A stretch of 64,000 nt of DNA. It comes from Glaciimonas sp. PAMC28666. Lineage in GTDB: Bacteria > Pseudomonadota > Gammaproteobacteria > Burkholderiales > Burkholderiaceae_D. The stretch's first letter is position 1, and every line of letters begins with the position of its first letter. The notes beneath the pieces were generated by a model. The model was not told the origin of the DNA. It worked only from the letters and a program-made list of their open reading frames with translations, and made no database searches. Below, one piece after another: positions 1 through 64,000 of this stretch. The DNA lies in NCBI RefSeq assembly GCF_016917355.1, contig NZ_CP070304.1, forward strand, positions 4,216,001 through 4,280,000, in the 5' to 3' direction. The translations under genes were made by a program, and so were the position numbers.

Positions 1-462
1 ACGGACCAAATACTCTTTGTCGATGGAAGAGTCTTCACCAATCAGTTCTTTGGCAATGCGGCCATCCTGCGTTAACACTAATAAGCCAACAGAATCAATA
101 TCCAGTCGACCGGCCGGCACCAAATGGCGCAGTTGACTACCGTGAAATTCCTGGATGGACTGATCCTCTTTCCAGCGGCTGGCGCCGTTGACCAACACCA
201 CAGCAGGTTTGTAACCGTCTTCCGCCTGACCGCTGACATATCCCATCGGTTTGTTGATCAGAATGGTGACACGTTTAGCCTGTTCGGCACTGGCCTGGCG
301 TTCAACCGTGACGTGTTGGTGCGGGAGTACTTTGCTGCCAAGTTCGGAGATGATGATGCCATCCACACGGACCCAGCCGCGGGCAATCCATTCATCAGCT
401 TCACGGCGCGAGCACAGGCCGAGTTCGGACATGCGTTTGGAAAGGCGTAGTAGTTCAGTCAT
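1..462 (-). CDS. RluB/RluF-type 23S rRNA pseudouridine synthase (truncated by window edge)
   Basis: The minus-strand frame is open from an ATG to the window edge, 154 codons, so only the N-terminal part is visible. Residues 7-50 form an S4 RNA-binding domain (SKRMSELGLCSRREAD). The catalytic region follows with AGRLDIDSVGLLVLTQDG, in which Asp121 would be the nucleophile of the pseudouridine synthase reaction, and the frame leaves the window at KEYLVR, also typical. Proteins of this group modify uridines near the peptidyl-transferase centre of 23S rRNA. The sequence does not decide between RluB and RluF specificity. No strong Shine-Dalgarno precedes the ATG. The gene runs in the same direction as glnD, 248 bp downstream of it. 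Confidence 0.85.
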   Translation of the reverse strand, partial: MTELLRLSKRMSELGLCSRREADEWIARGWVRVDGIIISELGSKVLPHQHVTVERQASAEQAKRVTILINKPMGYVSGQAEDGYKPAVVLVNGASRWKEDQSIQEFHGSQLRHLVPAGRLDIDSVGLLVLTQDGRIAKELIGEDSSIDKEYLVR

Positions 463-710
463 ATGATGCAAATCAGTGGAGGAAGTTCTGTATAAGGTAG
501 TGTATCAAGCTTCGGACAGCTACATTGGTGCGGCGGGGCCCGGTGCGATCATACTCTTATAGTTGAGGACAACTGCTGAGCACGACTGCATTTCCATCGT
601 GCGCTTCGAACGAAGCAACAGAGACTTACGCTGCGCCAGAACTTGCTCTACTTAATCAGGTACTCCTTTAAAATAAATGGGGAAAGCTAAAACAGACCGC
701 GGCGCTAACT

Positions 711-3263
711 CTAAACCTGCAAAGCGTCGAGCAAGTCCGTTTCCAGTTGTAATTGAAGGCGGTTATGACTAAGGGCCTTGCCATCGACGAGAAACACGTC
801 CTCGACGCGCTCGCCTAATGTCATGATTTTAGCCGTGTGTAAATTAATTTTGTATTTTGCGAGCACATTCGCGATTAAGTACAATAATCCAGCACGATCA
901 TTCGCCGTGATGGCCAATAAATAATATTGCCCGCGCTCATCAGGCTGCAAGTCCACGGTCGGCGTCACCGGAAACGTGCGCGATAGCCGCGACAAGCGGC
1001 CGCGAGTGGGCGAGGGCAGTGGAACGCGCGCCTCAAGTTGTTCGGTTAGTTCGTGCTCGATGAGATTAATGATGTCGCGGTAATGTTTGGCGAACAATGG
1101 CGCACTCAATAAAAACGTATCGAGCGCGTAGCCATGCTTGGTGGTGTGAATTTTTGCATCCAGAATACTGAAGTTTTTGCTTTCGAAATAGCTGCAAATA
1201 CGCGCGAATAAATCGGTCTCGTCTGGCGTGTAAACTGCCACCTGCAAGCCCTCCCCAATTGGGGCCAGTCGCGCTTTAACGATCGGTTTAGGGCTATTGA
1301 CCAGCGTGTAGAAGGAGCGTGTTTGCCACGCTATATCGGCGGCGTCATGGCGCAAAAAGTACGCTACGTCGAGTTGCTCCCACAAAGGCTCATGCGCATC
1401 GTTTGGCAAGCCATATAAGCGCAAAGTTCTCAATGCATCTTCTTGCGTATTCTTTAATTCGCGGTCGGCAGAGGGGGTTTCACCGCCCAATACGCGTAGC
1501 GTAATACGATATAAGTCTTCCAGCAATTTGCCTTTCCAGGCGTTCCATACCTTAGGACTGGTACCGCGAATATCGGCGACCGTTAGCAGGTAGAGTGCCG
1601 TCAGATGGCGCTCATCTTTGACCGTTTTGACGAAAGCCAAAATGACATCGGGATCCGACATATCTTGCTTTTGCGCTACCTGCGACATGGTCAGGTGTTG
1701 CTGCACCAAAAACACGACGAGCTCGGTGTCTTCGACCGTCAGCCCGTGTTGCTGGCAAAATTGCTGAGCGTCGGCCATGCCAAGTTGAGAATGATCGCCG
1801 CCGCGACCTTTCGCGATGTCGTGAAATAACGCAGCGATATAAAGTATCCAGGGACGCGGAAAATTCGCAATCAACTGGCTGCAAAAAGGATATTCGTGCG
1901 CATGGTCGCTAAGCGTGAAGCGGCGCACATTCCGCACGACCATCAAAATGTGCTGGTCAACGGTGTAGACGTGAAAAAGGTCGTGCTGCATCTGGCCTAC
2001 GATACGCCGAAAGTTAGGGAGATAGCGTCCCAGCACGCCGGTCTCAGTCATCCCGCGCAATGCGTGCGTGATGCCTTGAGGTGCCTGAATAATCTGCAAA
2101 AATAATGCGCGGTTGGCAGGATTGCGACGGAAAGCCGCATCAATTTTCGCGCGGGCATGCCAGAGCGCCCGCCGCGTGCGCACGGTCATGTCCTTAAGTT
2201 GTGTATCCTGAGCGATCAACAGGAACAATTCAAGCATCGTCGACGGCATGGTCTCAAATTGATCATTGGTCGCGATGTCAATCAGACCGTTAATTTGATT
2301 AAAGCGGGCGTTAATTGGCCGGGGGACATTCGGCTGCGGGAACAAGTACCCCTCAATGTTTTGCAAAAGAACCAGATTAAGCTGGGTTACTGCCTTGGCA
2401 GCCCAGTAATACCGCTGCATCAGATATTCACTTGCGCGCCTGGTTTCCGTCGTCTTGAAGCCCAGAGTCTCAGCAATCGGCGTCTGAACGTCAAACACCA
2501 ATCGATCCTCGCGGCGATTTGTATGAATATGCAGCCGAATGCGGATGTCTTTAAAGGCGCGCTCTTTTTGCCGCAATTGGCGGGCTTCGGTTGCGGTAAT
2601 CAGCGACCGTTTTGCTAATTGCGCCCAGGAATCGCCTAAGCCAGCGGCTTTAGCAACCCACAAGATGACTTGCAAATCGCGTAAGCCGCCCGGGCTTTCT
2701 TTGCAATTTGGCTCGAGGCTGAATGCTGTATCTTCGAACTTCACGTGGCGTTGGCGCATCTCGAGCTTTTTCGCCTGGAAAAAAGCACGAGGGTCCATCG
2801 CCGCGTTGTAGCGCTTTTGTAATTCGGTGAAAAGAGGCTTGTTGCCAGTCACCAGCCGAGCTTCGAGCAAGCTGGTCTTGACGGTGATGTCGGCCGCAGC
2901 CTCTGTCATGCATTCGTCGACGGTCCGGATACTGTGACCGATTTCCAGGCCAATATCCCAGAACAATTGAACGAGTTGTTCCAGATTATTTTTTAAATCG
3001 GCGTCCGGGGGGACTTCTAATAAAATTAATAGATCAACATCTGAGTGTGGAAATAACTCGCCCCGTCCGTAACCGCCCACGGCTACCAGAGCAGCGGATG
3101 CAGGTAACTGAAGTAGCTTCCAGGCCAAAGTCAGCGCAGTATCGACGCTTTGTCGTAATTGCTTCAGTAACGGTTCCGGTTTACCGTTGAGCAAAAAAGC
3201 ATTGATGACGGATTGCCGTTCGGTTTTAAGTTGATTTTTTAAGGTTTTGGCAAGTGTCGACAT
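711..3263 (-). CDS. glnD: Bifunctional PII uridylyltransferase / uridylyl-removing enzyme GlnD
   Basis: GlnD senses glutamine and adds UMP to, or removes it from, the PII proteins GlnB/GlnK, so setting nitrogen status in the cytoplasm. At 850 residues it is slightly shorter than E. coli GlnD (890). In order I see the nucleotidyltransferase motif GGYGRGELFPHSDVD at residues 63-77, a long helical linker, an HD phosphohydrolase domain (FHDIAKGRGGDHS, near residue 490) for the removing activity, and two C-terminal ACT domains that bind glutamine (about 670-750 and 785-850, the second with ANDRAGLLYLIANVL). All domains are intact. The ATG start gives the usual N-terminus. The gene lies downstream of map, 244 bp apart, which leaves room for its own promoter. 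Confidence 0.97.
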   Translation of the reverse strand: MSTLAKTLKNQLKTERQSVINAFLLNGKPEPLLKQLRQSVDTALTLAWKLLQLPASAALVAVGGYGRGELFPHSDVDLLILLEVPPDADLKNNLEQLVQLFWDIGLEIGHSIRTVDECMTEAAADITVKTSLLEARLVTGNKPLFTELQKRYNAAMDPRAFFQAKKLEMRQRHVKFEDTAFSLEPNCKESPGGLRDLQVILWVAKAAGLGDSWAQLAKRSLITATEARQLRQKERAFKDIRIRLHIHTNRREDRLVFDVQTPIAETLGFKTTETRRASEYLMQRYYWAAKAVTQLNLVLLQNIEGYLFPQPNVPRPINARFNQINGLIDIATNDQFETMPSTMLELFLLIAQDTQLKDMTVRTRRALWHARAKIDAAFRRNPANRALFLQIIQAPQGITHALRGMTETGVLGRYLPNFRRIVGQMQHDLFHVYTVDQHILMVVRNVRRFTLSDHAHEYPFCSQLIANFPRPWILYIAALFHDIAKGRGGDHSQLGMADAQQFCQQHGLTVEDTELVVFLVQQHLTMSQVAQKQDMSDPDVILAFVKTVKDERHLTALYLLTVADIRGTSPKVWNAWKGKLLEDLYRITLRVLGGETPSADRELKNTQEDALRTLRLYGLPNDAHEPLWEQLDVAYFLRHDAADIAWQTRSFYTLVNSPKPIVKARLAPIGEGLQVAVYTPDETDLFARICSYFESKNFSILDAKIHTTKHGYALDTFLLSAPLFAKHYRDIINLIEHELTEQLEARVPLPSPTRGRLSRLSRTFPVTPTVDLQPDERGQYYLLAITANDRAGLLYLIANVLAKYKINLHTAKIMTLGERVEDVFLVDGKALSHNRLQLQLETDLLDALQV

Positions 3264-3507
3264 AGCGATGCTAAAGGAAGCGAAAAGGGCGGTTGTACCG
3301 GCTACAAAATCGTTTGTTTATTACAATTCTACGCCCACTAACATGACGCTTATTACATTCGCTAACTTCATTCATTACAGACGCTAAATGACAATTTTGA
3401 ACCCGCGAGCCGCCTAGGAGCCTTTCTGTAACGAAAGACCGCCCAGACGCAATGATGCCCGATTATATGTGATGATTTATAAGTAATGAATTTTTTGCAA
3501 GATTATC

Positions 3508-4311
3508 TTATGCAATGAAAGCGGGAGGAGGTGGTGTTCCGGCCGATTTGGTCAGAATTTCATATCCCGTTTCCGTCACGAGAACGGTGTGCTCCCATTG
3601 AGCCGACAAACTACGATCTTTGGTGCGTATGGTCCAGCCGTCGCCCATTTCACGAACGTCGCGTCGGCCAGCATTGATCATTGGCTCAACGGTAAAAATC
3701 ATACCTGCTTCCAATCTTTCCAGGGTGCCCGGACGTCCATAATGGAGTACTTGCGGTTCTTCATGGAAGACCTTGCCGATGCCATGCCCGCAAAATTCAC
3801 GGACGACGCTATATCCGGCTTTTTCTGCGTGCTGTTGTATCACATGGCCGATATCGCCCAAATGCGCGCCGGGTTTGATTTTGGCGATTCCAAGCCACAT
3901 GCATTCGTAGGTGATGTCACCAAGTCGCTTCGCCATGATAGAAGGTTCGCCAGCATAAAACATGCGACTGGTATCGCCGTGATAGCCATCCTTGATAACG
4001 GTAATGTCAAGATTCACGACATCGCCGTTTTTGAGCACTTTATCGCCTGGAATGCCATGACAAATCACATCGTTCACCGATGTGCAGATGGCTTTGGGAT
4101 AAGGAGTGTAGCCAGGAGGGCAATAATTCAAGGGGGCCGGAATAGTTCCTTGTACGTTTGTCATGTATTCATGACAGAGGCGATCCAGCTCACCGGTAGT
4201 TACCCCCACCTTAACGTGAGGGGTAATGAAATCAAGGACTTCCGAAGCCAATTTGCCAGCGATGCGCATGCCAGCGATATCTTCGGCTGTTTTAATTGAA
4301 ATTGAGGACAT
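3508..4311 (-). CDS. map: Methionine aminopeptidase type I
   Basis: Removes the initiator methionine from nascent proteins. The chosen ATG gives 267 residues starting MSSISIKTAEDIAGM, matching the usual length (E. coli 264). An in-frame start 51 bp upstream would add an unconserved aromatic stretch, so I reject it. All five metal ligands of the pita-bread fold are visible: the two Asp in NLDITVIKDGYHGDT, His in FCGHGIGKVFHEEP, Glu in FTVEPMI and Glu in QWEHTVLVTE. No clear Shine-Dalgarno is seen. The gene is divergent from rpsB, the common betaproteobacterial arrangement, so the two share the 443-bp intergenic region. Confidence 0.96.
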   Translation of the reverse strand: MSSISIKTAEDIAGMRIAGKLASEVLDFITPHVKVGVTTGELDRLCHEYMTNVQGTIPAPLNYCPPGYTPYPKAICTSVNDVICHGIPGDKVLKNGDVVNLDITVIKDGYHGDTSRMFYAGEPSIMAKRLGDITYECMWLGIAKIKPGAHLGDIGHVIQQHAEKAGYSVVREFCGHGIGKVFHEEPQVLHYGRPGTLERLEAGMIFTVEPMINAGRRDVREMGDGWTIRTKDRSLSAQWEHTVLVTETGYEILTKSAGTPPPPAFIA

Positions 4312-4754
4312 AGGTGAATAAATTTTGGTAAAAAATGCAGAATAATATCGAAAAAACCACAAATCGAATTCGGCCAGAGTCGGGCCGATTTACCTTTGAG
4401 ATTTGTCAGCTGGCCATATTAAAGCGAATACTAGCCTTGTTTAACGCTGATTATAGACGAGCTAGCTCCGTTTCGCTTAAAACAGGTATCGGACACTTGA
4501 AGTATCGTCCTGTTTTGAGGTAGAATCTTGGGCTGGCCGGAATTGCTATTCAGGCAGTGGTAAGTTTCATAGGTAGCTAAAGTGAAATACGACGCAAACC
4601 AAGGTCGTTGCTTGCCGTTTTAAATGCGCGTTTAGATGTGCATTAGATGTATCAATCGTTGTTTTAAATCGCGAATCCGCTCGAAAAGGGTGCCCCTCTT
4701 GTTCATACAAGTTTGGTGACTGAGCAGATTCCAGACCCAACCCTGGAGAAAATT
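4312..4754. other. Divergent map/rpsB intergenic region (443 bp)
   Basis: No gene is supported here; the short open frames are not plausible. It must hold the promoters for map and rpsB. Only one good candidate, the rpsB promoter at 4497-4526, is recognisable. The roughly 230 bases from there to the rpsB start form an unusually long leader. It could carry the S2 autoregulatory structure known from other proteobacteria, but I cannot fold it reliably by eye. Confidence 0.5.
4497..4526 (+). promoter_or_regulatory. Candidate sigma-70 promoter for rpsB-tsf
   Basis: TTGAAG at 4497-4502 and TAGAAT at 4521-4526 are separated by 18 bp. Both hexamers are close to consensus and lie upstream of rpsB in the right orientation. 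Assigned by eye only. Confidence 0.5.
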
Positions 4755-5507
4755 ATGTCCGTAACAATGCTTGAAATGCTGGAAGCCGGTGTCCACTTCG
4801 GTCATCAAACTCGTTTCTGGAACCCAAAGATGGCTCCGTACATCTTCGGTCATCGCAACAAAATTCACATTGTCAATCTGGAAAAAACCCTTGGTATGTA
4901 TCAAGAGGCGATGAAGTATGTTCGCCAATTGTCATCCAATCGCGGCAACATCCTGTTTGTCGGTACCAAGCGTCAAGCGCGCGAAATTATCGCTGCTGAA
5001 GCTGCACGTTCAGGTTCGCCTTTCGTTGACCAACGTTGGTTGGGCGGTATGCTGACTAACTTCAAAACTATCAAGACTTCGATCAAGCGCCTGAAAGAAA
5101 TGGAAGCTTCGATCGCTGACGGTTCAGTTGAAAATCTGAGCAAAAAAGAAGGTCTGATGTTTCAGCGTGAAATGATCAAGCTGCAAAAAGCTATTGGTGG
5201 TATCAAGGATATGGGCGGCATTCCTGACGCAATCTTTGTTATCGACGTCGGTTACCATAAAGGCGCGATCACTGAAGCTACAAAACTGGGTATCCCGGTT
5301 ATCGGCGTTGTTGATACTAACCACTCCCCGGAAGGCGTAACTTACATCATCCCTGGTAACGACGATTCGTCTAAAGCGATTGCGTTGTACGCTCGTGGTG
5401 TAGCTGATGCAATCATTGAAGGGCGTGCTAACGCCGTCAATGACATCGTTGAGCTAATCAAAGCCAACGCTGGTGATGAGTTTGTTGAGGTTAACGATCA
5501 GGCGTAA
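4755..5507 (+). CDS. rpsB: 30S ribosomal protein S2
   Basis: Structural protein of the small ribosomal subunit, needed for S1 binding. The ATG at 4755 gives 250 residues beginning [18 protein letters not shown], the canonical S2 N-terminus, and is preceded by GGAG at a good distance. An in-frame start 42 bp upstream is rejected because it adds non-conserved residues. Family motifs [19 protein letters not shown] and [13 protein letters not shown] are intact. It is followed by tsf after 166 bp with a hairpin between them, the usual rpsB-tsf arrangement in which S2 represses its own message. Confidence 0.98.
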
Positions 5508-5538
5508 TTCCTGAAATTGAAGTAATGTACTTCAACCG

Positions 5539-5569
5539 AAAAAGGGGGCAGCAATGGCCCCTTTTTTTG
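5539..5569 (+). terminator. Terminator/attenuator between rpsB and tsf
   Basis: AAAGGGG and CCCCTTT can pair around a short loop, followed by a run of seven T. It probably lowers readthrough from rpsB into tsf rather than ending the operon completely. Confidence 0.75.
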
Positions 5570-5673
5570 TATATCCCGAATATTTTTGACTGATGGTGTG
5601 GAGGGCGGTTTGCGAACGGTTCAGGTAACCAGACGGCGAACGGATTCTTCCGCACCAATTCTAGGAGATTGAT

Positions 5674-6555
5674 ATGGCAGTTATTACTGCAGCACTGGTT
5701 GGTGAATTGCGCGCAAAAACTGATGCGCCAATGATGGAATGCAAAAAAGCGTTGACCGAAGCCGATGGCGATATGGTCAAAGCAGAAGAAATATTGCGTG
5801 TGAAATTGGGTGGAAAGGCTTCTAAAGCCGCTTCACGTATCACTGCAGAAGGCGTTGTTGCCGCTTATATCACGGGCGGCGTCGGCGCATTGGTCGAAGT
5901 TAATTGCGAAACTGACTTCGTTACTAAAAACGATGAGTTCATTGCATTGGTCAATGCTTGCGCCAAACTGGCGGCGGAAAATAACCCGGCCGATATTGCC
6001 GCGTTATCGGCTTTGCCGTTAAATGGTGGTACTGTCGAATCTTGCCGTACGGAATTAATCGGCCGTATCGGTGAGAACATGTCGATTCGTCGTTTTCAAC
6101 GTTTTGAAACTAGCGCCAAGCTGGCATCTTATATCCATGGCACCAGCATTGGCGTAATGGTCGAGTACGATGCTGCGAACGAGCAAGTCGGTAAAGACGT
6201 TGCTATGCATATCGCTGCTATGAAGCCGGTTTCGTTATCGTCAGACCAGGTGCCTGCTGAGTTAATTGAAAAAGAACGCTCGGTTGCGACGCTGAAGGCC
6301 GCCGAATCTGGCAAGCCTGCTGAAATCGCTGCAAAAATGATTGAAGGCTCGGTACAGAAATTTCTGAAAGAAGTTTCTTTGTTGAATCAGTCATTTGTCA
6401 AAAACGACAAGCAAACGGTTGAACAGATGCTTAAAGAAGCGAATGCCAGTGTTAAGTCTTTTGCGATGTTTGTTGTCGGTGAGGGCATTGAGAAAAAAGT
6501 GGATGACTTTGCTGCAGAGGTTGCGGCAACAGTTGCTGCAGCCGGACAAGCCTAA
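5674..6555 (+). CDS. tsf: Elongation factor Ts
   Basis: Nucleotide exchange factor that releases GDP from EF-Tu. It has 293 residues, against about 283 in E. coli. The N-terminal UBA-like module with [12 protein letters not shown] (residues 16-27) is the EF-Tu contact, and the core motif [13 protein letters not shown] (near residue 80) is intact. The ATG is preceded by AGGAG at a suitable distance. It lies second in the rpsB-tsf unit and ends at its own Rho-independent terminator. Confidence 0.98.
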
Positions 6556-6569
6556 GTATTACGAAAGAG

Positions 6570-6592
6570 CGGGCCGCAAGGCCCGTTTTTTT
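6570..6592 (+). terminator. Rho-independent terminator after tsf
   Basis: CGGGCC and GGCCCG form a perfect 6-bp stem with a GCAA tetraloop, followed directly by seven T. It starts 15 bases after the tsf stop. Confidence 0.9.
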
Positions 6593-6856
6593 GGGTGTAG
6601 GGAATCTTTTCTCGCATTCGTGGACTAAAGGGCGCGGTCAGGATTTGTGAAGTCAGCCGGTGCTTATTTCAACAGTGAATTTGCGGTGGCCGGCTTAGCT
6701 GAATTCATCAAGTAAAATCGTAATACAAAAATCGTAGTGCAGGCCTGAATTAAATGACCATTTGCACTTTCTTGGAAGTGCGGCCTGGAATAGCTAGCGA
6801 AATAATAAAAATACGTAATAATTAATTGTTAATCGGAAGAACCAAGGACTCAGACC

Positions 6857-7573
6857 ATGACCAAACCAGCATATAAGCGTGTTCTCCTTAAGCTCTCCGG
6901 TGAAGCCCTGATGGGTAATGATGCCTATGGCATTAATCGAGCGACCATTGACCGTATGGTGTCCGATGTGGCCGAAATTGCCAGATTAGGCGTGCAACTT
7001 GCCATCGTTATTGGCGGCGGTAATATTTTCCGCGGAGTCGCACCGGGTGCAGAAGGAATGGATCGGGCCACGGCAGATTACATGGGAATGTTGGCCACGG
7101 TGATGAATTCACTGGCGTTGGCAGATGCCATGCGTCAGGCGGGATTGACCGCGCGCGTCATGTCGGCGATCAGTATTGAGCAAGTCGTTGAGCCATATGT
7201 GCGGCCAAAGGCGTTGCAATACCTGGAAGAAGATAAAGTTGTGATTTTTGCGGCAGGAACCGGTAATCCATTTTTTACCACGGATACCGCGGCAGCTTTA
7301 CGCGGATCCGAAATTGGCGCAGAAATAGTACTAAAAGCGACGAAAGTTGACGGAGTTTATAGTGCTGATCCTCAGAAGGATCCTGCTGCGACTCGGTATA
7401 CTACTATTACATTTGACGAAGTTATTACTAAGCACCTTCAGGTAATGGATGCCACGGCATTTGCATTGTGCCGTGATCAAAAGTTGCCAATCAAAGTGTT
7501 TTCAATCAATAAGCCAGGCGCCCTGTTGCGTGTGATTATGGGTGAAGACGAGGGTACTTTGGTACACGTTTAA
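6857..7573 (+). CDS. pyrH: UMP kinase
   Basis: Phosphorylates UMP to UDP for pyrimidine nucleotide synthesis. It has 238 residues, typical for the hexameric bacterial enzyme of the amino-acid kinase fold. Visible motifs are LKLSGEAL at residues 11-18 (phosphate binding), GGGNIFRG near residue 55, and the C-terminal region with [13 protein letters not shown] and [10 protein letters not shown] that forms the nucleotide pocket. The ATG gives the standard N-terminus. The gene sits between tsf and frr as in most proteobacteria, with a 264-bp upstream gap that begins with the tsf terminator, so it probably has its own promoter. Confidence 0.97.
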
Positions 7574-7777
7574 GGCATCAATCTGGTAGATGGCAGAGGC
7601 GCAGTAAGGGTGTTCAACGTGGAATACAATACCGCACAGCCTTTACGTGGCGCCTTTAACCAAAATATCAAAATTGGTCTCTCGAAATAGCGGCGGATGG
7701 TGTCAGTCAGTATTATTTAGGTTTCACATTAAGTTTTTCAAAGATTAAAGCCTACGGCTAAAGAATAGGAGAGCAGC

Positions 7778-8338
7778 ATGAGCGTTGCTGACGTTAAAAA
7801 AAGTACCGATCTGAGAATGCAAAAGTCCCTTGAGACTCTGCGCGCAGACTTGGCGAAAGTACGTACAGGTCGTGCCCATACCGGCATTCTGGACCATGTA
7901 CAAGTTGAATATTACGGTAGCCCGACCGCATTGACTCAGGTTGCCAGTGTGACCTTGATTGACGCGCGGACCATCGGCGTGCAGCCATTCGAAAAGAAAA
8001 TGATCGCTGTCATTGAAAAAGCGATCCGGGAAGCCGACTTGGGCCTGAATCCATCAACGCAAGGGGAGATCATTCGTGTACCAACTCCTGCATTGACGGA
8101 AGAACGTCGTAAAGAAATGGTGAAACTTGTAAAAAGCGAAGCCGAAGACGCCAAGATTGCGATACGAAATATTCGCCGGGATGCCAACGAAGGGTTAAAA
8201 AAGCTCGTCAAGGATAAAGAATGTTCGGACGACGACGAACGTCGTGCGCAGGACGAAATTCAGAAATTGACGGACAAAGCAGTCTCTGATGTAGATCGAC
8301 AGGTCGTGGACAAAGAAAAAGAAATTCTCACGGTCTAA
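7778..8338 (+). CDS. frr: Ribosome recycling factor
   Basis: Works with EF-G to split the post-termination ribosome. Its 186 residues are the family length (E. coli 185). The tRNA-like three-helix arm includes the motif [13 protein letters not shown] (residues 27-39) and a C-terminal long helix rich in Lys/Asp/Glu. The start ATG follows GGAGAG at about 7 bases. It lies in the conserved pyrH-frr-uppS-cdsA order. Confidence 0.98.
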
Positions 8339-8356
8339 CGTATCGCAGGATGCCTG

Positions 8357-8378
8357 AGATCCGGTTCTGGATCTTTGT
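8357..8378 (+). terminator. Weak hairpin after frr
   Basis: AGATCC and GGATCT pair around a 6-base loop, followed by only three T. At best it is a weak attenuator ahead of uppS. Confidence 0.3.
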
Positions 8379-8570
8379 GAGCGGCCCTCAATGGGGTGGT
8401 AAGCTGCAGAAAACGGACGTTTATCTGAAGAAATTATTCGATAAGTGACTTTTTTGATCAGCTTATGCGCCCCGATCAAGTCTGCGTAGTAAGATTCCAG
8501 ATAGGTTCTCAGAACCTTACGAGCGACTCGAAGCAGCAGGCTCTAAACAATCACTCTAATTCATTTTTTC

Positions 8571-9335
8571 ATGACCTATTCAAGTTCGACGCTTTCAGTG
8601 CCGTCTAGCCCGGCAGTGCCTAGGCATATAGCCATCATAATGGACGGTAACGGGCGTTGGGCCACACGCCGATTTTTGCCGCGCTTTGCGGGCCATGGAA
8701 AAGGCGTTGAGGCTGTGCGTAATATAGTCGAAACGTGCGCTAACCGCGGTGTGGAGTTTGTCACCCTATTTGCGTTCAGCTCTGAGAACTGGCGACGTCC
8801 GGAAGAAGAAGTGTCGCTGTTGATGCGTCTTTTTGTCACCGCGCTAGAGCGTGAAGTCGGCAAAATGCACAACAATGGTATTCGCCTGAAAGTGGTCGGT
8901 GATTTAAGTCGGTTCGACGCTAAATTGCAAGACATGATTGCCAATGCCGAGCGAAAAACCGCCAATAATACCAATTTGACAGTCACTATTTGTGCAAATT
9001 ACGGCGGCCGCTGGGATGTCATGCAGGCTGTGCAAAAGATGCTGGCTCAAGAGTCTGCGGGAAACGACGCGCCATTCACAGAGGATCAACTGGCGCAGCA
9101 TCTGGCGATGGCATACGCCCCTGAACCGGATTTGTTTATCCGGACCGGCGGCGAGCAACGAATTTCAAATTTTTTGCTATGGCAACTAGCTTACAGCGAA
9201 CTCTATTTTACCGACACCTACTGGCCTGATTTCGATGCAGCGGAGCTCGATAAGGCAATTGCCTCTTATCAGCAACGTGAGCGACGGTTTGGGCGTACTA
9301 GTGAACAATTGGTAAAACAAAAAAAGGCATCCTGA
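8571..9335 (+). CDS. uppS: Isoprenyl (undecaprenyl) diphosphate synthase
   Basis: Condenses isopentenyl-PP onto farnesyl-PP to make the C55 lipid carrier used for peptidoglycan and LPS assembly. It has 254 residues (E. coli 253). The signature [12 protein letters not shown] holds the catalytic Asp25, and further conserved blocks are [11 protein letters not shown] and the C-terminal [17 protein letters not shown]. The ATG start leaves a short, non-conserved N-terminal tail of about 18 residues. The stop overlaps the cdsA start as TGATG, which implies translational coupling. Confidence 0.97.
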
Positions 9336-10168
9336 TGCTAAAAACGCGTGTCATTACAGCGTTGCTACTATTGGCAGTCCTATTGCCGATTCTTTATCTC
9401 AATTATTTTCCTGCCTTTGCCATCGTCGTGGTGCTTTTTTTTACTGCCGCCATTTGGGAATGCGCACGCATTTTTGGCGCGACCGGCAATCGTGCCGTGG
9501 CTTGTGCCGCCGCCGCGATGATCCTCCTGATCTTAGTGTTGATAAAAGGCAATGGTGCCAATCTAGGTTCATTGTTCGCACTCTGCGTAGCGCTCTGGTG
9601 CCTGCGTTTTACACCTTCCTTAGGTCTTGGGTTGCCGCCACTCAACAGCATTGGCAATCGCATCGTGGGCATCACGTATGCAATCTCTATTTTTGGTTGT
9701 TTTCTTGCTATCCTCGGACTTTTCCTGCATTCTCCAATTTACTTGCTTTCAGTAATGGCAATTGTGTGGGTAGCCGATATTGGCGCGTATTTCTGCGGCA
9801 AAGCCTTTGGAAAGCGCAAGCTGGCCCCATCAATTTCCCCTGGTAAGTCGTGGGAGGGTGCCCTTGGTGGCTGGGTCCTGGTATTGCTGATCGCCAGTGT
9901 CATTTGCATTTCTCCCGCGGCGATACCCTTGGCGGATACCTTTCCGGTGCAGTTGTATGCTGTATGGGGATGGGCCGGGTTATTCGGTATCATGACAATA
10001 TTAGTGATGGCGAGTGTCGTCGGCGACTTATTTGAGTCATTATTAAAACGCCGGGCAGGGTTCAAAGATAGCAGTCAACTTTTACCTGGACATGGTGGTG
10101 TGTTAGATCGAATCGATGCGCTGATCCCTGTGCTTCCGCTAGTAGCGCTATTGGGTTACTGGTTCTAA
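9335..10168 (+). CDS. cdsA: Phosphatidate cytidylyltransferase (CDP-diglyceride synthase)
   Basis: Makes CDP-diacylglycerol from phosphatidate and CTP in the inner membrane, the branch point of phospholipid synthesis. It has 277 residues, with about eight hydrophobic segments starting immediately at the N-terminus. The family signature is complete in the C-terminal third: SLLKRRAGFKDSSQLLPGHG followed by GVLDRIDAL. The ATG overlaps the uppS stop by one base, so it needs no Shine-Dalgarno of its own. The next gene is dxr. Confidence 0.97.
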   Translation: MLKTRVITALLLLAVLLPILYLNYFPAFAIVVVLFFTAAIWECARIFGATGNRAVACAAAAMILLILVLIKGNGANLGSLFALCVALWCLRFTPSLGLGLPPLNSIGNRIVGITYAISIFGCFLAILGLFLHSPIYLLSVMAIVWVADIGAYFCGKAFGKRKLAPSISPGKSWEGALGGWVLVLLIASVICISPAAIPLADTFPVQLYAVWGWAGLFGIMTILVMASVVGDLFESLLKRRAGFKDSSQLLPGHGGVLDRIDALIPVLPLVALLGYWF

Positions 10169-10308
10169 ACCCGAAGCCCGATTCTGGTAGTCACCAATAG
10201 CGCTTTCAGGCAGTCGAAGCATTTGATGGAATTAAAGAAATTCACAGTCCATCCGGCATTCCAGACAAACGGAGCGGTCAATTGCCGAATTCAGGCTTAA
10301 GGTCACTC

Positions 10309-11478
10309 ATGCAAAATATTACGATTCTCGGCTCAACCGGTTCTATCGGTGTATCTACGCTCGATGTGCTCGCACGCCATCCCGAGCGTTATTCGGTGTA
10401 TGCGCTAACCGCCCATAGCAAGGTCGAACAACTCGCGCAACAATGTGAGCAATTCAAGCCGCAAGTTGCCGTGGTGGGAAACGCACAATCCGCATCACAA
10501 TTGTCGCGCCTGTTGCTCTCCAAGGGGCTGAAAACCCAGGTTTTCTATGGCGAGCAAGCATTATGTGAGGTTGCCAGTTCGGGATCTTGTGATACGGTAA
10601 TGGCGGCCATTGTCGGCGCGGCCGGCCTGGCCCCATCGTTGGCGGCGGCGCACGCGGGTAAAAAGATCCTATTAGCGAACAAAGAAGCATTAGTCATGTC
10701 GGGACAGCTGTTTATTGACGCCGTACAACACGCGGGCGCGACACTGCTACCGATCGACAGCGAGCATAATGCCATTTTTCAATGCCTGCCCCACGGTTAT
10801 CAGCGCGATCCGGTCGCCATGGGGATTGTCAAAATTCTGTTGACCGCCTCGGGTGGTCCATTTCTTGGCCGGGCTGTTGAAACGCTCGAATCTGTGACGC
10901 CGGCGGAGGCCGTTGCCCATCCGAACTGGGTGATGGGCCGAAAAATTTCCGTTGACTCGGCTACCATGATGAACAAGGGTCTTGAGGTCATTGAGGCGCA
11001 TTGGCTATTCGGCGCGTCGGCCAACCAGATCGAGGTCGTTATCCATCCCCAGAGTGTTATCCATTCAATGGTTTCCTACGTGGATGGATCTGTCCTGGCG
11101 CAGCTAGGAAACCCGGACATGCGAACCCCGATTGCGAATGCTTTAGCGTATCCTGAGCGGATTTCCTCTGGCGTTGCCCCGCTTGATCTGACTATAATTG
11201 GTCAATTACAGTTTACTAAGCCCGACCTGGGACGTTTTCCGTGCTTGAAACTCGCGTATGATGCACTCATGGCCGGAGGATCTGCGGCAACGGTGTTGAA
11301 CGCAGCGAATGAAGTTGCTGTCGAAGCGTTTCTTGATGGAAGAATCGGATTTCGGATGATAGATCAATTGATTGCTCGTACCATGGATAAGTTGCCAGTG
11401 TGCACGGTGACCGACATTAACTCACTGCTCGAGCAGGATCATCTGGCTCGTCTGGCAGTTCGCTCATTTATCTCCTGA
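10309..11478 (+). CDS. dxr: 1-deoxy-D-xylulose 5-phosphate reductoisomerase
   Basis: Second step of the non-mevalonate isoprenoid pathway, converting DXP to MEP with NADPH. The ATG at 10309 gives 389 residues starting [14 protein letters not shown], with the NADPH-binding GSTGSIG at residues 8-14. A TTG nine codons upstream would add an unconserved tail and is rejected. The metal and substrate region with [15 protein letters not shown] and the block [18 protein letters not shown] are intact. An AAGGT sits upstream of the ATG. The stop overlaps the rseP start (TGATG). Confidence 0.97.
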
Positions 11479-12845
11479 TGGTTTTCCTACAAACAATCTT
11501 AGCTTTTTTGGTGGCGCTCGGCTCACTGGTGATCATCCATGAGCTAGGCCATTATTCGGTCGCGCGCCTTTGCGGCGTCAAGGTTCTGCGGTTTTCAGTC
11601 GGTATGGGCAAGGTAATTTTCTCGCGCCGCTTTGGCCCCGACCAGACCGAGTGGGCAATATCTCTGTTACCGCTGGGTGGCTATGTGAAGATGCTCGATG
11701 CCCGCGAGCAAGATATTAATACCATGTCTGCTGCCGATCTTAAGCGTGAGTTCACTCACCAGTCGGTTTGGCGACGGATGGCGATTGTTGCCGCTGGCCC
11801 AATTGCCAATTTTCTACTCGCTATACTGCTGTTTGCCGGGTTATACATTCACGGCATCCCTGAGCCGACCCCTAAATTAAGGGCCGTTGCTGAGCAGTCG
11901 GTCGCTTACGAGGCCGGCTTACGCGGTGGTGAACTGGTTACCGCAGTGAATGGCGAGCCTATCCAGATCTGGTCAGACCTGCGTTGGAAATTGATGCAGG
12001 CTGCACTCGAAAAAGGCAGTGTCACGCTGGACGTGCAACACCCTAATGCAGGGCCTACCGGCGGAAACATATTAGATACTGTCACATTGCCATTGAGCAG
12101 CATTAATGCCAAGGACCTTGAAGGTGATTTTTTAGGCAAGTTGGGCATTTCATTAGCACGGCCAAAAGCAGTGCTCGGCAAAGTGATTCCCGATGGGCCG
12201 GCCATGAAAGCTGGTTTGCGGGAGGGCGATCTGATCACCAGTGTGAATGGCGTCGCTGTCTCTGACGGATTGGCATTGGTTGAGAAGGTACGTTCCTCGC
12301 CAGGTAAAAAACTCACTATCGCTGGCGTCAGAGCAGGGCAGGTGTTTCAACTCGACGTCACCCCCGTCTCGCAAATGAGTAAAGGCGAGACGTTTGGGCT
12401 AATTAAAGTAGAGGTACCTTTAATGCCAGAAATGATTGTCGCCAGTAGCACTCCTCTGGCAGCAGTGGCAAAAGGCGCCGAAAAAACGTGGGATAGCAGC
12501 GTCTTGACATTAAAGATGCTAGGAAAAATGATAGTTGGGCAGGTTTCATGGAAAAATATTACCGGTCCGATTACTATAGCGGATTACGCGGGGCAAACAG
12601 CGCGCGTTGGCGCAATTAGCTATCTCAGTTTCATTGCGTTTATCAGCATCAGTTTAGGTGTCATGAATTTGCTTCCTATCCCAGTTTTAGATGGGGGCCT
12701 TTTGCTGTATTATTCGGTGGAAGTTTTGACAGGGCGTCCGGTTCCTGAGCGGTTTGGCGAAATTGCCCAACGTGCAGGCATTGGCATATTAATGACGTTA
12801 ATGGCAGTCGCCATGTTTAACGACATCGTTCGCCTCATATTTTAG
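11478..12845 (+). CDS. rseP: Site-2 zinc metalloprotease RseP
   Basis: Inner-membrane intramembrane protease that cleaves the anti-sigma factor RseA in the envelope stress response and clears remnant signal peptides. Its 455 residues match E. coli (450). The zinc motif HELGHY lies in the first membrane helix (residues 21-26), and the second zinc region MNLLPIPVLDGG lies in a late helix. Between them are two PDZ domains, the second with PDGPAMKAGLREGDLI. The start overlaps the dxr stop by one base. It is directly followed by bamA, the usual envelope biogenesis cluster. Confidence 0.96.
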   Translation: MVFLQTILAFLVALGSLVIIHELGHYSVARLCGVKVLRFSVGMGKVIFSRRFGPDQTEWAISLLPLGGYVKMLDAREQDINTMSAADLKREFTHQSVWRRMAIVAAGPIANFLLAILLFAGLYIHGIPEPTPKLRAVAEQSVAYEAGLRGGELVTAVNGEPIQIWSDLRWKLMQAALEKGSVTLDVQHPNAGPTGGNILDTVTLPLSSINAKDLEGDFLGKLGISLARPKAVLGKVIPDGPAMKAGLREGDLITSVNGVAVSDGLALVEKVRSSPGKKLTIAGVRAGQVFQLDVTPVSQMSKGETFGLIKVEVPLMPEMIVASSTPLAAVAKGAEKTWDSSVLTLKMLGKMIVGQVSWKNITGPITIADYAGQTARVGAISYLSFIAFISISLGVMNLLPIPVLDGGLLLYYSVEVLTGRPVPERFGEIAQRAGIGILMTLMAVAMFNDIVRLIF

Positions 12846-12956
12846 TGTTGCGTCTCGCTACGAACTTCGAATTCTACGTAGCGGGGTTCATCCCAAGTTT
12901 TTTCTTCTTGTCCGACAATCGTAGTCGGCAAGGACATTGATAACAAACGATCGCTA

Positions 12957-15344
12957 ATGAAATTACATTCCCAGCAGTTCCCTTTGTCGATTCTTCCCCG
13001 TCGTTTGATCGCTATTGCGGCTTTCGCCATTTGTTCAGGTCAGGCGATGGCTGTGCAGCCATTTGTGATCAAGGATATTCGCGTTGAAGGTATTCAACGG
13101 ACCGAAGCTGGCACCGTATTCAACTATCTCCCAGTGCACGTAGGAGATACTTTCGACGATGAAAAGGCCACAGCTTCGATCAAAGCACTGTATGCCACTG
13201 GCTTCTTTAAAGACGTCAGAGTCGAGTCCGATGGCAATGTGTTAGTGATCATGGTCGAGGAGCGGCCAGCAATTGCTGGTGTTGCGTTCTCTGGAACCAA
13301 AGAATTCGATAAAGATCAGCTCACCAAAGCGCTGAAGCAGATCGGCGTCGGCGAGTCGCGGATTTACGATAAAGCGCTGGTAGATCGTGCTGAGCAAGAG
13401 TTGAAGCGACAATATTTGTCTCGTGGCTTGTATGGTATGAAAGTCACCACAACGGTCACACCGGTAGAGCGCAATCGCGTCAACATCAACTTCGCCGTGG
13501 ATGAAGGCGATGTGTCCCGGATCAAGCAAATTAATTTTGTTGGCAATAAAGTTTTTTCGGATAAGCAGTTGCGCGAACAGCTAAATCTGCGCTCGCCAGG
13601 TTGGTTCACCTGGTACACCAAGGCTGATCAATATTCCAAGGAAAAGCTGGCGACCGATATTGAGACCTTGCGTTCTTATTATCTGAACCGCGGCTATCTT
13701 GAAATGCAGATCGAATCGAGTCAGGTATCGATTACGCCAGACAAAAAAGATATTTACGTGACGTTGAATATTAATGAAGGCGATAAATTTACCGTTTCCG
13801 ACGTCAAGCTGGAAGGCGAAATGTTTGGTCGTGAAGATGAGCTTAAGTCATTGATTCAACTAAAAAAAGGTGAAGTATTCTCAGGCCAGAAGTTGACGGA
13901 TACCACCAAGAAAATTTCAGAGCGCCTGGGTAATTTCGGCTATGCATTCGCTAACGTTAATGCCAATCCGATACTGGATCGTGCTAACAAAGAAGTCGCG
14001 TTCACGATTATGGTTGACCCAGGTAAACGGGTCTACGTTCGTCACATCAACGTAGCTGGTAACACCAAGACGCGGGACGAAGTCGTTCGTCGCGAGTTCC
14101 GTCAATTCGAGGACTCCTGGTATGACGGTTCGAATATTAAATTATCTCGTGACCGCGTCGATCGTCTGGGCTATTTCAAGGATGTAAATATTGAAACGCC
14201 GGAAGTCGCGGGTACCACTGATCAAGTTGATGTCAACATGACTGTGACCGAAAAACCGACCGGCAACATCATGGTCGGTGCGGGCTTTTCTCAGGCGGAT
14301 AAAGTCAGTTTAACTGGTTCGATTCAACAACAAAATGCGTTTGGTAGTGGTAATACGGTCGGTCTGGAAGTAAATACCAGTCATACCAACCGGACTATCG
14401 CAGTGTCACAAACCAATCCGTATTTCACCGACGATGGTGTGAGCCGGACTTACGATTTATATCTGCGCACAGTCAGTCCTTCGGTCTACACGCAAGGTGA
14501 CTATAAAGTTCGTACCCTGGGTAGTGACGTTAAATTTGGTGTTCCTTTCTCGGAACTGGACACTATTTTCTTTGGTATCGGCGTTGAAAATACCAAGGTT
14601 TATGCGGACGGTCTAAGCCCAAGTCTTTATCAGCAATATGTTGCCGACTTTGGGAATGGCAGACTTGACCCTACGACAGGATTCCTCACAAATCCAAGCT
14701 CTGCAGCCACTACGAGTTTCCCGCTGACTGCCGCCTGGCAACGCGATAGTCGCGATAGTGCCCTTGTCCCGACAAGAGGCCGCTATCAACGGGCTAATCT
14801 TGAGGTATCTGCAGTCGGAACCTTACGTTACTACAGAGCAAGTTATCAACATCAATACTTCCAACCGTTGTTTGGAAATGCTGTGACCCTGGCAATGAAC
14901 GGGGAGGTTGATTATGGCGCGGGGCTGTTTGGGCAGGCTTACCCAGTGTTTAAAAACTATTATGCTGGTGGTATCGGAACCGTACGTGGTTACGAGGCAT
15001 CAACTTTGGGTTCCAAGGTCGATCAATACGGTGATTCGTTAGGCGGTTCGAAGCGTATATTCGGTAATCTTGAATTGCAATTTCCGTTCCCGGGTTCAGG
15101 TAACGACCGCACATTACGCTGGTTTACCTTCCTCGATGGTGGTCAGGTCTTTGCTGACAAGACACCCATGTCATTCAAAGATTTACGTTACTCGACCGGT
15201 TTTGGCTTGAGTTGGGTGTCGCCGATTGGACCTCTCAAGTTGAGCTGGGGTATGCCTTTGAATGCTAAAACGCAAATTATCGACGGCGTAAGCGTTTCTG
15301 ATAAAGTGCAGCATTTCCAGTTCCAGTTAGGCACTGGCTTCTAA
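12957..15344 (+). CDS. bamA: Outer membrane protein assembly factor BamA
   Basis: Central Omp85 subunit of the BAM complex, which folds beta-barrel proteins into the outer membrane. It has 795 residues. A signal peptide ends near residue 33 (cleavage after QAMA), five POTRA domains follow up to about residue 430, and then a 16-strand beta barrel ends with a terminal Phe (QFQLGTGF), the outer-membrane targeting signature. The barrel contains the conserved GGIGTVRGYE loop. It lies between rseP and skp, 112 bp after rseP. I looked for a sigma-E promoter in that gap and found none that fits. Confidence 0.97.
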   Translation: MKLHSQQFPLSILPRRLIAIAAFAICSGQAMAVQPFVIKDIRVEGIQRTEAGTVFNYLPVHVGDTFDDEKATASIKALYATGFFKDVRVESDGNVLVIMVEERPAIAGVAFSGTKEFDKDQLTKALKQIGVGESRIYDKALVDRAEQELKRQYLSRGLYGMKVTTTVTPVERNRVNINFAVDEGDVSRIKQINFVGNKVFSDKQLREQLNLRSPGWFTWYTKADQYSKEKLATDIETLRSYYLNRGYLEMQIESSQVSITPDKKDIYVTLNINEGDKFTVSDVKLEGEMFGREDELKSLIQLKKGEVFSGQKLTDTTKKISERLGNFGYAFANVNANPILDRANKEVAFTIMVDPGKRVYVRHINVAGNTKTRDEVVRREFRQFEDSWYDGSNIKLSRDRVDRLGYFKDVNIETPEVAGTTDQVDVNMTVTEKPTGNIMVGAGFSQADKVSLTGSIQQQNAFGSGNTVGLEVNTSHTNRTIAVSQTNPYFTDDGVSRTYDLYLRTVSPSVYTQGDYKVRTLGSDVKFGVPFSELDTIFFGIGVENTKVYADGLSPSLYQQYVADFGNGRLDPTTGFLTNPSSAATTSFPLTAAWQRDSRDSALVPTRGRYQRANLEVSAVGTLRYYRASYQHQYFQPLFGNAVTLAMNGEVDYGAGLFGQAYPVFKNYYAGGIGTVRGYEASTLGSKVDQYGDSLGGSKRIFGNLELQFPFPGSGNDRTLRWFTFLDGGQVFADKTPMSFKDLRYSTGFGLSWVSPIGPLKLSWGMPLNAKTQIIDGVSVSDKVQHFQFQLGTGF

Positions 15345-15403
15345 GATATGGCACAGTTGTACAAGAATGGCATAATGTTTAATTTGAATAGCGGAGAACG
15401 GCT

Positions 15404-15925
15404 TTGAAGTCTCTTACTACATCATTCGCATCGCTGAAATGGGTTGCGGTCCTGGCTTTTTTTCTCACCTCGACCGCATCGGTTTATGCGCAGGAAGGCT
15501 CAAAGATCGCTTTTGTGAGCAACGAGCGTATCTTCCGTGAAGCTGCCCCTGCGAAGGCTGCGGATGCCAAAATTCAGGCAGAGTTTTCCAAGCGCGATAA
15601 GGATCTGCAGGATTTGGCAGCCCGACTCAAAGGTATGGCTGACAAACTTGACAAAGACTCTGCAGTTATTCCCGAATCAGATCGGTTAAAGCGTCAGCGC
15701 GAATTGGCCGATCTGGACAAGGACTTTCAACGTAAGCAACGCGAGTTCAGAGAAGATTTGAACCAACGTCGTAACGAAGAGTTGGCAATAGTACTGGAGC
15801 GAACCAATAAGGTTATCAAGCAAATTGCCGACGCTGAAAATTACGATATCGTCTTTCAGGACGCGGTTTATGCGAATAAACGTATCGACATTACCGATAA
15901 AGTGCTGAAGGCACTTAACAAGTAA
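15404..15925 (+). CDS. skp: Periplasmic chaperone Skp/OmpH
   Basis: Trimeric periplasmic holdase that carries unfolded outer-membrane proteins to BAM. It has 173 residues: a signal peptide ending at SVYAQ, then [13 protein letters not shown], which is characteristic of Skp/OmpH, and a long charged coiled coil that forms the tentacles. The only start that gives a complete signal peptide is a TTG, with GGAGA about 7 bases upstream. The TTG start is unusual but well supported. It is immediately downstream of bamA and upstream of lpxD, the conserved order. Confidence 0.94.
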
Positions 15926-15948
15926 GCAAATTATTGAATAAGGCCACA

Positions 15949-17010
15949 ATGAGCACTCGGCTGAAACAACTGGTCGAAAGCTTGGGCGGCCAGCTAATTG
16001 GCGGTCCAGATATTAAGATATCTGGGATCGCGCCGTTGAATGATGCCACGGCAACGCAGATTACGTTTCTCTCCAATCCCAAGTTCCGAGTCCAGGCAAC
16101 GCAAAGTCAGGCAGCGGCGATGATATTATCTGCCGCTGACGATGCGGTTGTCAGCGCTAGCTATCTGGGCGCACGTATCGTTGTATCCAATCCCTATGCA
16201 TATTTCGCGCGGGTTGCCCAATTTTTTGCTGCGCTAAATGCTCCGGTTGTGCCCGCTGGGACACACCGCTCAGCAGTTGTGGACCCATCTGCAAGCGTAG
16301 CAGCGACAGCCTTTATTGGTGCTAATGTCGTTATTGAGGCAGATGCGGTGATTGCGGACCACGCGCATATCGACGCTGGATGTGTGATCGGTCGCGCTGC
16401 AAAAATAGGTGCGATGACCCGTTTGCACGCGCATGTCACAATATATGCAGGCTGTGAAATCGGCCAGCGCGGTATCATTCACTCTGGAGTCGTCATCGGG
16501 GCGGATGGATTCGGCTTTGCAAATGACGCTGGCGTCTGGGTCAAAATTCCACAAACCGGTCGCGTTTTGATCGGGGATGATGTTGAAATAGGTGCCAACA
16601 CGACTATTGATCGTGGTGCCTTAACCGATACCGTGATCGAAGAAGGGGTCAAACTGGACAATCAGATCCAGATTGCGCATAACTGCCATATTGGCGCCCA
16701 CACAGCGATTGCTGCGTGTGCCGGCATTGCCGGGAGCGCTACAATCGGGAAATATTGTTCTATCGGTGGTGCGGCCATGATCCACGGCCATATCACCATC
16801 GTCGATCATGTACACGTTTCAGCTGGAACGCTGGCGTTACGTTCCATTCTGGAGCCAGGCCAGTACACGGGATTCTATCCAATTGCAAAACACGGCGAGT
16901 GGGAAAAATCGGCAGCGTTGGTGCGCAATTTGAGCGCCACGCGAAATAAAATCCGCGCACTCGAAAAATCCATCAAAGAGCTTACAGAAAAAAATAATGA
17001 ACAGTCTTAA
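15949..17010 (+). CDS. lpxD: UDP-3-O-acylglucosamine N-acyltransferase
   Basis: Third step of lipid A synthesis: adds a 3-hydroxyacyl chain from acyl-ACP to the 2-amino group. The ATG at 15949 gives 353 residues, close to E. coli (341). A TTG five codons upstream is rejected because AAGG is placed correctly for the ATG. After an N-terminal uridine-binding domain of about 100 residues come left-handed beta-helix hexapeptide repeats, then a C-terminal helix. The catalytic His region [13 protein letters not shown] is present. The 3' end overlaps fabZ by 14 bases. Confidence 0.96.
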
Positions 17011-17494
17011 TAATGGTCTCAATATCTGCCAGATCAAAGAATACCTACCGCATCGTTACCCGTTGCTGCTGGTTGATCGCGTGCTGAATTGGGAAAGCGG
17101 TAAAAAGATTACCGCGATCAAAAATGTCACCATCAATGAAGAGTTTTTTAATGGTCATTTTCCCAATAAGCCGGTCATGCCGGGGGTGCTGACCATTGAG
17201 GCGCTGGCGCAAACAGCGGCATTGCTCTCTTTTTTAACCGAAGGCCGCAAGCCGGATGAAAACACAGTCGTGTATTTTCTGGGTATCGATAAGGCGCGCT
17301 TCCGTCGCCCAATTGAACCAGGCGACCAGATCAAGCTGGAAGTTGAAATTCTGCGCGTTGTCCGGGGCATCTGGAAGTACAAAGCGATTGCCACCGTAGA
17401 GGGAGAGCTGGCCGTCGAGGCTGAGTTTATGTGCACAATGCGGCACGCGGTAACGCCGGAACATGTAGTCACACCAGCCCCTATTTCTGCGTGA
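16997..17494 (+). CDS. fabZ: 3-hydroxyacyl-ACP dehydratase FabZ
   Basis: Dehydrates 3-hydroxyacyl-ACP in fatty acid elongation, competing with LpxA/LpxD for the same substrate. It has 165 residues, slightly longer than usual because of a C-terminal tail after the hot-dog fold. The catalytic pair is visible as His54 in [15 protein letters not shown] and Glu68 in TIEALAQ. The ATG lies inside the end of lpxD. It sits between lpxD and lpxA, the standard lipid A cluster, and its stop is 5 bases from the lpxA start. Confidence 0.97.
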
Positions 17495-17499
17495 TATCG

Positions 17500-18288
17500 A
17501 TGACTCGAATTCATCCTACTGCAGTTATCGATTCACGTGCGGTGCTTGATAGTACGGTCGAAGTGGGCGCGTATTCGATCATTGGGCCGAATGTCACGAT
17601 TGATGCAGGCACCAAAGTGGGTCCGCATGTCGTTATTGAGGGTCATACCAGCATTGGTCGCGACAATACATTTTTTCAATTTGGCTCGATCGGTGCGGCC
17701 CCCCAGGATAAGAAATATGCTGGCGAACCGACCCGCCTGGAGATTGGCAGCGGTAATACAATCCGAGAGTTTGTCACACTTAATCTTGGCACATCGCAAG
17801 ACGTTGGCGTAACCAGATTAGGTGACGATAACTGGATCATGGCATACGTTCACGTGGCACACGACTGCCAGATCGGGAGCCATACCGTCATCGCGAATAA
17901 TGCGACCCTGGCGGGACACGTGCACGTAGGTGACTGGGTCTTGTTGGGTGGATTTACTACGATTCATCAATTTTGCCGGATCGGTGCGCACGCCATGACC
18001 GCTTTCACTGCAGCCGTGAGCCAGGACGTACCGCCATTTGTCACCGCAGCCGGCAATCGGGCAGTTCCTGCTGGAATTAATAGCGAAGGCTTAAGGCGTC
18101 GCGGTTTTAGCAGCGAACAAGTCATGAGCATCAAGCGCGCCTATCGATTGATTTATCGTTCAGGCTTACCTTTAGAGCAAGCCAAAGCAGCGCTTGCGGC
18201 AGAGGAATTAAAGTCACCGGACTCTGCGGAATATGTTCGCATGCTGCGGGACTTCATCGGCACATCCCAACGTGGCATTATTCGCTAA
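17500..18288 (+). CDS. lpxA: UDP-N-acetylglucosamine acyltransferase
   Basis: First step of lipid A synthesis. The ATG at 17500 gives exactly 262 residues, the length of E. coli LpxA, starting [11 protein letters not shown]. In-frame starts further upstream lie inside fabZ and are rejected. The left-handed beta helix is built of hexapeptide repeats over residues 1-190, with the catalytic His in [11 protein letters not shown], and the C-terminal helical domain follows. All conserved segments are intact. Confidence 0.97.
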
Positions 18289-18289
18289 C

Positions 18290-19450
18290 GTGTCGGGCAC
18301 CCCACCTGTTTCGATCGCAATGGTCGCTGGCGAAACCTCCGGCGACCTGTTAGCGAGTTGTTTGCTGTCCGGCTTACGGCCGCGGCTACCTGATGCCTCT
18401 ATATATGGCATTGGTGGTCCGAAAATGGCGGATTATGGCTTCGTAAGTCATTGGGCGATGGATAAGCTGGCAGTCAACGGTTTGTTCGAAGTGCTCGCGC
18501 ATTATCGTGAACTCAAAGGTATTCAGGTCGCTTTGCGTGACCGCTTGCTGATTGAAAAGCCAGACATCTTCATTGGCGTGGACGCTCCCGATTTTAATTT
18601 TGGGCTTGAAACCCAACTCAATCAGGCAGGCATTCCTACAGTCCACTTTATCGGCCCATCTATCTGGGCGTGGCGCGGCGGCCGTATCAAGAAAATCGCA
18701 CGCTCCGGGTCCCACATGCTGGTGATATTCCCGTTCGAGGAAGACATTTATCGTGAGGCCGGAATACCGGCAACGTATGTCGGTCATCCGCTTGCGCAAG
18801 TCATCCCGATGGTGCCGGACGTTGCTTCTGCGCGTGCTGCGTTGGGCTTGTCCACCACCGCCACCGTGGTGGCAATCTTACCTGGCAGCCGACTGTCGGA
18901 ACTGCGATACAACACCGCCAGTTTTGTCGGGGCCGCAAAATTGTTGGCATCGCGCGATAAAAATATCCGCTTTATCGCACCGATGGCTGGACCCAAACAG
19001 CGCGCCTTGTTTGTCGAATTGATCAAAGAAGCCGGGCTGCAGGACGTCGAGATCCAGGTACTCGATGGGCGCTCGCACGTGGCAATGGAAGCGGCGGATG
19101 CGGTTCTGGTTGCCTCCGGGACGGCCTCGCTGGAAGTAGCGCTTTACAAAAAACCGATGGTAATTGCCTACAAGATGATGCGCGCCACCTGGGAAATTTT
19201 GCGTCATATGAGTTATCAGCCGTGGATCGGCTTACCGAACATATTGGCCCGAGAATTCCTGGTACCCGAATTGTTACAACATGCAGCAACGCCGCAAAAA
19301 CTGGCTGATGCGCTATGGGAGCAATTACAGGACATTCCACATCGAGAGAAGCTGCGTGAGCGATTCACTCTGATGCACCTTTCGTTATTACGTGACACCG
19401 CGAACGAGAGCGCGTTAGCAGTATTAAAGGTTATTGATCAACGCCGATGA
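18290..19450 (+). CDS. lpxB: Lipid-A-disaccharide synthase
   Basis: Glycosyltransferase family 19 enzyme that joins UDP-diacylglucosamine and lipid X at the inner membrane. The GTG just after the lpxA stop gives 386 residues, starting at SGTPPVSIAMVAGETSGD. Starts inside lpxA would add an unconserved tail. Conserved blocks are AMVAGETSGDLL, FIGPSIWAWRGGR and VASGTASLE, the last binding UDP. No clear Shine-Dalgarno is seen, so translation is probably coupled to lpxA. Confidence 0.95.
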   Translation: MSGTPPVSIAMVAGETSGDLLASCLLSGLRPRLPDASIYGIGGPKMADYGFVSHWAMDKLAVNGLFEVLAHYRELKGIQVALRDRLLIEKPDIFIGVDAPDFNFGLETQLNQAGIPTVHFIGPSIWAWRGGRIKKIARSGSHMLVIFPFEEDIYREAGIPATYVGHPLAQVIPMVPDVASARAALGLSTTATVVAILPGSRLSELRYNTASFVGAAKLLASRDKNIRFIAPMAGPKQRALFVELIKEAGLQDVEIQVLDGRSHVAMEAADAVLVASGTASLEVALYKKPMVIAYKMMRATWEILRHMSYQPWIGLPNILAREFLVPELLQHAATPQKLADALWEQLQDIPHREKLRERFTLMHLSLLRDTANESALAVLKVIDQRR

Positions 19451-19679
19451 TGCTGTATTTGTCTGAACAGCGTTTGACGCTTGCTGAGAGTTACGAGTTA
19501 CGAGTTACGATTTGCGCATGGCAACACCGCACGTATAAATTCGAAGATTGGTCGCCTTAAGTTGTAAGATGCAAACGGGTGGTTATTTTTTTTAACCGCA
19601 TATTTAGACGCGTCTTAGACGTATATTTATCGCCGATGGCGATATTGGTTCATTTTTATTTAGATAGCTGGGCATTACT
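19451..19679. other. lpxB-rnhB spacer with short tandem repeat
   Basis: No gene is seen. It contains three tandem copies of GAGTTAC around 19488-19508 and an AT-rich stretch that may hold a promoter for rnhB. Confidence 0.4.
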
Positions 19680-20297
19680 TTGAAATCCTTCGAAATTGAT
19701 CTGCCCTTATTCGATTATGTGTATCCGAACGATATCGTTTGCGGGGTTGATGAGGCAGGTCGTGGCCCGCTCGCCGGACCGGTCTTTGCGGCTGCTGTCA
19801 TACTTGACCCTTCACGCCCGATTATCGGCCTGCGAGACTCAAAGAAGCTGACCGCCGAACGACGCGAGTTATTGGCAGTGCAAATTAAAGAGTGTGCGTT
19901 AGCATGGTCAATTGCGGAATGCTCCGAGGAGGAAATCGATAACTTGAATATTTTGCAGGCCAGCATGTTGGCGATGAAACGCGCGGTCGAAGGGCTATCA
20001 ATGTTACCCACGCTTGCGCTGATCGATGGCAATCGCTGTCCTGTCATGATTGTTCGGGCAGAAGCGATTGTGAAGGGGGATGACAAAGTACAAGCGATAT
20101 CCGCCGCGTCGATCCTTGCCAAGACTGCCCGGGATGCGGCATTGCATATTTTGCATGCGCAGTATCCGCTTTACGCATTCGATCAACATAAGGGCTACCC
20201 GACTGCGTTGCACATGGAGCGGCTAAGATTGCATGGTGTCTCCCCGGTCCATCGTAAATCGTATGCACCGGTGCGTGCGATGTTGGCAGAACTATGA
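19680..20297 (+). CDS. rnhB: Ribonuclease HII
   Basis: Cuts RNA in RNA-DNA hybrids and single embedded ribonucleotides. It has 205 residues from a TTG start (E. coli 198). The metal-binding DE pair is in [14 protein letters not shown] (Asp24, Glu25), and later come DSKKL and [19 protein letters not shown]. The start is uncertain, since no ATG precedes the conserved core and no strong Shine-Dalgarno is seen; a GTG about 16 codons in would also leave the active site intact. The stop overlaps the next gene as ATGA. Confidence 0.94.
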
Positions 20298-21094
20298 AAC
20301 TCATTACTTCCCCTTACAATTCCTTGTACAAGGAACTGAAACTACTGGCAACCCGCTCCCAAACCCGCCGTAAGCTGGGTAAATCCATTTTGGAAGGGAT
20401 TCATTTGACCGAATCCTATCTTCAACATTTTGGATTTCCGGCATTATGTGTTGCCAGTGAAAGCGCGCTATTGCATCCCGAAGCGGCGGCTATCATCGCG
20501 CGCTGTGAATCGAGCGTTGAATCGGGCGGCGTTGAGTGTGTTGCTTTTTCAGATGCGCAGTTCAATATTCTTAGCCAGGTGGAAAACGGGGTAGGTCTGT
20601 TATTCGTCATTGATACGCCGCAATTTGCCGTGCCGGAAGCAATCACACAATCTGCAGTATTACTCGACAACTTGCAAGACCCAGGTAATCTCGGCTCGAT
20701 TTTACGTAGCGCCGCTGCTGCCGGTATCAAACAGATTTATTGCTCGTCCGGGACCGTCTACGCATGGTCACCCAAGGTGCTACGCGCTGCCATGGGCGCG
20801 CATTTCTTGCTTCAGATTTTTGAGAACGTTGATTTGTCGGCGATTGTCGGCGCGGCGCAGATACCTGTTCTCGCAACCAGCTCCTATGCCCAAAAGAGCA
20901 TCTTTCAGGCCGATTTGAAAACCCCGATAGCATGGTTATTCGGCCATGAGGGACAGGGCGTTGCTGACGATTTATTGGCAAAATCCAGTATGCAAGTCGT
21001 GATTCCGCACTTGGGGCAAATGGAGTCGTTAAATGTGGCCGCCGCAGCCGCTATTTGCTTTTTTGAACAAGTGCGGCAATCGCAGCCCGAGTAA
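20294..21094 (+). CDS. SpoU/TrmH-family RNA 2'-O-methyltransferase
   Basis: Uses S-adenosylmethionine to methylate a ribose 2'-OH in rRNA or tRNA. It has 266 residues. There is an N-terminal substrate-binding domain of about 95 residues, then the SPOUT knot with its three motifs: [28 protein letters not shown] and [18 protein letters not shown]. The length and two-domain layout resemble RlmB-type rRNA methylases, but the target base cannot be read from the sequence. The ATG overlaps the rnhB stop by four bases, so both are co-translated. Confidence 0.9.
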
Positions 21095-21157
21095 ATCCTT
21101 CAGGCCGGTATTTATGCGGACCGATTTTGAGGTCGGCATAACGCTACCTTGAACGAT

Positions 21158-21174
21158 AGCGCCATTATGGCGCT
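21158..21174. other. Short palindrome between convergent genes
   Basis: AGCGCCAT and ATGGCGCT flank one base, a perfect 8-bp inverted repeat. It lies between the convergent SpoU methylase and ppsR. There is no T run, so terminator function is only possible. Confidence 0.3.
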
Positions 21175-21205
21175 CTTGGGATGGTCCAACTGGGCCATTC
21201 GTTGG

Positions 21206-22051
21206 CTAGCCATCGATTTCCGTTTTGATTTCTTGCAGGATCGTCGCAGCGATCTCTTCGATCGACTTGGTAGTCGAAGACATCCAGCGGATACCTTCGC
21301 GCCGCATCATTGCCTCAGCCTCATTAATCTCATAGCGACAATTTGCGAGCGCGGCATATTTGCTGCCAGGCAATCGTTCGTTACGAATTTCGGACAGGCG
21401 CTCTGGCAAAATCGTGAGTCCAAAGATCTTCTGTTTGAAGGGCAAGAGGCCGCTCGGCAATTTTTCCCGGACAAAATCCTCCGGGATCAATGGGTAGTTC
21501 GCCGCTTTAATGCCATATTGCATCGCCAGATACAAGCTTGTCGGTGTTTTCCCTGAGCGCGATACACCCACCAGAATAACGTTCGCATCGGCCAGATTTT
21601 TATTCGATTGTCCGTCGTCATGCGCCAGCGAAAAATTAATGGCTTCGATCCGGTTCTTGTATTCCTCTGAATTCGCGGTGTTATGGCTGCGACCGACGGT
21701 ATGCGTCGATTTGATTCCCAACTCTTTTTCTAACGGCTTTACGAAGGTCTGAATTAGATCCATATGCATTGCCTTGGCTTGCTGGATGACTTTCGACAGG
21801 TCTGTTTTCACCAGCGTCGAAAAGACAATTGGTAATTTACCATCCGCCGTAAATGCTTCATTAACGCGGCGCGTAGCTTCATACGCTTTGTCCAAGGTAT
21901 CGATAAACGGAAGTCGCACTTGTTTAAAGCGTAGTTCGAACTGCGTCAGAACCGAATGCCCGAACGTTTCGGCGGTAATTCCGGTACCGTCGGAAACAAA
22001 AAAAACGGTGCGATTGGCGGCTGGCAGTGGAAGCGCTGGAGCGTCTGACAT
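21206..22051 (-). CDS. ppsR: PEP synthase regulatory protein (kinase/pyrophosphorylase)
   Basis: DUF299-family bifunctional enzyme that inactivates PEP synthase by ADP-dependent phosphorylation of a threonine and reactivates it by phosphorolysis. It has 281 residues. The N-terminal [19 protein letters not shown] and the P-loop [15 protein letters not shown] in the middle are the family hallmarks. It is divergent from ppsA, its target, with 286 bp between the start codons, which supports the assignment strongly. Confidence 0.95.
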
Positions 22052-22337
22052 AGTATGTAAAGGAAAATGAGGTTAAAAAGAGTGGTGATCGCGCTAAATC
22101 GACATGCTATTCATCACGACAGAGTACATGATAAAAGCCCAAGGCAGAAGTTAGCCTTATCATCAATTTATTGATAGCTGGCACATTCTGTTACGAGTCT
22201 AGTTCTCACTTTAGTTGCGAATTGACATAAAATGACGGCCAACGGATAAATTAAAGCGCGATCTGCCAAAGCCGAATAAAAGAGAATGGTTGCGTGAAAG
22301 CACTTAAAGATTTCTTATCATCAAACTAGAGGTTGTT

Positions 22338-24764
22338 ATGTCTAATGCAATACAGATGGGCGCTGCTCAGGGAGCGGCTTACGTTGTTCCCTTTGAAAAT
22401 CTCCGAATGACGGATGTTGATTCCGTTGGCGGCAAAAATTCATCGCTGGGCGAAATGATTAGCCAGCTTGCATCGGCGGGAGTGCGGGTTCCGGGTGGTT
22501 TTGCTACCACGGCTCAAGCTTTCCGTGATTTTCTTTCCTATAGTGCTAACGGCGGTCTTTCGTTGGCGCAACGCATTGCCGATCGTCTCGAAACGCTAGA
22601 TGTCGAAGACGTGCGCGCTTTGGCGCTGGCCGGTGCGGAAATTCGTGAGTGGATTGTCGCTACACCGTTTCAGCCACAGCTAGAAAAAGACATTCAGGAG
22701 TCGTACCAGCGTCTGGTGGCCGATTCGTCCAGCGAGATGTCGTTTGCTGTGCGCTCGTCAGCCACGGCGGAAGACTTGCCGGACGCATCGTTTGCGGGCC
22801 AGCAAGAAACTTTCCTGAACGTGGTCGGTATCGAAAACATACTCGAAGCCATGAAGCATGTGTTCGCATCGCTGTATAACGACCGCGCTATTTCATATCG
22901 CGTCCACAAAGGTTTCACCCACGCTGAAGTCGCACTGTCTGCGGGTGTGCAACGGATGGTGCGCTCGGATCTGGGTGCCGCTGGTGTGATGTTTACGCTC
23001 GATACCGAATCTGGCTTCAAAGACGTTGTGTTCATTACCTCAAGCTACGGTTTGGGCGAAACAGTGGTGCAGGGCGCAGTCAATCCAGACGAGTTCTACG
23101 TCCATAAACCGATGCTGGAAAAAGGCAAACTGCCGATAATCCGTCGCAATATCGGCTCCAAGCTGATAAAAATGGAATTCACCGGCGAGGCAAAAGCTGG
23201 CCGTTCCGTGCGTACCGTTGACGTGCCAATTGAAATGCGTAATCGTTATTCGCTGAACGATGCCGAAATCGTCGAGTTGGCCAAGTACGCCACCATTATC
23301 GAGAAGCACTACGAGCGTCCAATGGATATCGAGTGGGGCAAAGACGGTCGCGACGGCAAGATTTATATTTTGCAAGCGCGCCCGGAAACTGTAAAGTCTC
23401 AAGAAAAGCCATCGGATGCGCAACAGCGCTTCAAGCTCAAAGGTAGCAGCAACGTCTTGGCGACAGGCCGTGCTATCGGCCAAAAAATCGGCGCTGGTCC
23501 GGTTCGTGTGATTCATGACGCGGCTGACATGGAGCGTGTGCAACCGGGCGACGTATTGGTCGCTGACATGACTGACCCTAACTGGGAACCGGTTATGAAG
23601 CGCGCAGCGGCGATTGTTACCAATCGTGGTGGTCGTACCTGCCACGCGGCGATTATTGCGCGTGAACTGGGCGTCCCGGCCGTCGTAGGCTGCGGTGATG
23701 CAACAGATGTTCTGGTTGATGGTACTTTTGTGACAGTGTCTTGTGCTGAAGGCGACGAAGGCAAGATCTATGACGGTCTGCTGGAAACTGAAGTGACCGA
23801 AGTGGAGCGCGGCGAACTGCCGGAATTGCCATTGAAAATTATGTTGAACGTCGGTAACCCACAGTTGGCTTTTGACTTTCAGTCGATTCCAAACTGCGGC
23901 GTTGGGCTGGCGCGTCTCGAGTTCATCATCAACAACAACATCGGCGTACATCCCCGGGCTATTCTTGAATATCCGAATATTGACGCCGATTTGAAGAAAG
24001 CGGTCGAATCGGTAGCGCGTGGTCACGCTTCGCCTAGAGCTTTTTATGTCGACAAACTTGCTGAAGGTATTGCGACTATCGCTGCTGCATTCTGGCCTAA
24101 GACCGTCATCGTTCGCTTATCGGACTTTAAGTCGAACGAGTACAAGAAATTAATCGGCGGTTCACGTTACGAACCGGATGAAGAGAATCCGATGTTAGGA
24201 TTCCGCGGCGCCGCACGTTACCTGTCCAAGGATTTTGCGGAAGCATTTGAAATGGAATGCCAGGCGATGAAACGCGTGCGCGAAGACATGGGCCTGACCA
24301 ACGTTGAAATCATGGTCCCGTTTGTGCGCACACTTGGCCAGGCTGAAAAAGTCATCGGCTTATTAGGCAAAAATGGCCTGGTGCGCGGCGAAAATGGTCT
24401 GCGCGTTATCATGATGTGCGAAGTACCTTCAAATGCTATTCTGGCGGATGAATTCCTGGAGTATTTCGATGGTTTCTCAATCGGTTCGAACGATCTGACC
24501 CAGCTCACTCTGGGCCTTGATCGTGATTCCGGGATGGAACTGTTGGCTGCTGACTTTGACGAACGTGATCCTGCGATTAAAGTCTTGTTGAGCAAGGTAA
24601 TAGCCACTTGTCTGGCAAAGGGCAAGTATGTTGGTATCTGCGGTCAAGGTCCTTCCGATCACCCTGACTTTGCCGAATGGCTGATGAAGGAAGGTATTGA
24701 GTCGATGTCTCTCAATCCTGACACTGTGATCGATACCTGGAAGAATCTGGCTGCAGCGCAATAA
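22338..24764 (+). CDS. ppsA: Phosphoenolpyruvate synthase
   Basis: Converts pyruvate, ATP and water to PEP, AMP and phosphate for gluconeogenesis. It has 808 residues (E. coli 792). In order are the N-terminal ATP-grasp domain ([12 protein letters not shown] near residue 30), the swivelling phosphohistidine domain with [15 protein letters not shown] (His436), and the C-terminal TIM-barrel PEP domain with [17 protein letters not shown], which contains the catalytic Cys. GAGG lies upstream of the ATG. The gene ends at a strong terminator and is probably under its own promoter. Confidence 0.98.
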
Positions 24765-24840
24765 GTGTCCGTATCAAGCTTGAATTTCAGGCTTGAAGGG
24801 GTTCTGTAGTCAGGTTTTTAATTGGATTATTTTTACAAGA

Positions 24841-24869
24841 ATGCGAGCAAAATGCTCGCATTTTTTTTT
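24841..24869 (+). terminator. Rho-independent terminator after ppsA
   Basis: ATGCGAGCA and TGCTCGCAT form a perfect 9-bp stem with an AAA loop, continued by a run of nine T. Confidence 0.95.
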
Positions 24870-24909
24870 GTGCGTTAAACTATTACAAATAATTGCAAGG
24901 GAGTAATTT

Positions 24910-25380
24910 ATGTTGCCATGGATAGGGTGGTTACTGTTAGGCGGCGGCCTGGTATTGGCTGAGCTATTTACCGGCACCTTTTACTTATTGATGATCGCCA
25001 TCGGTATGGCTGCCGGTGCGCTAACAGCCTGGTTGGGTGCGGGTCTGGAGTGGCAGTTTGTGGTTGCGGCAATTGTATCGGTTGCGGGCACTATTGTCGT
25101 GCGCAGAAGTCAATTCGGTAAGCGCGAAAAGGTCGACTCTGCCAAGGATCGTAACGTCAATCTGGATATTGGGCAGCCAATTAATATCGATAAATGGGCA
25201 CAGGAAAATATTGGCGCAGATGTCGCCAATGCCGGATTTTATACAGCACGAGTTAAATATCGTGGTGCGTTGTGGGATGTTGAATTGGCCTCCGGAGAAG
25301 TAGCGCATTCCGGGCAATTCTATATTCAGGAAATACGTGGCAGTCGCTTAATCGTGGCGGGTCATTCAAATAAACAATAG
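24910..25380 (+). CDS. NfeD-family membrane protein
   Basis: Short NfeD protein of 156 residues. Two or three hydrophobic segments lie in residues 1-65 and a C-terminal OB-fold domain (about 90-150) faces the cytosol, with FYTARVKYRGALWDVEL. It has no ClpP-like protease domain, so it belongs to the short NfeD1b type. These proteins pair with an SPFH protein in membrane microdomains, and the next gene 15 bp downstream is exactly such a partner. The exact function is unknown; a role in membrane protein quality control is inferred from the family. Confidence 0.9.
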   Translation: MLPWIGWLLLGGGLVLAELFTGTFYLLMIAIGMAAGALTAWLGAGLEWQFVVAAIVSVAGTIVVRRSQFGKREKVDSAKDRNVNLDIGQPINIDKWAQENIGADVANAGFYTARVKYRGALWDVELASGEVAHSGQFYIQEIRGSRLIVAGHSNKQ

Positions 25381-25395
25381 AGGAAGGGATTTACT

Positions 25396-26322
25396 ATGTT
25401 CCAGGGCGTAACGTTAGTCATATTTTTCATCGCCATCGTATTTGTGATGAAAACGGTCAAAGTCGTTCCGCAACAACACGCGTGGGTTGTTGAGCGCTTG
25501 GGGAAATATCATGCAACTCTCGGGCCTGGACTCAGTATTGTGCTGCCGTTCATTGATCGCGTTGCCTACAAGCATATTCTGAAAGAAATCCCTCTTGATG
25601 TTCCACCGCAAGTGTGTATCACGCGTGATAACACGCAGTTGCAAGTTGATGGCGTTCTTTATTTTCAGATCACCGACCCGATGCGCGCATCGTATGGCTC
25701 ATCCAACTACCTCGCTGCAATTACGCAATTGGCGCAAACTACCTTGCGCTCGGTAATCGGTAAAATGGAGCTCGACAAAACATTCGAAGAGCGCGATCAC
25801 ATTAACACCACGATCGTGAATGCGATTGACGAATCGGCAGCTAATTGGGGCGTAAAAGTATTACGCTACGAGATCAAGGATTTGACGCCACCAAAAGAAA
25901 TTTTGCATGCGATGCAGGCTCAAATTACGGCTGAGCGTGAGAAGCGGGCATTGATTGCGGCTTCCGAAGGGCGCAAGCAGGAGCAAATTAATATTGCTAC
26001 TGGCGAGCGCGAAGCGTCGATTGCGAAATCGGAGGGCGAAAAGCAGGCGTCAATTAATCGCGCAGAAGGGCAAGCCGCAGCGATTCTTTCGATTGCGCAG
26101 GCAAGTGCCGAGGCCATTCGTAAAACAGCCGCTGCCTTGCAAGAGCCTGGTGGAACCGATGCCGCGAACCTGAAAGTGGCTGAGCAATACGTCGCTGCAT
26201 TTAGCCAACTGGCGAAAACGAATAACGCCATTATCATCCCATCGAATTTGGGCGATATCGGTGGCTTGATCAGTACCGCGATGCAAGTAGTCAAGTCTCA
26301 GGGAGGCGTCAAAAACCTTTAA
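25396..26322 (+). CDS. SPFH/band-7 (stomatin, QmcA-like) membrane protein
   Basis: It has 308 residues: one N-terminal transmembrane helix (about 3-20), the SPFH domain (VPQQHAWVVERLGKYHATL onward, about 27-180) and a long Ala/Glu-rich coiled coil (about 180-250) that drives oligomerisation. It ends with a Gly-rich tail. Members form membrane scaffolds that bind the protease FtsH or NfeD partners. It is coupled to the NfeD gene upstream, a frequent pair. It ends at a strong shared terminator with smpB. Confidence 0.92.
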   Translation: MFQGVTLVIFFIAIVFVMKTVKVVPQQHAWVVERLGKYHATLGPGLSIVLPFIDRVAYKHILKEIPLDVPPQVCITRDNTQLQVDGVLYFQITDPMRASYGSSNYLAAITQLAQTTLRSVIGKMELDKTFEERDHINTTIVNAIDESAANWGVKVLRYEIKDLTPPKEILHAMQAQITAEREKRALIAASEGRKQEQINIATGEREASIAKSEGEKQASINRAEGQAAAILSIAQASAEAIRKTAAALQEPGGTDAANLKVAEQYVAAFSQLAKTNNAIIIPSNLGDIGGLISTAMQVVKSQGGVKNL

Positions 26323-26386
26323 TGTGTGCGAATAATGTCCTGTTCAAGCGCGGAATCTGGTCGAGCCTAAAGTAGACGCAAAATAT

Positions 26387-26420
26387 AATAGCGCCAGCAA
26401 AATCAATTGCTGGCGCTATT
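26387..26420. terminator. Bidirectional terminator between the SPFH gene and smpB
   Basis: A perfect 14-bp stem (AATAGCGCCAGCAA against TTGCTGGCGCTATT) around a 6-base loop lies between two convergent genes. There is no long T run on either side, but the stem is very strong. Confidence 0.85.
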
Positions 26421-26471
26421 GTCATTTCGGGCCGCGATGGTGATCGGCGCCGTCCTCAGAGGAACAGATTA

Positions 26472-26921
26472 TCAGCGACGGTGTTGTTTCATCGCACTTT
26501 GAACTTCCCGCTCGCCGTCACGCTGTCTTTCCGTATCGCGCTTGTCATGTTGCTTTTTACCTTTGCCAATTCCTATTTCACATTTGACGCGGCCGCCTTT
26601 GTAATGCAAATTCAGCGGTATCATCGTGAAGCCCGAACGCTCGACTTTAATAATCAGTCTTTTGATTTCTTCGGCATGCAAAAGCAGTTTTCGGGTCCGC
26701 ACAGCTTCTGGATGGACGTGCGTAGAGGCACTCAGCAAAGCGCTGATATGCGCGCCGAACAGATATATTTCACCGTCGCGAATAATTACGTAGGCTTCTT
26801 TTAGCTGAGCGCGCCCGGCACGGATTGCTTTTACTTCCCAGCCATGGAGCACCATGCCGGCTTCGAAACGCTCTTCAATGAAGTAATCGTGAAAAGCTTT
26901 TTTGTTGTCAATAATACTCAT
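26472..26921 (-). CDS. smpB: SsrA-binding protein SmpB
   Basis: Binds tmRNA and delivers it to stalled ribosomes for trans-translation. It has 149 residues, typical. The conserved core is visible: the N-terminal [16 protein letters not shown], then [20 protein letters not shown] and KLLLHAEEI. The C-terminal basic tail, which mimics mRNA in the decoding centre, ends the protein. It is divergent from ratA with 65 bp between start codons, a widespread arrangement. Confidence 0.97.
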
Positions 26922-26986
26922 GTAGTCAAGAATGGGGCAGGTCGGTTAAAATTTCAAGTTGTGATTCTATCAAATGGTTGAAGCTT

Positions 26987-27427
26987 ATGGCGGTTGTACA
27001 TAAAACGGTATTGTTGGGATATAGCGCAGAACAAATGTTCGCGCTTGTCGAGCGCGTGGAAGATTATCCACTATTCCTGCCCTGGTGCGGCGGTGTCGAG
27101 GTGCGCGAGCGAGGCGACAACAAACTGATCGCGACCCTCAACATACACTATCATGGCATCAAGCAGTCGTTTACCACTGAAAATATCAATAACGCCCCAG
27201 TCGCGATGCAAATGCGGTTGGTGGAAGGACCTTTCAAGCATCTTGACGGCACCTGGACCTTTAAGTCTTTGCGGGCAGATGCATGCAAGATCGAATTCGA
27301 TCTGCATTACGAATTTTCAAATAAAATTTTGGACAAGCTGATTGGTCCGGTGTTCAGTATGATCGCAAATAGTTTTGTCGACTCGTTTTGTAAGCGTGCT
27401 GAGACTGTCTACGGCAATAATCCTTGA
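26987..27427 (+). CDS. ratA: RatA/START-like cyclase family protein (CoQ10-type)
   Basis: START/polyketide-cyclase fold protein of 146 residues. The N-terminus MAVVHKTVLLGYSAEQMF and the segment VEDYPLFLPWCGG identify the RatA/Coq10 family. In E. coli this family was described as inhibiting 70S assembly, and homologues act in ubiquinone handling, so the true role is open. The ATG at 26987 is preferred over a TTG three codons upstream. It is followed by rnfH after 9 bp. Confidence 0.9.
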   Translation: MAVVHKTVLLGYSAEQMFALVERVEDYPLFLPWCGGVEVRERGDNKLIATLNIHYHGIKQSFTTENINNAPVAMQMRLVEGPFKHLDGTWTFKSLRADACKIEFDLHYEFSNKILDKLIGPVFSMIANSFVDSFCKRAETVYGNNP

Positions 27428-27436
27428 GATCCATGA

Positions 27437-27805
27437 ATGACGACTAACTCGCATGACAACAATTCCAGCGCTGTCAAACCCTGCGACGATTTCGCCGCAG
27501 TGAGCGCTGATATCCCGCCTCACTTGGTGCGCGTTCAAGTTTGTTACGGCACCCTTGCCGCCCAACCCATTTATGCCGTGACAGTCCCCGCAGGCACGCT
27601 GTTACGCGATGCCGTTGCACTCAGCGGCCTGCTGGAAGCATTTCCTGAAATTGACCTGAACAAGTGTCGTGTTGGTATTTTCGGCAAGCTAAAAACATTA
27701 GATACCGTTGTCCGTGATCTTGACAGAGTGGAGATTTATCGCGGCTTGACGGCTGATCCCATGGAATCAAGACGAAAACGCGCCATTAAGAAATCGCAAG
27801 ATTAG
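27437..27805 (+). CDS. rnfH: RnfH family ubiquitin-like protein
   Basis: Beta-grasp protein of the UPF0125/RnfH family with 122 residues. The conserved core runs from RVQVCYGTLAAQPIYAV to KCRVGIFGKLKTLD and DRVEIYRGLTADPMESRRKR. An N-terminal tail of about 35 residues is not conserved. It pairs with ratA as in many proteobacteria, where the two were once proposed as a toxin-antitoxin pair. That is not established, and its function is unknown. Confidence 0.9.
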   Translation: MTTNSHDNNSSAVKPCDDFAAVSADIPPHLVRVQVCYGTLAAQPIYAVTVPAGTLLRDAVALSGLLEAFPEIDLNKCRVGIFGKLKTLDTVVRDLDRVEIYRGLTADPMESRRKRAIKKSQD

Positions 27806-27841
27806 AGGTCAGTTTTTTCGGACCCTGACAGCGGACGCAGA

Positions 27842-28366
27842 TTATTTGCACTCGTCCAATACTTGTTGGTTGTCGCGCGCCGCCTGGCCGCGTTGATTGT
27901 CGTCTAAAAAAGCGCGCTGTCCATTTTTGTCCGCCTGCGCGATGCGTTGACCGGAACTGAGGGTGCGCTGAAAGGCGCGGGCGCTGTCGCAGGCTTTGGT
28001 TTTGGTCGCCGCATTTTTGGCACTATCGGCCAATTTCTTGTCTTTTTCAGCTTGGTCAGTTTTACGTTTATTGAAAGCCGCATTTTTTTCGGCAAGCGTA
28101 GTGGGCGCTTTGTCCACGTCTGACGCGGCGTTCTCACCATTGGTCGCCGTTGGCGTTGGACCAGCCTCGGAAGATGGAACGGAAAAACTCCCCGGCATCT
28201 TCAAAATACGTTTGACCGGCACTGAGACGGGCGGTGGCATGTCGGAATACTGTTTGATCCCCGTTTCATCAAGCCAGACATATTGCGCTAACGCGGCGCT
28301 CGCAACACTGAACAGGCACAGCGTCGTTGCAGCGATAACCAGATGTTTCATACGAAGTTGGTTCAT
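27842..28366 (-). CDS. Secreted DUF4124-domain protein
   Basis: A 174-residue protein with a signal peptide ending near residue 28 (ASAALAQ). A DUF4124 domain follows at once (YVWLDETGIKQYSDMPPP), then a Pro/Ser/Thr-rich linker and a Lys/Ala/Gln-rich helical tail. AGGA is well placed before the ATG. DUF4124 proteins are common in betaproteobacteria, periplasmic or envelope attached, with no known function. It is divergent from guaB. Confidence 0.85.
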   Translation of the reverse strand: MNQLRMKHLVIAATTLCLFSVASAALAQYVWLDETGIKQYSDMPPPVSVPVKRILKMPGSFSVPSSEAGPTPTATNGENAASDVDKAPTTLAEKNAAFNKRKTDQAEKDKKLADSAKNAATKTKACDSARAFQRTLSSGQRIAQADKNGQRAFLDDNQRGQAARDNQQVLDECK

Positions 28367-28515
28367 TTCAGTCCTAAAAGCAGGTAAATGCCATCAATCA
28401 GATCAGTGCCTGATTTCGCCATGCTTTGACTCATATGTCAATCGGGCGACAATGCTCGATTTCAAATAGTTCTTCTAAAAAGCGCTACACAGGCGACGAG
28501 TTGTTAAGATTTCTG

Positions 28516-30008
<1,493 letters not shown>

Positions 30009-30074
30009 TCAGCTTTCCGGTGATGGGTGTCGCAACTGAGCGATGTGATAACTGAAGTGCGGTCTGTGAACTTC

Positions 30075-30105
30075 GCGCCACGTGTGGTTTTACCGCACGT
30101 GGCGC
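30075..30105 (+). terminator. Strong hairpin between guaB and guaA
   Basis: A perfect 10-bp stem (GCGCCACGTG against CACGTGGCGC) surrounds an 11-base loop. Only short T tracts follow, so it could be a terminator, an attenuator or an mRNA-stabilising hairpin. Confidence 0.6.
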
Positions 30106-30258
30106 TTGTGGTTTTGGCGTGAGCAGATGTGCTTGCTGCCGTTTGCCGGAGCTCTGTTCGTCGTCAGCTCAAGTATTTCGTTCGTGGTTGTAGTTACAGA
30201 TGTTGTCGTTCCAGATTCGGATTTACATTTTATTTTTTACGCTATTTAGGCGCACATC

Positions 30259-31836
30259 ATGCACTCAAAAATACTCATTATCGATTTCGGTTCCCAAGTT
30301 ACTCAGCTGATTGCACGTCGCGTGCGTGATGCCGGCGTATTTTCCGAAGTGTATCCTTACGACGTATCGGACGAATTCATTCGCAACTACGGGGCCGCTG
30401 GGGTCATCCTGTCCGGTGGACAGAATAGCGTCACCGAAGGTGATACCCCACGCGTGCCGCAAGCGGTATTTGAATTGGGCGTGCCGGTGTTCGGTATTTG
30501 TTACGGCATGCAAGCCATGGCCGAACAACTTGGCGGCAAGGTCGAAATGGGTAAAGTACGCGAATTCGGTTACGCCGAGGTGCGCGCACGCGGACATACG
30601 GCGTTATTAAAAGATATCAGCGATTTCGTCACACCGGACGGACACGGGATGTTGAAAGTATGGATGAGCCATGGCGACAAAGTGGATCAAATGCCGCCCG
30701 GCTTTAAGTTGATGGCATCGACCACGAACTGCCCGATTGCCGGCATAGCCGACGAAGAACGTCAGTTTTACGGGGTGCAGTTCCACCCGGAAGTGACGCA
30801 CACTGACCAGGGCGAAGCTATTCTCAAGCGTTTCGTCGTCGATATTTGTGGCTGCAAACCTGACTGGAACATGCCCGACTACATCGCCGAAGCGGTGGAA
30901 TCAATCCGCAAACAAGTTGGCACCGATGAGGTTATTCTCGGTTTATCAGGCGGCGTCGATAGTAGTGTCGCAGCAGCCCTGATTCATCGCGCCATCGGCG
31001 ATCAATTAACCTGTGTATTTGTCGATCACGGCTTGCTGCGTCTCGATGAAGGCAACATGGTGATGGAAATGTTCGCCGAAAATCTTGGCGTCAAAGTCAT
31101 TCGTGTGGATGCCACCGATCAGTTTATGGGACATCTCGCAGGCGTCACTGATCCGGAAGCCAAACGCAAAATTATCGGCCGTGAATTCGTCGAAGTTTTC
31201 CAGGTCGAATCAGCCAGATTGAAAAACGCTAAATGGCTAGCACAAGGGACAATTTATCCCGATGTCATCGAAAGCGCTGGCAAGGGCAAAAAAGGCGCCA
31301 CCATCAAGAGTCATCACAATGTTGGCGGCCTCCCAGAAACATTGAATCTGAAGTTACTTGAACCGCTACGGGAACTCTTCAAAGACGAAGTTCGCAAACT
31401 AGGTGTCGCATTAGGCCTGCCGCATGCGATGGTATACCGTCATCCGTTCCCCGGCCCAGGCTTAGGCGTGCGCATTTTGGGTGAAGTCAAAAAAGAATTC
31501 GCCGATTTGTTACGTCGTGCGGATGCGATTTTTATCGACGAATTGCGGAATACCAAAGACGAAAGCGGTGAATCCTGGTACGACAAAACCAGTCAGGCGT
31601 TCGCCGTATTTTTACCGGTTAAGTCGGTGGGCGTAATGGGCGATGGTCGTACTTATGAATACGTTGTGGCATTGCGCGCCGTACAGACCCAAGACTTCAT
31701 GACAGCGCACTGGGCACACCTGCCGTACGAACTTTTAGGGCGTGTATCCAATCGCATCATCAATGAAGTGCGGGGAATAAACCGGGTTGTCTACGACATT
31801 TCCGGAAAGCCTCCGGCGACGATTGAATGGGAATGA
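30259..31836 (+). CDS. guaA: GMP synthase (glutamine-hydrolysing)
   Basis: Converts XMP to GMP using glutamine and ATP. Its 525 residues match E. coli. The N-terminal class I glutamine amidotransferase has Cys81 in VFGICYGMQ and the His/Glu of QFHPEVTHT. The central PP-loop ATP pyrophosphatase has [16 protein letters not shown], and the C-terminal dimerisation domain is complete. The next base pairs carry a 10-bp tandem repeat and a terminator. Confidence 0.98.
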
Positions 31837-31840
31837 TTTG

Positions 31841-31870
31841 AACGTTAGTAGACGGTAGTAAACGGTAGTA
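31841..31870. repeat. 10-bp tandem repeat, three copies
   Basis: Three head-to-tail units AACGTTAGTA, GACGGTAGTA and AACGGTAGTA start five bases after guaA. The last unit runs into the duplicated terminator element. Confidence 0.7.
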
Positions 31871-31923
31871 TCAAACAGCACTAAACCCCTCAAAGCCCGC
31901 CCTATAGCGGGCTTTGTCGTTGG
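31865..31923 (+). repeat. Duplicated terminator element, copy A
   Basis: This 59-bp segment aligns without gaps to 32871-32929 with 10 mismatches (about 83% identity). The similarity starts upstream of the hairpin (GTAGTATCAAA) and continues past it (CGTTG), so it is a true duplication and not only two similar hairpins. Confidence 0.8.
31892..31918 (+). terminator. Rho-independent terminator after guaA
   Basis: AAAGCCCGC and GCGGGCTTT form a perfect 9-bp stem with a 6-base loop, ending in TTTG. It is part of duplicated element copy A. Confidence 0.85.
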
Positions 31924-32329
31924 GGCACGTATACGTTGGTATCGGTTTGAAGTGGCAAGTAAACCTTTTTGGTGGATTGGGTAACGGTATTCTTTCGGTT
32001 AATGCCATGGGTTCGTATTTTTGACTAATTCCTTGTATCAAAATTCAATGGCGACGCAAAAAAAGGTGGAGTTGGTCATGGATGTGCTCGAATGTCGGGC
32101 AGCACTTTTGCAACCATTGACGTCTTCGTTGAGAGTATTGCTCTTTTCCGGAATGCGGAGGTAGCCGTTAGGTTCGAGCGCAGGATCACTGCCGCTTACA
32201 TGACCTGATGCAAAATGCTGGAGGGTTTAAAAATGGCATATGAAACCTTTTAGATACCGGATTGATTTTTTATTAACGTAGCTACAAATATTAATTGATC
32301 TAAATAATATTCATAACTACAATAATTGA
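31924..32329. other. AT-rich region without supported gene
   Basis: About 400 bp between the guaA terminator and the broken brnT. Only very short open frames occur, for example a 38-codon frame from 32048 with no family signal. It is presumably spacer or decayed sequence, and it may contain the former brnT promoter. Confidence 0.4.
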
Positions 32330-32597
32330 ATCGAAACAACATTCGCCCCTATCAAAGATGCCGTAAATGTAGACAGACATGGCACCTCGCTGGCGGATCC
32401 AGCAAAATGGACCGGGGATTTGCGTTGATATGGAAAGATGCGCGAAATAACTACGGGCGTCGCGTCAATGATGTTGGGCAGAGTTAGACGGTCGCATCTA
32501 TAGCGCGTCATTTGTAGATCGACCGGAAGGTCGCCGAGTGATCAGCCTGAGAAAGGCAAATCTGCGAGAGGTGAAATACTATGACGGACAAACGTAA
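32330..32597 (+). pseudogene. brnT: Frameshifted brnT-like toxin gene
   Basis: No single frame is open, but three consecutive frames together rebuild a BrnT ribonuclease-type toxin. The first reads KDAVNVDRHGTSLADPAKW (from about 32350), the second ALIWKDARNNYGRR (after a shift near 32419) and the third DGRIYSASFVDRPEGRR and VISLRKANLREVKYYDG (after a shift near 32485). These match the BrnT pattern of KHG, DARxxYGE and RVISLRKAN. One base seems lost at each break, and no start codon is left in the first frame. The final frame ends 17 bases inside brnA, the normal overlap of a brnTA operon. The toxin is therefore almost certainly inactive. Confidence 0.75.
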
Positions 32598-32859
32598 AAT
32601 TATTTATCCGTCAGCGGAGGAAGACCCTGCAATTACGGCGGCCGCATTATCCGATTCCGACAATCTGCCTTGGACTGATGTGCAATTAGCGGAGCTTAAA
32701 CCTGTGCGGGTACGTGGTCGTCCTTTCGGAAGTGGCACGAAAGAGCAAATAACTATGCGCCTGGATGCTGATATTGTTGACGCGTTGAAGCGTGAAGGAG
32801 ATGGCTGGCAAACCAAAATGAACGGCGCATTGCGTGAGTGGTTGCAGGCGCATCGATAA
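32581..32859 (+). CDS. brnA: BrnA-family antitoxin
   Basis: A 92-residue protein whose C-terminal half is a ribbon-helix-helix DNA-binding domain typical of BrnA: EQITMRLDADIVDALKREG, then WQTKMNGALREWLQAHR. In intact systems BrnA neutralises BrnT and represses the brnTA promoter. AGAGGTG precedes the ATG. The reading frame is intact although the overlapping toxin gene is broken, so it is an orphan antitoxin. It could still act as a repressor or neutralise a toxin encoded elsewhere. Confidence 0.85.
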   Translation: MTDKRKIIYPSAEEDPAITAAALSDSDNLPWTDVQLAELKPVRVRGRPFGSGTKEQITMRLDADIVDALKREGDGWQTKMNGALREWLQAHR

Positions 32860-32870
32860 CCTCGGTAACA

Positions 32871-32929
32871 GTAGTATCAAATAACACTAAATTCCAAAAA
32901 GCCCGCCCTGCAGCGGGCTTTGACGTTGT
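32871..32929 (+). repeat. Duplicated terminator element, copy B
   Basis: Second copy of the 59-bp element found after guaA (31865-31923), about 83% identical, starting 12 bases after brnA. Together the two copies bracket the brnTA locus. Confidence 0.8.
32898..32925 (+). terminator. Rho-independent terminator after brnA
   Basis: The AAAGCCCGC/GCGGGCTTT stem is the same as after guaA, with loop CCTGCA. Confidence 0.85.
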
Positions 32930-33347
32930 GGAAGCGCGAAGTCGATTGATGTAAGCATTTTTTCGTCGCCACGGCATGGTCGACTTTCTGCGTCTGCGCT
33001 TAACGACTGGCGCAAAATGGTTGGCGCGAGATCGATGGGATTACAAACCGATCTGGCCGATACGGCGAGGTCGGATAATCGTACACCTTCAGGCTGTTAG
33101 CGGCAGTATCGAAAAAAACGCAAAGAAAAATAACTATTAAACAATTTTAGTAGTCGCATTTTGTCAATACCCCCCTGATCCCGCCTCAGCAAGCCATTTC
33201 CCAAGCTGGTTAACGCCGCAGTGCGGTCGAAATGACGACACCCAACCTCAATCCTAAAATTTTTTTCGCATTAACTTATGCAAAACTATTATACTAAAAT
33301 GAAATACATAGCCGTATATAATTCTAAATTGATATAAATAAGCTCTT
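32930..33347. other. Spacer upstream of the LysR gene
   Basis: No gene is supported. The last 150 bp are AT-rich and probably contain the promoter of the LysR regulator. I see no clear LysR-type inverted repeat. Confidence 0.4.
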
Positions 33348-34286
33348 ATGGATCTCAATCAACTGGAAGCTTTTTCGGCAGTTATGACGATAGGCAGCGT
33401 GACGGGTGCGGGGCGCAGTCTCGGCCGTTCGCAGCCAGCGGTCAGCAAAGCGATCCAGGATCTGGAGAGCGAAATTGGCTATGCGTTGTTTGATCGTAAC
33501 GGTCCACGCGTGACGCCGACTGACCGCGCCTTTCTGCTTTATGAAGAAGTGGAGCGTTCACTAGTGGGCTTGCGCACCATCCAGGAACGGGCTGCAGAAA
33601 TTGGCCGCGACCGGTTACAGGCGATTCATTTGGTGGCTACGGCGGCGCTGGCTTCGACGATTGCTCCCGCAGCCTTGCAATTGGTGCGAGAGCAGGGCGG
33701 CACCTTGCCGGAACACATCCATTTGCGCAGCGCTTCGGCCGAACAAGTAGTGCATTCTGTCTTGCATCGCACAGTGAACCTGGGTTTGACCAGCTTACCA
33801 ATTGCGCATCGCGGTCTTGATCTGCACTGGATCGGTGAAGCGCCGTGCGTGGCCGTGATGCGCGCCGATAGTCCGCTGGCTAATTGTAGCGAAATAAGTG
33901 CGCAGGATTTACGCGACTCACGCATCATTACCTTGTCTAATCGCTACCGTTTGCGTCAGCGCATCGACGAGGCGTTGTGCCGCGACGGAGCGCCGCTCAA
34001 CGTGGCTATGGAAACCAATACTTCGTTTAATGCCATCATGGCCGTGCGGGCTGGCTTAGGCGTGGCGCTGGTGGAGCCGATGACGGCGCTGGGCATGCCG
34101 ATAGACGGGCTGACGGTGCGCCCGTTGGCGGTCCATGTTCCCTTTTATTTTGGCGTTGTTACGCCTTACGGCAAGCCCAACGACAGCGTTATTGATTCGC
34201 TCATCGGCGCACTGGAGACGGCGGCGCGCAATATTTTGCACGGCTTCATAAAACGCAAAGCGGCCGAACACGATAATTTGTTGTGA
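33348..34286 (+). CDS. LysR-family transcriptional regulator
   Basis: It has 312 residues. The N-terminal winged helix-turn-helix spans residues 1-60 (MDLNQLEAFSAVMTIGSVTG, then GRSLGRSQPAVSKAIQDLE), and the C-terminal two-lobed effector-binding domain covers about 90-300. It is encoded directly upstream of, and in the same direction as, the FAD oxidoreductase/ABC importer operon, 76 bp away. It is thus the likely regulator of that operon, with an unknown inducer. Same-strand placement is less common than divergent placement for LysR pairs. Confidence 0.92.
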   Translation: MDLNQLEAFSAVMTIGSVTGAGRSLGRSQPAVSKAIQDLESEIGYALFDRNGPRVTPTDRAFLLYEEVERSLVGLRTIQERAAEIGRDRLQAIHLVATAALASTIAPAALQLVREQGGTLPEHIHLRSASAEQVVHSVLHRTVNLGLTSLPIAHRGLDLHWIGEAPCVAVMRADSPLANCSEISAQDLRDSRIITLSNRYRLRQRIDEALCRDGAPLNVAMETNTSFNAIMAVRAGLGVALVEPMTALGMPIDGLTVRPLAVHVPFYFGVVTPYGKPNDSVIDSLIGALETAARNILHGFIKRKAAEHDNLL

Positions 34287-34362
34287 ACACTTAGCATGGT
34301 TCAGACCGTCCGTACGACTGCCCGTATTACCGCCCGCAATTATTGCATCAGGAGCCGCGCCA

Positions 34363-35877
34363 TTGAACGTTTCCCTTACCGCTTCCAATATTGCATCCGC
34401 TACTTCTTCGTCCGCGGGCCTCGCGCTGCTTGAAGCGCGTCTGCAGCAAGATCTGGCAGTGCTCGAATTACCCGCCAAATCCTGGGTGCCGAGCCTTACA
34501 AGGGAAGGCAGCCGGGTGTTGGACGTAGCGATTATCGGCGGCGGTCAAGCTGGTTTGGCGGCGGCGGCGTCCTTGCATCATCTGGGAATTGGCGCGGTAA
34601 TTTACGATCAGTCACCGGCCGGTTTCGAAGGGCCATGGGCCACCACGGCGCGTATGGAGACCCTGCGTTCGCCAAAAAAACTTACTGGACCGGCGCTGGG
34701 TTTTGCGGCGCTGACCTTCCGCGCCTGGTATGAAGCGCAATGGGGGATTGAGGCTTGGGAAGCGCTAGACAAGATTTCACGGTTGCAATGGATGGATTAT
34801 CTGCGCTGGTATCGGCGTGTGCTGAATCTGGATGTGCGTAACGAACACCGCATCGATGCCATCAGGCCGCGCGCCGACGGTGTGGTGGAATTATCCATCA
34901 GCGCCCCGTCCGGCACATTCACGGTGTTCGCGCGCCGCGTGGTGCTGGCGACCGGCCGCGACGGCCTCGGCGGCGCTACCGTGCCGCCAATTGCACAGAG
35001 CCTGCCGCGTGAATGCTGGGCGCATTCTTCTGATGTCATGGATTACAACTTGCTGGCCGGTCTGCGGGTAGGTGTCATCGGGGCTGGCGCTTCTGCCATG
35101 GATAGCGCCGCAACGGCGCTGGAAGCGGGGGCGGCACGCGTCGATTTGCTGATACGTCGGCACGAACTGCCGCGTGTCAATAAGGGCAAAGGCGCTGGCA
35201 GTCCCGGTTTGACTAATGGCCACTTCAATCTGCCGGATGCATGGAAATGGCGCGTCCGCCATTACATCAACCAGCAACAGACGCCACCGCCCAGCGCCAG
35301 TGTGATGCGCGTGGCGCGGCATGCGAATGCGCGTTTCCTGTTGGGGGCGCCGATCAACGCCATCGCCGTAAGCGAAGAGGGCCTGCGCGTGCGGACGCCG
35401 CGTGGCGTTTTCGCGCTGGATTTTCTTATTTTTTCCACTGGCTTCGTTATCAATCTGGCGGCACGCCCAGAGTTTTCCATCATCGCGCCGCACGTCCGCA
35501 CCTGGAGCGAGCGCTACACGCCGCCGGTCGGCGACGAAGACGAGGAACTGGCAGAATCGCCGGATCTGGGCCCGGTATTTGAATTTCAGCAAAAGCAGGC
35601 GGGCGCGCTGCCGGGCCTGGAGCGCGTGCATTGCTTCTGTTATCCGGCAGTGCTCAGCCATGGCACGCTGTCGGGCGATATTCCCGCCATCAGCGACGGC
35701 GCGCAACGTCTCGCGCAAGGAATTGCGGCGTTATTGTTCGGTGAAGATATCGACATGCATTATCTGAATATGCAACGGTATGTTGAGCCCGAACTGAACG
35801 GCGACGAATGGACACCGGCCGCTGCCAGCGCCGAAGAAATTGCCGCGCTAGTTGCGGCCACGGAAGGAGCGCGATGA
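34363..35877 (+). CDS. FAD/NAD(P)-binding oxidoreductase (flavin monooxygenase-like)
   Basis: It has 504 residues. The FAD Rossmann motif VAIIGGGQAGLAAAASL (GxGxxG at 59-64) and a second dinucleotide motif GVIGAGASAMDSAA (240-245) place it with FMO/SidA-like or thioredoxin-reductase-fold oxidases. There is no CxxxxC redox pair, so it is not a disulfide reductase of the lipoamide dehydrogenase type. An Ala/Ser-rich stretch of about 50 residues precedes the core. The start is TTG with AGGAG 8 bases upstream. It is first in the importer/AhpD/GcvH operon and its stop overlaps the permease start (ATGA). The substrate is unknown. Confidence 0.85.
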   Translation: MNVSLTASNIASATSSSAGLALLEARLQQDLAVLELPAKSWVPSLTREGSRVLDVAIIGGGQAGLAAAASLHHLGIGAVIYDQSPAGFEGPWATTARMETLRSPKKLTGPALGFAALTFRAWYEAQWGIEAWEALDKISRLQWMDYLRWYRRVLNLDVRNEHRIDAIRPRADGVVELSISAPSGTFTVFARRVVLATGRDGLGGATVPPIAQSLPRECWAHSSDVMDYNLLAGLRVGVIGAGASAMDSAATALEAGAARVDLLIRRHELPRVNKGKGAGSPGLTNGHFNLPDAWKWRVRHYINQQQTPPPSASVMRVARHANARFLLGAPINAIAVSEEGLRVRTPRGVFALDFLIFSTGFVINLAARPEFSIIAPHVRTWSERYTPPVGDEDEELAESPDLGPVFEFQQKQAGALPGLERVHCFCYPAVLSHGTLSGDIPAISDGAQRLAQGIAALLFGEDIDMHYLNMQRYVEPELNGDEWTPAAASAEEIAALVAATEGAR

Positions 35878-36848
35878 GCATCGCCATAATGCGCAGCGTC
35901 CTGCAAGCCCTGATGGTGGTGCTGCTAATGACAGTGATCGTCTTCTTCGGCCTGTACCTGATCGGCAATCCGGTCGATATTCTGATCGGCCAGGACGTAG
36001 ATCAGGTGGATCGTTTGCGCATCATTCACGAACTGGGTTTGGATCAGCCGATGTGGCGTCAGTATCTGGCCTTTTTGAATGGCGCCTTGCATGGCAATCT
36101 GGGCAACAGTTTTGTCTATAACGAGCCGGCTATCAAACTGATACTGCAGCGTTTTCCGGCCACCCTGGAATTGGCGTTTGCGGCATTGATCATGGCCGTG
36201 GTGATCGGTATTCCGCTGGGTCTGCTGGCCGGGCTGTTTCCAGAAAGTATTTTTTCCAAACTGGTCATGACGGGCAGCATTTTAGGCTTTTCTTTGCCCA
36301 CGTTCTGGATTGGCCTGATGCTTATCATGGCCTTCAGCGTGACGCTGGGATGGCTACCTTCGGGCGGACGCGGCACCACGGCCGAACTATTCGGCGTGCA
36401 ATGGTCGTGGCTCACGGCCGACGGTTTGCGCCACATGATTTTGCCGGCGATCAATCTGGCACTGTTCAAAATTTCGCTGGTAATTCGCCTGACCCGTGCC
36501 AATGTACGCGAAGTCTTGCCTATGGATTTCGTCAAATTTGCGCGGGCCAAGGGCCTCTCACCGCTGCGAGTGGTACTCAACCATGTGTTGCGCAATACGA
36601 TGATTCCGCTGGTCACGGTGCTGGGCCTGGAACTGGGTTCGACTATCGCATTTGCGGTGGTCACAGAAAGCATCTTCGCCTGGCCGGGTGCTGGAAAACT
36701 CATTCTGGACAGCATTAACTCGCTCGACCGGCCAGTGATTGTGGCCTACATGATGGTCATCGTTTGCCTGTTTGTGACGCTCAATCTGCTAGTGGACGTA
36801 TTGTATAAATTCCTGGACCCGCGCTTGCGCGTGGAGGTGCGCGCATGA
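35874..36848 (+). CDS. Peptide-type ABC transporter permease (DppB-like)
   Basis: Inner-membrane permease of the binding-protein-dependent DppB/OppB family with 324 residues. The ATG at 35874, preceded by GGAAGGAG, gives the usual N-terminus with an immediate membrane helix (LMVVLLMTVIVFFGLYLI) and the family block of about 100 residues before the core. Six membrane segments are expected. The C-terminal core contains the EAA-type loop (DFVKFARAKGLSPLRVVLNH). It overlaps the genes on both sides by ATGA, so all transporter parts are co-translated. Confidence 0.93.
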   Translation: MSIAIMRSVLQALMVVLLMTVIVFFGLYLIGNPVDILIGQDVDQVDRLRIIHELGLDQPMWRQYLAFLNGALHGNLGNSFVYNEPAIKLILQRFPATLELAFAALIMAVVIGIPLGLLAGLFPESIFSKLVMTGSILGFSLPTFWIGLMLIMAFSVTLGWLPSGGRGTTAELFGVQWSWLTADGLRHMILPAINLALFKISLVIRLTRANVREVLPMDFVKFARAKGLSPLRVVLNHVLRNTMIPLVTVLGLELGSTIAFAVVTESIFAWPGAGKLILDSINSLDRPVIVAYMMVIVCLFVTLNLLVDVLYKFLDPRLRVEVRA

Positions 36849-37807
36849 ACCAACCGCTCAAACAGCCGGTACCGGTGTTGCCGGAAGCGCTGGCCGACAT
36901 CACGGCGCTGTCTTTGCCACCACCGCCTTTGCGTGAATCACCATGGCGTCGCATGGCATCCAATTTCCTGGAATCCAGAATAGCCGTGCTGGGTCTGGTG
37001 GTGTCCGCGCTATTAATTATTGCTGCGCTGGGGGCACCCTGGCTGACGCCGCAAAACCCTTATGATCTGATGCAACTGGATGTGCTGGACGCTCGTCTGC
37101 ATCCGGGCACGCTCAATGGCTTGGGCACTTTCACTTATTGGCTGGGCACGGACGGTCAGGGCCGCGATCTGTTTTCGGGGATTCTCTACGGCTTGCGCAT
37201 CAGCGTCGGCATCGGTGTCGGCTCAGCGCTGATCGCTGGCCTGATCGGCACCATGGCCGGGTTACTGGCGGCTTATGTCGGCGGCAAGACCGATGCGTTG
37301 CTGATGCGGTCGGCAGACCTGGTCTTGTCGTTCCCATCGATACTGGTGGCGATGCTGATTCTGGCATATCTCGGCAAGGGCATCATGAATGTGATGGTGA
37401 CACTGGTCGTGCTGGAATGGGCCTACTATGCGCGCACGGCGCGTGGCCAGGCGCTGGTCGAGCGCCAAAAGGAATACGTCGAAGCCGCGCGCGGCCTGGG
37501 TCTGCCTGCCTGGCGCATCATGGTGTATCACATCTTGCCCAATTGCCTGCCGCCGCTGATCGTGGTCTGTACCTTGCAGATCGCCCGTGCCATCACGCTG
37601 GAAGCCACACTCAGCTTCCTCGGCCTGGGCGTGCCGATTACCGAACCATCGTTAGGATTACTGATTTCCAACGGTTATCAAACCATGTTGTCTGGCGAAT
37701 ACTGGATCAGTTTTTATCCCGGCATTGCCTTGTTAATTGTCATTGTTGCGATCAACCTGGTGAGCGATCGCCTGCGCGACGTGATGAATCCGAGGTATCA
37801 GAAATGA
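36845..37807 (+). CDS. Peptide-type ABC transporter permease (DppC-like)
   Basis: Second membrane subunit, 320 residues. A cytoplasmic Pro/Leu-rich tail of about 40 residues is followed by the first membrane helix (IAVLGLVVSALLIIAALG), the periplasmic region with GTDGQGRDLFSGILYGLRI, typical of DppC, and the EAA loop (EYVEAARGLGLPAWRIMVYH) that contacts the ATPases. The start and stop overlap neighbouring genes as ATGA. The importer thus has the complete B-C-D-F set in order. Confidence 0.93.
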   Translation: MNQPLKQPVPVLPEALADITALSLPPPPLRESPWRRMASNFLESRIAVLGLVVSALLIIAALGAPWLTPQNPYDLMQLDVLDARLHPGTLNGLGTFTYWLGTDGQGRDLFSGILYGLRISVGIGVGSALIAGLIGTMAGLLAAYVGGKTDALLMRSADLVLSFPSILVAMLILAYLGKGIMNVMVTLVVLEWAYYARTARGQALVERQKEYVEAARGLGLPAWRIMVYHILPNCLPPLIVVCTLQIARAITLEATLSFLGLGVPITEPSLGLLISNGYQTMLSGEYWISFYPGIALLIVIVAINLVSDRLRDVMNPRYQK

Positions 37808-38796
37808 GCGTGCCAACATTGGAAGTGCGCAATCTGCGCACGCATTTCTTTACCCGTGAAGGCGTCTTGCCAGCGGTCGATGATGTTTCGCTCAAGCTCG
37901 AACGCGGACAAATTCTCGGGCTCGTTGGCGAATCCGGTTCCGGCAAGACGGTGACGGGTTTTTCCATACTCGGTCTGGTGGATGCGCCGGGGAAGATCGT
38001 CAGTGGCGAAATTTTGTTCCAGGGCCGCGACCTGACCAAGCTTAGTCCTAAAGAAATGCGCGCACTGCAAGGCAACCGCATTGCAATGATCTTTCAGGAC
38101 CCGATGATGACACTCAACCCAGTGCTGCGGGTGGATGCGCAAATGATAGAAGCGGTCCGCGCGCACAGCAAGGCAAGTCACACGCAAGCGCGCGAACTGG
38201 CACGTGACACGCTCGGCATGATGGGAATTCCCAGCCCCGAGGAACGGCTGTTGGCGTATCCGCATCAGTTATCGGGCGGCATGCGTCAGCGCGTGGCAAT
38301 TGCCATTGCCATGCTGCATAAGCCTGACCTGATCATTGCCGACGAACCGACGACTGCATTGGATGTGACAATACAGGCGCAGATTCTGTCCGAAGTCCAG
38401 AATCTGGCGCGTCTCCACGGCACGGCACTGATTTGGATTACCCATGATTTATCGGTCGTGGCAGGATTGGCCGATCAGGTCGCGGTGATGTATTCGGGCC
38501 GCATTGTGGAGCAGGGTAGCGTGGCCGACGTACTGGACCGTCCCTTACATCCCTATACCAGCGGCCTGATCGGCAGTCTGCCCAGCAATAACCGGCGCGG
38601 GCAACGCTTGCGTCAAATTCCCGGCATGACGCCGAATCTCCTGCATCTCCCGCCGACCTGCGCGTTCGCGGCGCGCTGTGAACGCGTTAGCGAGGTTTGC
38701 ATCGAACGACCTGCCTTGCGTGAAACAGCGCCTGCGCATTTCGTTCGCTGTTTTCATCCTGGCAGTCAAGTCAACGCCAATGGAGAGGCCTTATGA
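37804..38796 (+). CDS. Peptide-type ABC transporter ATP-binding protein (DppD-like)
   Basis: It has 330 residues from the ATG at 37804; the same frame is open far upstream, but that part lies inside the permease gene. Walker A is GESGSGKT, the signature is LSGGMRQR and Walker B is [12 protein letters not shown]. The C-terminal oligopeptide/dipeptide domain has a Cys-containing tail (TCAFAARCERVSEVC), in many family members an iron-sulfur binding site. It powers import together with the next gene product. Confidence 0.94.
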   Translation: MSVPTLEVRNLRTHFFTREGVLPAVDDVSLKLERGQILGLVGESGSGKTVTGFSILGLVDAPGKIVSGEILFQGRDLTKLSPKEMRALQGNRIAMIFQDPMMTLNPVLRVDAQMIEAVRAHSKASHTQARELARDTLGMMGIPSPEERLLAYPHQLSGGMRQRVAIAIAMLHKPDLIIADEPTTALDVTIQAQILSEVQNLARLHGTALIWITHDLSVVAGLADQVAVMYSGRIVEQGSVADVLDRPLHPYTSGLIGSLPSNNRRGQRLRQIPGMTPNLLHLPPTCAFAARCERVSEVCIERPALRETAPAHFVRCFHPGSQVNANGEAL

Positions 38797-39806
38797 GTCA
38801 GGAAAATATGCCGCCTCTGGTGGAAGTCAAAGATGTGAGCAAACGTTTTGGCGAACGTCGCCTGAGCACTGTCGCAAAAATGATGCAGGCGCGCGGCTGG
38901 GTGCAACCAGCACCGGTCACGCGCGCGTTGGATCATCTCGATCTGCAAGTGTATCCGGGAGAAGTTGTCGGCCTGGTGGGCGAGTCGGGATGCGGGAAAT
39001 CGACGCTCGGCCGCGTGGTCAGTGGCTTGTTGCTGCCATCGGCAGGTCAGGTGCTGATCGACGGTCAGGATCGCACCACATTGTCTTCGCAGCAAGAGCA
39101 TGATGCCAAGCTGAAGATACAGATGATTTTCCAGAACCCCTACGCCAGTCTCAATCCACGGCGTCGTGTCGATCAGATTATCGGCGAGGCGGCGCTGATT
39201 CACGGCAAGGTCAGCCGTGCTGAATTAGATGATTATGTCTGCGCACAAATGTTGCGCGCTGGACTGGACCCACAGTTACGCGACCGCTATCCGCACCAGT
39301 TCAGTGGCGGTCAGCGTCAGCGCATAGGCATTGCGCGGGCGTTGGCGGTGCAACCGCAGATGCTGGTGTGCGATGAAGCTGTCGCTGCGCTAGACGTATC
39401 CATCCAGGCGCAGATTCTCAATCTGTTCACGGATTTGCGGGAACAGTTAAATCTCACTTATTTGTTCATCAGCCATGATCTGGGCGTGGTGGAACATGTC
39501 TCGGATCGCGTAGTGATCATGTATCTGGGCCGTGTGGTTGAAAGTGCCGGCGTCGACGATTTGTTCACGCGCCCCAATCATCCCTATACGCAGGCCTTGC
39601 TGGCGGAAGTGCCGAGTCTGACGGTGCGCAAGAAACAATTTACCGCCATCAAGGGCGAAATTCCCAGCCCGCTGGCACCCCCATCGGGCTGTCATTTCCA
39701 CCCGCGCTGCCCGCACGCCATGGCGCGCTGCCGGGACCAGGCCCCGGTGCTGAAACAGATTGCGGCCGGGCATCAGAGCGCTTGTCATTTAAACGATGCA
39801 GCCTGA
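38793..39806 (+). CDS. Peptide-type ABC transporter ATP-binding protein (DppF-like)
   Basis: Second ATPase, 337 residues. Walker A is GESGCGKS, the signature is FSGGQRQR and the Walker B region is [12 protein letters not shown], where the usual EP is EA. That substitution leaves the catalytic Glu in place. The C-terminal tail carries the Cys pattern [15 protein letters not shown]. An unusual insertion of about 25 residues ([20 protein letters not shown]) lies between the N-terminal strand and Walker A. It overlaps the previous gene by ATGA. Confidence 0.93.
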
Positions 39807-39850
39807 TTTGCTTAGTTAGAGATATCAATTACCAAAATCCACCGAGGAAA

Positions 39851-41425
39851 ATGATGAAAAAAACGCTACTCTCCAGTTTATTCGCAGCAGCCCTGGTCAG
39901 CACTGGCGCGACTGGTGCGCAAACACTTAATATTGCCTTTGCCGATCCGCTATCCTCCATCGATCCGCAATTGAATAATCATGCCGGAGACCGCTCGGTG
40001 GACCTGCATTTTTGGGATTTGCTGGTGGAAAACAATTACAACAAGCTGCAACCTGGCTTGGCGGTGAGCTGGAAAAATATCGATCCCAAGACCTGGGAAT
40101 TCAAGCTACGGCCTAACGTCAAATGGCAAGATGGCAAACCGTTCACTGCCGACGATGTCATCTTCTCCTACCAACGCGCCCGCAGCGTGCCGGGCAGTCT
40201 GGCCACCTTCGCCGGTTACCTGCGCACGGTCGAATCAGTCACCGCCAAGGACCCGTTGACGTTAGTCATCAAGACCAATATCCCAAATCCCGATCTGCCA
40301 TTGAATCTGGCGTCTGTGCATATCGTCAGCAAACATGTCGGCGAGAAATCGACCACCGAAAACTATAACAGCGGTGCCGCCATGGTCGGCTCCGGTCCTT
40401 ACAAATTTGTCTCCTACACGCCGGGCGATCGCGTGGTGATGGAACGCAGCGATACCTACTGGGGGCCTAAGCAACTCTGGCAAAAAGTCAATTACCGCTA
40501 CATCAACAATGCCGCCGCGCGTACCGCCGCCCTTTTGTCGGGCGACGTGGATGTGATCGACAAAGTATCGGTATCAGACCTGACGCGCCTGAAGCAGTCA
40601 CCCAACGTTAAGGTCTATCCCTACGCTGGCCTGCGCGTATTGTTGCTGCAACCGAGCTTCCACGAAGGTCCCAGCCCTTACATCACCGATAACAATGGCA
40701 AGCAGTTAGACAAGAACCCGTTGCTTGACGTGCGGGTGCGCCGTGCGCTGTCGCTGGCGATCAACCGCAAGGCGATTGTAGACCGTATTTTGCAAGGCGC
40801 TGCATCGGAAGCCAATCAGTGGATGCCGAGCGGCACTTATGGTTACAACCCCGCCGTCAAAAATATCCCTAACGATGTCGTTCAGGCCAAAAAATTGCTG
40901 GCTGACGCGGGTTTCCCGGCCGGTTTCAAACTGACCATCCATGTGCCAAACGACCGCTACCCGCAAGCGCCAGAAACGGCACAGGCGGTGGCGCAATTCT
41001 GGACCCGGATTGGTGTTAAGACGCAGGTAGAAGTTCTGCCATGGGCCGCCTATGCTGCGCGTGCCAACAAAAATGAATTCGCCGTCAGTATGCTAGCCTG
41101 GGGTAACGGCACCGGCGAAGCCAGTTATGCGCTGGTCAACGTGTTGGCCACGGTAGATGCCAAGAAAGGTCTCGGCGCGTCAAACTGGGGCTACTACAGC
41201 AACCCGGCCGTGGACAAGGCGCTGGAAGATTCCACGGTCGAATTCGATTCCGCCAAGCGTGAAGCCATCCTTCGTAATTCGGTCAAAATCGTGTCTGACG
41301 ATGTCGGCGTGATTCCGCTGTATCACTATCAAAATGTGTGGGCCGCCAAGAAAGGCTTGAAGGTCACGCCTGCCAGCAGCGATCGCACCACCGCGATGAT
41401 GGTCACGCGCGACGGTCAGAAATAA
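39851..41425 (+). CDS. Periplasmic solute-binding protein, family 5 (peptide/opine type)
   Basis: It has 524 residues from the first of two adjacent ATGs, with GAGGAA just upstream. A signal peptide of about 23 residues ends at TGATGA/Q. The SBP family 5 fold is clear from AFADPLSSIDPQLNNHAGD, WEFKLRPNVKWQDGKPFTADD and DVRVRRALSLAINRKAIVD. From memory it resembles the group catalogued as KPN_01854-type binding proteins, which occur beside luciferase-like monooxygenases and CMD proteins. A profile search would be needed to confirm this. The ligand is unknown. Confidence 0.92.
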   Translation: MMKKTLLSSLFAAALVSTGATGAQTLNIAFADPLSSIDPQLNNHAGDRSVDLHFWDLLVENNYNKLQPGLAVSWKNIDPKTWEFKLRPNVKWQDGKPFTADDVIFSYQRARSVPGSLATFAGYLRTVESVTAKDPLTLVIKTNIPNPDLPLNLASVHIVSKHVGEKSTTENYNSGAAMVGSGPYKFVSYTPGDRVVMERSDTYWGPKQLWQKVNYRYINNAAARTAALLSGDVDVIDKVSVSDLTRLKQSPNVKVYPYAGLRVLLLQPSFHEGPSPYITDNNGKQLDKNPLLDVRVRRALSLAINRKAIVDRILQGAASEANQWMPSGTYGYNPAVKNIPNDVVQAKKLLADAGFPAGFKLTIHVPNDRYPQAPETAQAVAQFWTRIGVKTQVEVLPWAAYAARANKNEFAVSMLAWGNGTGEASYALVNVLATVDAKKGLGASNWGYYSNPAVDKALEDSTVEFDSAKREAILRNSVKIVSDDVGVIPLYHYQNVWAAKKGLKVTPASSDRTTAMMVTRDGQK

Positions 41426-41437
41426 GAGGGGGCGGCA

Positions 41438-42817
41438 ATGTCAGCCTTAACGCTCAATGTTGCGCCAGTGGATGATTTGATCGATGTGCCACGTCGCATT
41501 ATCGTCAGCGGCGCAGCCCCCGGTGCCGTGGTTGAGATCGTCAGCCAGACACTGCGTGCGGGTGTGCAATGGCACAGCCGTGCGTACTTTAGGGCCGATG
41601 CTGCGGGCGAAGTGGACTTGACGCAAATCGCGCCGTTGCCTTTGGACGGTGAGGGTACAAGCGATTATGCCGGGGTGTCGGCAATGGGTCTGCTATGGTC
41701 GCAGACGCCGCAACTGGCCGGCGGTCGCGAAGTATTCCATGCCGACGTCAGCGCGCCGCTGGAAACGGTGCTCGAAGCGCGTAGCGGCGAAGATACTGCC
41801 AATGCCGTGCTGGTGCAACGGCTGTGCGCAGAGGGCGTCAAACGGCGTGAATTGCGTAAGGACGACACGCAAGGCCACGGCTTGGTCGGTACGCTGTTTA
41901 CGCCGGCCGGTCCCGGCCCGCATCCGGCGGTGATGATACTCAATGGATCGGGTGGCGGCATCAATGCAGCACGCGCCGCCTTATATGCGTCACGCGGCGT
42001 GATGGCGCTGGCACTAGCCTATTTCAAGGCACCCGGTTTGTCCGACTATATCTCCAATACACCACTGGAATATTTTGCCCGGGGTCTGGACTGGATGCGG
42101 CACGAATTGCAACCCGAGCACGGTTTTGTAGCGTTAAGCGGCCAGTCGCGTGGCGGCGAACTGGTGCTGCTGCTGGCCGCGACCTTTCCGGAAAAAGTTT
42201 CCGCTGTGCTGGCCTATGTACCTAGTGCGCTGGTGCACAGCGGCCAGAATGCTGCTGATCCGGCCCTCGGGCGGGAAGGGCCGACCTGGCTGCTGCAAGG
42301 CAAGCCCTTGCCGCATCAATGGCAGGATAATCGTTTCGCCACTTGGGCACCCTTCGATGAAGGGCCATCGCCCCATCGTCACGCCTTGGCCATGCTCACC
42401 GCCTTGCAAGATGGGGACGCTGTGGCGCGCGCGCGCATCCCGGTAGAACTGATTAAGGCACCAGTGTTGCTAGTGTCGGCCACTGACGATGGTTCGTGGC
42501 CGTCCAGTCAGTATTGCCGTATGGTGAGCGATAAGCTGAACGAGGTTGAGCACCCGTATTCGGTGCAATGGTGCGATTATCAGGACGCCGGTCACGCCAT
42601 CCTGTTTCCCTACGTCCCGACCACCCAACTCAGTTATGCCCATCCCGTCTCGAGCCGCATTAGCACCGGTGGCGGCAATCCAGCCGCGAACGCCCGTGCC
42701 GATTGTGATTCCTGGCAGCATGCTCTGGCCTTCCTGAAAAAAGCGGCCGAATCACGCAGCAGTCCGACTCCACCGCAGACCTGTCCAGCCGAACCCCCAA
42801 CATTTAACGAGGAATGA
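41438..42817 (+). CDS. Acyl-CoA thioester hydrolase / BAAT-family alpha/beta hydrolase
   Basis: It has 459 residues. The N-terminal domain (about 1-130) is the immunoglobulin-like bile-acid-CoA hydrolase domain (DVPRRIIVSGAAPGA). The C-terminal alpha/beta hydrolase has the nucleophile elbow GQSRGGE with Ser237, then the Asp in SATDDGSWPS and the His in DAGHAI, a complete triad. The family cleaves acyl-CoA or transfers acyl groups to amino acids such as glycine or taurine. Here it follows the binding protein by 12 bp, so it probably acts on the imported compound or on its activated form. Confidence 0.88.
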   Translation: MSALTLNVAPVDDLIDVPRRIIVSGAAPGAVVEIVSQTLRAGVQWHSRAYFRADAAGEVDLTQIAPLPLDGEGTSDYAGVSAMGLLWSQTPQLAGGREVFHADVSAPLETVLEARSGEDTANAVLVQRLCAEGVKRRELRKDDTQGHGLVGTLFTPAGPGPHPAVMILNGSGGGINAARAALYASRGVMALALAYFKAPGLSDYISNTPLEYFARGLDWMRHELQPEHGFVALSGQSRGGELVLLLAATFPEKVSAVLAYVPSALVHSGQNAADPALGREGPTWLLQGKPLPHQWQDNRFATWAPFDEGPSPHRHALAMLTALQDGDAVARARIPVELIKAPVLLVSATDDGSWPSSQYCRMVSDKLNEVEHPYSVQWCDYQDAGHAILFPYVPTTQLSYAHPVSSRISTGGGNPAANARADCDSWQHALAFLKKAAESRSSPTPPQTCPAEPPTFNEE

Positions 42818-42821
42818 TGTC

Positions 42822-43364
42822 ATGAATAATCCAGTAACGGAAACCAGCGCTGACCACGACGTAGTCGATAGGCTGGTAGGTTTGCAATCCGGCAGCGCCA
42901 CCTACGATTTGCGTCATCAGCGCAAAAAAGTGGTCGCCGCCACTCAGGGGAGTTATGACACGCTGTTCGATCCCAGTCTTGCCGGCATCAGCCTGAACGA
43001 ACGCTTGTTGGTAGCGTTATATGCCTGCTGCCTTAGCGGTGCCGCCACTTTGGCAGCGCACTATCGCGACCGGCTGACTAGCTTGTTGCCAGTGCCCACC
43101 GAGCTGACCGCCGTAGAAACCGATGCGCCGGATCAATTGCCGGACGGTCGGCTGCGCGCCATGCTGCTCTTCACGCGTGCGCTCACGCAGCGTCCGGTGG
43201 AAGGTGATCAGGCGGCGCTGCAAAGCTTGCCAGCCGTCGGCATCAGCACACCGGCAGTGGTGGTGCTGGCCCAGTTGATTGCATTCATTTCGTATCAGGT
43301 ACGCGTGGTCGCCAGCCTCAAGGCCATGCAAGACGCCGCGCAACTTTCGGAGCAACCAGCATGA
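42822..43364 (+). CDS. CMD-domain protein (AhpD fold, catalytic residues missing)
   Basis: It has 180 residues. The block LNERLLVALYACCLSGAATL is the carboxymuconolactone-decarboxylase/AhpD helix pair. Unlike the next gene product, it has no CxxC: counted from Glu60, the positions of the redox cysteines are Ser72 and Ala75, and only an adjacent Cys69-Cys70 pair is present. From memory it fits the CMD Avi_7170 group, which occurs together with the following gene. I infer that it is a non-peroxidatic partner or a subunit of a mixed oligomer. It overlaps the next gene by ATGA. Confidence 0.85.
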   Translation: MNNPVTETSADHDVVDRLVGLQSGSATYDLRHQRKKVVAATQGSYDTLFDPSLAGISLNERLLVALYACCLSGAATLAAHYRDRLTSLLPVPTELTAVETDAPDQLPDGRLRAMLLFTRALTQRPVEGDQAALQSLPAVGISTPAVVVLAQLIAFISYQVRVVASLKAMQDAAQLSEQPA

Positions 43365-43951
43365 GCGCCATCATCAAATCCCACGGATTCACCAATGAAG
43401 TGCTGGAATGGAAAGCATGGCTTGACGTCATTGACCTGAACGCCGCCAGCGAAGACCAGCTCAAGGTATTGGCGGAAAGCCATCCAAAAGCCAGCACGTC
43501 GGATTACTACCTGTTTCTAGGTCACCAGCCGGATATTTTGCGCCAGCGTTCAGCGGCCTTTAACGCCATCATGTATGCGCCCGGTGGCATGTCGCGCGCG
43601 GAACGGGAACTGGGAGCAATGGTCGTCTCCCGCATTAACGGCTGCGTTTACTGCGCGTCAGTGCATGCGCAGCGTTTCGAGCAGATGGCCAAGCGCAACG
43701 ACACCGTACAGCAGGTATTTGACGATCCTTACAGCGCCGGTATCGATGCTCGCGAACAGGCGATTTCCACCTTTTCGGCCGCGCTCACCGATGCGCCCGA
43801 CGCTGTCGATGCGGTGGCGATCAAGGCGCTTAAAGATGTTGGGCTGACGGATCTGGAAATTCTCGATCTGGTGCATTCGGTCGCCATTTTTGCCTGGGCC
43901 AATCGCCTGATGCTAAATCTGGGTGAGCCCGTTTTTCCATCAGCGGTATAG
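43361..43951 (+). CDS. AhpD-like alkylhydroperoxidase domain protein
   Basis: It has 196 residues. The active-site block ERELGAMVVS then INGCVYCASVH carries Glu83, Cys95, Cys98 and His102, with the same spacing as the catalytic Glu118, Cys130, Cys133 and His137 of Mycobacterium AhpD. AhpD is a disulfide reductase/peroxidase that is itself reduced by a lipoyl domain. It matches, from memory, the Avi_7169 peroxidase-like group. It lies between the degenerate CMD gene (ATGA overlap) and the GcvH-like gene 35 bp downstream. Confidence 0.9.
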   Translation: MSAIIKSHGFTNEVLEWKAWLDVIDLNAASEDQLKVLAESHPKASTSDYYLFLGHQPDILRQRSAAFNAIMYAPGGMSRAERELGAMVVSRINGCVYCASVHAQRFEQMAKRNDTVQQVFDDPYSAGIDAREQAISTFSAALTDAPDAVDAVAIKALKDVGLTDLEILDLVHSVAIFAWANRLMLNLGEPVFPSAV

Positions 43952-43986
43952 TTTGCTTGTTACACACCACCTTCAAAGGAAACCTC

Positions 43987-44370
43987 ATGTCCACCGCATT
44001 TCCCACTGATGTTGTCTATACCGAAACGCACGAATGGATACGCATCGAAGCTGATGGCAGCCTGACCGTCGGTATCACCGATTTCGGGCAGGAGCAGCTT
44101 GGTTCTCTGGTCTATGTGGCGTTGCCGCAGATCGGGGCTCAGCTCACAGGCGGGGCCGACGCTGGCGTGGTCGAATCGAACAAGACCGCATCCGACGTTC
44201 ACGCACCGGTCTCCGGCACGGTGCTGAGCGTCAATGAAGTACTCAACGAAACGCCAGAAGCCATCAACGCCGCGCCTTACGTACAATGGATTTTTAAGTT
44301 ACAGCCAGACGCCGATTTCGACGCTGCCATCTTCCTTGATGCTGCCGCCTATTGCGCCATGATCGGCTAG
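43987..44370 (+). CDS. gcvH: GcvH-like lipoyl carrier protein
   Basis: It has 127 residues from the ATG at 43987, preceded by AAAGGA. The upstream in-frame start adds ten unconserved residues. The sequence has the GcvH fold with THEWIRIEADGSLTVGITDF and the lipoylation motif VESNKTASDVHAPVSG, with Lys66 as the attachment site. GcvH normally shuttles aminomethyl groups in glycine cleavage, but no gcvT, gcvP or other glycine-cleavage gene is near. Here it closes an operon with AhpD-like proteins, which suggests use as a lipoyl redox carrier. A second, housekeeping gcvH elsewhere is expected but cannot be seen. Confidence 0.9.
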   Translation: MSTAFPTDVVYTETHEWIRIEADGSLTVGITDFGQEQLGSLVYVALPQIGAQLTGGADAGVVESNKTASDVHAPVSGTVLSVNEVLNETPEAINAAPYVQWIFKLQPDADFDAAIFLDAAAYCAMIG

Positions 44371-44456
44371 TCGCAGCCATAATAAAACGATCGCAGCTGT
44401 AAATTGGCCGCTTCCATCATAAAAGGGTTGGCAGATACAAATGTGCCATCAACATC

Positions 44457-44825
44457 ATGCTCTATCGTTTATCCGCCGATGCCGTCCTGCTGCTTCACAT
44501 CACTTTTATCGCGTTCGTCCTTCTCGGAGCCGCGTTAGCGACGCGGTGGCGTTGGATCATCGCTGCGCATTTGCCAGCCGCCGCGTGGGGATTTTTTGTA
44601 GAACTATCCGGGCGGATTTGCCCTCTCACGGTTGTCGAGAATTTCCTGCGCGCCAAGGCAGGTGAATCTGGATACGCGGGTGGCTTCGTTGAACATTATT
44701 TTGTGCCGATGATCTATCCCGCAGGCCTCTCCAGAGACATTCAGTTAGTTCTTGCAGGTGTGGTCCTCATTGCTAATTTCGCAATCTACGGCTGGCTTTT
44801 CATTGCCCGCCGAGCGCCGAGATAA
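44457..44825 (+). CDS. DUF2784-family membrane protein
   Basis: A 122-residue small integral membrane protein with at least three hydrophobic helices (LLLHITFIAFVLLGAAL, WIIAAHLPAAAWGFFVEL, LVLAGVVLIANFAIYGWLFI). The motif SGRICPLTVVENFLR and the later EHYFVPMIYP are typical of DUF2784. Its function is unknown. It lies 86 bp after the gcvH-like gene in the same direction, without an obvious terminator between them, so readthrough from the operon is possible. Confidence 0.82.
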   Translation: MLYRLSADAVLLLHITFIAFVLLGAALATRWRWIIAAHLPAAAWGFFVELSGRICPLTVVENFLRAKAGESGYAGGFVEHYFVPMIYPAGLSRDIQLVLAGVVLIANFAIYGWLFIARRAPR

Positions 44826-45053
44826 TGTTTATATCTAGCGGGTCCTGTCTGCTGTGTGCCGCTAATTCTTTGGCCTCCCTTAAGCTCTGTTTAGGTGATC
44901 CGTGGGAGTTGAGATAACATGGGTGGCGCTTGAGTGTGCGAACGTAACTGATTAAATCACCGGTCTCCTAAGAATCCCTACAGCTAATGTGCACACATAA
45001 TCCTCATTTTTTCTACGTTGTTAATCCTCTCAATCTGATCGGGTGGCACTGAT

Positions 45054-45713
45054 ATGACACTTGAGATTTCGACCAAAGTGTCTTTGACCGGGGAAGCGCA
45101 TCGACGTATCGAAGAAATGATTGTCACGTTGGAGCTGGTCCCCGGTGAGGTCGTCTCTGAAACGATTCTTAGCAAACTGATCGGTATCGGCACCACGCCA
45201 GTTCGCGAAGCGTTACAACGCCTTTCACGTGAGCATCTGATAGAAATTCTTCCACGGCGCGGCGTCGTCGTCACCAATGTAGATGTCCGCGAACAGCTTG
45301 AGGTATTAGAAACACGCAGAGTGCTTGATCGCCTGATCGCCCGTGCCGCAGCGCGCCGCTCGACCGCGGTCGAACGCACATTGATTGGTGAGCTAGCGAA
45401 GCAAATCGAACAAACAGCCGCCGCTGGTGATGTAAAAGGATTTCTAAGACTGGGCGACGAACTCAACAAAATGCTAGCGAAGTCAGCGCGCAACGTAATC
45501 GCTGCGGAAACGGCGGCGACATTGTTTTCGGTGTCTCGGCGATTTTGGTATTTTCATCTGGGCCACGAAGGCGATTTTGCCGAAACCGCGCGGCTGTATG
45601 CCGCGGTGGCGAATGCCGTTGCGGCCGGAGATGAAAACGCTGGCGGCGAAGCCACCGACCAGCTGATCGATTTCCTGGTGCGCTTTACAAACCTGACCTT
45701 ACCAACGGAATAA
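45054..45713 (+). CDS. GntR-family regulator (FadR/FCD type)
   Basis: It has 219 residues. An N-terminal winged helix (residues 10-75) contains ETILSKLIGIGTTPVREALQ, then the FCD effector domain with VLETRRVLDRLIARAAARR. The usual metal-binding histidines of FCD domains are sparse, so it may bind ligand without metal. Its neighbours on both sides are convergent or unrelated, so no target can be assigned. Confidence 0.9.
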   Translation: MTLEISTKVSLTGEAHRRIEEMIVTLELVPGEVVSETILSKLIGIGTTPVREALQRLSREHLIEILPRRGVVVTNVDVREQLEVLETRRVLDRLIARAAARRSTAVERTLIGELAKQIEQTAAAGDVKGFLRLGDELNKMLAKSARNVIAAETAATLFSVSRRFWYFHLGHEGDFAETARLYAAVANAVAAGDENAGGEATDQLIDFLVRFTNLTLPTE

Positions 45714-45714
45714 G

Positions 45715-45735
45715 GGGGACCATTTTACGGTCCTC
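45715..45735. terminator. Hairpin between convergent GntR and lipoprotein genes
   Basis: GGACC and GGTCC pair around ATTTTAC in the 20-bp gap between two convergent stop codons. It is short and lacks a T run, hence low confidence. Confidence 0.35.
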
Positions 45736-46249
45736 ATTGCAAACTGCCCCACCGCTCTGCCGCAGGCTCTGCTGCCGCCCATTTCCACACATCGTCGCTA
45801 CGACAAGCGCTAGTGACGTACCAGGCGCGCTGCAACGTCGGGCCATCTCCAGTATCAACCGAAAAGATCACCTCCTTGCACAAAGCCAGTGGTGTATCGA
45901 TCAGACGGGTGACGCGCACTTCTCCGTGTTCGTTGCCATAGTTGACGGAATGAACGATCGCCCAGTTGTGCGACTGGCCAACCTCAAGATTGCCGATCAC
46001 TGCCGCGATTTCATCCTGCTCCGCTTTCTGCCAATTGCGGAACACATATTTGGTGGTCGCATCGGTGGCAGCCTGTACGCTCAGACCGATCGCATAGCCG
46101 ACTGCCGGATTTGAGGTCACCGCACCGCTGGCAACACCGGCCGCGGCACCCGCAAACCCACCGATGCTGCTGCAACCGCTTAGCCCTGCTGCTGCGATGA
46201 ACAACAGCGTACCCACAACGGTTTTGTGCGACAACCCATCACGCCGCAT
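45734..46249 (-). CDS. Lipoprotein, downstream member of a tandem pair
   Basis: A 171-residue protein. The lipobox LSGC gives a lipidated Cys26. A Gly/Ala-rich segment follows (GGFAGAAAGVASGAV), like glycine-zipper envelope proteins, then a soluble domain with two Cys and the C-terminal block WKWAAAEPAAERWGSLQ. The ATG at 46249 overlaps the stop of the upstream paralogue by one base (TGATG). An in-frame start 18 bases further upstream is less likely. The function is unknown; it is probably anchored to the outer membrane. Confidence 0.85.
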   Translation of the reverse strand: MRRDGLSHKTVVGTLLFIAAAGLSGCSSIGGFAGAAAGVASGAVTSNPAVGYAIGLSVQAATDATTKYVFRNWQKAEQDEIAAVIGNLEVGQSHNWAIVHSVNYGNEHGEVRVTRLIDTPLALCKEVIFSVDTGDGPTLQRAWYVTSACRSDDVWKWAAAEPAAERWGSLQ

Positions 46250-46773
46250 CACTGCAATGCTCCCCAACGCTCAGTTGCCGGTTCTGCCGATGCCCATTTC
46301 CAGGATGCACCGGAACGGCAGATCGTCGCTACATAAAATTCGGTTGTAGCATTCGGAAGCTTATCGACCAGGCCATCGATGGAAAATACAATTTCCTTGC
46401 AATCCATGCCTTGGCTGCTGATGATCCTGCTCACGGTAGCGCGACCGCGTTCATTGTCTTCCAGCGGCAGCGAATGTTTCACCTGCCAGTTGATTACCGC
46501 GCCGACAGCAAGGTCGCCCGCTGCAGTTGCGATCACATCTTGCTCTTCTGCATGGATCTTGCGCTGTTCGTACTGTATCCCGGCGCGTGCCGCCGCCTGC
46601 ACACCAAGGCCAATACCGGCAGCCACCGCAGCGTTATTGGTGACCTTTGTCGCTATCACGGTACCGGCAACCCCTGCCGCCGCAGACCCGCCTTCGGTCA
46701 CGACCGAACTACACCCACTCAGTACCAATGTGCCAGACAATGCCAGCAGAGCACTTAACCGTTTTAACTGCAT
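46249..46773 (-). CDS. Lipoprotein, upstream member of a tandem pair
   Basis: A 174-residue paralogue of the next gene product. The lipobox LSGC places the lipidated Cys at 21. A Gly/Ala-rich segment follows, then a domain with INWQVKHSLPLEDNERG and the C-terminal WKWASAEPATERWGALQ, nearly the same as in its neighbour. The ATG at 46773 starts a compact signal peptide; the frame is open 20 codons further upstream without a signal there. The two genes are translationally coupled and look like a recent tandem duplication. Confidence 0.85.
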   Translation of the reverse strand: MQLKRLSALLALSGTLVLSGCSSVVTEGGSAAAGVAGTVIATKVTNNAAVAAGIGLGVQAAARAGIQYEQRKIHAEEQDVIATAAGDLAVGAVINWQVKHSLPLEDNERGRATVSRIISSQGMDCKEIVFSIDGLVDKLPNATTEFYVATICRSGASWKWASAEPATERWGALQ

Positions 46774-47137
46774 TCTCGCTTCCAATAAAGTTGCTTCAAT
46801 GGTATCAACGTTGTGCTGACGACCATCCGCCAAAGCGGCAGGGAAGATTTTAGAGGAAAAAGGGGCAATTCAGGGTTGAACGAAGGCAATAATATGTGAA
46901 TTTTTGTGAAATCGCCTTATGATCGTTTGATCGATAGCGGGCAAATTTTAAGCTCTGATCATCACGCTCATTCATGGCTGTGCAAATGGCGATGTCCGAC
47001 ATGGCGTTTGACGTCATGCTGGACACCAGTATTCGGAACCCAGATTCGTTCAGAAAAATTTTTTGGTACGCAATATCAACGCGATGGCATCCTCTTACGA
47101 TAAGCTTGATGTCACCGCAACCTTCTTTAAGACCGCG
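46774..47137. other. Intergenic region upstream of the lipoprotein pair
   Basis: 364 bp without a supported gene. It should contain the lipoprotein promoter on the minus strand. I see no hairpin or repeat worth naming. Confidence 0.4.
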
Positions 47138-47467
47138 TTATGTCGGCTTCCTGATAGCGCGATCATCCAGTCCGTCAATATGTACCGCCGCAATTTGCGC
47201 CAGCATCCTGGATGACGTCACCGCCAATCGAAGCAGGCGGTCCGTGTCTTCGATATTCAGCACTGGCGTTGTATCACTGCCTCTGTCCATGACGCTGAAA
47301 TGGGCCAAATCAACGCAGGTTTGTATGCCTTGACAGACATCTTTTGTCAGGGCGTAAAACTGTGCAGACGCGTTTAATTGATGATGGGCGGGCAGCCATG
47401 AAAACGGCTGATGCAGTGCTTTTGGTTCCGGTGAATATGACGGATCATTCTGGGTTGGTTCGCTCAT
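47138..47467 (-). CDS. Small hypothetical protein
   Basis: A 109-residue cytoplasmic protein with no signal or membrane segment. The N-terminal 30 residues are Pro/Ser/Gln-rich, and the rest is probably helical, ending with LLRLAVTSSRMLAQIAAVHI. I do not recognise the family. A G-rich Shine-Dalgarno (GGGGGGA) lies upstream, and the ATG overlaps the stop of the preceding 40-codon frame as ATGA. Both features support a real gene. Confidence 0.55.
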   Translation of the reverse strand: MSEPTQNDPSYSPEPKALHQPFSWLPAHHQLNASAQFYALTKDVCQGIQTCVDLAHFSVMDRGSDTTPVLNIEDTDRLLRLAVTSSRMLAQIAAVHIDGLDDRAIRKPT

Positions 47468-47586
47468 GATTGAATCCCCCCAATAGTATTATCGGCAAGC
47501 GCCGGAGTTGTTACGGCGCTGGGTTGGCTAATAACGTATTGATTGATTCCTAAACGGGAATGTGCATGAGTGACGGTACGAGGCAT
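47464..47586 (-). CDS. Very small protein coupled to its neighbour
   Basis: A 40-residue frame starting MPRTVTHAHSRLGINQYVI, with GGAG 7 bases upstream of the ATG. The frame is open further upstream, but that part looks random. Its stop overlaps the start of the 109-residue gene (ATGA). It could be a leader peptide or a genuine small protein. No family is recognised. Confidence 0.4.
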   Translation of the reverse strand: MPRTVTHAHSRLGINQYVISQPSAVTTPALADNTIGGIQS

Positions 47587-47945
47587 TGTTGACTCCATTT
47601 TTGCGGTTAAGCCGCGTCCCGCGATCAAACGGGGAGGGCGGCAAATGACAGGGTTGATCGACCGGCGCAAAAATGAAAACCAGCAAGCCCTAAGGCTTCC
47701 CCGCCATCGCCGCCCATAAAGGACGAACAAAGGCAGACACACGTAAAAAAACCGCATTGCGCGGTTCGTGCGCATTTTTGCATCAGGCGATCAAACCTGT
47801 TCCCCTCTTTATCGGGGACCAGCAAACGATAGCGGAGATTTGCAGTAAGCGCAAACTTTTTGAAAAAGATTCTGGTGATGCTGCTTTCTGCCCGATGACG
47901 AGGGGTATCCAGCCTTAGCCAAGACGACGATCTATCCGCACCAAT
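47587..47945. other. Spacer with minus-strand hairpins
   Basis: No gene is supported. It contains the minus-strand terminator at 47745-47766 and a weaker AAGCC/GGCTT hairpin near 47684-47700. Confidence 0.4.
47745..47766 (-). terminator. Rho-independent terminator, minus strand
   Basis: On the minus strand AACCGC and GCGGTT pair around GCAAT and are followed by six or seven T. It lies about 180 bp after the flavodoxin-fold oxidoreductase gene and most likely ends its transcript. Confidence 0.7.
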
Positions 47946-49016
47946 CTATTTCGGCCGAGGTCGTTTCAACTCCGCATCCGGCGGTGTAAAATCTCCCGCC
48001 CGTATTTTTCCGACCGCATTTGCCACGGCGCGGGCAACATTGCGCACCTCCTCCTGCACCGCCAAATCGCGATCCAATACTTCGTGGCTTTCCGCATACG
48101 ATTCGTAATAGCCGATAAACCGGTCCAGTCGTGCAGAAGTGCCCGCATCGATCAGGCCCATCCAATCCAGCCAGTCCGACAGGCCGCGCCGCACACCTTC
48201 AATTCCCGCCACGTCACCATGCACCACCAGACCATAACCACGGCCACTCAGATGCTTCGGATAGGGCCATCCCTTTAACTCGAGATCTTTAGCTTTCTGC
48301 GCGTTTTTGCCGGAGGTGGTGGTCGGATCGGGATTGCCGCCGTCGGCACAAACCAGGCGGTCGATCATGAGCTTTAAGACCGATGGCGTTTGATACCAAT
48401 ATACCGGCGTGACGATAATGACGGCGTGCGCGGAGACCCATTTTTCGTAGATGTCAGCCATCCAGTCATTGGTCTGGCGCTGACCATGATTCGGGTAGCA
48501 GCTGCACGGCCAATGACATAACGGCATGGCCGTTGAGACACAGCCTTTGCACGGATGAATATGCTTGTCGTAGTCGGAAATGAGCAGGCTCAAATCCAGT
48601 AAATCGACCTCAATGTTTTGTGCTTCCAATGTCTCGGTAGCGTATTTAACCAAACGGAAACTTTTGGAAATTTCGCCCGGACAACTGCCATCATTGCGCG
48701 CCGAACCACAAATCAGCAACACCCGCGATTTGGTCGCAGGGTCCTTTTGGCGCGCTTCCGCTTTAATCAATGTATCGCGGGTGGCTTTCCATTCAACCGA
48801 CAGATCATAGGCAGGGTCCTCAAATTCAGATCCGGCCTTTTCGGTGATGGGCGATTTATTGCCATTGATATAGTTTTCCCACGCCACCTGCTCGACTTTA
48901 TCAATTTCCAATTTCACTGCATCAAAGGTTGGATCGATAAAGGAGCGTCGAAATTCCAGGTGAAATTCATCTCTTTTCAAGACTGCAGGGGCTTGCCCTT
49001 TGCGGGGTTCCGTCAC
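47946..49016 (-). CDS. Flavodoxin-fold NAD(P)H-dependent oxidoreductase with Cys cluster
   Basis: It has 356 residues from a GTG with GGAGA 5 bases upstream; a TTG 57 bases earlier has no such site. The flavodoxin-like fold starts around residue 98 with SRVLLICGSARNDGS (FMN phosphate loop) and continues with IIVTPVYWYQTPSVLKLMID, typical of NADPH-dependent FMN reductases. A preceding domain of about 95 residues is not recognised. Between strands lies a Cys-rich segment, HPCKGCVSTAMPLCHWPCSC (Cys156, 159, 167, 171, 173), similar in style to iron-sulfur flavoproteins. Whether it binds a cluster is unproven. The substrate is unknown. Confidence 0.85.
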   Translation of the reverse strand: MTEPRKGQAPAVLKRDEFHLEFRRSFIDPTFDAVKLEIDKVEQVAWENYINGNKSPITEKAGSEFEDPAYDLSVEWKATRDTLIKAEARQKDPATKSRVLLICGSARNDGSCPGEISKSFRLVKYATETLEAQNIEVDLLDLSLLISDYDKHIHPCKGCVSTAMPLCHWPCSCYPNHGQRQTNDWMADIYEKWVSAHAVIIVTPVYWYQTPSVLKLMIDRLVCADGGNPDPTTTSGKNAQKAKDLELKGWPYPKHLSGRGYGLVVHGDVAGIEGVRRGLSDWLDWMGLIDAGTSARLDRFIGYYESYAESHEVLDRDLAVQEEVRNVARAVANAVGKIRAGDFTPPDAELKRPRPK

Positions 49017-49234
49017 ATTAATCTCCTGATGCGAAGTGAGAGCAGGGAATCTTGGGTCAGGCGAAAAACCCAACGTTAGGCGATTGATTTAGCGTAGTGC
49101 GCAGATAGGGGAAAAGCAATCATAATTATTGATTTTTTGCATCGCCAAAAAAGAGAATGGTGTCCTACGCTTTTAGTAGTTTTAAGCTTTTTCAGCCGAA
49201 CGTCGAAAATGTAACGCCCGGGCAGTGTGGATTA

Positions 49235-49369
49235 ATGATGGCTTTAAGAGATACCGTATTTTTACGGTATTGCACCGCACCATTTTTGTGGTAAAGTTTA
49301 GTTGTCTCCTCCAACACCGCAAAGGTTTGGATTTAGCCCGCAACCGTAAGGTTATGCGGGCTTTTTTTT
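49235..49369 (+). ncRNA. Candidate structured small RNA
   Basis: A perfect 8-bp hairpin (ATACCGTA/TACGGTAT with a TTTT loop, 49251-49270) is followed by ACCA/TGGT around 49278-49292, then unpaired sequence with CTCCTCC, and finally a strong terminator hairpin. No protein-coding frame leads into this terminator from the plus strand, so the transcript it ends is most likely non-coding. The 5' end and promoter are not defined. Confidence 0.4.
49335..49369 (+). terminator. Orphan Rho-independent terminator
   Basis: AGCCCGCA and TGCGGGCT pair, with an inner ACC-GTAA-GGT stem, followed by eight T. It is one of the strongest terminators in the window, yet no plus-strand gene precedes it. Confidence 0.85.
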
Positions 49370-49594
49370 GTTGCAGGTTGAATTCGGCATTGTGGTGCGG
49401 CACTGATTCTTTATCAACTAAACTTGTGAGATTGCGGCCGCCTTGACGCCGCAGAGGGGAAAGTAATTTTGTCTTCTTTGTCGCTTTTAGATATTGCCAT
49501 CATAAACCAGCGGTACAGGCACAAATAACGAGTGGAAGTAATATTGCGTTACTTAGATGCATGCCTGTTCCCGCTTCCTGACACAAACAAAGTA

Positions 49595-50365
49595 TCAAGC
49601 TCGCTGAAGCTCGCTATAAAGCGCCAAAAATTCGCTACTCAATTTATGATTTTTATCAAGATGAATCATGGGCAGACGCTGGCTGTGTGACTCACGAATA
49701 ATGACAGAGCTCGACAGTTTGCTGTTTAATACGGGTAGACCTTCGGCGATCAACTCATCAACCAGGCGCTGGGGAAGGTTGGCACGCGGCTGGAACTGGT
49801 TGACGACAATGCCTTCGATCTGCAGGTTGGCATTGTGGTCGGCACGGATTTCGCTGATGTTATTCATTAGCGTGTAGAGTGCTTCACGAGAGAAGTCATC
49901 GCAATCAAACGGAATGAGACAGGTGTCCGAAGCGATCAAGGCCACCTGGGAAAAAAAACCATAGGCCGGAGGGGTATCGATAATAATCTCATCATAATCC
50001 TTGGCCAGCTCGCCCAGGGCATCGCGCAGCTTGTAGATTTTATGACGTGACTCCAATTTTGTTTGCAAATCACCCAAGTTTGCATGAGAGGGGATCACGT
50101 GTAAATTTTCGAACTGTGTCTCGTGTGTGTAAGTGTTCGGTGCTTTTGGATAAAAACTATAGCCAAGCATTTCCTCAAAAAAATCGGCAATCGTTGGCGT
50201 GACTTCTTTGGCAGAGTCACCCAGCAGGTAGCGGCTTGAGTTGCACTGTGAGTCCATGTCAATCAGAAGTGTTTTTCTACCCTGATAAGCGGCAATTGCT
50301 GCAAGATTGACGGCAATCGTTGACTTGCCAACTCCACCCTTTTGATTGAATACACACCTCTTCAT
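49595..50365 (-). CDS. Solitary ParA-family ATPase
   Basis: It has 256 residues from the ATG at 50365, preceded by AGGGGG. The deviant Walker A motif NQKGGVGKST (Lys9-Thr16) lies at the N-terminus, with LLIDMDSQCNSS (Walker A') and EIIIDTPPAYG (Walker B) in order. There is no parB or parS-like gene next to it. ParA proteins move or position cargo on the nucleoid or at the pole; without a partner, its cargo (plasmid remnant, chemoreceptor cluster or other) cannot be told. Confidence 0.9.
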   Translation of the reverse strand: MKRCVFNQKGGVGKSTIAVNLAAIAAYQGRKTLLIDMDSQCNSSRYLLGDSAKEVTPTIADFFEEMLGYSFYPKAPNTYTHETQFENLHVIPSHANLGDLQTKLESRHKIYKLRDALGELAKDYDEIIIDTPPAYGFFSQVALIASDTCLIPFDCDDFSREALYTLMNNISEIRADHNANLQIEGIVVNQFQPRANLPQRLVDELIAEGLPVLNSKLSSSVIIRESHSQRLPMIHLDKNHKLSSEFLALYSELQRA

Positions 50366-50782
50366 ACCACCCCCTAAAAAATATATATAAATACATGGCA
50401 GAAACTCCCTTGGAGTCAAGGCCGATAGTCGCCGGGATCAATGCTCCTCGACGCCATATTTCAAACGCTAAACCAGGATTACAGCAAGTTGATCAGCATC
50501 TCCCTAATTTATTGCGCGGGGGGTTTTGTAGATTTATCAACTGTTGCAAAATATATATTATCCCTGTTTTAGCGATAAGTAGGGAAAATCGTAAAGACGG
50601 TGACATGATCGGAGCGAAGTGTCCCATCGTTGCCAGCCAAAATGACTATTTTTGAGGAGTATCTATCGTCAGAATCGGTGTGGACTAAACAACAATGATA
50701 ACCGTCTCATTGCCGGCGTCGTCATCTGCGCCTGGGGATGGGGTGCGGCGCGACGTCCGCCGGTGGCGACAATAATCGCATC
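50366..50782. other. Region upstream of parA
   Basis: 417 bp without a supported gene. The AT-rich TATATATA stretch just upstream of parA probably includes its promoter. Confidence 0.4.
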
Positions 50783-51010
50783 CGGATTAAGTTGCACGAC
50801 CAAAGCAGTGCGATCGGCGTGGCCGGTCTGCTGACCGGTCTCACCTTTGCACTTTTTTACAGTGCAGTCGCTGTACCGTTCAGTCGTTACGCCCATCGCT
50901 CGAATCGCCGTAATTTTATTGCCAGGTGTGGTGGTGCGTGGACCCCGAAGTTATGCGCACTTGGCATTGGCTCGCACAGGTGTTGCGGTTTATTCCTGCG
51001 GTGGAATGAA
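50783..51010 (+). pseudogene. Remnant of an MFS transporter gene
   Basis: One frame reads KLHDQSSAIGVAGLLTGLTF then ALFYSAVAVPFSRYAHRSNRR, a typical MFS helix 2 and the conserved loop 2-3. After about 50928 the similarity continues in another frame as GVVVRGPRSYAHLALARTGV, matching MFS helices 3-4. Start, first helix and the remaining eight or more helices are missing. It is therefore a short, frameshifted remnant, not a functional gene. Confidence 0.55.
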
Positions 51011-51346
51011 TGGGCGTTCGAGCTGATCGGCCAGGTCAGCCGGGATGAGGCGATCATTGATTTGGCTGTACTTGGGTTAATGATTTTTTTTGGAACAAAG
51101 CGAATTGTAATACACGCTCGGTGTACGTATTACGCTATTACGCTATCAAAACCAACAAAAATCGTCGACCACGGCCTTGTCTAACTCAATACAGTCTGAC
51201 TCAAAAAACGGTGGTTTTCTAATGACAAAGGCCCGGCGCTAAGTCGGGGCTTTGTATTGTTAAAAAACTGGTTTGCGTGCCCTGCAACTGACTCAGATAA
51301 GACCGCAATTGGGAAAATTGGAAAAAACTTCCCCCACCACGAAAAA
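51011..51346. other. Decayed sequence between the MFS remnant and tRNA-Lys
   Basis: No gene is supported. It contains one plus-strand hairpin (51227-51253), perhaps the former terminator of the transporter gene. Confidence 0.35.
51227..51253 (+). terminator. Probable terminator downstream of the MFS remnant
   Basis: AAAGGCCCGGC pairs with GTCGGGGCTTT (one mismatch and one wobble) around GCTAA, followed by a T-rich stretch. Confidence 0.5.
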
Positions 51347-51379
51347 TGAAAAGGCTCCCCCAATACCGCGGAGAGCCTT
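51347..51379 (-). terminator. Terminator of tRNA-Lys
   Basis: On the minus strand AAGGCTC and GAGCCTT pair around a C/G-rich loop, followed by TTTTC. It starts 9 bases after the encoded CCA end of the tRNA. Confidence 0.7.
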
Positions 51380-51387
51380 ATGTAGCT

Positions 51388-51463
51388 TGGTGGGGCGTGT
51401 GTGATTCGAACACACGACCTACGGATTAAGAGTCCGCTGCTCTACCAACTGAGCTAACGCCCC
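51388..51463 (-). tRNA. tRNA-Lys (anticodon CTT)
   Basis: The minus strand folds into a complete cloverleaf. The acceptor stem is GGGGCGT with ACGCCCC, the D-arm is AGCTCAGTTGGTAGAGC, and the anticodon loop CTCTTAA gives anticodon CTT. The T-arm contains GTTCGAATC, and the CCA end is encoded. It reads lysine AAG codons. Confidence 0.97.
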
Positions 51464-51694
51464 AAGAGGGGTCGAATTATATCCTCTGTTCAATAGTTCT
51501 GCCAGTGCTTCTCGTTTTTTCTCACCTGATTCCTTTTTAATTCCAGAATGAGCACGCGTATAAGCGGCTTGTAAACGCGCAGTTTTTGCTTCTTTCGCAG
51601 GGCGTTTGGGACCAATGTTTTTCTCAATTTTATCTGTGTAAATAAGAGCGTGCCACGCCCAGGCGGAATTTCATGGCTAGCGACGTATGAAGCC

Positions 51695-52306
51695 TCAACA
51701 CCCCAATCGAAATTGCTGCGTCCTGACCTGTTCTCGTCTCAATCGAAGCTGCTGTTGCGCCTGGCCTGAATTGCGTTCTTTCGACGCTGCGTCTATCGCG
51801 TTTATTTCTGATGCGAGAAATGGACATGGGTATTGGGGGTAGTTGACGGCTAATTCGTTGACGATGGCAGTTGCGCTTGGCTGCTGCATATCTGTTCTAA
51901 TTTTGGCTCGCGTATTTGCGATGGTTTGTGGATCAGGGCTGATAAATCCGCCGCTCGTTTCGCGCACGTTGATGGTCGTCGTTCTTTGCGTATCGGAGCA
52001 TTTTTGATCTGAGTAGTTGGCTTGATGGCTTGATCCACTGCTTAACTCGCACTTATATATCTGGCGTCGCTGATCGGCTTCGGTTGCTTGGGTTTGCGGA
52101 TGGTACGAGGAAGTATCTGTTTCCCGATTTTTCGGCATATCCAGATCGCGGTTATCGTTATTCGAATAGCTGCTGGATTCTTGTAATAACGGTGGTACTG
52201 TTTCTTGCACGGGAATCGTCGATCTCGACATTACCCAAAATAGGCTGGTGACGACGCCAACTGCTAATGCAAAACTGACTATCTTGCCGGTAAGGTCGCT
52301 GCGCAT
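51695..52306 (-). CDS. Membrane-anchored protein with DUF4124-like segment
   Basis: A 203-residue protein. One hydrophobic helix lies at residues 8-27 (IVSFALAVGVVTSLFWVMS) and serves as anchor or uncleaved signal. A low-complexity Ser/Asn/Gln linker follows, then a short Cys-pair segment IYKCELSSG with YSDQKCS that resembles DUF4124, and a Gln/Arg-rich C-terminal helix. No function is known. It lies upstream of tRNA-Lys in the same direction. Confidence 0.7.
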   Translation of the reverse strand: MRSDLTGKIVSFALAVGVVTSLFWVMSRSTIPVQETVPPLLQESSSYSNNDNRDLDMPKNRETDTSSYHPQTQATEADQRRQIYKCELSSGSSHQANYSDQKCSDTQRTTTINVRETSGGFISPDPQTIANTRAKIRTDMQQPSATAIVNELAVNYPQYPCPFLASEINAIDAASKERNSGQAQQQLRLRREQVRTQQFRLGC

Positions 52307-52715
52307 ATTCTGTGTTTGTCCTTTTAGTGATTCATATGTCGTTGATTTTATTATTTAGTTTTTATCTACCAGTACTAGTGGATATTTTTGTAATTTCCTT
52401 TGCGCAACATTTTGTATTTAAGCATAAATTTATCTGTTTTCGGGTATTGGTACGTACAAATTAATGTTCGATGAGGCAGAGCGTTTAAGCAGTTTCTTGT
52501 TGGTATTGGTAGAACCGCGCCATTTGTACCGGCCCATTATGCAAATAAATTGTTGCGTAAGATTCTGGCAGACCCTTCATCCTTCACCGCGTCTGCCTTT
52601 CCATGGCGCATCACCGCCGTATTTCAGCGCGAAAAAAATGAAAGTAAATTTTCTTTACATAAAAATGTTTTGAGAATATATTTACATCAGTTAATAATAA
52701 TGATGGGATATCCGG
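52307..52715. other. AT-rich intergenic region before the RpiR gene
   Basis: 409 bp without a supported gene, very AT-rich. It should hold the divergent promoters for the membrane protein gene and the RpiR-led peptide operon. I see no convincing -35/-10 pair. Confidence 0.45.
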
Positions 52716-53753
52716 GTGCAACTACACACTGCAAATGCATGGCAGCGCCATAGTGCTGTCGCTGAACGGATTGGCAAGGTTTATCCTGCGCTGTCGAAGG
52801 CGCATCGAAAGGCCGCCGATTATGTATTGGCGAATGTGTTCCGGGCGGCGACGATGACCATCGACGAATTGGCTGACGTTGTCGGTTTTTCTCTGGCGAC
52901 GGCGAATCGTTTTGCGCATGCGCTTGGGTTTGATGGCTATCCGGCGTTCCGGGCGGCGTTGGTGCTGGATTTTGCATCGTCGTTGGCACCGGTTGAAAAA
53001 TTGCGCGACCAGGTCGGGCGTGCTGCGACAAGCGCAGAGATTATGGCGAATGCGCTGACTGCGGATATTCAGAATCTGGAAGCGACCAGGCGTGCGCTGG
53101 TGCCGGAGCTGTGCGATCGTGCAGTGAGCATGATACTGAATGCGGATCGCATCTTTGTGCTGGGGTTTGGTGCCAGCGCGCATCTGGCCGGGATAACGGC
53201 GCATGCGTTGGAGCCTTATTGCCGCAACGTCATTTCGGTGGCAGGCCCGGGTGGCCCGTCGCAGACAGCGCGCCAGTTTTTTAAAATCGATCAACGTGAT
53301 TTGGTCATTGCGATGGCTTTTCCGCGTTATGTCACGGATACGATCACGCTGGCGACGTTGGCCAAGGAGCGCGGCGCGCAGCTGCTGGCGTTCACCGATG
53401 TCCCTACTTCCCCATTGGTGCCGCTGGCCGACGTGACATTGTATGCACAGACAGAGCGTTTATTGGCGCCGACCTCGGATGCGGCCGCGCTGGCGCTGAT
53501 TCAGGCGACCTGTGACGCGGTTGCACACCGAGCAGATCGCTCCGTGCATGCTGCATCAAAAATGACTGAGGTTGTACTTCCCTGGTTACATTATCCCGAC
53601 TGGCAGGAAAAGCCTGAGGCTAAACAAAGTAAACCGGCCGTCAAGTCGAAGTCTGACAACGGCAAGCCGTCTTTATCCAAGTCGACCATCAAAGCAGCCG
53701 CTGTCAAAGCGCCATCAACCAAATCCGTTGCAAAAAAGGCTGCGCTAACGTGA
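52716..53753 (+). CDS. RpiR/MurR-family transcriptional regulator
   Basis: It has 345 residues from a GTG start. The N-terminal HTH_6 domain (about 10-85) contains TMTIDELADVVGFSLATANR, and a SIS sugar-phosphate-binding domain follows (about 130-270, FVLGFGASAHLAG). The C-terminal 55 residues are a Lys/Ala/Ser-rich tail unusual for the family, perhaps an extra nucleic-acid contact. It is first in the iaaA-gsi operon (GTGA overlap with iaaA) and therefore the likely regulator. The ligand need not be a sugar. Confidence 0.9.
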   Translation: MQLHTANAWQRHSAVAERIGKVYPALSKAHRKAADYVLANVFRAATMTIDELADVVGFSLATANRFAHALGFDGYPAFRAALVLDFASSLAPVEKLRDQVGRAATSAEIMANALTADIQNLEATRRALVPELCDRAVSMILNADRIFVLGFGASAHLAGITAHALEPYCRNVISVAGPGGPSQTARQFFKIDQRDLVIAMAFPRYVTDTITLATLAKERGAQLLAFTDVPTSPLVPLADVTLYAQTERLLAPTSDAAALALIQATCDAVAHRADRSVHAASKMTEVVLPWLHYPDWQEKPEAKQSKPAVKSKSDNGKPSLSKSTIKAAAVKAPSTKSVAKKAALT

Positions 53754-54808
53754 CCACCTCTACTTCATCTTCCGGTAACACCGCCGCTGCGACTAGTGTT
53801 CATAGTGCGGATAGTCTGCACAGTTTAAATCGTGGTGCGATTGCGACGATTGCCATCCACGGCGGCGCAGGGACGATCTTGCGCAGCGCGATGAACACCG
53901 AGCAGGAACAGGCGTATCGCGACGCGTTGAGCGACATTCTTAAGGCCGCACAAAAAATGCTGGCGGATGGTGGCAGCGCGCTTGATGCCGTGACCAAGGC
54001 GGTCAGCATGCTGGAAGATTGTCCGTTGTTCAATGCCGGGAAAGGCGCTGTTTATAACAGCGCAGGAACGCATGAGCTGGATGCTGCGATCATGGATGGC
54101 GCAACGTTGGCGGCTGGCGCTGTCGCCAGTGTCGCGCATCTGCGTAACCCAATTCTGGCCGCGCGTGCTGTGATGGAGCACAGCGAGCACATTTTGTTAG
54201 TCGGTGCAGGTGCGGAAAATTTCGCGGCCGATAATGGCGTCGCTGTGGTGGATGCAGCCTATTTCCATACCGAGGCCCGCCATGCGCAATGGCTGCGTGC
54301 ACGTAAACAGGACGGCATGATGTTGCTGGATCATGATGCCACCAGCGAGGCCGCCGAGATTGCGCCTATCGATCCGGATAACAAATTTGGAACCGTGGGT
54401 GCGGTGGCGCTTGATGTGCACGGCAACCTTGCAGCGGCGACGTCGACCGGCGGAATTACGAATAAACGTGTAGGCCGGGTGGGCGATACGCCGCTGATCG
54501 GGGCGGGTTGTTACGCCAACAATCGGACCGCGGCTATTTCAGCTACTGGAACAGGGGAGGCCTTTATGCGGACCGTCGCTGCCTATGACATTTCTGCCCG
54601 GATGGAATATGCGGGATGTTCATTACACGACGCAGCCGAACAGGTTGTGATGACGTTGCTGCCGCGCTATAACGGGCGTGGTGGTTTGATTGCCATTGAC
54701 GCCCAGGGAAATGTGGCGTTCCCGTTTAATACCGAAGGCATGTATCGCGGGGTCGCCAGAGTGGGCAGCTCTGTGGTGACGGCCATCTATCAGTCAGATA
54801 GCTTATGA
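53750..54808 (+). CDS. iaaA: Isoaspartyl peptidase / L-asparaginase
   Basis: Ntn-hydrolase of 352 residues that cleaves beta-aspartyl (isoaspartyl) dipeptides and asparagine. It is made as a precursor that cuts itself before the catalytic Thr215 in [11 protein letters not shown]. The N-terminal subunit begins with [10 protein letters not shown], and the beta subunit has the [13 protein letters not shown] loop. The GTG start overlaps the rpiR stop; the first 30 residues are Ser/Thr-rich and not conserved. In E. coli iaaA also directly precedes gsiABCD, as here. Confidence 0.93.
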
Positions 54809-56784
54809 GCGCCCCGACGTCAACCCCGATGGTGCCGGTTGCGCCTTTAGCCACGGGCACGGAAGGTTCTGCGAATGCTTTAGGAAATACCTCAGGTATT
54901 ACCCCGGTCAATACGCCAGGACGACGCGTACTGAGCGTCGATCAAATGGGTGTCAGTTTTGTTACTTCGGAGCGCACGGTAGAGGCGGTTCGCAAGCTGT
55001 CATTCCATATTGACGCTGGCGAAACGCTGGCCATCGTGGGTGAATCGGGTTCGGGCAAGTCGGTATCTTCTCAAGCGATCATGCGGCTGATCGATTATGG
55101 CGGCGGCAAAATTGCCGATACCAGTCGGATGGAGTTCCATCGTCGTAATGGAAGTGCGATTGATCTGGCGAAGGCCGATCAGACTACCATGCGGCACATC
55201 CGCGGTGCGGAAATTGCGATGATTTTCCAGGAACCGATGACGTCGCTCAATCCCGTATTTACGGTGGGCGAGCAAATTGCTGAATCGATCCGCTTGCATC
55301 AGGGTAAGGATTTTTCGGCCGCACGGGCCGAGGCATTGCGGATGCTGGAGATCGTGCGGATACCTGAGGCACGTCGTATTCTGGACCGCCATCCACATCA
55401 ATTATCCGGTGGTATGCGGCAACGGGTGATGATTGCGATGGCGCTGTCTTGCAAGCCATCGTTGTTGATTGCAGACGAGCCTACCACGGCGCTGGATGTG
55501 ACCATTCAGGCGCAGATATTGCAATTGATCCGTGCCTTGCAGGACGAAATGCAGATGGCCGTCATGTTCATCACGCACGATATGGGCGTTGTGGCAGAGA
55601 TCGCGGACCGAGTAGTTGTGATGCGGCAGGGCGAGAAGGTTGAAGAGGGTAATGTGCATGCCATCTTTGCAGCGCCGCAGCACCCCTACACTCGCGCGCT
55701 ATTGGCAGCGGTGCCGCGTCTCGGCGCGATGCACGGGACAGACCTGCCGGAACGGATTGCCATCGCCGGAGCTGTTCCACCGGTGACAGCGGAGTTGGCG
55801 GCTGAAGCCCACATTGTGCGCTCGCTGCGATCAATTCCAGGGGCTGATTCAACCCAGCAGCCGCTGCTGAAAGTTCGCAATCTGACGACACGCTTCGATA
55901 TAAAAAGCGGGATTTTCAGTCGCGTCAAACAGCGTGTGCATGCAGTCGAACAAATCAGTTTTGATCTTTATCCCGGCGAGACGCTGGCGCTGGTTGGCGA
56001 GTCGGGCTGCGGTAAATCAACGACTGGGCGTTCCTTGCTGCGTTTGGTGGATATCACGAGCGGAAGCGTTGAGTTCGGAGATCGCGATCTGGCAACATTG
56101 CCACGTTCTGAGTTGCGATCTTTGCGACGTGAAATACAATTTATTTTTCAAGACCCGTTTGCGTCCCTTGATCCACGCTTGACGGTCGGATATTCCATCA
56201 TGGAACCGCTGTTGGTACATGGGATGGCCGAGGGCGCACAGGAGCGGGTCGCCTATTTGTTGGAGCGCGTGGGTTTGTTGCCAGAGCATGCACAGCGCTA
56301 TCCGCACGAATTCTCGGGTGGACAGCGTCAACGTATTTGTATCGCCCGTGCTTTGGCGCTGAATCCCAAGATAGTGATTGCGGACGAGTCCGTATCGGCA
56401 TTGGATGTATCGATACAAGCGCAGATTGTGAACCTGCTGCTGGATTTGCAACAAGAATTAGGTATTTCATTTATCTTCATTTCGCATGACATGGCAGTGG
56501 TGGAGCGCGTCAGTCATCGGGTGGCGGTGATGTATCTGGGGCAAATTGTAGAGATCGGACCGCGGCGTGCGATCTTTGAAAATCCGCAACATCCTTATAC
56601 CCGCAAGCTGATGGCCGCGGTGCCGGTTGCTGATCCGACCCAACGTCATCGCAAGCGAGCGTTGCAACAGGACGAGATTCCAAGCCCGATTCGTGCCGTC
56701 GGCGATCTGCCTTTGGTGGAGCCGCTAAAGCAAGTGGGACCGGGACACTTTGTCGCCATGCACAAGGTAGGCGGTGCTTTTTAA
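54805..56784 (+). CDS. gsiA: Tandem ATP-binding protein of peptide/glutathione importer (GsiA-like)
   Basis: It has 659 residues and is a fusion of two ABC ATPase domains, the GsiA layout (E. coli 623). Domain 1 (about 48-300) has [16 protein letters not shown] and [12 protein letters not shown]. Domain 2 (about 350-600) has [16 protein letters not shown] and a Walker B ending in DESVSALD. An N-terminal Pro/Thr-rich tail of about 40 residues precedes domain 1. The ATG overlaps the iaaA stop (ATGA). It drives the importer encoded by the next three genes. Confidence 0.9.
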
Positions 56785-56896
56785 AGGGGAAGTCTTCGTC
56801 TTCAGGCAGTTTTCATTGTTCGTTTTTTCTTTAGTCATCACCTATTACGTCATTTGCCACATCATCTTCATTTACATCTGAACCAGGGGAAATAAC

Positions 56897-58465
56897 ATGC
56901 TTGCAGCGCGACATTTTTACGGAAAACCGATTGGTAAAGTTTTAGTTAGCACCGCAGTCGCACTGGCGGCGCAGCTTGCCGCTGGCCAGGCTTTTGCTGC
57001 CAAAGATGTCACGCTGGCGGTTGCGTCGACCTTTACTACCTTGGACCCATACGATAGCAACGATACGTTGTCGCAAGCGGTGATCAAGTCGTTTTACCAG
57101 GGTTTGTTTGGTTTCGATAAAGATCTGAAATTGGTGAATGTGCTGGCAGAAGGGTATGACGTCAGCAAGGATGGTCTGGTGTACACCATTCGTCTGCGCA
57201 AAAACGTAAAGTTTCAGGATGGAACCGATTTCAAGGCGGATGCAGTCAAAATGTCACTGGAGCGGGTGATTAATCCGGATAATAAATTAAAGCGCTTTAA
57301 CCTGTTCAACCGGATTGCGAAGGTCGATGTGGTCAATGACTACGAAGCGAAGATTACGTTAAAAGAGCCTTTCTCACCTTTTATTAATACACTGGCCCAT
57401 TCTTCTGCTGCGATGATTTCACCGACTGCGTTGAAGCAATACGGGAATAAAGAAATTGCTTTTCATCCGGTCGGTACTGGCCCTTTCAAATTTGTGGAAT
57501 GGAAACAGACGGATTACCTGAAGGTCAGCAAATTCGACGGGTATTGGAAAAAGGGCTATCCAAAGATTGATAGCATTACCTGGAAGCCGGTCATCGATAA
57601 CAATACCCGCAGTGCGATTATGCAAACCGGTGAGGCACAGTTTGCGTTTCCGCTGCCATATGAGCAAGCCGATTTGTTGAAGAGTAAAACCAATCTGGAC
57701 CTGATTTCGGCACCATCGATTGTGCAACGTTATATCTCGATGAACACGCAGCAAAAACCGTTTGATAATCCCAAAGTGCGCGAAGCAATCAACTACGCCA
57801 TCAATAAGCAAGCGTTGGTGAAAGTCGCATTTAACGGTTATGCCGTGCCGCAGGATGGCGTGTTGCCACAAGGCGTGGATTACGCGCTGAAAACCGGGCC
57901 GTGGCCGTACGATGTAAAAAAGGCTAAGCAACTGCTGACCGAAGCGGGTTATCCAAACGGGTTCGAAACCGAGTTGTGGTCAGCCTATAACCACACCACA
58001 GCGCAAAAGATCATTCAGTTCGTGCAACAACAGTTGGCGCAGGTTGGTATCAAGGTAAAGGTTATGGCTTTGGAAGCCGGCCAACGCGTGGAGAAAGTGG
58101 AAAGCGCCCCGAATCCAGCCACCGCACCGGTGCGGATGTATTACACAGGCTGGTCGTCGTCCACTGGCGAAGCGGATTGGGGCTTGCGTCCGTTGTTAGC
58201 ATCCGAATCTTTTCCGCCCAAATTGTTCAATACTGCGTATTACAAGAGCGCCAAGGTGGACGGTGACATCGCGAATGCACTCACAACCACCGATCGCGTG
58301 CAGAAGACGGCGTTATATAAAGATGCCCAAACGGAAATCTGGAAAGATGCGCCCTGGGCCTTTCTTGTGACCGAAAAGCTGTTGTACGCCCGTAGCAAGA
58401 ATCTGAAAGGCATGTATGTGATGCCTGACGGCTCGTTCAATTTCGACGAAATCGAATTGAAATAA
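56897..58465 (+). CDS. gsiB: Periplasmic peptide/glutathione-binding protein (GsiB-like)
   Basis: It has 522 residues (E. coli GsiB 512). The signal peptide ends near residue 34 at AGQAFA, then the SBP family 5 fold begins with [20 protein letters not shown] and continues with [14 protein letters not shown] and [19 protein letters not shown] precedes the ATG. It delivers small peptides to the membrane complex. The glutathione preference is inferred from the gene order only. Confidence 0.88.
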
Positions 58466-58703
58466 ACGTCGTGAGCCGGGTGGAACTGAATGAAATGAAA
58501 CATCATCATTTGCTTTCATCCGGTGAATAAAACTCTGTAGGAAGATATCTGCGAGCCATCTCGCAATGGTCGTCAAACACTGCGGAACATTGCATACAGA
58601 GGTTGGAAGACCGGTTAACAATCGGTTGCAAGAGCGTTTATAGATAACTAATCCACGGTTGGCTCTGCAGAGACGGCAGATTCGCCATTTACCAGAACGC
58701 GCC

Positions 58704-59624
58704 ATGTTTCCTTATGTGTTAAAACGCCTGATAGGCCTGATACCGACCTTACTGATCGTTGCGGTCATGGTGTTTATGTTTGTGCATCTGCTGCCGGGTG
58801 ATCCTGCGCGGCTGGTGGCGGGGCCGGAGGCGGATCTCCAGACGGTGGAGATGATTCGCCACGATCTTGGTCTGGACAAGCCCATTCATAAGCAATTTTT
58901 GAATTATTTCGGTAACGCCTTGCGCGGTGACTTTGGAAATTCGCTCCGTACCAAGCGGCCTGTCAGCCAGGAGATCGCAGAACGGTTTTGGCCAACGTTT
59001 TGGCTTACCGTTACCAGCATGGTGTGGGCGGTAATCTTCGGCCTGTTTATTGGTATTGTGTCCGCCGTATGGCGCAATAAATGGCCTGATCGCCTGGGGA
59101 TGACATTGGCGGTGTCGGGGATTTCGTTTCCGGCGTTTGCGCTGGGGATGCTGTTAATGGAGTTGTTCTCAGTCAAGCTGGGCTGGTTACCGACCATCGG
59201 TGCCGATAGCTGGCGTCACTATATTTTACCGTCGCTGACCCTTGGCGCGGCAGTTGCAGCGGTGATGGCACGTTTTACCCGCGCCTCGTTTGTTGAAATA
59301 TTACAAGAAGACTTTGTCCGAACTGCCCGGGCTAAAGGGCTTTCTGAAACCGTTGTCGTTCTGAAGCATTGCTTACGTAATTCACTGATTCCTGTCGTCA
59401 CGATGATGGGTCTGCAATTTGGATTTTTGCTAGGCGGCTCGATCGTGGTGGAAATGGTCTTCAACTGGCCCGGTATGGGGCGACTGCTGATTGACGCAGT
59501 GGACATGCGTGACTATCCGGTGATTCAGGCTGAGATTTTATTGTTCTCGCTGGAATTTATCTTTATCAATTTGATTGTTGACGTTTTGTACGCCGTCATC
59601 AATCCGAGCATCCGTTACAAGTGA
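58704..59624 (+). CDS. gsiC: Peptide/glutathione importer permease (GsiC-like)
   Basis: The ATG at 58704 gives 306 residues, exactly the length of E. coli GsiC; an in-frame start 45 bases upstream adds a basic tail and is rejected. The first helix [19 protein letters not shown] is followed by [13 protein letters not shown] and the EAA loop with [12 protein letters not shown]. It belongs to the DppB family with six membrane segments expected. Its end is followed within 8 bases by the second permease gene. Confidence 0.9.
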
Positions 59625-59632
59625 GGCCTGCC

Positions 59633-60562
59633 GTGTCGAACCCATCCAGCGATCTTCCATCCGTCACCAGCGCCGCGATTGTGGCAGCGGTGCTGGCACC
59701 ATTGCCGACAACTATCCGTACGCCATGGAGTGAATTCTGGCGCAAGTTCAAGAAGCAGCATCTGGCCGTTGCAGCGGGTTGCTTTGTGTTGTTTCTGATT
59801 GTGTTGGCGATAGCGGCACCGTATCTGGTGCCCTACGACGCAGAAAATTATTTTGATTACGATGCGCTGAACGCCGGGCCGTCAATGGCGCATTGGTTCG
59901 GAGTTGATTCATTGGGGCGCGACATCTTTAGCCGCATATTGATGGGTACGCGGATTTCTCTGGCTGCCGGTTTTTCTTCAGTGGCGGTGGGCGCAATCGT
60001 GGGCACGTTCTTTGGTCTGATCGCCGGCTATTATGAAGGCTGGGCCGATCGCATCATTATGCGTATCTGCGATGTATTGTTTGCTTTCCCTGGAATTTTG
60101 CTGGCTATCGGTATTGTGGCGATTTTGGGTAGCGGCATGTCTAACGTCATCTTTGCGGTCGCCATTTTCAGCATTCCAACCTTTGCCCGACTGGTGCGCG
60201 GCAACACGCTGGTGTTGAAGCATCTGACCTTTATTGAGGCGGTGCGCAGCATCGGTGCGAATGACCGCACGATCATCTTGCGGCATATTTTCCCCGGCAC
60301 GGTATCAGCGGTGGTGGTGTATTTCACGATGCGTATCGGTACCTCGATTATCACCGCGGCCAGTCTGTCGTTTCTAGGCATGGGCGCGCAGCCGCCGATG
60401 CCGGAGTGGGGCGCGATGCTGAATGAAGCACGTGCCGACATGATGACGGCACCGCACATTGCGATTTTCCCTAGTCTGGCAATTTTCTTCACGGTGCTGG
60501 CTTTTAATTTGCTGGGGGATGTCTTGCGGGACGCATTAGACCCTAAGATTGATCGCCGCTGA
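59633..60562 (+). CDS. gsiD: Peptide/glutathione importer permease (GsiD-like)
   Basis: DppC-family permease. I choose the GTG at 59633 (309 residues) because GAGG lies 6 bases upstream; a GTG at 59621 that overlaps the gsiC stop would give 313 residues. The conserved periplasmic segment [18 protein letters not shown] and the EAA loop ([19 protein letters not shown]) are intact. The stop overlaps the next start (TGATG), so importer and peptidase are co-translated. Confidence 0.9.
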
Positions 60563-61635
60563 TGTTGATGGCTCCGATCATTGGTTCGCTTCCCGCCGGA
60601 CCTTCAAACTCTATCAGTGATGTAGCGGGCGTCACCGTTGGCCACGCTACGTTGATGCAAGGTTCGATACAAACTGGCGTTACCGTGATTCGCCCGCATG
60701 GCGGCGATCCGTTCCGTGACAAGGTGCCAGCCGCAACCGTGGTATTGAATGGCTTCGGCAAAAGTATGGGGCTGGTACAGGTGCAGGAACTGGGCGTGCT
60801 TGAGACGCCGATAGCATTGACCAACACCATGTCGGTTGGCACGGTTGCCACTGCGCAGATCCTTTCTGCGATGAAAGCTAATCCTGAAATAGGGCGCTCC
60901 GATCCGACGCTCAATCCATTGGTGTTTGAGTGCAATGACGGCTATTTGAATGATATTCAGGCGATGGCTGTTACCGCAGCACATTATCAACAAGCACTGG
61001 ACGACGCGGCGCCGCAATTTGCGCAAGGCGCAGTCGGTGCCGGTCGTGGCATGTCGTGCTTTGACTTGAAGGGCGGTATCGGGTCAGCATCGCGCTATGC
61101 CAAAATTAGCGGGGTTGATGGCCAGCAATATTGCGTCGGGGCGCTGGTCCTGGCAAATTTCGGCAAGCTGACCGATTTGACGCTGGCTGGCATCCGCATC
61201 GGCGATCAGCTGCACAGGCAAGACGCTACGCAAACAGGATCGCCGGAGAACGAACGTCCGGAAATGGGCTCGATTATTATGATCATTGCGACCGATGCGC
61301 CGCTGGATGCCCGTCAACTGGGTCGTCTGGCAAAGCGCTGCGGTATCGGTCTTGGCCGCACCGGATCTCACTACGGACACGGGAGCGGCGATATTGCGTT
61401 GGCGTTCTCGACGGCACAGACGATTTCGTATCGTCCGGATGGCGCTACCCAACAATTCTTCATGCTGCACGATAGCTTGCTTGATCCCTTATTTAAAGCC
61501 GTGGTTGAGAGCACTGAACAGGCAATTGTGAATGCGTTGTTTGCTGCTGAAACGGTGATTGGACGTGATGGTCATCGGCGTAGCGCATTGCGCGATGTGA
61601 CACTTTCTGGTGGCACCCCCGCCGATCTTATTTAA
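60562..61635 (+). CDS. DmpA/BapA-type aminopeptidase (P1 family)
   Basis: N-terminal nucleophile hydrolase of 357 residues. The self-cleavage and catalytic site is MGSIIMIIATDAPL with Ser237 as the new N-terminus, and the oxyanion region LVLANFG carries Asn199. Upstream blocks are ISDVAGVTVGHATL and GAGRGMSCFDLKGGIGSASR. DmpA enzymes release L- or D-amino acids and beta-amino acids from small peptides. In this operon it presumably hydrolyses imported peptides that ordinary peptidases cannot cut. Confidence 0.92.
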   Translation: MLMAPIIGSLPAGPSNSISDVAGVTVGHATLMQGSIQTGVTVIRPHGGDPFRDKVPAATVVLNGFGKSMGLVQVQELGVLETPIALTNTMSVGTVATAQILSAMKANPEIGRSDPTLNPLVFECNDGYLNDIQAMAVTAAHYQQALDDAAPQFAQGAVGAGRGMSCFDLKGGIGSASRYAKISGVDGQQYCVGALVLANFGKLTDLTLAGIRIGDQLHRQDATQTGSPENERPEMGSIIMIIATDAPLDARQLGRLAKRCGIGLGRTGSHYGHGSGDIALAFSTAQTISYRPDGATQQFFMLHDSLLDPLFKAVVESTEQAIVNALFAAETVIGRDGHRRSALRDVTLSGGTPADLI

Positions 61636-61650
61636 TTCAAAATTGACCCA

Positions 61651-62472
61651 ATGAAAATATTGATTTCAGTAGATATTGAAGGCGTTGCCGGAGTGTTCCA
61701 TCCCGAGCAGACCCGCGCTGGTAATCCGGAGTATGAACGCGCCCGACGTCTGATGACGCTCGAGGCCAATGCGGTCATTGATGGGGCGCTTGCTGGCGGT
61801 GCCACCGAGGTTCTGGTGAATGACTCACACGGAAGTTTTCGAAATCTGTTACCGGATTTGTTGCATCCTTCTGCCATTGCTATTCAGGGTAAGCCACGCT
61901 TGGCAGGGATGATGAGCGGAGTGGAAACCGGCGTTGATGCAGTCATGATGGTCGGCTATCACGGGCGCTCGCAAAGCAGCGGTATCCTCGCGCATACCAT
62001 TAATAGCTTCGCCTTCGCACGGGTCTGGCTCAATGAAATTGAATTAGGCGAGGCCGGTATCTACGGCGCAGTGGCAGGAGAGTTCGGCGTGCCTGTGATT
62101 TTTGGGAGTGGCGATAACGTGTTTGTTGATGAGGCAAAGGTACTGTTTCCGCAAGCCACGCTTGTTAGCGTAAAAACTGCCCAGGGAAGCACCAGTGGAC
62201 ATTCCGTATCGCCACAACGCGCCGCATTGTTATTAACCGAAGGAGCGAACGCGGCTCTCAAGAATATCGAGGACGCTCAGGCCTTTGTTTTGCAGCCAAC
62301 GATCACCTGTAGATTACAAACACAGAGTTCTGCGCTGGCCGATCTATTCTGCCAGCTCCCGATATTGGAGAGGATCGATGGTGTCAGTGTTGGGTTTTCT
62401 GCGCCCTCTGTTCAATACGCAGTCAGGGTATTGAATAGTTTGTCAGCGATGTCATTTATGTTGCGCAATTAA
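61651..62472 (+). CDS. M55 D-aminopeptidase (DppA type)
   Basis: It has 273 residues (Bacillus DppA 274). All key residues fall at the same positions as in Bacillus DppA: zinc ligands Asp8 and Glu10 (SVDIEG), His60 (NDSHGS), His104 (VGYHGR) and Glu134, and the nucleophile His115 (LAHTINSF). It forms a decameric ring that cleaves D-Ala and other D-amino acids from short peptides such as those from peptidoglycan. It is last in the operon, 15 bp after the DmpA gene. Confidence 0.93.
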   Translation: MKILISVDIEGVAGVFHPEQTRAGNPEYERARRLMTLEANAVIDGALAGGATEVLVNDSHGSFRNLLPDLLHPSAIAIQGKPRLAGMMSGVETGVDAVMMVGYHGRSQSSGILAHTINSFAFARVWLNEIELGEAGIYGAVAGEFGVPVIFGSGDNVFVDEAKVLFPQATLVSVKTAQGSTSGHSVSPQRAALLLTEGANAALKNIEDAQAFVLQPTITCRLQTQSSALADLFCQLPILERIDGVSVGFSAPSVQYAVRVLNSLSAMSFMLRN

Positions 62473-62521
62473 TATAGACGCGTAGGGAATATAGACGCGT
62501 AGGAAATATAGACCCGTGATA
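62471..62521. repeat. 17-bp tandem repeat, three copies
   Basis: AATATAGACGCGTAGGG is followed at once by a second copy with one change at the last base and a third, more diverged copy (AATATAGACCCGTGATA). It begins at the stop codon of the D-aminopeptidase gene. Confidence 0.85.
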
Positions 62522-62525
62522 TGCG

Positions 62526-62683
62526 TTGAAACTGGGTGGCCCGAAAACACCAGGATGCGTTGCACCATTTTGCGCAGTTCCTTGGCATTACCCGATGGAG
62601 GAGCCACGCATTGCGGTCGCCGCTTTAAATCACATGGCGGTGATGGCGGAACCTGTGGCCGCGAAGAATTCGCGCGCCATCGA
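62526..62683 (+). pseudogene. Short pdxA-like remnant
   Basis: One frame reads EEPRIAVAALN (62598-62630), then similarity continues two bases out of frame as HGGDGGTCGREEF (62633-62671). Together they resemble the PRIAVAALNPHAGExGxxGREE block of 4-hydroxythreonine-4-phosphate dehydrogenases (PdxA and the PdxA2 threonate enzymes). The rest of the about 330-residue enzyme is missing on both sides, so it is a fragment. The convergent GntR regulator may once have controlled the full gene. Confidence 0.5.
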
Positions 62684-62689
62684 TAGCGA

Positions 62690-63511
62690 TCAAGCATTTC
62701 GCAACACCTTCACCGCCGCGTAACGTACCCGTTCGGTAGCAGCAGCCGCTCGCGCACTATGAAGGCTATGTAACGTAATTTGATTCACCTCTGCATGGCT
62801 GCCTTCAATGTGTTCGGTGATCAGCCTGTTTGCTTCCGCGCTGGCGTGTGCGCTGATTTGGGCCAGAATAGCCGCATGTTCGTCGTAGGTTGATTGCACG
62901 CAATCGCCGTAGACGAAATCCAGGCGCCGTACTATACGGATACGGTCAGTAAGGCGGTCAAAGGCGGTCGCCATTTCCAGATTGCCGCTTGCGCGTACCA
63001 ACGTCTGATGGAATGCTTCATCCAAAGCGGCAACGAGGCGGCCGTCAGTCAACCGCTCGCTCAAAGGTACGCACCAGACTGCTTTAAGACTATCGATCAA
63101 AGCGCCATTGATGGCACTATTATCGACCAGCTCCCCGGCAAGTCCGGCACAAAGACGATTGACGGCGTGTACTTCGATGAGTTTTCGAAATTCGTACAAA
63201 TCCTCAAAACGCTTTAAATTGATCGGCACGACCTCCCAGCCACCGCGTACATAACCTTGGACCAGACCGTCACTTTGGAGCCGTTGTAAGGCCTCCCGCA
63301 CTGGCGTGCGCGAGACCTCAAAGTAGATCGCAATGTCGGTCTCCGTAATTTGATCCCCCGGTAGCAGGCGCATTTCAAAGATGTCTTCGCGAAGTTTTGC
63401 ATAGACGTATTCAGGCAACGAACCAGATTTAGCCGATTCACCGCCAGCGGCTGATGGGACGGCTAACGTCGCCGGATTGGTTCGTTTGCGTGTGGTCGAA
63501 ATTTTCTTCAT
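62690..63511 (-). CDS. GntR-family regulator (FadR/FCD type)
   Basis: It has 273 residues. A basic, Ser/Thr/Ala-rich tail of about 30 residues is followed by the winged helix (VYAKLREDIFEMRLLPGDQI and EVSRTPVREALQRLQ) and the FCD domain (LYEFRKLIEVHAVNRLC, later DEHAAILAQI). It is paralogous in type to the GntR protein at 45054 but clearly different in sequence. Its neighbours are a pdxA remnant (convergent) and a gamma-glutamyltransferase gene upstream in the same direction. Confidence 0.9.
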   Translation of the reverse strand: MKKISTTRKRTNPATLAVPSAAGGESAKSGSLPEYVYAKLREDIFEMRLLPGDQITETDIAIYFEVSRTPVREALQRLQSDGLVQGYVRGGWEVVPINLKRFEDLYEFRKLIEVHAVNRLCAGLAGELVDNSAINGALIDSLKAVWCVPLSERLTDGRLVAALDEAFHQTLVRASGNLEMATAFDRLTDRIRIVRRLDFVYGDCVQSTYDEHAAILAQISAHASAEANRLITEHIEGSHAEVNQITLHSLHSARAAAATERVRYAAVKVLRNA

Positions 63512-63545
63512 GGGATTTCGCTAGGGTCGAAAATCAGTCTGAACG

Positions 63546-64000
63546 TTACCAGGCAGCCACGCAGCCATCCGACCGCGGTTCGGTACCACCGCATAAGACG
63601 CCGTGTTCATCGCGCCAGATGATCTGGCCGCGACCGAAGCCGAGTTGATTCCCCGACCAGGTTACATCATGCCCAAGACTACTCAAACCACGGAACAGCG
63701 GTTCCGCCGTCGTATGTTCGATGCTGACGTTGTTGTTACTCTCCCATTCCCAGCGCGGTGCATCAAGCGAAGATTGAGGATTCAGACCGAAGTCAATCGT
63801 ATTCATGACCATTTGCACGTGCCCTTGCGGTTGCATGAAACCACCCATGACGCCGAACGGTCCGACGGCATTGCCATCCTTGGTAAGGAAACCGGGAATA
63901 ATGGTGTGATAGGGGCGCTTTCCGGGGGCCAGGCAGTTTGGATGGGAAGCATCCAGCGTGAAGTTGTTACCGCGATTGTGCAACCCGATGCCGGTGCCGG
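63546..64000 (-). CDS. Gamma-glutamyltransferase, C-terminal part (truncated by window edge)
   Basis: The frame is open through the window edge, and 151 residues of the C-terminus are seen. GTGIGLHNRGNNF, LAPGKRPYHTIIPG and GVMGGFMQPQGHVQ are hallmarks of the small subunit of gamma-glutamyltransferase-family Ntn hydrolases. The catalytic Thr lies outside the window. The family moves or hydrolyses gamma-glutamyl groups, for example of glutathione, which fits the glutathione/peptide import operon nearby. Confidence 0.9.
   Translation of the reverse strand, partial: GTGIGLHNRGNNFTLDASHPNCLAPGKRPYHTIIPGFLTKDGNAVGPFGVMGGFMQPQGHVQMVMNTIDFGLNPQSSLDAPRWEWESNNNVSIEHTTAEPLFRGLSSLGHDVTWSGNQLGFGRGQIIWRDEHGVLCGGTEPRSDGCVAAW

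Follow-up and report, generated by a model that had tools for sequence, protein, structure and literature searches.

A GcvH-like lipoyl protein encoded by an operon of Glaciimonas sp. PAMC28666 is probably (roughly 60%) a dedicated lipoyl electron carrier for the AhpD protein of the same oxidative catabolic operon, a reading that draws on analogy with the AhpD of Mycobacterium tuberculosis. A private electron carrier is suggested because the operon-type gcvH is restricted, in a related genus, to species without a detectable glycine decarboxylase and to the side of this operon. The operon is located at 34363-44370 of a 64,000-nucleotide stretch of the genome, referred to here as the window, and all ten genes are on the plus strand.

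Coordinates and domain searches confirmed the ten genes, the protein families and the ATGA overlaps given in the initial annotation. The first gene encodes an FAD/NAD(P) oxidoreductase, FADox (34363..35877; PF13738, 54.8 bits; PF13434, 50.4 bits), which has a TTG start codon preceded by AGGAG and features two glycine-rich dinucleotide motifs, with conservation examined over 76 rows. These motifs are presumably class-B monooxygenase-like; none of the solved structures is close to FADox, and the best match (E 5.6e-6) covers a short stretch only. The importer consists of an OppB/DppB-type permease (35874..36848; PF00528/PF19300, with the domain search run from position 35877), an OppC/DppC-type permease (36845..37807; PF00528/PF12911), OppD-type (37804..38796) and OppF-type (38793..39806) ATPases, both PF00005/PF08352, and a family 5 solute-binding protein (39851..41425; PF00496, 307.6 bits) that has 5u4o, AccA and DppA as PDB relatives and distantly resembles DppA- and agrocinopine-type structures. 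The BAAT/ACOT-type alpha/beta hydrolase (41438..42817; PF08840, PF04775) is related to the ACOT4 and ACOT2 structures, and its Ser nucleophile motif, GQSRG, was read from the sequence. The next two genes were originally described as an AhpD pair. This holds for the second, an AhpD-family protein (43361..43951; PF02627; TIGR01926, 211.5 bits) with the motif CVYCASVH (CxxCxxxH), however, its partner (42822..43364) is a CMD/AhpD-fold homologue without the CxxC cysteines, which is related to TIGR04029 below the cut-off (91.9 vs 100.75 bits) and had no match in a Pfam search. The GcvH-like lipoyl carrier (43987..44370; PF01597, 114 bits) is the last gene and keeps the lipoyl-attachment lysine, Lys66, in the motif ESNKTASD. 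Five ATGA overlaps join FADox/OppB, OppB/OppC, OppC/OppD, OppD/OppF and CMD/AhpD, and the coordinates leave intergenic gaps of 44, 12, 4 and 35 bp at the remaining four junctions. A co-oriented LysR-type regulator gene (33348..34286, plus strand; PF00126/PF03466) precedes the operon and belongs to the cluster; it lies immediately upstream of FADox in 70 of the 80 best loci among 475 relatives, and comparison of its product with known regulators gave many matches, all weak.

In the same survey of the best 80 of 475 relatives, the importer form, FADox-(OppBCDF-SBP-BAAT)-CMD-AhpD, is found in 61 loci and extends to other Burkholderiales, and this recurrence of the gene order shows that the arrangement is not due to chance. 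A further 18 loci feature FADox-CMD-AhpD alone, and one is cut off upstream. FADox-CMD-AhpD is therefore the core, as it can also stand with no Opp-type importer of this kind or next to importers of other kinds, and the latter point to an amino-acid-like compound, with none named, as the likely substrate class. CMD and AhpD are fused into one gene in 30 of 99 loci, which supports the two proteins acting as one unit, and the AhpD active-site motif CxxCxxxH is present in 102/102 loci. In R. etli, the neighbourhood of the core contains genes for a TauE/SafE protein and an MBL protein, perhaps in a separate operon, and sulfur use is a tentative lead.

The resemblance of the importer and CMD part to TIGRFAM groups, pointed out in the initial annotation, was traced to TIGR04027-TIGR04030 (LLM_KPN_01858, SBP_KPN_01854, CMD_Avi_7170 and perox_Avi_7169), a cassette that likewise combines an importer, CMD and AhpD-type proteins and a flavin monooxygenase, with a CMD-AhpD fusion in some cases (L276). 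The annotation was also correct that a luciferase-like monooxygenase (LLM) is missing, as none of the ten operon proteins matches TIGR04027. This protein was found in both related cassettes tested, L276 and L278, where the binding protein is TIGR04028 and of the branched-chain type, respectively. The window operon differs from the cassette in that FADox stands in place of the LLM, a BAAT hydrolase is added and gcvH joins the set in some genomes, and its AhpD is related to TIGR04030 below the cut-off (184.6 vs 233.15 bits). The passage of PMC7194016 on KPN_01858 only lists this monooxygenase with other proteins of K. pneumoniae that respond to iron.

The tie between gcvH and the operon is best seen in a Herbaspirillum-type genus, sampled with 34 genomes in which GcvP and GcvH were scored by cut-off and AhpD by closeness. 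The labels Herbaspirillum type and Collimonas type were assigned by matching coordinates with the named loci, and a Duganella-labelled MAG (L072) falls in the former. GcvP is above the cut-off in 1/34 genomes, GcvH in 30/34, and a close AhpD is found in 30/34. In 29 of the 34, ahpD and gcvH adjoin with a gap of 7-57 bp, the ESNK motif is present in 29/29, and none of these 29 genomes has a second full-length GcvH or a GcvP over the cut-off. The one genome with GcvP (G693) features a gcvH beside the GcvP gene and a complete operon without gcvH. The remaining four have neither GcvP nor GcvH over the cut-off and no close AhpD, AhpD alone having been sought from the operon; three are near-complete and one is 63% complete, the latter with an AhpD of another kind (44%). 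These genomes represent one genus and are not independent, and the four AhpD-less cases may reflect few events. An ordinary GcvH was considered for the 29 genomes and judged unlikely, because the decarboxylase is absent and the operon GcvHs carry clade-specific substitutions, even though the protein shares its family, lipoyl lysine motif and equivalog score with glycine-cleavage GcvH. AhpD was also present in 18/18 genomes with operon-type GcvH in a family sample.

Outside this genus the linkage is looser, so that the original proposal of a lipoyl protein tied to the AhpD operon stands for the 29 Herbaspirillum-type genomes and not for the wider survey, where gcvH is close to the operon in merely 13 of the best 80 of 475 relatives. 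The proposal had also looked to gcvH accompanying the operon in close relatives, and here the outcome is mixed: gcvH is absent beside it in five of six Collimonas-type operon genomes (the contig of the sixth ends inside ahpD), and the relatives tested among those with no gcvH next to the operon carry full-length GcvH elsewhere. A full-length GcvH was found somewhere in the genome in 20/20 operon or core-operon genomes of a first set and in 65/65 of a second, the latter being a weak test because GcvH is common outside the Oxalobacteraceae. By comparison, a match to the window GcvH is missing in 20/60 relatives. The first set holds 20 of the 80 named loci, and the second holds 50 of the other 60 together with 15 further genomes, leaving out L087, L099, L109, L116, L123, L124, L127, L133, L139 and L144. 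The two sets share at least two genomes, and the 20-genome set partly repeats the Herbaspirillum-type and 65-genome sets (identical coordinates give, for example, G448 = G516 and G449 = G574), hence the counts are not summed.

A mechanism can be proposed from protein families and motifs. The Opp-type ABC importer of the LysR-associated operon would take up an amino-acid- or peptide-like compound, the BAAT/ACOT-type Ser hydrolase would hydrolyse it, and FADox would oxidise it as a class-B-type flavin monooxygenase. The CMD/AhpD unit may be a thiol-disulfide enzyme that cooperates with the monooxygenase, its target being the product or else peroxide that the monooxygenase generates. The dihydrolipoyl arm of the operon GcvH would re-reduce the CxxC of AhpD, with electrons from NADH presumably arriving via ordinary dihydrolipoamide dehydrogenase. 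The model for this step is M. tuberculosis AhpD, which also features a CxxC and is reduced, in the part of PMC8945050 that describes it, by a lipoamide-containing acyltransferase with NADH as the source. The donor described there is a subunit of a central-metabolism enzyme and AhpC is an acceptor, whereas the candidate donor in the window is a stand-alone GcvH-type carrier in the AhpD operon, and the ten operon proteins do not include AhpC. In cells that keep glycine cleavage, the ordinary GcvH may serve AhpD in this way, which would make the operon copy dispensable; in cells that have lost it, the operon copy is the sole GcvH and was probably kept for that reason. Two observations count against the carrier reading: the small share of surveyed loci with gcvH close to the operon, and the presence of the operon gcvH in the window species although glycine cleavage is kept there.

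The sequence of the operon GcvH sets it apart from other GcvHs. In a tree with 40 other GcvHs, for which identical sequences were merged beforehand, 30 operon GcvHs separate on one branch with support of 100/98; the number of alignment columns is small and the tree program gave a warning on long-branch attraction, so the point at which this branch joins the other GcvHs is tentative. The gcv context was checked for the other GcvHs of G000, G693, G613 and G021, out of the 40. The residue before the lipoyl lysine is N in 30/30 operon GcvHs and V in 39/40 others, position 34 is G in 30/30 and A in 40/40 others, and D40, present in 39/40 others, is lost. These fixed changes adjoining the lipoyl lysine, together with a thioesterase-type hydrolase in the operon, would also suit a lipoyl arm that holds a covalent intermediate, such as an adduct with sulfur or an acyl group, and delivers it to FADox, BAAT and AhpD without transferring electrons to AhpD. 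The precedent is LbpA, for which such a role in sulfur oxidation has been proposed; it is a single lipoyl protein that resembles GcvH but acts outside glycine metabolism, and it is needed for Hdr-like sulfur oxidation according to the portion of PMC6067878 that covers it. The same portion gives two conserved cysteines and linkage to hdr-like genes as the hallmarks of LbpA, with exceptions allowed for some archaeal LbpAs. However, each of the 30 operon GcvHs has 0 or 1 Cys, neither hdr genes nor an Hdr-type protein are found among the ten operon genes and their products, and most operon and core loci in the best 80 of 475 relatives have no adjoining GcvH, which makes the covalent role unlikely. 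Membership of LbpA itself is ruled out by the missing cysteine pair. GcvH-L offers another likeness, as a GcvH-type carrier in a SirTM-macrodomain operon whose depiction in PMC5049849 includes OYE and LLM flavin enzymes; no sirtuin, macrodomain or lipoate ligase (LplA2) is found among the ten genes, the LysR gene and the two next genes. The best reading is that the operon GcvH joins LbpA and GcvH-L as a variant of the known non-glycine-cleavage GcvH-type carriers.

The terminal position of gcvH would also be expected of a passenger gene that follows ahpD and is either neutral or maintained for lipoate metabolism rather than for AhpD, and the part of PMC6067878 on B. subtilis describes a relay of lipoate by GcvH. 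This is doubtful, as the operon gcvH is under purifying selection: in the eight closest pairs shown of 47 computed, dN/dS is below 1 throughout, with five pairs at 0.03-0.20 and the other three at 0.35-0.38. GcvH over the cut-off is likewise missing from the four Herbaspirillum-type genomes that lack a close AhpD, three of them near-complete and one 63% complete. A match to the window GcvH is missing in 14/36 family members, some of them incomplete, and because GcvH-less genomes are common in the family, GcvH is seemingly not needed for lipoylation there.

In the window species the operon was likely gained horizontally, because a close AhpD (E <= 1e-60) is missing in four same-genus genomes and the ten genes have a GC content of 58.0% vs 50.8% elsewhere in the window. 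The operon tree places the window as sister to Collimonas plus Herbaspirillum (support 97), and in the GcvH tree the window forms a pair, supported at 100/93, with a single Herbaspirillum row, the branches being long. A separate gcvH-gcvP locus is present in the window genome, so glycine cleavage is kept alongside the operon gcvH, and the operon protein passes the NCBI TIGR00527 equivalog cut-off (120.8 vs 115.85 bits), yet a second ordinary H protein for glycine cleavage is very improbable here, since GcvP sits beside the other gcvH, whose product is 44-45% identical to the operon copy, and the latter groups with GcvHs from GcvP-less genomes and is without residues that 39-40 of the 40 other GcvHs share.

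A literature search, judged mostly by titles, gave no title on this cassette and found no functional study of the AhpD-monooxygenase module, and a dedicated operon GcvH would offer a reductant for this widespread module. A more speculative and rather improbable extension is that a GcvH was captured by the FMO-CMD-AhpD operon in Oxalobacteraceae without glycine cleavage as a third GcvH-type carrier with a role outside glycine cleavage, next to LbpA and GcvH-L, and that its lipoyl arm would both pass electrons and shuttle covalently held substrate among the monooxygenase, hydrolase and AhpD in a small lipoyl-channelled catabolic pathway. The results also warn against taking the NCBI GcvH equivalog model at face value, as it can assign this name to proteins that probably do not act as H proteins in glycine cleavage. 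There are natural strains in which the sole full-length GcvH-type lipoyl protein is encoded directly behind a thiol-redox gene, with no detectable glycine decarboxylase, and the role of a free-standing lipoyl protein outside the classical complexes is thereby directly testable.

The ten genes named in the initial annotation are all found on the plus strand of the window. The first, FADox (34363-35877), encodes an FAD monooxygenase-like protein that features two glycine-rich dinucleotide motifs; its family matches are Pyr_redox_3 and the lysine/ornithine monooxygenases. It is followed by the importer genes OppB (35874-36848), OppC (36845-37807), OppD (37804-38796), and OppF (38793-39806), a family 5 binding protein (39851-41425), a BAAT/ACOT-type hydrolase (BAAT, 41438-42817), the AhpD-fold protein CMD (42822-43364), AhpD (43361-43951), and the GcvH-like gene (43987-44370), with ATGA overlaps at five junctions. 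A LysR gene lies 5' of the ten genes in the same orientation (33348-34286, plus strand), and a LysR homologue is directly upstream of FADox in 70 of the best 80 related loci (of 475 relatives). The next genes after the operon encode a DUF2784 protein and a GntR/FCD regulator, and none of these 80 loci carries either. Farther out, a small ORF upstream of the operon (32581-32859) resembles a BrnA-type antitoxin, and on the minus strand (45734-46833) two adjoining ORFs of 177 and 194 amino acids, similar and lipoprotein-like by eye, look like a tandem duplication.

The lipoyl proteins encoded beside ahpD form a group of their own. In a tree built from 70 distinct GcvH sequences (30 operon proteins and 40 others), a branch (100/98) sets apart all 30 operon GcvHs, including that of the window, and the second GcvH of the window organism falls elsewhere, outside this group. 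The lipoyl lysine (Lys66) is retained in the operon GcvHs. The residue just before it is N in 30/30 operon proteins and V in 39/40 others, and G34 is likewise present in 30/30 where the others have A (40/40). Q100 and F111 occur in all 30 and F116 in 29, and D40 and K10, found in 39/40 and 34/40 of the others, are lost. Among the eight closest operon gcvH pairs, five have dN/dS values of 0.03-0.20 and three have values of 0.35-0.38, and the gene thus seems to evolve under purifying selection.

The most telling evidence on these proteins is a comparison within one genus. The genus comparison covers 34 genomes of the Herbaspirillum type, whose members are not independent observations; GcvP is over the cut-off in one of them, with five further matches weak and below it. 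Herbaspirillum frisingense GSF30 (L076) is one strain with no detectable glycine decarboxylase. Full-length GcvH is over the cut-off in 30/34, additional matches being fragments of at most 24.3 bits, and a close AhpD is also found in 30/34; a further genome, 63% complete, has an AhpD at only 44%. In 29 of these genomes gcvH is located 7-57 bp behind ahpD, the ESNK motif is present in 29/29, and there is no GcvP. Three proteins were sought in G684, G691, G692, and the incomplete G687: GcvP and a close AhpD are absent, and no GcvH exceeds the cut-off. In the GcvP-less genomes of this genus, GcvH is present exactly when a close AhpD is present. The remaining genome, G693, features a GcvP with an adjoining gcvH and a complete operon without gcvH. 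The window protein scores over the NCBI GcvH equivalog cut-off (TIGR00527), but the name "glycine cleavage H" is likely a misnaming for the operon GcvH, because the genomes of its relatives have no GcvP over the cut-off. Judged from sequence, the operon GcvH is most likely a specialised lipoyl carrier that is tied to an AhpD-monooxygenase operon and kept in genomes without glycine decarboxylase. It counts against this reading that glycine cleavage is present in the window organism.

The expectation that gcvH travels with the AhpD operon holds for the 29/34 Herbaspirillum-type genomes and breaks down over a wider range. Among the best 80 of 475 relatives only 13 loci have gcvH near the operon, all labelled Herbaspirillum or Duganella, in addition to the window, and the gcvH-ahpD adjacency is confined to one family in the data examined. 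The gcvH gene is missing beside the operon in 5/6 Collimonas-type genomes, including two named Collimonas loci, and the contig of the sixth stops within ahpD; an operon-type GcvH (E <= 1e-40) is found in 0/6 and a full-length GcvH in 6/6. A family sample of 245 genomes contains 19 with a GcvH at E <= 1e-40 to that of the window, and 18 of these also have AhpD. The nineteenth, G613, has a GcvH that groups with the other GcvHs and is encoded next to a GcvP. In two sets of genomes with the operon or core operon, which share at least two genomes, a full-length GcvH is present somewhere in 20/20 and 65/65, whereas the window GcvH finds no match in 20/60 relatives; outside Oxalobacteraceae, where GcvH is common, this test is weak.

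In the history that fits best, the operon of an ancestral member of Oxalobacteraceae acquired gcvH, and lineages in which another GcvH stayed, such as the Collimonas type and G693, subsequently lost the operon copy; the window species retains both. In the operon tree the sister group of the window is Collimonas plus Herbaspirillum (97), whereas in the GcvH tree the window forms a pair with a single long-branched Herbaspirillum sequence (100/93), so there may have been a separate transfer of gcvH. The operon itself was probably gained horizontally in the window species, since a close AhpD is missing in four same-genus genomes and the GC content is 58.0% for the ten genes (57.9% with LysR, 33348-44370) vs 50.8% for the rest of the window.

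The AhpD locus scan, with one genome per species, shows how variable the surroundings of AhpD are. Among the nearest 80 loci of 475 relatives, 61 have the importer genes and BAAT between FADox and AhpD and 18 feature FADox followed by CMD-AhpD alone, with one further locus cut off. In two loci from Bordetella genomospecies (L138 and L141), the operon is followed after 1-2 kb by a second, inverted BAAT homologue (44% identity). All four plasmid regions examined contain FADox (47-60% identical), CMD, and AhpD together. In Rhizobium etli p42e, where FADox and CMD-AhpD are divergent, the core lies next to a polar amino acid importer. Its neighbour in Azospirillum, where CMD and AhpD seem to be a single gene, is a branched-chain-type importer, and that in Nitratireductor is an octopine/nopaline dehydrogenase family gene; the Burkholderia arboris region, which has no annotation, also contains all three genes. 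FADox-CMD-AhpD therefore forms the core, which can be combined with different importers. We infer from these neighbours an amino-acid-like substrate as their simplest common denominator.

In other proteobacteria a related cassette features the TIGR04027 luciferase-like monooxygenase (LLM) in the place of FADox. The TIGRFAM resemblance suggested in the initial annotation is borne out by two such loci, L276 and L278, which are above the TIGR04027, TIGR04029, and TIGR04030 cut-offs; L276 also passes that of TIGR04028, and L278 instead has a branched-chain-type binding protein. The window CMD and AhpD are under the TIGR04029 and TIGR04030 cut-offs, respectively, so the window operon is a sister form of this cassette and not a member. 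PMC7194016 merely lists the LLM of that cassette, KPN_01858, as one of the proteins changing in response to iron in K. pneumoniae. No title listed by the literature searches concerns the FADox-CMD-AhpD cassette or an AhpD-GcvH link.

The window AhpD features CVYCASVH and the window CMD has no CxxC. A CxxCxxxH motif is found in the AhpD frames of 102/102 loci examined, and CxxC occurs in 2/69 separate CMD frames, both times within N-terminal extensions added by ORF extension in the analysis. CMD and AhpD share a single reading frame in 30/99 loci from several genera (L083, L089, L111, L271-L276, L285, and others), each joint frame with exactly one CxxCxxxH, which argues that the two proteins are one unit with the cysteines confined to the AhpD half.

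Gene order, families, motifs, co-occurrence, and grouping were observed directly, and from them we infer the individual steps of a pathway. The binding protein and Opp-type importer would take up an amino-acid- or peptide-like compound, which BAAT would hydrolyse and FADox would oxygenate, and CMD-AhpD would perform a thiol-disulfide or peroxide-reducing step. By analogy with M. tuberculosis AhpD, dihydrolipoyl-GcvH may reduce AhpD, the lipoyl arm in turn being reduced by NADH and Lpd. AhpD could either act on a pathway intermediate or remove peroxide leaking from the flavin enzyme; the occurrence of the CMD-AhpD pair with two unrelated kinds of monooxygenase is compatible with either role.

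Two carriers of the GcvH type with roles other than glycine cleavage have been described before. LbpA functions in Hdr-like sulfur oxidation (PMC6067878); unlike LbpA, the operon GcvHs have no pair of cysteines, with at most one Cys in 30/30. GcvH-L belongs to the SirTM operon and is drawn together with an LLM (PMC5049849); sirtuin, macrodomain, and ligase genes are not among the ten of the window. The observation is real and conserved.
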